This document shows positions 1-30,581 of a stretch of 30,581 nt of DNA, one piece after another. The notes beneath the pieces are model-generated. The model searched no databases. It was given only the letters and a program-made list of their open reading frames with translations, and was not told the origin of the DNA. This DNA is from Saccoglossus kowalevskii (Eukaryota > Hemichordata > Enteropneusta > Harrimaniidae), in assembly GCF_000003605.2 (NCBI RefSeq), contig NW_003106602.1, forward strand, positions 208,537 to 239,117, in the 5' to 3' direction. Made by a program: the position numbers and the translations under genes. Numbering within the stretch: position 1 is the stretch's first letter; every line of letters starts with the position of its first letter.

Positions 1-343
1 CTTTATAAATCATTTTTTTTAAATAACATTTGACCATGTTCTATCAAAATGAAAAATGTCAATAAAGTCATTATTATTATTATTTATATTATTTAAATTA
101 GTAAAATACCAAAATGTAAATTGTATTCTGTTTTATACCGATTTTGATTCACCGCCATTTGTGCATCAATGATCACTCCAGGTTTTTGCATAAATGAAAA
201 ATAAATTAAGCAAATAAAACTGTTTGTCTGAATCTAAGTATAAGTTCATTGGAGCTAGACCCAAAATGTAAATATATATAGGACAGGAGAAAATTCAGGA
301 AATAAATAAACTGTAAATCAACCACTCCCATGATGCATTACAA
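1..343. other. Upstream flank, AT-rich, no gene seen
   Basis: AT-rich sequence with a short ATT microsatellite near 69-93. An AATAAA hexamer at 61-66 could be the poly(A) signal of a gene lying to the left, but no coding sequence is visible to support that. Confidence 0.4.
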
Positions 344-357
344 ACTCCATGGTTACC
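344..357 (+). promoter_or_regulatory. RFX X-box-like site of DNAL1
   Basis: AACTCCATGGTTAC matches 12 of 14 positions of the degenerate X-box RYYNYY-AT-RRNRAC. It ends 58 bases before the DNAL1 start codon. RFX factors drive ciliary genes through X-boxes close to the start codon, so position and gene function agree. The two mismatches keep this tentative. Confidence 0.45.
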
Positions 358-387
358 ATTACTAGTAGCGTTGGTGCGTATCATAAG

Positions 388-395
388 TATATAAA
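388..395 (+). promoter_or_regulatory. TATA-like element
   Basis: TATATAAA lies about 20 bases before the start codon of DNAL1. If it were a true TATA box the transcript would start almost at the ATG, leaving no leader. It may therefore be a chance AT-rich match. Confidence 0.2.
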
Positions 396-414
396 GCTTA
401 ACTACAATAACAAA

Positions 415-417
415 ATG
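415..417 (+). CDS. DNAL1: DNAL1 coding exon 1 (start codon only)
   Basis: The coding part of this exon is just the ATG, followed directly by the donor GTAAGT at 418. The next exon supplies Ala-Gln-Lys, matching the MAKATTIKEAL start known for the family, so the start is well supported despite its size. Confidence 0.85.
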
Positions 418-3400
418 GTAAGTCATTGTTACTTCAAGCTCTCATTTTGGCATCGGCATTTACTTAATACGTAATATAATAAAAAATAATATACCTATCA
501 GTCGAAGTTAAAGATTCATTTCATTTTTTTGCAGGCACAGAAGGGGACAGCGATAAAAGAGGCTCTGGCGAAGTTTGTAAGTGACGCACACTTTTTAAAA
601 GTTGTTTTCACGGTGTGTGGACAGCATGATTCCAAACGGGGTTTTGTAGATAAGATGTTAGAATAGTAGAAAATGGTGAATCCGCCGCTTCTCCCTCCGC
701 TGAATAGTGTTACAATATACTAAGATTGTTGAAAAATAACAGTTCTTACCACGGTGTTGTAACTGTTTCATCTGCCGTAAGAAATACTCTGGTGGCGAGT
801 TAATGTGATATATAAAATGATTGCTGCATGTTTTATCGCTTGTCATGACCTATGCGTGCAGGTCACGTTTACTTACTGCAGAAATACAAGACCAAAGTAC
901 AGTACTGGAACAAGTGTAACAAAAGAGGTTGTGTGTATACTAAACATGGTCTGACATGCAACACAATAAATATAAGCCAGTGTGCAATATATCGTAGCAA
1001 CGCAGCAACGTACATTTATTTTGCGTTTATACCGTGACACTACAATATTCGCGTCGCGTCCCGATTGATACGAGTTATATGCGACGATATACACTGCCTG
1101 TAAAACACTTGTTTACATGATTTCGAATACAAGCTGCATGGGTCACTGTAGCGCCTGAGGCGGGCATTTGGCTAGCATAAGTATGACATGTGAGTGTTTA
1201 TAAAATGCGGACTTCTGATTTTTAGGAAAACACCCGATACGATGCCTTTTCGCTTTGTTCGAACATGGATGTAAAATGAAGGAGTTACAGGGGTACAGGG
1301 GGGCAAGGGGGGTAGCTGGTACAGTTTTACGGGAAATAAAATAGGCTTTTTACAATTTAAAAGGAAAAAAGGACGTTTTTACAGTTTACAGTGAAAATTT
1401 AATTTTGCAGTGAATTGTGTCATCTAGTCGTTTCACAGTTTCGAAAATGTAATTTCCCTGGATTATTCTTTACGACTTCTTTATTTGGATGTAAATTCTA
1501 CGTACCGAGAAAAATGTCACATTTTTACAGTGTACGAAAAAATATTTGATTGATTACGTTGTACGTCTAGCCTGTGATTACAGAATTACGTAATTTTCTT
1601 TTTCAATTTACGTTTTACGAACAAAAAAATATTGCAATTACGTTGAACGAAAATAACCCTTGCCCCCTCCCCCCCCCCCACAACTGGTTTATGAGCAGAT
1701 TTCCATGATCATTTCCGCCGTTTACTCAGTAATTATAATGTCTGTATTTTACCTCCATGGTTCGAACGTCTCTGTGCATTTGATGTGTTCATGGTGTATT
1801 GTCCTGCTCGGCCTATGAGTGGTTGCCAGTCTTTTAAAAAGTAACCCGTTTTTGAGTAAATCCTAAGCTACTCACAAGATTGTGACCGAGTGGCTATCCA
1901 ACCCTAAACATATAACCCTCAGACCATGAACCATGCTCATAACAATCAGAGAGCAGACTTTTTCAACGTTTGAAGTTCTGCCTTGTATATATACATGTAC
2001 TCCGAAACTACGCTGTGGGGGGGGGGTATACTTGCTTCTCTGTGAAATTAAGCATGTGCGTAACCCTCGACCAGTCAAGTGTGACTGGCGGTGTTGTTAT
2101 TTTTACTTATATTAGAAGCATTTTTTTAACTATTGTTTTGGTAGGAGGAGAAAACAGGTCAAAAAGCGTCCGAGGCCAAGGAAGTAAAGTTGTATATGCA
2201 GATCCCGCCAATACAAAAGATGGATGCTTCTCTGTCAACGCTTGCCGCATGCGAGTTAGTATCTTCAGCATCATTGGTTAACAACTTATCTGTATTCAAT
2301 TAAACTGTATTATTTTTAGTTACTTTTTTTTCTTATCAGGAAATTGTCACTTTCCACCAACTCCATTGAAAAAATTGCAAACTTAAATGGACTAAGTAAG
2401 ATTTTTTTATTTTATTTATATTATTTATTTATTATAAAAATTAACCTACTCTAATAGTATTTGTTGCATTTACGTGCAATAATTGTAACTTCAGCAAATG
2501 GTGCTTAGGTGTTTTTTCTACTGCGACAGCATATTCCTTGATGTAGTTTAAATAAAACACGTTGTACAACTTTGATTCTTCTTTAGAAAACCTTAAGATT
2601 CTGTCACTTGGTAGAAATAATATTAAAAGTTTTAACGGCTTAGTAAGTATGCAATTTAAATTCATACTGGAGTCTCGTCACATACATACTCTAAATGATC
2701 ACGATACATGAAAGCCAAACAATTCTTAATATTTGTTGCAATCATGATTTCAACACACTGAATGTTTGGTGAAATTCTTAAAATTGGGCATTTGTGTTGT
2801 TTTTCTACACGAGAAGACACACTTTTACCACGCACACAATAAGAAAGTGCAATACACAGATTTCATTATGAAATTCCTTCACGCGTATATAATAGGAGTA
2901 AATATTGCAGAATTTGGTTAACAATTTGTTGAATTGGAAAATTTGATGAAAAGTATACTCCTAGGCTACTTTTCTGCCAACTCATGCTTGTATGAATGTT
3001 AATTTCTGATTACCAGGATGCAGTGTCTGATACACTCGAAGAACTGTGGTTTTCGTACAACTTAGTGGAGAGACTAACGGGCATCCAAGTCTTAAAGAAA
3101 CTCAAAGTTAGTGAAACGTGATATACATGTTGTGATAGACATGATTAACATATATACCAGCACGCTTTCTTGTGTATTTTCCGGTATTGTTATAAAAATA
3201 TTATTAGTAGTGATAATATTTGTATTTTATCATTATAATAATATTTACGTATTCGTTTAAATTTTTTTAAACTGCCGGAATCTATACATAGCTTACATAT
3301 TTTTTTTAGGATTTTTGTTTATTATTTGATGAATACCAGTAATTGATCAGTGAAAGGGACACTACTAATTTTGTTTTTAAACAATGGAATACAATGAACA

Positions 3401-4069
3401 ATTACTGTTGTTTGTTATTTGTAGGTGCTATACCTAGGTAATAATCAAGTCAAAGACGTAGCAGAATTGAATAAATTGGGTGAATTGCCAATGCTTGAAG
3501 AACTTGTATTTGTTGGTAACCCATTAGAAGAAAAACATTCTCAAGAAGGCACGAAGGATGCATACCGAAACCATGTAAAAGAAAAAATGCTTAAACTGAA
3601 AAAACTCGATGGTAAGAGAGTAAAGACTAAATGCGTGGGGGGGGGTCCTTATTTGCAAATGTGGTGGAAACTTGAGCATGCTGTGTGACGTATATTGTTA
3701 TGTTATTATACAAATAAATGAAAGGGTAAGCCACGGTTATTAGAATTAATATGAAACCGTGGGTAAAAACCGTGGGTAAACTGATACTTGGAGTGCACCT
3801 GGTAAAACAATAATTAACCAATTATGCATTATCGAGTAAGCCACCCCAAAAACAAACATTACGCAAAAACAACACAACACAGAAGCGCATTCTAATGTTT
3901 TGAGGCATCCACCGAATTGAGCAAAGTATCACAGTCTGAGTGCACAATACTGACACACTGTGGTCAGTGTATCTTGATGTTGAGGATTCTTACAGTCAGT
4001 GTTATAACTTGTTATATTTCACCAGGTGAGCCGGTGTTAAGAGAAGAGGAAAAAGACGATGATTATTAG
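415..4069 (+). CDS. DNAL1: Axonemal dynein light chain 1 (8 exons, complete)
   Basis: Leucine-rich-repeat light chain that binds the outer-arm dynein gamma heavy chain in motile cilia and flagella. Exons: 415-417, 535-576, 2145-2254, 2340-2395, 2587-2642, 3017-3106, 3425-3611, 4026-4069. All introns are GT-AG and the joined frame is open for 588 nt (195 aa plus stop); human DNAL1 is 190 aa. Landmarks are the [15 protein letters not shown]-terminus, [16 protein letters not shown] near residues 32-47, LRRs at about 51-70, 71-89, 90-115 and 116-137, the capping segment [15 protein letters not shown] near 143-157, LKKLDGEPV, and an acidic C-terminus. Asn151 in the VGNP motif lines up with human Asn150, a residue altered in primary ciliary dyskinesia (from memory). 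Phe15 replaces the usual Trp before EEK. The identification is by family recognition; exon edges were read by eye. Confidence 0.95.
535..576 (+). CDS. DNAL1: DNAL1 exon 2
   Basis: The acceptor ends TTTTTTTGCAG and the donor is GTAAGT at 577. It encodes 14 residues (2-15), [14 protein letters not shown], in phase 0. Confidence 0.93.
577..2144 (+). other. DNAL1 intron 2
   Basis: A 1.57-kb intron with no coding signal; its open frames lack recognisable protein features. It contains the G-rich inverted-repeat element described at 1290-1679 and a short poly-G run near 2018-2026. Confidence 0.8.
1290..1679. repeat. G-rich terminal-inverted-repeat element (MITE-like)
   Basis: The left end contains CAGGGGGGCAAGGGGGG (1296-1312). 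The right end contains CCCTTGCCCCCTCCCCC (from 1658), whose complement is GGGGGAGGGGGCAAGGG. The ends are thus inverted copies about 390 bp apart. The interior is AT-rich with recurring TTTACG/TACGTTG words and no coding potential. Target-site duplication is not clear because the ends are homopolymeric. Confidence 0.5.
2145..2254 (+). CDS. DNAL1: DNAL1 exon 3
   Basis: The acceptor is TTTTGGTAG and the donor is GTTAGT at 2255. It encodes residues 16-51 plus two bases of Glu52, including the conserved [18 protein letters not shown]. The donor is placed two bases into the Glu codon so that the G at 2340 completes it. Confidence 0.93.
2340..2395 (+). CDS. DNAL1: DNAL1 exon 4
   Basis: The acceptor is TTATCAG and the donor is GTAAGA at 2396. 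It encodes the first [21 protein letters not shown], and ends one base into the next codon. Confidence 0.93.
2587..2642 (+). CDS. DNAL1: DNAL1 exon 5
   Basis: The acceptor is TTCTTTAG and the donor is GTAAGT at 2643. It encodes the second [21 protein letters not shown]. Confidence 0.93.
2643..3016 (+). other. DNAL1 intron 5
   Basis: A 374-base intron. I see no coding or structured feature in it. Confidence 0.7.
3017..3106 (+). CDS. DNAL1: DNAL1 exon 6
   Basis: The acceptor is TTACCAG and the donor is GTTAGT at 3107. It encodes residues 90-119 in phase 0, including the signature [12 protein letters not shown]. Confidence 0.94.
3107..3424 (+). other. DNAL1 intron 6
   Basis: A 318-base AT-rich intron with an ATT/ATAATA-rich stretch around 3190-3250. 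Nothing else is seen. Confidence 0.7.
3425..3611 (+). CDS. DNAL1: DNAL1 exon 7
   Basis: The acceptor is TTATTTGTAG and the donor is GTAAGA at 3612. It encodes residues 120-181: the last LRR and the cap with [14 protein letters not shown] and KLKKLD. The open frame continuing past the donor to about 3688 is intron read-through. Confidence 0.95.
3612..4025 (+). other. DNAL1 intron 7
   Basis: A 414-base intron with a poly-G run near 3637-3645 and a local direct repeat of AAACCGTGGGTAAA around 3754-3780. No gene is seen. Confidence 0.7.
4026..4069 (+). CDS. DNAL1: DNAL1 exon 8 (C-terminus and stop)
   Basis: The acceptor is ATTTCACCAG. It completes Gly182 and encodes [13 protein letters not shown] followed by TAG at 4067-4069. 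The acidic tail matches the family, which ends in Glu/Asp residues. Confidence 0.92.
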
Positions 4070-4364
4070 CGTATGGTTCAAGTTAACATGTTTGTACTAC
4101 TTAACATAAGGTCTACTTCACATTTTTTGTTTTCTTCCCATAATAGCAATGTATTTGTCGGTGTGCCGTATGCGATGTTTTTCTATTTTTGTTAAATATT
4201 GAATGATGTACTAGTATATGACTATGACAAAAGAATATAATATGCCGTCTATAATGATGGATGAGTTCAGTGAATTCAATTATAATTGAATAATTATCTA
4301 ACGCACTGAAAACCGTGATCGATATGTGTATATGAATCATTTTGTTTTTGCATTCAATTCATTC

Positions 4365-4623
4365 ATTAAAAGCATTTTCGCACTTGTAACGCATGTACTC
4401 TGATATATTGGTAACGTTGACAACGATAATATAAAAGATACGCATATAAAAACGTTCAGTAATCAGGACAATACTGAGCATTGTTTAGTCACATATAGGG
4501 AGTGTGGTCAGTGTGATCGGTTCATCTTCTAGGATCTTCATGCAAGGAACAATATAGGACTGCGATGTGCTCCTTGTTAAAGGGCGGTTGTCGTAGCGCG
4601 TGTTCAAATTTCATGTAAATAAA
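4365..4623 (+). terminator. Candidate DNAL1 poly(A) signals
   Basis: ATTAAA at 4365-4370 and AATAAA at 4618-4623 are the first poly(A)-type hexamers noted downstream of the stop codon. Which one is used cannot be decided here. The second lies inside the small inverted-repeat element at 4577-4694. Confidence 0.25.
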
Positions 4624-4694
4624 AAATCTATTTTACACGCGTTGTATACGTCACTATGTGTCCAACATCGATCAGGACGACCACCGCCCTTTAA
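4577..4694. repeat. Short TTAA-bounded inverted-repeat element
   Basis: The left end reads TTAA then AGGGCGGTTGTCGT (4577-4594). The right end reads ACGACCACCGCCCT then TTAA (4677-4694). The ends are inverted copies with one mismatch and both border the tetranucleotide TTAA. TTAA duplication is typical of piggyBac-type insertion, so this may be a roughly 110-bp piggyBac-mobilised mini-element. The ends do not match a terminal repeat that I know. Confidence 0.5.
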
Positions 4695-4901
4695 ACTACA
4701 ACTAGTGACATACAGTTCTGTTTTAATAGCATTTGATTACTAAGAAAGCCCATGCATCTTGAATTATATTCTTGGTTAAAAAACTCCATTTTACAGAAAT
4801 TATTGCGTTTTGGGATTTGATTTCAGATGTGGTGAATCTACACATTCGTGTGTGTCAGTCTAGTAGTCTGTGGATGGTGATGATGCAAATTTAGTGTTGA
4901 T

Positions 4902-4942
4902 ATGGGTTTTTTTTCTTCATATGGCCTTGAGAAAAAACCCAT
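4902..4942. repeat. Short hairpin
   Basis: ATGGGTTTTTT on the left pairs with AAAAAACCCAT on the right across a short spacer. It could be a solo terminal hairpin of a repeat; no function is visible. Confidence 0.35.
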
Positions 4943-5510
4943 CGTAATATAAACTCCTTTAGACCTCAGACAACTCATAACATACATTACAAAACTCTGG
5001 GATATCTGAACGTGTATATAATATTACTGGCTAATCGAAGATTACAAAACTCTCGATCTTATACGTCAGTTCGCATGATTCGCTGATTGGCTCAAGCATT
5101 ATGAATTTACTCTGTGCGATTATGTGGAACGTCACTACCACCTACCAGAACAAGCTAAAACATAAAATGTATAAAAATGGTGTTTTCATTTCAGTTTTTG
5201 ATGGGAATATGATGCAAAACACTTTTACACCGTTTAATATATACTACATCGTGGTAGCGCTTGGAGTGACCACGGTAGATGTTCATATTACGTAGTTACA
5301 GTAAATAATGTAAAATCAATGTTTCTCCATGTAACTTGTATGAACGGCACTACAGCACTGGATAGTACATTCATATGGCAAGCTGTGCAGATGGTGTTGT
5401 GCTTCAGTGGATGAGTTTAACTTTATGGCTTAAACCGCAAGACTTCCTATCTCTGTGGTTAAAGAACGATCCGTATAAACCCAATTAGGCGTGGCCGTTG
5501 TAAATCCGTC

Positions 5511-5556
5511 ATATACCATGGAGGTAATAAGAATTGCTATTACCTCCATGGTATAT
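5511..5556. repeat. Perfect 19-bp inverted repeat with 8-base loop
   Basis: ATATACCATGGAGGTAATA (5511-5529) is followed after AGAATTGC by its exact reverse complement (5538-5556). Perfect arms imply a recent origin or constraint. The word ACCTCCATGG also occurs at 1751-1760, suggesting a repeat terminus. Confidence 0.7.
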
Positions 5557-6279
5557 ACTGACTTCATGTGGACTGTGTGTTTCATATACTTCTATGTTGA
5601 TGATGATGTTGCAATACGAAATTTTGTATTTCACACGTCCACGCGTAGTTTGACAATTGATAGCCTGTGACATCACTGGATCAGGCAGCTCGGCAAAACT
5701 ATAGTGATTCTGATTTTTTTTTGCTTAAAGCATAGACCTAGGAAGGAGAGATCTATGCTTAAAAATATCAAGTTTTCTCTCAAATGTATAATTGTTCCGG
5801 GCAGCTGGTGTTATTGCCGGGGTGGTACTATTACGCTGATATGTAATAATCGTTGTACCCCTTATTTTATCTTATTTGACAACAAATACACAGAGGCTTA
5901 TAAACAATAGCCCATTCACCCTATGTCGGCCAGGCAAACAAATCACAAGTTAATATGTATCAACATACAGACTATCCGGTAGGCTGGAAGGCTTTCCGTC
6001 AGAAAAGGACTTTATGAACTTTCTTGTTAGACTTGAACATTCGATGATCTTGAACTCCGAGACTCAGTGAAGTTGAACGCTTTATAGATTTCAACATTTG
6101 AACTCCTTAGGAACTAAGTGTGAAACATTCTGTGATTTGGAAATGCCGTGTCATGAATAGTGTCGACCATGTGGATACACTCGACTCGAAAACAATATAG
6201 TAACACTCTCAAGCATAGTAGTGTAAGATATGTTCCAAATTATTGCTCATAGGTTTACTTTGCATCACAGTTTTCAGGG

Positions 6280-6293
6280 ATTGCCATGGCGAC
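6280..6293. promoter_or_regulatory. X-box-like RFX site, copy 1
   Basis: ATTGCCATGGCGAC differs from the palindromic X-box GTTGCCATGGCAAC at two positions. Its flanks also resemble those of the site at 6543 (TTTTC..GG before and ACGAT after), so the two are a diverged direct duplication of about 40 bp. It is 2.2 kb beyond DNAL1 and 4.6 kb before the next coding exon. Confidence 0.45.
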
Positions 6294-6542
6294 GATAGGG
6301 TACTTATTCCCCGCCTTACTGCAGCTATGTCCTGTCTGTGGTGTTTGAACAATTTCAGTCAGCTAACAAAATCACAGAAAAGTTAAAAACGCCGTTTCTG
6401 ACAAAAAAACCCAACTATACCCTTGTCAAATTTCTTGACAATGCACTGAAAAGAAAGATATAAAAAAGAACTAAATGCACGTAGTATTTTTTGGCACACA
6501 CTCGAGTAGAATAGAATGAGATATGTCCAAGATTTTTCGGCT

Positions 6543-6556
6543 GTTGCCATGGCAAC
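6543..6556. promoter_or_regulatory. Perfect palindromic X-box (RFX site), copy 2
   Basis: GTTGCCATGGCAAC is the full palindromic consensus bound by RFX winged-helix factors. It may be an enhancer, or part of a duplicated repeat. No ciliary coding exon is visible next to it. Confidence 0.55.
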
Positions 6557-8964
6557 GATTAGGTGCATTATTTTTTTCTAGACCTAGACAAAGTGCAGAT
6601 GTGACTTACCTGAATATAATCGGCCCGCCAAAAAGACAGACATAGCCATAGACAGAAGTAAGGATTATTAACTTTAAGGCAATCGTAACCGGGAGCGAGT
6701 TGCCGGTACCTGATTTGAAGCTGTATTCCAGACGTTGTATTATAAGCAATACATGAAATCCACGAGTATGAAAAACGATAAAATTGGCTGGGTTGGCTAC
6801 AAATCCTGGCATATACATGTAAGAGCACTTTGTTTTAGGAGAACTTTGAATTCGATTTCAAAATGTTGTTGGATGAGATTTCTCCTGAACTGCAATGTTT
6901 CAACCCCCCTGGTGCTTTACATGAGTCAATGAGAGGATTTCTACAGATCATACATAGTGCATACAACTTTTAATTCTCTTGGAACATTTTTGCTGTGAAT
7001 GTCCTTACCACGCAATCTGACTGATTTATTCTGCAATATATTACGACGATTGACTGATTGCATTGGAATATGGCGAAACTTACTTTTCAGTGATATTTGG
7101 CGGTAGATGGTGTCTTCATGTACGTACTTAAGTAATCGTGACTACGACGTACGTGTGCCGTAGTCGATATGAACAATAAATGAATATACTAAATACTGAT
7201 CGCATGAACTTGACACGTTGAATTCCGCGATTGTTACTGATGCAAATGACTCCAATTGGTCTGATTCAAGTTGGTGATGTAAATCCAAGGCACGGCGTTA
7301 CATGTATCCCGTCGCCCAACGCACAGCTTTACATTTACTCCGTTACCCCGGCTCAGATAAATCAATATCGTACGTGGACTGCCCAGTTTTGGTAGCGTCT
7401 ACTCATCTACGACGGGCGATGAAAAAAAAAAGGATTTTTTTTTTGAAAATCATCAGGAGGATGTCAGAATGACCGTGTTTGGATATTGTTTATATTGAAA
7501 AACCGCGGCCACTCTGTCCATAGAAATATTACGTGAATATTTAGCATTACGTTGCTAGAGATTCTTTAGTTGGAGAGCTCTCCAAACAAAATGCATAACA
7601 CACCGGTAGCGCTTGTGACGCTTTCCCCCAAAGTTCCACCTTTTTGTTATCAGATAAGATTTTCAGGAAACACATTGACCATATGTGACCAGTTATATTC
7701 ATAAACGCGTTTCTAGTTACAGTTCTGTAGCACTTGATTTTTTGTATCATTGTCGGAAGGGTGATTTTGCCGCCGTGGAGTGATCGCCGGCGTACATTTC
7801 GAACATACATAATTGCAAGCTATATAGTACACATAATCATCGTGTCACGTCACGGATTGAAATAGTCTACTCACTCCGAATTACATTTTTTCCCCTTGAA
7901 GGATGCGTGCCCGGGCCAAATTATAATTGAGTGGTATCAGACTAAATTTGCATATTGGAAAGTACGCCCCCATCTTGAACTTCAAGATGATGATGATTTG
8001 CAATGTTCGCTATACGTAATTGTTTAAATCCATTTTTTTGGTGAATTTATATATATATTAACATCTTTTGTAATCAATTGTGAAGCTAACTCAATTAATT
8101 TAAAATATTTATTCGGACGGGTCTCGAAACTAACTGACAAACTTGCCCATGAAGATCCGGGTCGTATCATTTTTTTATGATGTATTGAACTAAAGTTTCC
8201 AAATAAATACAATCGTTTTTATCAAATGAGCGAGACATCGTGAAAACACGTCCGGGGTGTTAAGAAAGTGGCTCCACTGTTTTATACGCCCGGTTATTTT
8301 TAGGGACCTAGAATCGAAACCCCGGTTAGAGTAAATCTCTTCGGTCCCTGGCCTTGCGCATGCGTACATAAAGCTTGTGGGTGTCACAGACCATACCAGA
8401 GTAATAAAGTTTACAAAACAAAAAATATATGTTGGATTACTTTACTCGTTTATTTTTACCTAGAATTAATGTTGTTTTCACATAAAAGAAAACAAAACAT
8501 ATTGTTGATATAATTCTGGATAGGCCACACACTCTATTTGAGTAGCACATTTTAAAACACGAGCAAACGTTCTACATTTAGAGGCCACTATTGAGTGTGA
8601 TATACCGTTCAATGGAATACGTGAACTTGACTTCTTTTCAAGTTCAAAATCAATCGAAGATCTCTAAGCCCACTTGACACATTGTAAAACATTTAAATAT
8701 TCTGAATGAACGAGCGGCCACAATGAACAGCATGAGTTTTTTTGTAAATTGTCGGCAGCGTTATATCGTCCGGTCGTATATGGGTACGGCATGGGTACGA
8801 CCGTCACTGAAAACAACACTAGCACACTAATCACCGCATTCCATGGCCAACTTGTTCCTTTTTAATTGTTATTTTTCTTGCAATAGTTAATCTGAACAAT
8901 ATATAGTATCGCACCAGAATTACAGTACAGTACGTTATCCTTCAAGATATCACCGCAAGACCCA

Positions 8965-8980
8965 TCGTTAAAGAACGATC
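8965..8980. repeat. Small hairpin in a dispersed repeat
   Basis: ATCGTT-AAAG-AACGAT forms a hairpin. The words ACCGCAAGAC and GTTAAAGAACGATCC here (8953-8982) also occur at about 5440-5473, showing two related copies 3.5 kb apart. The family is not recognised. Confidence 0.4.
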
Positions 8981-9392
8981 CTTTTAAAATTTTAAAAATG
9001 ATAGGAGTCTATTTTCAAGAAATTGAACTGGCAGATGTTCTCTTGTCGTGTTTCCCGTTTTTTTTATTTTTTACCACCATACTTAGTAGTACAGAATTGC
9101 CATGCCTACTCAGTTATGAAAAATCGGAAAAATTACCACTGTGACGCATTTCCAACTTTTCGCAGTATATATATATAACCTTTTTCGTGTGAACTTGACC
9201 GTGTAAATAGCTCACAGCTTACCCGCAAAGCTATGATCACGATTTCTCAAGCACCTCGTTATGTGTTACGTAATCTCATTATTCCTTTGTATTCGTGTTA
9301 TTGATGGCTATAATACAATTAACAATGACAATAAATAATTAACCATGTTAACCAATCAGGATCTATGAGCAAATCGTCAGCCGCTGTCCCCA

Positions 9393-9400
9393 TGACGTCA
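9393..9400. promoter_or_regulatory. CRE octamer (CREB/ATF site)
   Basis: TGACGTCA is the full palindromic cAMP-response element. It sits at the left edge of the CpG-richer block, consistent with a promoter-proximal site, but one octamer alone is weak evidence. Confidence 0.35.
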
Positions 9401-9498
9401 CCAGTATATGTTGCGGAGTCTTTTAGTGACTCTCTGTACGGCGTTGGACTATTTTTGATTGCTAGGAGGAAGCGGATATAGTTTCGGGGGAAAATTGT

Positions 9499-9755
9499 GT
9501 GACATGGGAAACACATACGCTTTCAATGGTGTTGGTGTATTGCTACCAGTGCCATACAGACGACTTACTTGACCATATCGTAAGCGCTCGGGGGAACTAC
9601 GTTGCAGCGCGGATGGTGGAAAATGAACGGGAAATGAGTGAATACGCGAGCTTTTGCAGCCATGTCGTTTTACAGATCTTTAATACCAGCCTTCAAAAGT
9701 ATACATTTAAAAAAATTACCGAGCTTCCAGAAATATGCGTCTTGCATTCTAATAG
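9499..9755 (+). other. Possible untranslated first exon of the zinc-finger gene
   Basis: Downstream of the CRE, a stretch open in one frame ends in a strong donor (AATAG|GTAAGA, cut after 9755). It could be a 5' exon spliced toward the coding exon at 10888. The encoded peptide has no recognisable domain and the open frame includes several ATGs. The left edge is arbitrary and no matching acceptor was fixed. Confidence 0.22.
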
Positions 9756-10238
9756 GTAAGACAATGCGATCGTGTGTTTAATTAGCATTGCATCGGTGTT
9801 ATTTTTGGTTGATGTCTCAGCGTATTTCGATTGCATTTCACGATGTATGTGTACATCGTTCATCGCGAATTGGGTCACTTACTTCTCCAATTCGTAAATA
9901 CCGTATGTGTGCGTTACACGTCCAGTCGTTTATATCGACGTTCGCCCGATGTCTGCAGTGCACATCGTGTTTATGCCATGATCTTAAAAACGGTGCATGC
10001 CTGGACTGTATTATGACCGGATGAAAGTCCCACAACGACACATAACCCGACATCAACGTGGACAACCTTGGAAATGTCATTGAAAGGCGAACGTCACAAA
10101 TGCGGTAGTAGTAGGATTTAAAATGCATTTCCGCGATGACATCGTGGCTCGTGTGCGTCTTGTACATGTCTGCCATCCTATTACTGCGCTGGATACGACG
10201 CAGGAATATACTGACCGATTGTGGGAATGTCTGACATT

Positions 10239-10262
10239 ACGGTGAACACTCAAGTTCACCGT
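10239..10262. repeat. Nine-bp hairpin
   Basis: ACGGTGAAC pairs with GTTCACCGT across the loop ACTCAA. It is isolated and of unknown role. Confidence 0.35.
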
Positions 10263-10887
10263 GACATCAGTATGGATTATCCGATTGCATGGGGATAATA
10301 AACAGACCAGTCGTCGTCATAGCTGTGTTCGCATGTTATGCTGCGACACTCGCTGTGTGCCAGTCTTCATGAACAGTTGCAGTTTAGGCACATTGGAACA
10401 CTTGCTGGCTAAATTTGAAAAAAAAAAATAATTGAGTATTAGACCCTCAACTTCTTGTGTTACGGATGATTTTATCTTTACACTTTGAATTTTATCCATG
10501 TTTAGCTAGAATTCGAAAGTTACAGTCAACACAAATGTTCTGTTTGATAACTAAGTCTAGTATTCAGACTGTATTTCTTGTATAATATATTTATCCATGA
10601 TATGTTTTTTCCATTTCTCTAAGAATTATTTTGCTAGCATGATGAGGTAAATGGCCTTTGGTAAAACTATGGGGGAAATAGAAATGGAATTTTATGGAAT
10701 TCCAATTTAAAATATATGTACACAACTGTGGATGTTTCATATTGTCACTTACACTTTTTTTTTTTAAATCAAGGTCCATACTACTACACGATGTTATGAA
10801 AAAAGTCTTGGTGTAACTTGGCTGCAGCGTAACAACTGATCGCAAACAAAACATTCAAGCTTATCCAGAACTTTGACAAGTTTAGGG

Positions 10888-12127
10888 ATGAGTAGTAGTA
10901 GTAGTGATAACAGTCAGAATTATGACAGTGGAGAGGTTGGGCAGTCCTTCAAAGGGGCGGGTGTTGGACACTTACAGAATACTAGTGTGGCTGGCATAAT
11001 TGGTACACATTCTTTAGCAATTGACACAAATATTGGACAACATATTGTAAATAGGAGTGTTGCCCAGCAACAGCAACAACAGCAGCAACCGGATTCACAG
11101 TCATCCCAGTTTGTTCATCACTCGTTCCCAGTTAATGCTTATAGCCATTTTCAGTTTGATGGCTTCAGGCCTCCAGTACAAGCTCACCCGCCGACAACAA
11201 GACTTGGACCAATCAGAGATTTCATCAATATTGGGCAGGATTTGTCGCAGGGGAGTAGTGCCAATCAGCAGCGACATTCCGGGAATTACCCCAGCTCAAC
11301 TGTGTATGCTGAAATTCCCAATGCACAGCTTGTTTACACAAAAGCTGATTCTAATAAAAGAATGGAAAGGTTTGCTACAAGTGGTAGAGATGCTCTAGAT
11401 GCTTCTTTGCCTCATCTTCTCTCTGGTATGACTCAACATTCCATTAACAATCAGTATTTAACCAGTGATGGACAAGCTAAAGACATTGATAGTCAAACTC
11501 TCGCCTCTCTCACAGAGCGTGGCGACAGTGAGAAATCAACACGTATACAAACATCAACATCCATATCTGAAAATATCGGCAATAGCTTGGTTTCAGACAA
11601 AGCCCTTTCTCCACTGTCAGTGATTCCGGTCACTTATGCTGAACCTAGTCAAGAGAGCCCTGCATCGCTGTCATACAGTAATACTCCCCCTTTATCAAAT
11701 CAACAACTTCGTTCTTATCGACCAGCTGCTGATCAGATGTTGAGCGCCCTCAATTACAATGATGATCACCTATTGCACGATAGTGGACTGATGGGAGATA
11801 CCGCCACTCCTAATACGCTGGGCGGTTTAGAGGACACTTTGCTTAATGTGGGAGGAGGCGGAGGAATGCGAATTAGCGATAACCAGAGTACACTCGACTC
11901 CAATCCTGCCAGCGTGAATAACGAAACTTTTGATTTGTTTGTGGAAGATGAACCCTCTGTGGACGATAGTAACTATATTTCTGAATCACAGAATACACTG
12001 CCATTGTCTCCTCAAACATTTAGTACAGAAGCAGACACTGGAGCTAATTTTGCGTCAATGACAACTTCCCTCAGTGGTAGTAGTAGCAGTGTTGTCAGTG
12101 TCGTCACTGACAATGACCTCAATCCAG
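10888..12127 (+). CDS. TRERF1: Zinc-finger gene exon A (N-terminal low-complexity region)
   Basis: Encodes residues 1-413 plus one base. It is rich in Ser, Asn, Gln and Asp, with a short Gln run near residue 60-67, a Gly run near 327, and an acidic patch (FDLFVEDEPSVDD) near 350 that could be an activation-type motif. The donor is CAG|GTAAGT at 12128. No folded domain is recognised. A TTG-initiated reading 15 bases upstream is ignored in favour of the ATG. Confidence 0.85.
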
Positions 12128-15100
12128 GTAAGTAAAATTATAAAACAAGTAGGCTTAAAATGTGTAATTGTAAAAAATTTTACCAAATACCTAGTAAGTC
12201 ACTGTTTATATTGTTATTGTTTTTGTGACTTCCTGGACTAACAATCGGTTAGCATTTTAAACTTATAGACAAACTGTTTCGTGATCACCGTTTATCAAGA
12301 CTGCCCAATATTTCCTGTACACAAGATAGAACAATACAAAACTGTAAAAAGTAACAAACAATGCAAACCAAATGTACTAAAAATAGTTTCTCAAATGATT
12401 ATGATCTCCCTAACCTGGGTCGTACTTGCTTTCAGCGAGTGGAACATGATGCCACTACATGCGTTAAACTCAATTAGCTGTGTTCGTGCAAACAATAAAA
12501 TTCTAACCTCAGTTTGACATTTATTTCATATTCAAAACTGTTATTAATACATCCTCACTCGACCATTTAACCCTTCTGTAGTCACGACCTTTTGGAATGT
12601 AACCTTTATGGCACTAACCTGATATGCAAATTGATGTGCTATTTACACCTTCAAATTTAAACAAATGTTGATAAGTTGTTAAGGAACAACTCGTTTTTTT
12701 TGGGGGGGGGGTGAGTGGAGGTCTAGGCTGTCTTCAATTAGCTAATAATTAATCAGCTATTAAAATAAAATCAACTTTTTTATCTTAGCCATTTGCATGA
12801 CGAAATTATCCTACAATGGTTAATTATAATTTAATGCAGTATACCGGCAGTACAATAAGTCTTGATGTGTATTAAAGCATAACATTAGTTCTTTCAACTT
12901 TGAATGCAATAATTTTTCCCACCAAAATTTCAGTGCTACATTTTTCTAATTTTTGGGTATTTTTCCATAATTTCTTTGTTAATTTTGACACAAATGTGCA
13001 TAATATCCATTGGTAACTTGTCTTAATAAGGTTTTTTGAAAAACAAAAATAAATTCTGGTTTATTTTGTGAAACATGAACTGAAGGTGAGAATAGTATGA
13101 AATGCAGCGTATATATGATATGGTTTATCAGGTATCAACAATTAACATTTCTTGGAAAGCTGCTTAAGTTTTTAGAAGCTGTTAGTTTCATGACATGATG
13201 GGTAGTTCATTAGGTTTGATTGGTACTTTAAAACCTTGTAAACAAGTGTAAGCTCAAATAAATAAATATCACATTGCTCGATTTATGTATGACACAACTT
13301 TGAGGACAAACTAAATGTAAACTGTCTAATTATATTGTAAATTTTGGTTGGGCGATAAAATTGTAGAAGTTAGAGATAGCGTCTAATATATTCAGAGTTG
13401 GTGAATTGATCTACTGTGCTGTAGATTCAGTTCAGTACATGCCTTCAGTCTATGATTGTAAACAAAAGGATTATCTCCAATGGAGAAGGCCTGGCTACTG
13501 TGCTGACAACATCTGGTTAGTACAGTGAGTCCTCAAAGCCATTGTCATGCATATAAGTTTTAGGTATGATGTTACAATAAGTTTAAAAATCTGACATGCC
13601 ATTAATATAACAGACAGTTTTGACATTGATTAATATAGGAATTGTGAAATTGAATGATGTTATGTATGGAGTTCGTAATTTGATCTCCACACCTCAATGC
13701 TTGATTTCAGACATTTTCAGAAAGTAAAAGTAACAGACATAAATATTTCATTTTCAACAATGAATGTTTTTTTTGCCACAGTGTGAGAGAGGTACAAAAA
13801 AATGTATCCCCCGCCCCTCCTCTTCGCTTGCTCTTATGCTCATTAGGGATGGCCTAACTCGATTCAAAGGAATTTGATCGTTACAAAGTCTGTTCTATTA
13901 AAGAGAACACACTGCTGAAGCCAGAGTTGTAATTCCATGTGGCCTTCAAATTTAAGTTGTGTCTGCATTTAAACATTACTCTTTAAACATTTAAATCCAA
14001 TAAAAAAAAAACACTAAAATTTGATATATTTTCAATCAATGATCTGTTTAAAAAAATAATTTCATCTCTAATGAAAGCGCACATAAACAAAAATTATAAT
14101 TATTGTATGCTGAATTATTAATATTAAAATTATTTGATATTATTTCTAATAGTGCAAATATTAGCAAATATACAGAACAAAGCCAAATTGCATTTAAAAA
14201 CTATGTAAATAAATTTAAAGAATTGAATTTTAAACTTGGGACAACAACAAAAAGCTAATTTTGAATGGATGAAGTGTGATATCATTGAAACCATGCGGAA
14301 ATGATAAATTGGTTGTGTGTTAATTCCGAATGTGCCTATGGGAATATAGGCATTTCAAAACAAATCCAATTCAGGAATTTACTACTCGGCTAGTTCAACT
14401 TCAGCATGGTCACATTGATATTTTAGATCGGTCCACATCTATCAGTCAGTTATGTATAGTGTATATGACATGCATATATATATATTCAGTGGCAAATGTG
14501 CTTGATTATTTTATTATTTTTTTTTTAATTGTAAAAATATTTGAATGGGATGATTTATGCCAATTTTTGAGAATTTAGTGTGAGCCGGATTCACTTTTTT
14601 TGGCTGGCAACTTTTTTTTGGTGTTATTATATCCAGGCTAAACCACATCCATGGTGGCTAGATTTGTGTGCCTTTTTCGTTTTTACTCACGGTTTCTTTA
14701 GTCAGGATAAGGAACAGTCTGTCATTTTTGATTCTCAAAACCAAAGGAGTCTTTGCAGTTATTTATGTACTGTATTTGCTCTAATAGAAGCTCACGTCTA
14801 GTAGGGGTGCAGGTAAACCAATAGTTGCATTTATTGTATAGTATATCACTAAAACATGACTTATTTTAACACCTTGTCATTTATATCAGGGCATCAACTC
14901 ACACTACTATTAGAGCAACTAAGTCTGTACATTTATAATTTATAAAGTCATTGACAGGCTTATTTATGTTGACTGTATATTTATATTTTAAACATTTAAG
15001 TAGCTTATTTACATAATATAGAACTGATCTTGTGATAGCGTGAGTTAGCTGGTAGGTAAGTTAATGAAACTCTTCAGTTGCAGATCCTATGACCATATAG

Positions 15101-18100
15101 ACATGTCTCATTAAACTAAATTTCTTGCAGTTTGGGATACTTTAGTCTAAAAAACATAATAAACTTCTTACTGGTCTTTCTGGAGATTTGTTTTTGTTTT
15201 ATTTTTACTGTATTTTGTCTGAAGGCAGAAAAAGTCATGAGTGACCTTTTAAAGTGATACCTGCACTAAGCACAATCTAATCCTTGCCTAATTACTACAA
15301 ATTTTAACCCTGGGTGGAATTCTGAATTTCTGATTAAAACATTTTAAAAAGAAAAAATTTATACAATATATATATAGTATTCTATTGTAATGTATTAGCA
15401 TTCCATTCTGATGTATTAGTATTTACTACCTTATTTTAAAATATTTGAAATGACATATACATAATTTTAAATGTAAATTTGAGTGCTCCTAAATTATGTG
15501 TCAACAATGAATGAGTGAATTGAGATTAAAAAGCTGCTAACAGGAGTGTAGATACAATTACCTGAGAAACTGGATTTAGTACACAGTACACAGCACACAG
15601 TATAAAGTCTGCGTTCCATACCCTCCCTCGGATATTATGGGAATAGGGATTCTTACTTCCATTATGCCAATTTCAGGTGGTGGCAATTCATCCAGTTCCC
15701 TTAGCTCTCCAAGAACTGGCACTCTCAGTGATAAGGGAGCTAATGGAGAGAGTAGACCAAAAGCCAAAAAAGGTCGACCAAGAAGTGGTCAGAGTGGACC
15801 AAGATCTCTTGCCTGTCCAGAGTGTGGTAAAGTGTTCAGCAGTTCCAGTGCATTAGCCAAACATAAATTAATTCATAGTGATGAAAGAAAGCATGTCTGT
15901 CAGTTATGCGGTAAAGGATTTAAACGACAAGATCACTTGTAAGTATTAATGCGTTCTCTACAATTATATTTCCCTCTCTTTCTTGCAGCCCTACCATGTA
16001 GTTCAAAATATGGTTGTTTTGACAAATTGTGCTGTATGTGCAATCTGAGTTCACAATTCACAGGAAAAAGGTCAGGAGAAAAATCGGTGACAATTTAATG
16101 TCAGGAATTGTCGCCTCGTATAAAAAATTTTATTGCTACAACAATATGCACATATGAGCTTCTTGTGATGTTTTCCCACTTTGCTACACGATGCTCACGC
16201 TAACTTTGCGATTCAATGCCTTAAATATAGCGTACTCTTTGACTTGAATTTGTTATTCTCATTTGCAGGTCAGGACACATGTTAACTCATCGAACTCAGA
16301 AACCTTACGGTTGCTCCGTACCAGGATGCGAAAAAAGTTACTGTGATGCACGTTCGTTGCGACGGCACATGGAATCCCAACATTCAGGGGGCAGTTCATC
16401 AGTTATAGCTACTGTGGGACACACAACAGATCAACATAACGCTTTTTCATTACCTGGAAATTTTCCTGATGTGAACCATGGCTTTTCAAGCGATGAAGGA
16501 GGCAATAAAATGGAGCAAAGGGCTTCATCGAGTGCTGCATTACAGATATTTGCCAGGGTTGCGCAGGAACAGATGCATACTGATAAAACAGGTGACAATA
16601 CAGTAACTAAACCTGAATTGTACATGGATTCCTATTTGCCAGGACATACATATGAACAGGGACACACTAACCAAGAAAATATTGGGAAATTTCCTACAGG
16701 TGCCGGTGGAGCGTATCCAGCTGGAGTGCCCGGTGGATTTCCAAGATTTGACACGCCACACAGGTATGGAGTGCCAACTAGTAATCATCCTTGGCGACCA
16801 ACATTTCAATTCCCTGGGTAAGAATCTATGATTTCTTATACTCTTAGGCAGGGTCTGGAATTGCTGGCTGTCTGGTGATTTACTCAAAATATTTACTCAA
16901 CTTTGCACTAATCTTTTCACCTCAATAGATAAACTTTTTGCTCACGGTTTAAGCTTTACAGATCCTTGACTAGGCTATGTGGGAAAGCATGGTGCCTGGC
17001 TTCTTACTGTCTCTCACTCAAATTTAGACTATAAAGCCTTCAGATTTCCTATATTTGGGCATATATCTGGCTACTATGTGAAATCCCACAATTCTAGACC
17101 TTGTCAATGCCAATGGTCTAGTTAAACACATATGGAAGGTTGTTGTCTTCAAATGACATTGAACCTGGGTTTGGTGCATGATTGGTTGAATTTAATTTTG
17201 TTCATTAGCATTAGCTAATTTGAATTTTCTGCTTTGACTTTGATTAAGGTCAACCTATTGAATAAGAGCACAAAAATTATTATATTATTTTGTTTCATAA
17301 ATGTTAAAAAAAAATCATCATTTTTTGAAGTTTTTGACTCTGTGCTAAATATTTTTTGGCGAAACACTGTTTGAAATCAAGTTGTAGGTCCATAGCTCTT
17401 CTTCTGTCAGTCTTTAGTCTTTTTGATGGTATTTTGGTCATTTCTGATATATTTGGTGTCTGAAAATGGTGTACTTTTATCAACTTTTATTTGCGATTCC
17501 GTTTGGTGTTGCACGTTTGTGTTACGCACGTACCTATTATTTTCTCGCCTTGTGTACCCAAACAAAATTTTGAGATATGATGAAACCTTTTTACCATACA
17601 AACCAATAGTGAATGGCCAAGAAAAATTGTTTTCGCCGAGTAGTTTAGTGACCACACTTTTTTATATGGATTTTATTTGAATAATCTTGATGAAAATCAC
17701 ATTTCCATTTAGACATTTACTTTACTGTATACAATCAATAGTACAGACTTTGTTTAATGAAAAATGGCTTTCATTGAAAAATCTATAAACAGGTATCATT
17801 TGCAACACTAACACTTCTTATATGATGTAGCATATAATAAACATGATACAGACAACATTGCGTTATTGCATATATGGCTAAAGTAAAATATTTCTCAATA
17901 ACATGGAATGTCAATACAATCACATGATATGTACTGTAAAAGTTTTAATTTAGATGTCAGGTAAGAGTGGAAGGACTTAATTTAATTCTGAAATAATCAC
18001 CACAGTTTATTTTAACATGGTAAAAAAAAATACTCATAAATTTTAATTTACCGTACAATATAAACCCCTCCGGGAAATAGGCAAATTGACGAAAAATTAG

Positions 18101-21100
18101 GGGGGAGGCTTATAAACGGATAAAAGTTAAAACTCCTTCTGAGAGATAATTTATGCTAATTTATTCATAAACGTGATACTAGAGTGTAATCAGATAAATG
18201 ACTTGTTGTAAAATGCTGTAAGTTTGCAGGGGAGCTTATATTTGAGAAGGGGTTTATACTCAGACAACTACGATAGTTGGTAAAGAAAAGTACAGTCTAA
18301 AAGAAATTTTGAATAAAAACAAATTCTTTGCTTAGTAGCGAATGATCATGTTAGTTTAATTCTGTCATTCTATTTCAAAAGATAATACAAATGTTGATTA
18401 TTACTCGGTTGTGATTATAATAATGTACAAAAAATCAATTTATTGGTTTGTTGATATCCATATCAAATTCAACTTTGTTTCATTGTGAGAGAATTTTTCT
18501 TATTACATACAGTGGCTCCTCGCTAAATCACGGGTGTCGGGATCCAAGCAACAACCATGACTTATCGAGGGTCGCGACTTACCATATACATCCATGGGTT
18601 TGTTTATAGTGTGTTTACTCTATTGAAAAAAACGTCACGATCACGATTAATAAATACACAAGTTATAGTAGAATTGCAGGTTCGTGGGCACTTGGGAGTG
18701 AATTTTTTTTTTTTGCTTTTTATTATCTAAACAGTCTTGGCTATAGACTGTTAAAATTTTGTAGAATTGTGAATAGTGGAACATACTCAAAAAAACTATT
18801 TTAAAATATAGATAACAGGTGCAAACATTAGCAAGATTTAGCAAGGCTGTACATAAATAATAAAAAAAAAACATGGTGAAAAAAAAAAAATGACGGGATC
18901 TTGATACTTGATAAACTTGATACCCTGGCGAAGCATGTCTATTGTTTCACAACGACTGTCCCAGGGGATTTTCGTCTTCTCAATTTCTCAAGATAAACGT
19001 CCCAGGGATGTTTTGTGTACTAGAAGGGCATGTTTATTGGCAGCATTTCTTGTATTAATTTCCATTGCACAAAAAAAAGAAGAAGCAAATACTGTTACTG
19101 AAGCACAGAATTTGCATGAATTTTTCTTCCCAGCCATTCACGCAAACTGCAAACAGTCTTTTACCTCACCCATAGTTGTTGACACTTTGCAACCGCCTAG
19201 ATGGATGTATTGTGACGTATTTTGACCCCGGATTCTGACCTTGCTTTCCGGCTACATGTACCTTTCATACCAGTTCAATTTCCTTTCATTATTACATCCA
19301 AATGTCATGATATTTAATATTTAAAACCAAACTTTATTTCACAGTCACTTTAGTTTTCACTTTTCTAAAATTATTTTACTGATCAATAGACTTTTCACTC
19401 CCATCATGCAATCTCCCATAGTACTTCCGCAGACACAGCGTCGATCGCCATCATATCTACAAATAACTTCGCTCTCAGGAGCTGAGGAATAAACCAATTT
19501 TGACAGGAAACAGAAGCATGGTTTAGAAGCTAATTTTTTTAAAATCACTTTTGACCAAAAAAGCGCATTTTTGTGCATATTTTCAAACTACAGTGTCCAT
19601 AAAAAAAAAAAAAAATAACACAATTTTAAAATTCATACAATAAGCTTTCCGAAAATATATAGTTTATGGACAAGGGAGGTCATCTTGGTTTCCTAATTAT
19701 CTAATTAAAATACTTGTCAAGTAAACTGCATCTCTACCTTAATTGAAATGATAGAAACATATTTACAAATTGTATGTTGTATCTATCTGCGACTTTGCCG
19801 AAATTGTGACTTACCTAGGTGAGACTTAGCAAGGGGTCGCTGTATTAGTTGAAACTGTGTTCTTTGACCTGTTAGGTCAAACTGATTATTAACCAATCAT
19901 AACAGTGGTTGGGTGCCAGCCAATGATCTATCTCAATTAGCTCATACTTTGATTTTTTGGCATTGATGTTGGTGGAAAATGTCATAATTAGTCCCCGTTC
20001 GGACGAAGTCCGAAAACGGGGACTTATAATTCGGTCTCTGTCCGTGCTTCTGTGTGTCCATGCGTCCGTCCATCCGTCCGTCCGTCCGTCCGTCCGTCCG
20101 GCCGTCCGTCCGTCCGTCCATCCATCCGTCCGTCCGTCCGTCCAATTCTGTTCATTCTTTGCATGTGCCTAGTACTTTATGTGGGACATATGCACATGCA
20201 GTGGTTTAGCGATTCGATTCAAAATGGCCGACTGGCAGCCATCTTGTTTTTTGAAAATGTTGTATTTTGGACATGCTTTGTCAGTTTTCATTCAAACTTG
20301 GTACATAGATTATACATGTTAGGATACATGTCCATGACGATTTATTTCACAATTGGATCAAGGATGCCGACTGGCAGCCATCTTGTTTTTTGAAAATGTT
20401 GTATTTTGGACATGCTTTGTCAGTTTTCATTAAAACTTGGTACATAGATTATACATGTTAGGATACATGTCCATGACGATTTATTTCACAATTGGATCAA
20501 AGATGGCCGACTGGCAGCCATCTTGTTTTTTGAAAATGTTGTATTTTAGACATGCTTTGTCAGTTTTCATTCAAACTTGGTACATAGATTATACATGTTA
20601 GGATACATGTCCATGATGATTTATTTCACAATTGGATCAAAGATGGCCGACTGGCAGCCATCTTGTTTTTTGAAAATGTTGTATTTTGGACATGCTTTGT
20701 CAGTTTACATTCAAATTTAATACATAGATCATACATGTTAGGATACATGTCCCGACCATCCGCGAGTTCCTGAGTCCGTCCGTCCATCACTTTGTCCAGA
20801 GTCATATTTCAGAATCCTGTGGACCAATTCCGTTCATTCTTTGCATGTGCCTAGTACCTTATGTGGGACATATGCACATGCAGTGGTTTAGTGATTTGAT
20901 TCAAAATGGCCGACTGGCAGCCATCTTGTTTTTTGAAAATGTCATTCAAACTTGGTACATAGATTATACATGTTAGGATACATGTCCATGACGATTTATT
21001 TCGCAATTGGATCGAACATGGTCGACTGGCAGGCATCTTGTTTTTTTTTATGCGGTATCTTGGACGTGCTCTGTCAGTTTTCATTCAAATTTGGCACACA

Positions 21101-24100
21101 CATGTACTTTATACATGTTAGGATGCATGTCCATGACAATTTGTTTCAAAATCTGGTCAAGGATGACCGATTGACAGCCATCTGACTTTTTGGCCTTACT
21201 ACTATATTTCCACAATTTATGTTCCATTTTCATTCGTATTTGGCACATACATCATACATATCAGTGTGTTTCATAATCAGATCAAAGATGGTCGAATAAC
21301 GACTGTTTTTATTTTTGGCCATATTACTACTGCACGGAACACATGTTTTGATGTAAATAAACAATCTGTTGTATACGCCAATTGGAACTCAAGTTTCAAG
21401 AACACGCTCCCGATAATCCCTCCGCTTTAATATGACGAGCACAAAGAGAACTTTCAATAATTTAACGGGGACTGTGTCATTTTCAATGACTTGTTTTGTT
21501 TTTAAATCAGGAAATTATTAATTTTCAAAAGATAAACTGAGCATTGAATAAGCATTTAACACTTTTTACAGCGATAATGTCTCATGAGGGATTTTTTTAA
21601 AGAAGGGAACAGTGGCATAGTGCCCTCATGCCATGGCCATGCATCCCCTTACCCTTGGGAGCAGATCCTCTGGCAACCATAAAATTCTGATTGACCAGGG
21701 ATCACATGTGGCCACAGTCTTCAACTGTGATCTATCTGAGTAATTTAATAGAATGCTCCATTGGTAGGGAGAACCCTATCTCCCCACTTGGTGGCACCGC
21801 TGAATTGCAGTGCTCCCTCTTGCAGTTTTTTTCTAGAAGATGCCTTGGAATACAAAAAAGAACATAGGTAGCCATAATTGGCTACATTGCAGATAGGGAT
21901 ATACCGTAATTAACCATCAATATGGAAAACTTAACAGTTAGTAGGTATTACAGATGTGTAGTGTTGCATTAATGAATGTAAAAAAAAAAAGTTATCCTTT
22001 TTAGCTCCGCTGTCATCGCAGACGAGCCAGTGGAGCTGTTGGTATGGGGGTCTCTTTTGAACACCCACGATTTCTTAAGTTTAGCCTCAAAGATGTTTTT
22101 CCAATGAAATGCATGATCCTTATGAACACTATAAAAGTTCATAATTGCAACTGCAAGCAACTGTAACTCAAGTGCAATGTTCTCTAAATGACTGACTATG
22201 AATATTACAACCACAATGCCACTTTACTGATTCTTGTTCCATAATAATGAAGACAGCGGAGCTATTTCGACCGTCAGGTTGCTTGTCTTTTTTTCTCCTC
22301 ACAAAGTCCCTAGTAGGTAGTCATTTTTCTATCATTTCTATGTTATTTGTTATATAACAAGTCATTATACACAGTAGAATTTACTGTTTTATAAAAAACT
22401 GTATCTGCATTCGTAATTATTGGTAAAAATTTTTGAATTCTTGTAGAAAACAGCATGTCCTGTTGCTTTGATACTATACATATTGTTCATATTCTAATGA
22501 TGTCTTCAGTTCTTTAATTGAAATGTGCATTGCTAACAGCGGAGCTATCTCAGCTGACAGGCTGTTGTTTCACTTTGCAAAGTATGCACTTTAAGCAGTA
22601 CAGGATCACATCAACCTATACTACACATGGATCAATTACTACAATCGCTGTACTACCTTCGTGTTTACTTTACAGTTTTTTCAGGAAAACCTCATATTAT
22701 CATTAATAATTGAAATATTGCACCTGAATTATAATAAATATGTTATGAATATGTACAGACATATAAAATGAAAAAAAAATATTGTACATCAATAACCTGC
22801 CATCTGTGACCAAGCCATGATTGGGAATGGATTGATCACCTTGCCCCATGCACAAAACAATCTTTGTAACTGGGTCAGCAATCTTACAACTTTGAATTAA
22901 ATTGGTCATTACAAAAGAAATGTGACGTGGCGCTAAAGTAAAATTTTCTAATTTTAATGATTTGTTATATTTCTACAAATTTATTCAAGTTTCAATTTTT
23001 AGCTCCACTGTTGACTTTGCCGAGCGGAGCTTATCATATGAGTGATTGTCCGTCGCCATCCGTGTCAATGTTTTACTTTTTCGACTTCTTCTTGAAAACT
23101 ACAAGCCTGAATGCTTTGATACTTGGTATATATGTACCTTGAGTAGACCTCTCTTAGATTTGTTCATTTCATGATGATATCTTTAATTCTCTAATTCTCT
23201 AATTTTGATGAATATTTTTGAAATTTTTGGTAAAAAAGTTATATTTTCGTCTTCTTGTTGAAAACGGCAAGTCCAATTGCTTTGATATTACATATATAGG
23301 TACTACATGTGGACCTCTCTCAGATTTGTTCATTTTGTGATGATAACTTTAATTCTCTAATTTTAGTGAATATTTTTTTAATTTTTGGTAAAAAGTGATA
23401 TTTTTGACTTCTTGTTGAAAACCGCAAGTCTGATTGCTTTTATATTACATATATAGGTACTACATGTGGACAGATTTGTTAATTGCGTGGTGATATCTTC
23501 AATTATCTAATTTTGATGATTATTTTTGGTGAAAAGTGATATTTTTGAATTCTTGTTGAAAACAGCAAGTCTCCAAGTTCTGTTGCTTTGATACTATACA
23601 TATTGTTCATTTTCTAATGATATCTTCTGTTCTTTAATTGCAATGTGCATTGCTAACAGCGGAGCTATCTCAGCCGACAGGCTGCTTGTTTTACAATGCT
23701 TGCAATGAAATGGAAGGGAGGGAAAGAAAGATATACAAGTTAAAGGGGCACCTTCCAGTTAAGCTTAATTTCACAACAAATTTACTTTCTGGATTAAAAT
23801 AACAATGGATAACAAAAGATAGATTAACATTGTAAATAACATAAACAATAGTGTCCCATGATTCTTTGGTGCAATCCATGGGATTGAGCGGTTCCCCTTT
23901 AAAAGCATTCTGTCTACTGTAAAACCATTTAATTTCACTATTTTTATGTTTTGAACAATTTCACTGGGTTTTATTTACACAAACTTGCCAGGAAAACAAT
24001 AATTTTTACTGTTATATCACATGTTCACTTTTACGTATTTTACGTATCAGGGAAAATAACGAAACTGAAAACCAGTGAATAATGAATGCATTCAACAGTA

Positions 24101-27100
24101 TGTTGTTATCGTCGTTGTCGTTGTTATCAATCATGTTCTTTTCACATATCTTGCATGTTTATTAATAATTCTAAAACTATGGCTCCATTATCTATTCATG
24201 TGCATGCTATTGTTAGAATATGCTGTACTCTGAACTGTGGGTGATACAGGAACTATCTACACTGATTTCAAATGTCTAGTTACACTCCAAGAATTCAGCC
24301 ATTGTGTGCAAATTTTGTACAGCAGAAGGGAAGGTATGGACTTTGAAAGAATTCTGTCCATGTTATTGTTGTTAGAGTTGTTAACATTGCGTTTGGTTGC
24401 AATAACTGAAATTTTCTTACTAATCAGTCAGTATATAAAATCATAAAAGTTTAATTTTGAATACCTTGAATGTATATTTCTGAGATATTGCTGAATAATG
24501 TGGCTTTAAATTCTCTTTGGTTTAACCTGAGAATAATTGTATTGACAGTTTAAGTTAGTATGAAGAGAAGTAAATTATTTCTATTTAGCAAATGAGCACT
24601 GCTATGTTTTCCATAATGTTTGGAGGGGCTTACATGAAATGTATATTTGATTGTTTATTGTGTCTAATCAGATGCATGTGAACTACAGCTTATTTGTACA
24701 GTCAGTGAATGCTGGTAGAACAGTAATGTTAACAATGGACTATCCATTGATTGGTATATTTACATAACAGTGAATACTAACACATCACTGACAACATGCA
24801 CAAGGTTTCCCCAAATTTGCACCCTTACAAAATGATTAACAGCATGATTAATATGTTGTGCAGTAACATTGGTCAATAAATTGTAACATTTATAAGTATT
24901 TATTGTAATATGTATTAGAAAAAACATTGTGTTTACTCAACTTCAAAAAATGAGTGTAACTATCTCATTAGGACCCCCATCAAATCTACTTTGTTAGTGC
25001 CACATGTTTCAAATTTATCCTGGTGATTCATACAACACATAGGGTACTTCTTTACAATATGCATGAAGCAATACTTGTCCATGACAATTCAATTTGTGAT
25101 TCAATCAAAGACAACACACTTGCAGCAATTATGCTTTTTGCATAACAATTACCCTATAATGGGTACTTTACGTATTCGCCGATCAATGTACCCCTGAACC
25201 TGTTTAAGTTTAAAGGAGCGAGTAGTATATCGTCGGGGTGGTTATAATGATAGCTGTGTCATTAACAATGACTTGTTGTCTTTAAAATGAAGTTTCTCTT
25301 TGATATATGATAATATTAATTATTGTGATTATTGAATGCTAATCTTATTTTCTCACAGGGACAAGGATGATAACTGTGTGGAGTGTTCAGTGTGCAAGAA
25401 GACTTTCAAAAGTGTACCTGCCTTAAATGGGCATATGCGACTACATGGTGGCTACGAGAGGAACAAACCAGCAGATGGAAAGCCAAAAGAGCAAGATAGC
25501 CAAACACAAGACAGACAAGAACACAAGGAACAAATGGTAAGGCATCAACAACATTTGCAACAACAACAACAACAACAACAGCAGCAGCAACGACAACAAC
25601 AGCAGCAGCAACAGCAACAACCACAACAACAACATCAGCAGCAGCAGCAGCAGCAACAACAACAACAACAGCAACATCACCAACAGCTGCCACCACAGCA
25701 GTCTCATCTTGTAATCAAGGATGAGCAGTCAGGACATCAGCAACCGCAGCAACCACAGCAGCATTTTGAAACCCAGAATCAGCATGATTTAAAGCAGGAA
25801 GAGATAGAATACAAACAACAGATTGAACAGCAAAGACAACGATTAGAACAACAAAATCAACAACTACAGCTTGAGCAACAAAGGCAACAACAGCTGCAGT
25901 TGGAAGGACAGAGACAACAACAACTACACCTTGAACGACACAGGCAGCAGCAAACCCAACAAGCTCAGCAACAAGCTCAATTGGAAGAGCAGAGACAACA
26001 GCGTCAACTTCAACTTGAAGGTCACAGACTGCAACAGCAGCTTCAAATTGAAGGCCAGCGACAACAGCAGCAAATTCAACTTGAAGGCCATAGACAGCAG
26101 CAACAGCTTCAACTTGAAAGGCAACATCAAGTGCATAAAAAAACTGATCAGCTTGTAGAAGAACATGGAAAACAACACATAGAAATGGAGCAACATCAGC
26201 AGCTACACTTGGGAGCACTGCAACAACAACAGCGACAACAACAAATTGAAGAAAGGCAACAACTGCAAGTAGACAAGGCACAGCAATTACAAATTGAAGA
26301 ACAGAGACAGCAACTACAGTTGTTAGGGCAGCAGCAGCAACAACAACAGCAGCTACAACTGCAAATTGAACAAAGAAATCAACAACAACAACAACAACAA
26401 CAGCAGCAGCAACAACAACAACAGAGAAAACAACAGCAATTAGAGCAACAGAGACAACAGGTTGATCGTCAAAGACAACTGCAATTAGAACAACGAAGAC
26501 AAGAAATAGAATCCCAACTACAACAGCCTCTTCAAGAGTCGCAGTTTCCATTGTCAATGGATATGACTCCACCTCAGTTTCCCTCATCAACTCTGCCATT
26601 CAGCTTTGGTTTACAGGATTCCCACCAATTCCCCTCAAATATTAGTAACATGCCTATTAGCACAACTACGTCGGAAGCTATCCGACGATTTATCAAAACT
26701 GAAGTGCAAAAACCTGCGGAAAACATTCCAAACAATAACAATAATCCATTTTTATCCCAAAAAGAGTGTCTTTCATTAAATGGTGAGCCTCCGGTATTAA
26801 AGAGGGAAGTGAGCGAAGAAAACCCTATCAACCTGGCTGCTGCAATAAAAGATCAGTCAAAGAAATGTCAGGAAGACGAGAGCATAAATAAATCTAATAC
26901 ATCACAAAGTTCATCATCCCAAAAAGATGTGTTCCGCAATCCCGCTCATTTGCCGGCGAGTCCCGCCAAGAAGCGTCATCGTCCAGATCCAATTATCATC
27001 CCCTCTTATGTCAATACAGGAATGGCTGGAAGTCCACATATCTATCAGAGTCAAATGAGATCACCCAGGGACTTTGGTAAAACGATAAAAGGCATGACGC

Positions 27101-30026
27101 CTCCTCCGTATACTCCACCACCAATGCTGAGTCCAATTCGCAGTGGGTCTGGTCTCTACTTCAATCTTAACTCCAGCGGTAGCTTTGTTAGTCTCTTAAC
27201 ACCCAGGTCTGCTGCAGTCATACCTCCACTGACGCCGAAGACACCAAGTATGTTACAGTTACACAGGCAAAGTAAGCAATATTTCTGATAATATATCAAT
27301 CAATCTTGTCACAGAATGCATTTGCTTTTTGGTTTTGGTATTTCATTTTGTAGCAATTATTTACAATGATTCTGTTGCGTTTGTAGGTTCAACAGGTGTT
27401 GCGGAGGAATCTGAAATGGTGTATGTGGAACCGTAAGTTTTTTTTTTCCCTTCTAATTAGCATACTGTAGAATACTTTATTTTCGCTTGGAATTTATTTT
27501 CGCTATTTTTGCTGAAGGGATGATTCCGTGAAAATAAAATCCAGCAAATATACTTTTTTTCCTATATTTCACATTAAACTCATAAAAAATCAGTGAAAAT
27601 AAATTCCATAAAAAACGTCCAAAAAGCCTTTTCAGCGAAAATTAATTTTTTTCTTAAATTGAGATCATGTGTCATGCAGTAGTGAACATTTTTTGAAAAG
27701 GTATAAAATAAAATTTCAAATCAGTATCCCATAACCTTTATTTTCAAACTCCTAATTGATATGGGTGCATGGTGATAATGAGTGTTCATCTCAATTTCAA
27801 TTTCAATAGTAAAATAAATGTTGGTGAAGAATATCAAGCTCAGATCCCGGCTTTATGTGGTAAGTAGATTTTTATACTAGACATTGAATTGTTACTTGGT
27901 TGCTAAGTTAAGATTGTGTTATTGGTGGTCCCATTTTTAGCTCCCGTGTGTAGAGCACAACCAGTAGGCTAATGTGTGTCTTTGTATGGAAAAAGTGTGT
28001 CACCAATTAACCATATTCAACATGTTATTTTGTATTTTTGCAGCTGTTTGCACAAATGCATTGAAGGAATTGGTGTATTAGAGGCTTAAATAGTTGTACC
28101 GGATTCTGCTGTAAATTCGCCCAGGGCCGTTAAACAGCAGTTCGGGTTCATTAATGTGATTTTTTTGGAGAAAGATGCACGGTCTACTTTTTAATTCAGC
28201 TGGAAAAAAATGTATACAATTTTAGACTAGCTTCTGCAATAGTTTCTTTCGTTTTGGGTGGTCCAACTGCCGGTGTTGAAAATCGGCGTAGCTGAATTTT
28301 TAATGAAAATATAAGCCCCGTAAAAATATTTGATGATAATTTTTAGCTCCGCTGTCGACTTTGTCACTATGAGTGATTGTCCGTCGTCCATGTCAATGTT
28401 TTACTTTTTCGACTTCTTTTTGAAAACTACAAGCCTGAATGCTTTGACACTTTGTATAGGTACCTTGGGTAGACTTCTCTCAGATTTGTTAATTTCATGA
28501 TCATATCTTCAATTCTCTAATTTTGGTGAATATTTTTGTAATTTTTGGTAAAAAGTGATATTTTCGACTTCTTGTTAAAAACGGCAAGTCCACTTGCTTT
28601 GATATTACATATATAGGTACTACATGTGGACCTCTCTCAGATTTGTTCATTTTGTAATGATATCTTTAATTCTCTAATTTTGGTGAATATTTTTGGTAAA
28701 AAGTGATATTTTCGACTTCTTGTTAAAAACCACAAGTCCAATTGCTTTGATATTACATATATAGGTACTACATGTGGACCACTCTCAAATTTGTTTATTT
28801 CATGATGATATCTTCAATTCTCTAATTTTGATGAATATTTTTATCATTTTTGGTAAAAAGTGATATTTTTGACTTCTTGTTAATAACCACAATCATTTAT
28901 GGTGAAAAATGATATTTTTGAATTCTTGTTGAAAACAGCAAGTTGAGTCAACATCAAAGAATATTGAACTCGCTTCCCACAGGAGCACTTTCTAGCTACT
29001 CTTCTAGCATTGTGACATTATAACACTTTCTGAGAAATCTAAGGAGAAATATGAATGAATAATTCATGAAAGATAAAAACGAGTTTTACAGCAGTTAGCA
29101 AGCTAAGCATTCTCTATTGTGACTCTCTTCCTTGATGGTAATTTATAGAGAGATGTCTGTATTCATATCACCTAGGTACAAAGAATGATCTAAAAGCAGT
29201 ACCTGACAAAGAAACGTTAGTTTGGCACCCTAATGATGATGAATTATATGAAGAGGATCAAGGTATGTATGCGTTAATTTCCGCACTGGCTAATATGAAA
29301 GAATCTCAGTTTATCATCATTTAATTAACATTCTATACTACGTATAATCAGTATTGTGTATGTGAAGTGAGTTAATTTCATGAAAGTTAAATTTTCAGAA
29401 ATTTTTTTGCAGCAATGACAATTTCACTAAAGGTGCTAAAAATGCACAGGTCTCCTAACTTTCACTTTCCATAAAATGAATTTCTAACATCGAAAATCAA
29501 ATGGTTTTAATACAGTATTCCAGTTTATTGGTGGTTGCTGTGTTGCTCATAAGGAGATGTGTTTTTCGCTTTATTTACTTAGTTGACAGTTTTCTGGACT
29601 TTGCATGTTCTGCTGCTGTACCTGGTGGAGCGTCAAACTCTGAATATGCTGTACACTGTTTGCACAGGGCAAAAGGCGATATGGCGGTGAGTCTCAACGT
29701 TGGGTACTTCACCATTACTTGTTAATTAAAAATAGTCATATTTATCATTCACTACAATATATCAAAAACACTCAAAAGACTGCTTGATTCACAGATTGCT
29801 GGGTGATAATGTTTTTTACATTTTTACAGTCAGTATTAATACAACACAGATTTTTTTCACTAATTATTATATGCCATGCTGCTTTTTGTTACTATTTCAG
29901 TAATCACAAATTTTCATAATGTCTTACATGAATCTATTTACCCCTAATAGCTGGCGTTGAGTATGGTAATGACCAAGACTCCTGTGTTGACAGAATTGGA
30001 TCCAATGAAAGATTACCATTACACAT
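10888..30026 (+). CDS. TRERF1: TRERF1/ZNF541-like zinc-finger, ELM2 co-regulator (partial at 3')
   Basis: Nuclear chromatin regulator; vertebrate TRERF1, ZNF541 and MIDEAS scaffold the MiDAC HDAC1/2-DNTTIP1 deacetylase complex through ELM2-SANT. Coding exons: 10888-12127, 15677-15938, 16269-16817, 25359-27271, 27387-27432, 27810-27859, 29176-29262, 29583-29686, 29951-30026. All splice phases agree, giving about 1,442 residues before the window ends. Domains: C2H2 fingers at about 460-480, 488-508, 516-539 and 693-713; Gln-rich block 747-1077; KKRHRPDPIIIP at 1221; TPPPYTPPPMLSP at 1264; ELM2 from about 1338. The SANT domain is expected downstream. The start is the ATG at 10888, with an in-frame TGA upstream at 10837. 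Three clustered fingers plus one distant finger fit a pre-duplication relative of TRERF1 and ZNF541; which paralogue name suits best cannot be decided here. Confidence 0.88.
12128..15676 (+). other. Intron A-B of the zinc-finger gene
   Basis: 3.5 kb of AT-rich intron. Short open frames near 14330-14801 have no recognisable motif. There are poly-T and poly-G runs near 12697-12711 and a CA-rich stretch near 15579-15601. No element with clear ends was identified. Confidence 0.7.
15677..15938 (+). CDS. TRERF1: Zinc-finger gene exon B (fingers 1 and most of 2)
   Basis: The acceptor is CAATTTCAG and the donor is GTAAGT at 15939. A Ser/Pro/Lys-rich linker with a KKGRPRSG AT-hook-like motif precedes finger 1 (C460, C463, H476, H480). 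Finger 2 begins CQLCGKGFKRQDHL and is cut by the intron inside Leu501. The linker between the fingers, SDERKHV, takes the place of TGEKP. Confidence 0.92.
15939..16268 (+). other. Intron B-C
   Basis: A 330-base intron interrupting finger 2. No feature is seen within it. Confidence 0.8.
16269..16817 (+). CDS. TRERF1: Zinc-finger gene exon C (end of finger 2, finger 3)
   Basis: The acceptor is CATTTGCAG and the donor is GTAAGA at 16818. It completes finger 2 (H504, H508) and encodes finger 3, C516-X4-C521-X12-H534-X4-H539. The wider C-X4-C spacing with a PGCEKSY core resembles the GLI/ZIC class of finger. The rest is a low-complexity Gly/Pro/His-rich linker. Confidence 0.92.
18059..18258. repeat. 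Short inverted-repeat element with TATAAACCCC ends
   Basis: TATAAACCCC at 18059-18068 is matched by its exact complement GGGGTTTATA at 18249-18258. Related words, GGGAGGCTTATAAACGG (18104-18120) and GGGGAGCTTATATT (18229-18242), lie inside. This looks like a 200-bp MITE. Confidence 0.5.
18510..19842. mobile_element. Tigger/pogo-like DNA transposon, non-autonomous or decayed
   Basis: The left end CAGTGGCTCCTCGCTAAATC (18510-18529) and the right end, read in complement as CAGCGACCCCTTGCTAAGTC from 19842, are inverted copies matching at 15 of 20 positions. Both are flanked by TA (18508-18509 and 19843-19844), the Tc1/mariner/pogo target duplication. The end sequence strongly resembles Tigger termini, which begin CAGTGGTCCCTCGCTA. 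The 1,333-bp interior has no recognisable DDE transposase; the longest open frame (18908-19225) lacks any catalytic motif. Confidence 0.65.
19863..19881. repeat. Palindrome of nuclear-receptor half-sites
   Basis: TTTGACCT-GTT-AGGTCAAA is an 8-bp perfect inverted repeat carrying AGGTCA half-sites in everted orientation with a 3-base spacer. It could bind a nuclear receptor dimer or be a chance hairpin. Confidence 0.3.
19990..21498 (+). repeat. Snap-back repeat family 1, full copy
   Basis: The 5' end folds into a long hairpin: AGTCCCCGTT-CGGAC / GTCCG-AA-AACGGGGACT (19990-20024). A GTCC/CGTC microsatellite follows (20063-20144). The body has about eight tandem units marked by GGCCGACTGGCAGCCATCTTG; the first four start about 140 bp apart, and later ones are irregular. 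A second copy of the leader (CATTCTTTGCATGTGCCTAG) sits at about 20833. The 3' end repeats AACGGGGACT (21464-21473), then a small hairpin GTCATT-TTC-AATGAC, then TTGTTTTG. No protein-coding capacity was found. Confidence 0.65.
20063..20144 (+). repeat. CGTC tetranucleotide microsatellite
   Basis: Nearly uninterrupted CGTC/CATC units inside the leader of the family-1 element. It produces low-complexity open frames on both strands that are not genes. Confidence 0.9.
22001..22287 (+). repeat. Snap-back repeat family 2, short copy
   Basis: The 5' hairpin is AGCTCCGCTG (22003-22012) with CCAGTGGAGCT (22027-22037). The 3' end carries ACAGCGGAGCT at 22253-22263, followed by CGAC..GTTG and CTTGTC. 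It lacks the tandem body of the longer copies, so the termini alone define it. Confidence 0.5.
22410..22570 (+). repeat. Snap-back repeat family 2, 5'-truncated copy
   Basis: It shares the last body unit and the 3' end with the full copy at 22997-23692, including GCATTGCTAACAGCGGAGCT and the small hairpin CAGCTGACAGGCTG. The left boundary is approximate. Confidence 0.5.
22997..23692 (+). repeat. Snap-back repeat family 2, full copy
   Basis: The 5' hairpin is AGCTCCACTG (23001-23010) with CGAGCGGAGCT (23021-23031), then a CCGTCG-containing leader. The body has about four units of roughly 130-165 bp, each opening near (A/G)(A/C/T)TTCTTGTTGAAAAC and containing TTCTCTAATTTT. The 3' end is ACAGCGGAGCT (23656-23666), the small hairpin CAGCC-GACA-GGCTG, then CTTGTTTT. 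It is non-coding and similar in style to repeats seen in other marine invertebrate genomes. Confidence 0.6.
23740..23902. repeat. Second TTAA-bounded inverted-repeat element
   Basis: The left end is TTAA-AGGGGCACC (23740-23752). The right end, in complement, is TTAA-AGGGGAACC, running leftward from 23902. The interior is about 155 bp and non-coding. It shares the TTAA-AGGG layout with the element at 4577-4694, which suggests the same mobilising transposase. Confidence 0.45.
23915..24085. repeat. TACTGTAAAA-type MITE-like repeat
   Basis: It begins TACTGTAAAACCATTTAATTTC and closes near a loosely complementary GAAACTGAAAACCAGTGAATAATG. The TACTGTARAA start recurs at 27463. Ends are imperfect and boundaries approximate. 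Confidence 0.3.
24990..25280 (+). repeat. Decayed copy of snap-back family 1
   Basis: Body words of family 1 are recognisable in degraded form (TTGTCCATGACAATTCAATTTGTGATTCAATCAAAG..). The 3' hairpin survives as GTCATT-AAC-AATGAC-TTGTTGTC (25258-25280). It ends about 80 bases before the acceptor of exon D, so an old insertion lies very close to a splice site. Confidence 0.45.
25359..27271 (+). CDS. TRERF1: Zinc-finger gene exon D (finger 4, Gln-rich block, family motifs)
   Basis: The acceptor is TTCTCACAG and the donor is GTAAGC at 27272. Finger 4 is C693-X2-C696-X12-H709-X3-H713, with the family signature ALNGHMRLHGG. Residues 747-1077 are mostly Gln with Arg, Leu and Glu, coded by mixed CAA and CAG. 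Four consensus SUMO sites (psi-K-x-E) occur: K804, K829, K1130 and K1165. Near the end are KKRHRPDPIIIP (1221-1232) and TPPPYTPPPMLSP (1264-1276), both recognised from TRERF1-family proteins. Reading past the donor meets a stop at 27286, so splicing is required. Confidence 0.93.
25546..26538 (+). repeat. CAA/CAG-rich low-complexity tract in coding sequence
   Basis: About 1 kb of interleaved CAA and CAG codons, producing shadow open frames (poly-Val/Ala and poly-Leu) on the opposite strand. It contains the 33-bp tandem array at 25987-26118. Confidence 0.9.
25987..26118 (+). repeat. 33-bp tandem repeat coding an 11-residue unit
   Basis: Four consecutive 33-bp units (starting 25987, 26020, 26053 and 26086) encode variants of GHRQQQQLQLE. 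An 11-residue period with Leu/Ile at fixed places is compatible with a hendecad coiled coil. Confidence 0.75.
27387..27432 (+). CDS. TRERF1: Zinc-finger gene exon E
   Basis: The acceptor is GTTTGTAG and the donor is GTAAGT at 27433. It encodes STGVAEESEMVYVEP, the approach to ELM2; 46 nt, with phases agreeing on both sides. Confidence 0.85.
27433..27809 (+). other. Intron E-F
   Basis: A 377-base intron. From 27463 it carries a TACTGTAGAA-type repeat with recurring TTATTTTCGC and GAAAATAAA words in opposite orientations, probably another MITE relic. Confidence 0.5.
27810..27859 (+). CDS. TRERF1: Zinc-finger gene exon F (start of ELM2)
   Basis: The acceptor is TTTCAATAG and the donor is GTAAGT at 27860. 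It encodes KINVGEEYQAQIPALC, the diagnostic opening of the ELM2 domain. Confidence 0.93.
27860..29175 (+). other. Intron F-G
   Basis: A 1.3-kb intron containing a 3'-truncated family-2 repeat (28341-28945). The remainder shows no coding or structured signal. Confidence 0.75.
28341..28945 (+). repeat. Snap-back repeat family 2, 3'-truncated copy
   Basis: It starts TTTTAGCTCCGCTG (28341-28354) and continues into the same leader (GAGTGATTGTCCGTCG) and tandem body as the copy at 22997. The second arm of the 5' hairpin (CGAGCGGAGCT) is deleted here, and the 3' terminal module is missing after the last unit. Confidence 0.55.
29176..29262 (+). CDS. TRERF1: Zinc-finger gene exon G (ELM2)
   Basis: The acceptor is ATCACCTAG and the donor is GTATGT at 29263. 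It encodes TKNDLKAVPDKETLVWHPND followed by DELYEEDQ, with the ELM2-type LVW-P motif. Confidence 0.92.
29263..29582 (+). other. Intron G-H
   Basis: A 320-base intron with no feature seen. Confidence 0.75.
29583..29686 (+). CDS. TRERF1: Zinc-finger gene exon H (ELM2 core)
   Basis: The acceptor is TTTACTTAG and the donor is GTGAGT at 29687. It encodes the ELM2 helices VDSFLDFACSAAVPGG and SEYAVHCLHRAKGDMA, the region that in related proteins contacts HDAC1/2. Confidence 0.93.
29951..30026 (+). CDS. TRERF1: Zinc-finger gene exon I (end of ELM2)
   Basis: The acceptor is CCCCTAATAG and the donor is GTAAGT at 30027. It encodes LALSMVMTKTPVLTELDPMK and DYHYT, the linker that leads into SANT in this family. 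The protein continues beyond the window. Confidence 0.9.
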
Positions 30027-30395
30027 GTAAGTTTATTAGCGATGACACATCAACATTGTTGAATGCAGTGGTTGCTGAAAAGTTGTATTCCTACTTTGTT
30101 TTATTTATATGCAGATAACATCCCACTGATTATTGTGATCACCGTGAGAAAATGATAAAATTATTTCTTTTGGAAACAAATCCTGAAATATGGCACTGAA
30201 GCTAGCCTGCACTGAAGGGTCAAGGTTGTCTAATCATCAAATCAAACTTAAATTTCATTGTTGTAATTACTCAAAACTACTTTATTTTAGGAGGGACTTC
30301 TAAATTCAATTTCAGGATTCTTTTGAATTTTGAAGATTTCTCATGAACTGAACAAAATTAAATCACTTTTTAAATTTATTAATAAATAAATTTTT
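30027..30395 (+). other. Start of the intron after exon I
   Basis: Plain AT-rich intron sequence with no recognised feature before the minisatellite begins. Confidence 0.7.
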
Positions 30396-30581
30396 TCTAT
30401 GAATCTCACAAAGTGGGAATGCTCACAGAGGTCAGTGAGAGATTTTCTATGGATCTCACAAAGTGGGAATGCTCACAGGGGTCAGTGAGTGATTTTCTAT
30501 GGATCTCACAAAGTGGGAATGCTCACAGAGGTCAGTGAGAGATTTTCTATGGATCTCACAAAGTGGGAATGCTCACAGGGG
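30396..30581. repeat. 50-bp minisatellite, running off the window
   Basis: Units start at 30396, 30446, 30496 and 30546 with almost no divergence. Two variants alternate: CAGAGGTCAGTGAGAGA and CAGGGGTCAGTGAGTGA. The true repeat is therefore a 100-bp dimer. The array is cut by the window edge, so its full length is unknown. Confidence 0.9.

Follow-up and report, generated by a model that had tools for sequence, protein, structure and literature searches.

Two multicopy repeat families of Saccoglossus kowalevskii as probable HINEs of the Helentron/Helitron2 type

Two repeat families in a window of 30,581 nucleotides of Saccoglossus kowalevskii DNA were identified, with a probability of about 0.94, as HINEs, that is, non-autonomous rolling-circle transposons of the Helentron/Helitron2 type. 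The hairpin-and-end layout common to both is a published HINE hallmark and not that of a new class; the families belong to a previously known type (Helentron, DINE-1/HINE), add no class to it, and may already be in Repbase in exactly this form. Abundant and well bounded, the two HINE families come from a single eukaryotic genome that also has natural empty sites for them. An earlier note, made from the letters of the window alone, had recognized the layout, assigned it to no named class, and taken it for convergence. That assignment was overturned, as the same plan defines Helitron2/Helentron elements and HINEs in the portions of the literature consulted (PMC3627910, PMC4067079, PMC7492417). 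The Helentron end plan can be rediscovered from structure alone.

Anatomy of the two families

All parts described for both families in the earlier note were present, at the places given there or within a few bases of them (Table 1). Each family carries the features by which HINEs are recognized: at or close to the start, a 5' subTIR, 10-11 bp long here and about 8-15 bp in HINEs, that has its internal complement (IR) nearby; toward the other end, a 3' subTIR that is complementary to that of the 5' end and precedes a palindrome. Of the frequent, non-obligatory HINE features, family 1 has a leader and repeats, and family 2 has repeats and a trace of a leader. The leader described for both families was found as a GTCC microsatellite in family 1 and as a mere trace in family 2.

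Table 1. Positions of the HINE copies, their parts, and related repeats within the window
Feature	Positions	Strand	Basis
Family 1 HINE, complete	19990..21495	+	genome copies start at query 1 and end at 1506-1509
Family 1 5' subTIR (ATIR) AGTCCCCGTT	19990..19999	+	whole-plan scan, copy alignment
Family 1 internal complement (IR) AACGGGGACT, closing the 5' hairpin	20015..20024	+	scan, folding z -5.9
Family 1 GTCC/CGTC microsatellite leader	20063..20143	+	period 4, 20.2 copies
Family 1 satellite-like central tandem repeats, unit 139-140 bp	20219..20752	+	repeat analysis
Family 1 3' subTIR AACGGGGACT	21464..21473	+	scan, copy alignment
Family 1 3' palindrome GTCATTTTCAATGAC and CTTGTT end	21476..21495	+	copies, exact-end search
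Short HINE, family 2 subTIRs, different interior	22003..22287	+	scan
Family 2 copy, 3' half	22410..22572	+	second 3' end, downstream of first
Family 2 HINE, complete	23001..23690	+	many genome copies run from query 1-3 to 693-696
Family 2 5' subTIR AGCTCCACTGT	23001..23011	+	copy alignment
Family 2 internal complement (IR) GAGCGGAGCT	23022..23031	+	scan, copy alignment
Family 2 central tandem repeats, unit 150-166 bp	23078..23572	+	repeat analysis
Family 2 3' subTIR ACAGCGGAGCT	23656..23666	+	copy alignment
Family 2 3' palindrome CAGCCGACAGGCTG and CTTGTT end	23671..23690	+	copies, exact-end search
Old decayed family 1 3' remnant, palindrome GTCATTAACAATGAC and CTTGTT retained	25071..25283	+	
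Dispersed repeat, uninterrupted, a natural empty site	27512..27647	unassigned	flank comparison
Family 2 copy, 5' start present, without internal complement and 3' end	28337..28943	+	

The palindrome and CTTGTT occupy 21476-21490 and 21490-21495 in family 1, and 23671-23684 and 23685-23690 in family 2. The limits of both complete copies are given to within a shift of at most two Ts; the TT preceding the family 1 copy, its trailing Ts, and the TTTT at 22997-23000 ahead of the family 2 copy were taken as target bases. Decayed tandem units of family 1 run on to about 21317. The family 2 5' subTIR reads AGCTCCGCTGT in most aligned copies, in contrast to AGCTCCACTGT in the window. As in other HINEs, the window copies showed no coding capacity of their own: the sole stop-to-stop frame of at least 110 amino acids (19992-20393) lies over the microsatellite and repeats.

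A scan of the window for the whole plan returned 13 overlapping matches on the forward strand, none on the reverse strand, and none in 40 dinucleotide shuffles; four of the 13 join the 5' end of a neighbor at 22002 with the family 2 3' end. The short HINE listed in Table 1 has its subTIRs at 22003-22013 and 22253-22263, and no match to its interior was found in the 12 copies compared. Folding was measured as the number of 200 shuffles that fold at least as well, which was zero for the family 1 5' hairpin (z -5.9), two for the 5' hairpin of the neighbor at 22001, 32 for that of the family 2 window copy, and 9, 12, 15, and 22 for four 3' ends. By itself, folding energy is weak evidence for most of the parts, which are better supported by their conservation among copies.

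Copies and boundaries across the genome

The genome searched was the window's own (572 Mb). Family 1 had 74 matches, with 40 scored of 2322 first-look candidates, and family 2 had 67, with 40 scored of 4485. Exact 3' ends occurred genome-wide 449 times for family 1 (26-mer) and 475 times for family 2 (28-mer), and the reversed-pattern controls gave 0 for each. Viral contigs, scanned with three patterns from the ends or bodies, had no match to any of them.

The window copy and 20 high-scoring copies, rather than a random sample, were aligned for each family. Column conservation dropped to background at both ends in these 21 copies per family. The earlier note had named two outcomes that would refute its proposal, boundaries reaching well beyond the modules and a 3' hairpin and tail that vary among copies, and neither was seen in the copies examined. 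The families are mobile units with these modules as their ends, as the note had proposed, and are sharply bounded and multicopy in their own genome. The palindrome and CTTGTT were kept in the 21 copies examined per family, with CTTGTT exact in 20 of 21 family 1 copies and 19 of 21 family 2 copies. A conserved terminal motif had been predicted correctly, with TTGTTTT as its sequence; the motif is CTTGTT, and the base following it is T in 10 of 21 copies of family 1 and 16 of 21 of family 2.

At the 5' boundary, T was found at position -5 in 17 of 18 aligned starts in family 1 and 20 of 20 in family 2. These counts leave out L021, L022, and L027 of family 1 and L050 of family 2, where the best match was absent or short of the first three bases. 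The subTIR arms differed by zero or one mismatch in 12 of 16 scored family 1 copies and 15 of 19 scored family 2 copies, the scoring excluding L012, L015, and L041; by eye, the family 1 loci L012 and L015 had zero and one mismatch, respectively. The internal complement was absent from some copies, including L050, in which the start is present, and the window copy at 28337-28943.

Insertion sites

Joined flanks of 41 copies were compared with the window and the collected loci. An uninterrupted relative was usable for six of these, and a target-site duplication was seen in none of the six comparisons, which the earlier note had proposed as a check. For 30 of the 41, no spanning match was found in the window and loci. 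Matches for L010, L027, L045, and L055 were set aside for overlap with the element's own ends, and L014 was set aside as a weak repeat match.

In L056, L043, L028, and L023 the junction was clean, with no base lost or gained, when the element was cut out at the subTIR and behind CTTGTT, or one to two Ts earlier. These four joins follow TTTTT or TTATT. The empty-site fit of L052 was poor, and that of L046 was one base short. The dispersed repeat at 27512..27647 is an empty site for L056 (family 2) and, on the other strand, for L028 and L023 (family 1), the latter two lying at the identical point of one repeat and possibly not being independent. Elements starting a few bases earlier, cut four bases 5' of the subTIR, were rejected; with such a cut and the last T of CTTGTT in the right flank, joined forms were 3-6 bases shorter than their relatives. 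Trial cuts of 0-5 and 0-6 bases assigned those Ts to the target, and the Ts ahead of the first arm are considered target-site bases because they are present in the empty sites. Insertion into T-rich (T-T) sequence without duplication is as in HINEs.

Nested insertions were also observed. One family 2 copy sits inside a T-run of family 1 that is uninterrupted in 15 other family 1 copies, and a family 1-type element begins exactly where a family 2 copy has its 3' TT.

A candidate autonomous Helentron

The Helitron_like_N domain had eight matches in this genome and none in 14 control genomes. A 3.16-Mb contig encodes, in order, Rep (PF14214, 3.8e-31), PIF1 (3.7e-24), and Exo_endo_phos (5.1e-12), and a locus with Rep, PIF1 helicase, and endonuclease is a Helentron hallmark. 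No link between this Rep-Hel-EN locus (C2261) and the family 1 or 2 termini was found. On its 3' side the locus borders on a stretch of N, and the four weak candidate subTIR pairs around it all lacked a suitable palindrome and tail. The autonomous partner with family 1 or 2 termini that the earlier note had suggested seeking was not found around the Rep/helicase loci, in ten stretches around Rep matches and a looser scan. Only L067 had such ends, two of them, upstream of its own Rep fragment, and these apparently belong to elements separate from the fragment. Helicase relatives were scarce, and most had decayed; scoring all 16 candidates gave 11 matches.

Comparison with known and rival element types

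The Cg_HINE of Crassostrea gigas shares with both families, in the parts of its description consulted, the 5' subTIR with a complementary IR, a GTCY/GTCC microsatellite, satellite-like central repeats, the 3' subTIR and palindrome, and TT insertion without duplication, including insertion into other repeats; the likeness is one drawn from description, and family 2 differs in being nearly without the microsatellite (PMC7492417). DINE-1/HINE-Mo elements and Helentrons are likewise described with subTIRs, an IR, a 3' stem-loop, and a T-rich, unmodified target, although there the autonomous partner is tied to them by shared ends and families 1 and 2 are not so tied (PMC4067079). Helitron2 elements with ATIRs have asymmetric repeats of 8-15 bp, a 5' hairpin formed from the 5' ATIR, a 3' ATIR that precedes a hairpin located 20-30 bp from the terminus, and insertion after TTTT (PMC3627910). 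According to PMC4067079, Helitron2 proper lacks an endonuclease, whereas the C2261 locus has one.

Families 1 and 2 resemble each other in sequence only at chance level (best blastn E 0.13). Pearl elements of bivalves have central repeats between fixed end modules, as in families 1 and 2, and are likened to them here by description, not sequence. These elements have been re-filed as non-autonomous Helentrons (PMC7492417).

Three other identities were weighed for the two families, each of which is very improbable. Pearl and DINE-1-like elements were originally filed as cut-and-paste MITEs, and families 1 and 2 could likewise pass for MITEs of a DDE transposon in being short, apparently non-coding, and multicopy, with short inverted repeats close to each end. 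However, these repeats are asymmetric, lying right at the 5' start but some 30 bp in from the 3' terminus, ahead of the palindrome; neither the symmetric terminal inverted repeats of DDE-type MITEs nor their target-site duplication (0 of 6 empty-site comparisons) was observed. The absence of duplication and a 3' hairpin close to the end would equally suit canonical Helitron1 elements, a reading given just as little credence: by the criteria taken from PMC5148889, the 5'-TC and CTRR-3' ends are missing and the target is T-rich rather than A-T, and the 5' end has a hairpin whose repeat is asymmetric. Convergent 'snap-back' ends in a new class outside the Helitrons, an equally remote prospect, would accord with the chance-level likeness between the families and with the missing partner around the Rep/helicase loci, but published HINEs and Helitron2 have these modules in this order and prefer such targets, and an enzyme of the matching type is encoded in the genome.

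Proposed mechanism and the origin of the arrays

Under the identification as HINEs, the Rep/helicase/endonuclease protein of an autonomous Helentron would nick the element and peel off one strand from the 5' end, which the 5' subTIR hairpin would mark, and would stop at a 3' signal composed of the 3' subTIR, the palindrome, and CTTGTT. If the two subTIRs paired, the 5' hairpin might be opened and the end of the copy thereby marked; the single-stranded or circular copy would then join T-rich DNA behind TTTTT or TTATT, with no target-site duplication. The 'snap-back' end pairing in the earlier note holds as an idea and not as a novelty, as a 2013 proposal for Helitron2 already has the two ATIRs pair to end rolling-circle replication (PMC3627910). 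The note's common mobilization mechanism, not tied to the interior sequence, fits both families: two different, unrelated satellite-like arrays could share one machine because only the ends would be needed in cis. Exact head-to-tail joins (two per family) were, together with L045, the only footprints bearing on a circular or rolling-circle intermediate.

It is also conceivable, if rather doubtful, that the satellite-like arrays were built when the 3' termination signal was bypassed during rolling-circle copying, with central repeats arising from repeated skipping and re-initiation beside the 3' end. In the window, two successive 3' ends occur at 22253 and 22536. The family 2 locus L042 contains tandem 3' ends 142-143 bp apart, each with a subTIR, palindrome, and CTTGTT, and such tandem ends offer modest material for how HINEs acquire satellite arrays.

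Structure of the elements and their conservation across the genome

Both elements were found with the parts that the earlier note had described. The window was scanned for the whole plan, consisting of the arm (the short asymmetric inverted repeat, or subTIR, at the 5' start), its local complement, a distant complement, the palindrome, and TTGTTTT. This gave 13 overlapping matches at the family 1 and family 2 elements, four of which paired the 5' end of a neighbor at 22002 with the 3' end of family 2, and none in 40 dinucleotide shuffles of the window. The folding energy of the family 1 5' hairpin stood out (z of -5.9), as did that of the neighbor at 22001 (2 of 200 shuffles folded as well). 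The 5' hairpin of the family 2 window copy (32 of 200) and four 3' ends (9, 12, 15, and 22 of 200) were not clearly outstanding, and the decision was therefore left to conservation.

The assembly holding the window, evidently a eukaryotic one (572,110,611 bases in 4830 contigs), yielded 74 matches for family 1 and 67 for family 2, from 40 scored of 2322 and 4485 candidates, respectively. For each family, both ends of the window copy and 20 further high-scoring copies were aligned: nearly all copies agreed at most columns within the element, while conservation was at background level outside. The terminal CTTGTT was exact in 20 of 21 family 1 and 19 of 21 family 2 copies, and the Ts beyond it were unreliably conserved among these copies. 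The exact 3' ends occurred 449 times (family 1, 26-mer) and 475 times (family 2, 28-mer) genome-wide, with no occurrence of the reversed-pattern controls. Measured from end to end, 20 family 1 copies, two of which had a decayed start, spanned 967-2301 bp, whereas the span was 658-718 bp for 20 of the 21 copies of family 2.

Elements of the two families and related copies in the window
Feature	Position	Strand	Remark
Family 1 element	19990-21495	+	plus or minus flanking Ts
Short HINE	22003-22287		family 2 subTIR, different interior
Second family 2 3' end	22410-22572		beside the short HINE
Family 2 element	23001-23690	+	plus or minus flanking Ts
Old family 1 remnant	25071-25283		palindrome and CTTGTT retained
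Family 2 copy	28337-28943		internal complement and 3' end lost

Comparison with known elements

Published descriptions of HINEs list a 5' subTIR with a complementary inverted repeat, a microsatellite that is frequently GTCY/GTCC, satellite-like repeats in the center, and a palindrome along with a second subTIR on the 3' side; insertion is at TT and without duplication (PMC7492417, PMC4067079). The HINE features tested were found in both families, although the optional microsatellite was present in family 2 only as a trace. The families are real, well bounded, and ordinary. The definition of Helitron2 rests on asymmetric repeats together with a hairpin at either end, and its Chlamydomonas examples are inserted after TTTT; pairing of the two repeats was proposed to open the 5' hairpin and set the replication endpoint (PMC3627910). 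The end-to-end "snap-back" of the earlier note, where the 3' arm copy could pair with the free 5' arm, matches this proposal and is therefore a rediscovery. A study of a Helitron2-like element from a fungus reports joined-end molecules (PMC5148889).

Insertion sites and nested copies

The bases ahead of the first arm were mostly TTATT in family 1 and TTTTT in family 2; position -5 was a T in 17 of the 18 starts aligned for family 1 and in all 20 aligned for family 2. When the flanks of 41 copies were joined and compared with the window and the extracted loci, uninterrupted relatives were found for six: loci L056, L046, L052, and L043 of family 2, and L028 and L023 of family 1. No target-site duplication was found in these six comparisons. 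With the element taken to run from the first arm through CTTGTT, or with cuts one to two Ts earlier, the flanks of L056, L043, L028, and L023 joined without base gain or loss at the junction; the Ts ahead of the arm are therefore best read as target bases rather than element. On this reading, the target is TTTTT or TTATT, then T or C. One G of the relative was missing in L046, and L052 fitted its relative poorly. L028 and L023 lie at the identical point of one repeat and may not be independent of each other. The empty counterpart of L056 lies in the window itself (27512-27605).

In L046, the family 2 element sits within a T-run of a family 1 element that is unbroken in 15 different family 1 copies. 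In L033/L040, a family 1-type element begins at the TT that ends a family 2 copy, and the far end of this element disappears into a run of N. In L033 (G000:C2075, beyond position 2188, reverse strand), this element has a near-identical 5' hairpin, a diverged body with CGGCCATTTT motifs, and a direct junction with the family 2 3' end. Exact head-to-tail joins were rare (two per family, plus L045).

The locus L042 (G000:C2726:42700-45030) contains four tandem family 2 3' ends at 142-bp spacing, all four complete with subTIR, palindrome, and CTTGTT; a fifth follows after 143 bp. This spacing is the least expected detail, and it may bear on how satellite arrays are built in such elements.

Candidate enzyme source

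In the same genome, the Helitron_like_N model gave eight matches when all 11 candidates were scored; in 14 control genomes, it gave none. Consecutive open stretches of the 3.16-Mb contig C2261 matched Helitron_like_N (3.8e-31), PIF1 helicase (3.7e-24), and Exo_endo_phos (5.1e-12), a combination of Rep, helicase, and endonuclease described as defining Helentrons (PMC4067079, PMC5148889). Relatives of its helicase were few (11 matches), the next best being 59% identical with 11 stops. The termini of this locus were unreadable because its 3' side enters a run of N, and no Rep-bearing locus among those extracted had termini of its own that belonged to family 1 or family 2.

Other features of the window

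The stretch at 27936-27985, TTTTTAGCTCCCGTGT, resembles the 5' start of an element from another HINE family whose subTIR is related; no matching 3' end was seen nearby. A 50-bp tandem repeat (30393-30578, 3.7 copies, 96% matches) reaches the end of the window. In addition, a long glutamine-rich (CAG/CAA) open frame at 25336-27288, with a zinc-finger-like stretch at its start, is perhaps a putative host-gene exon.
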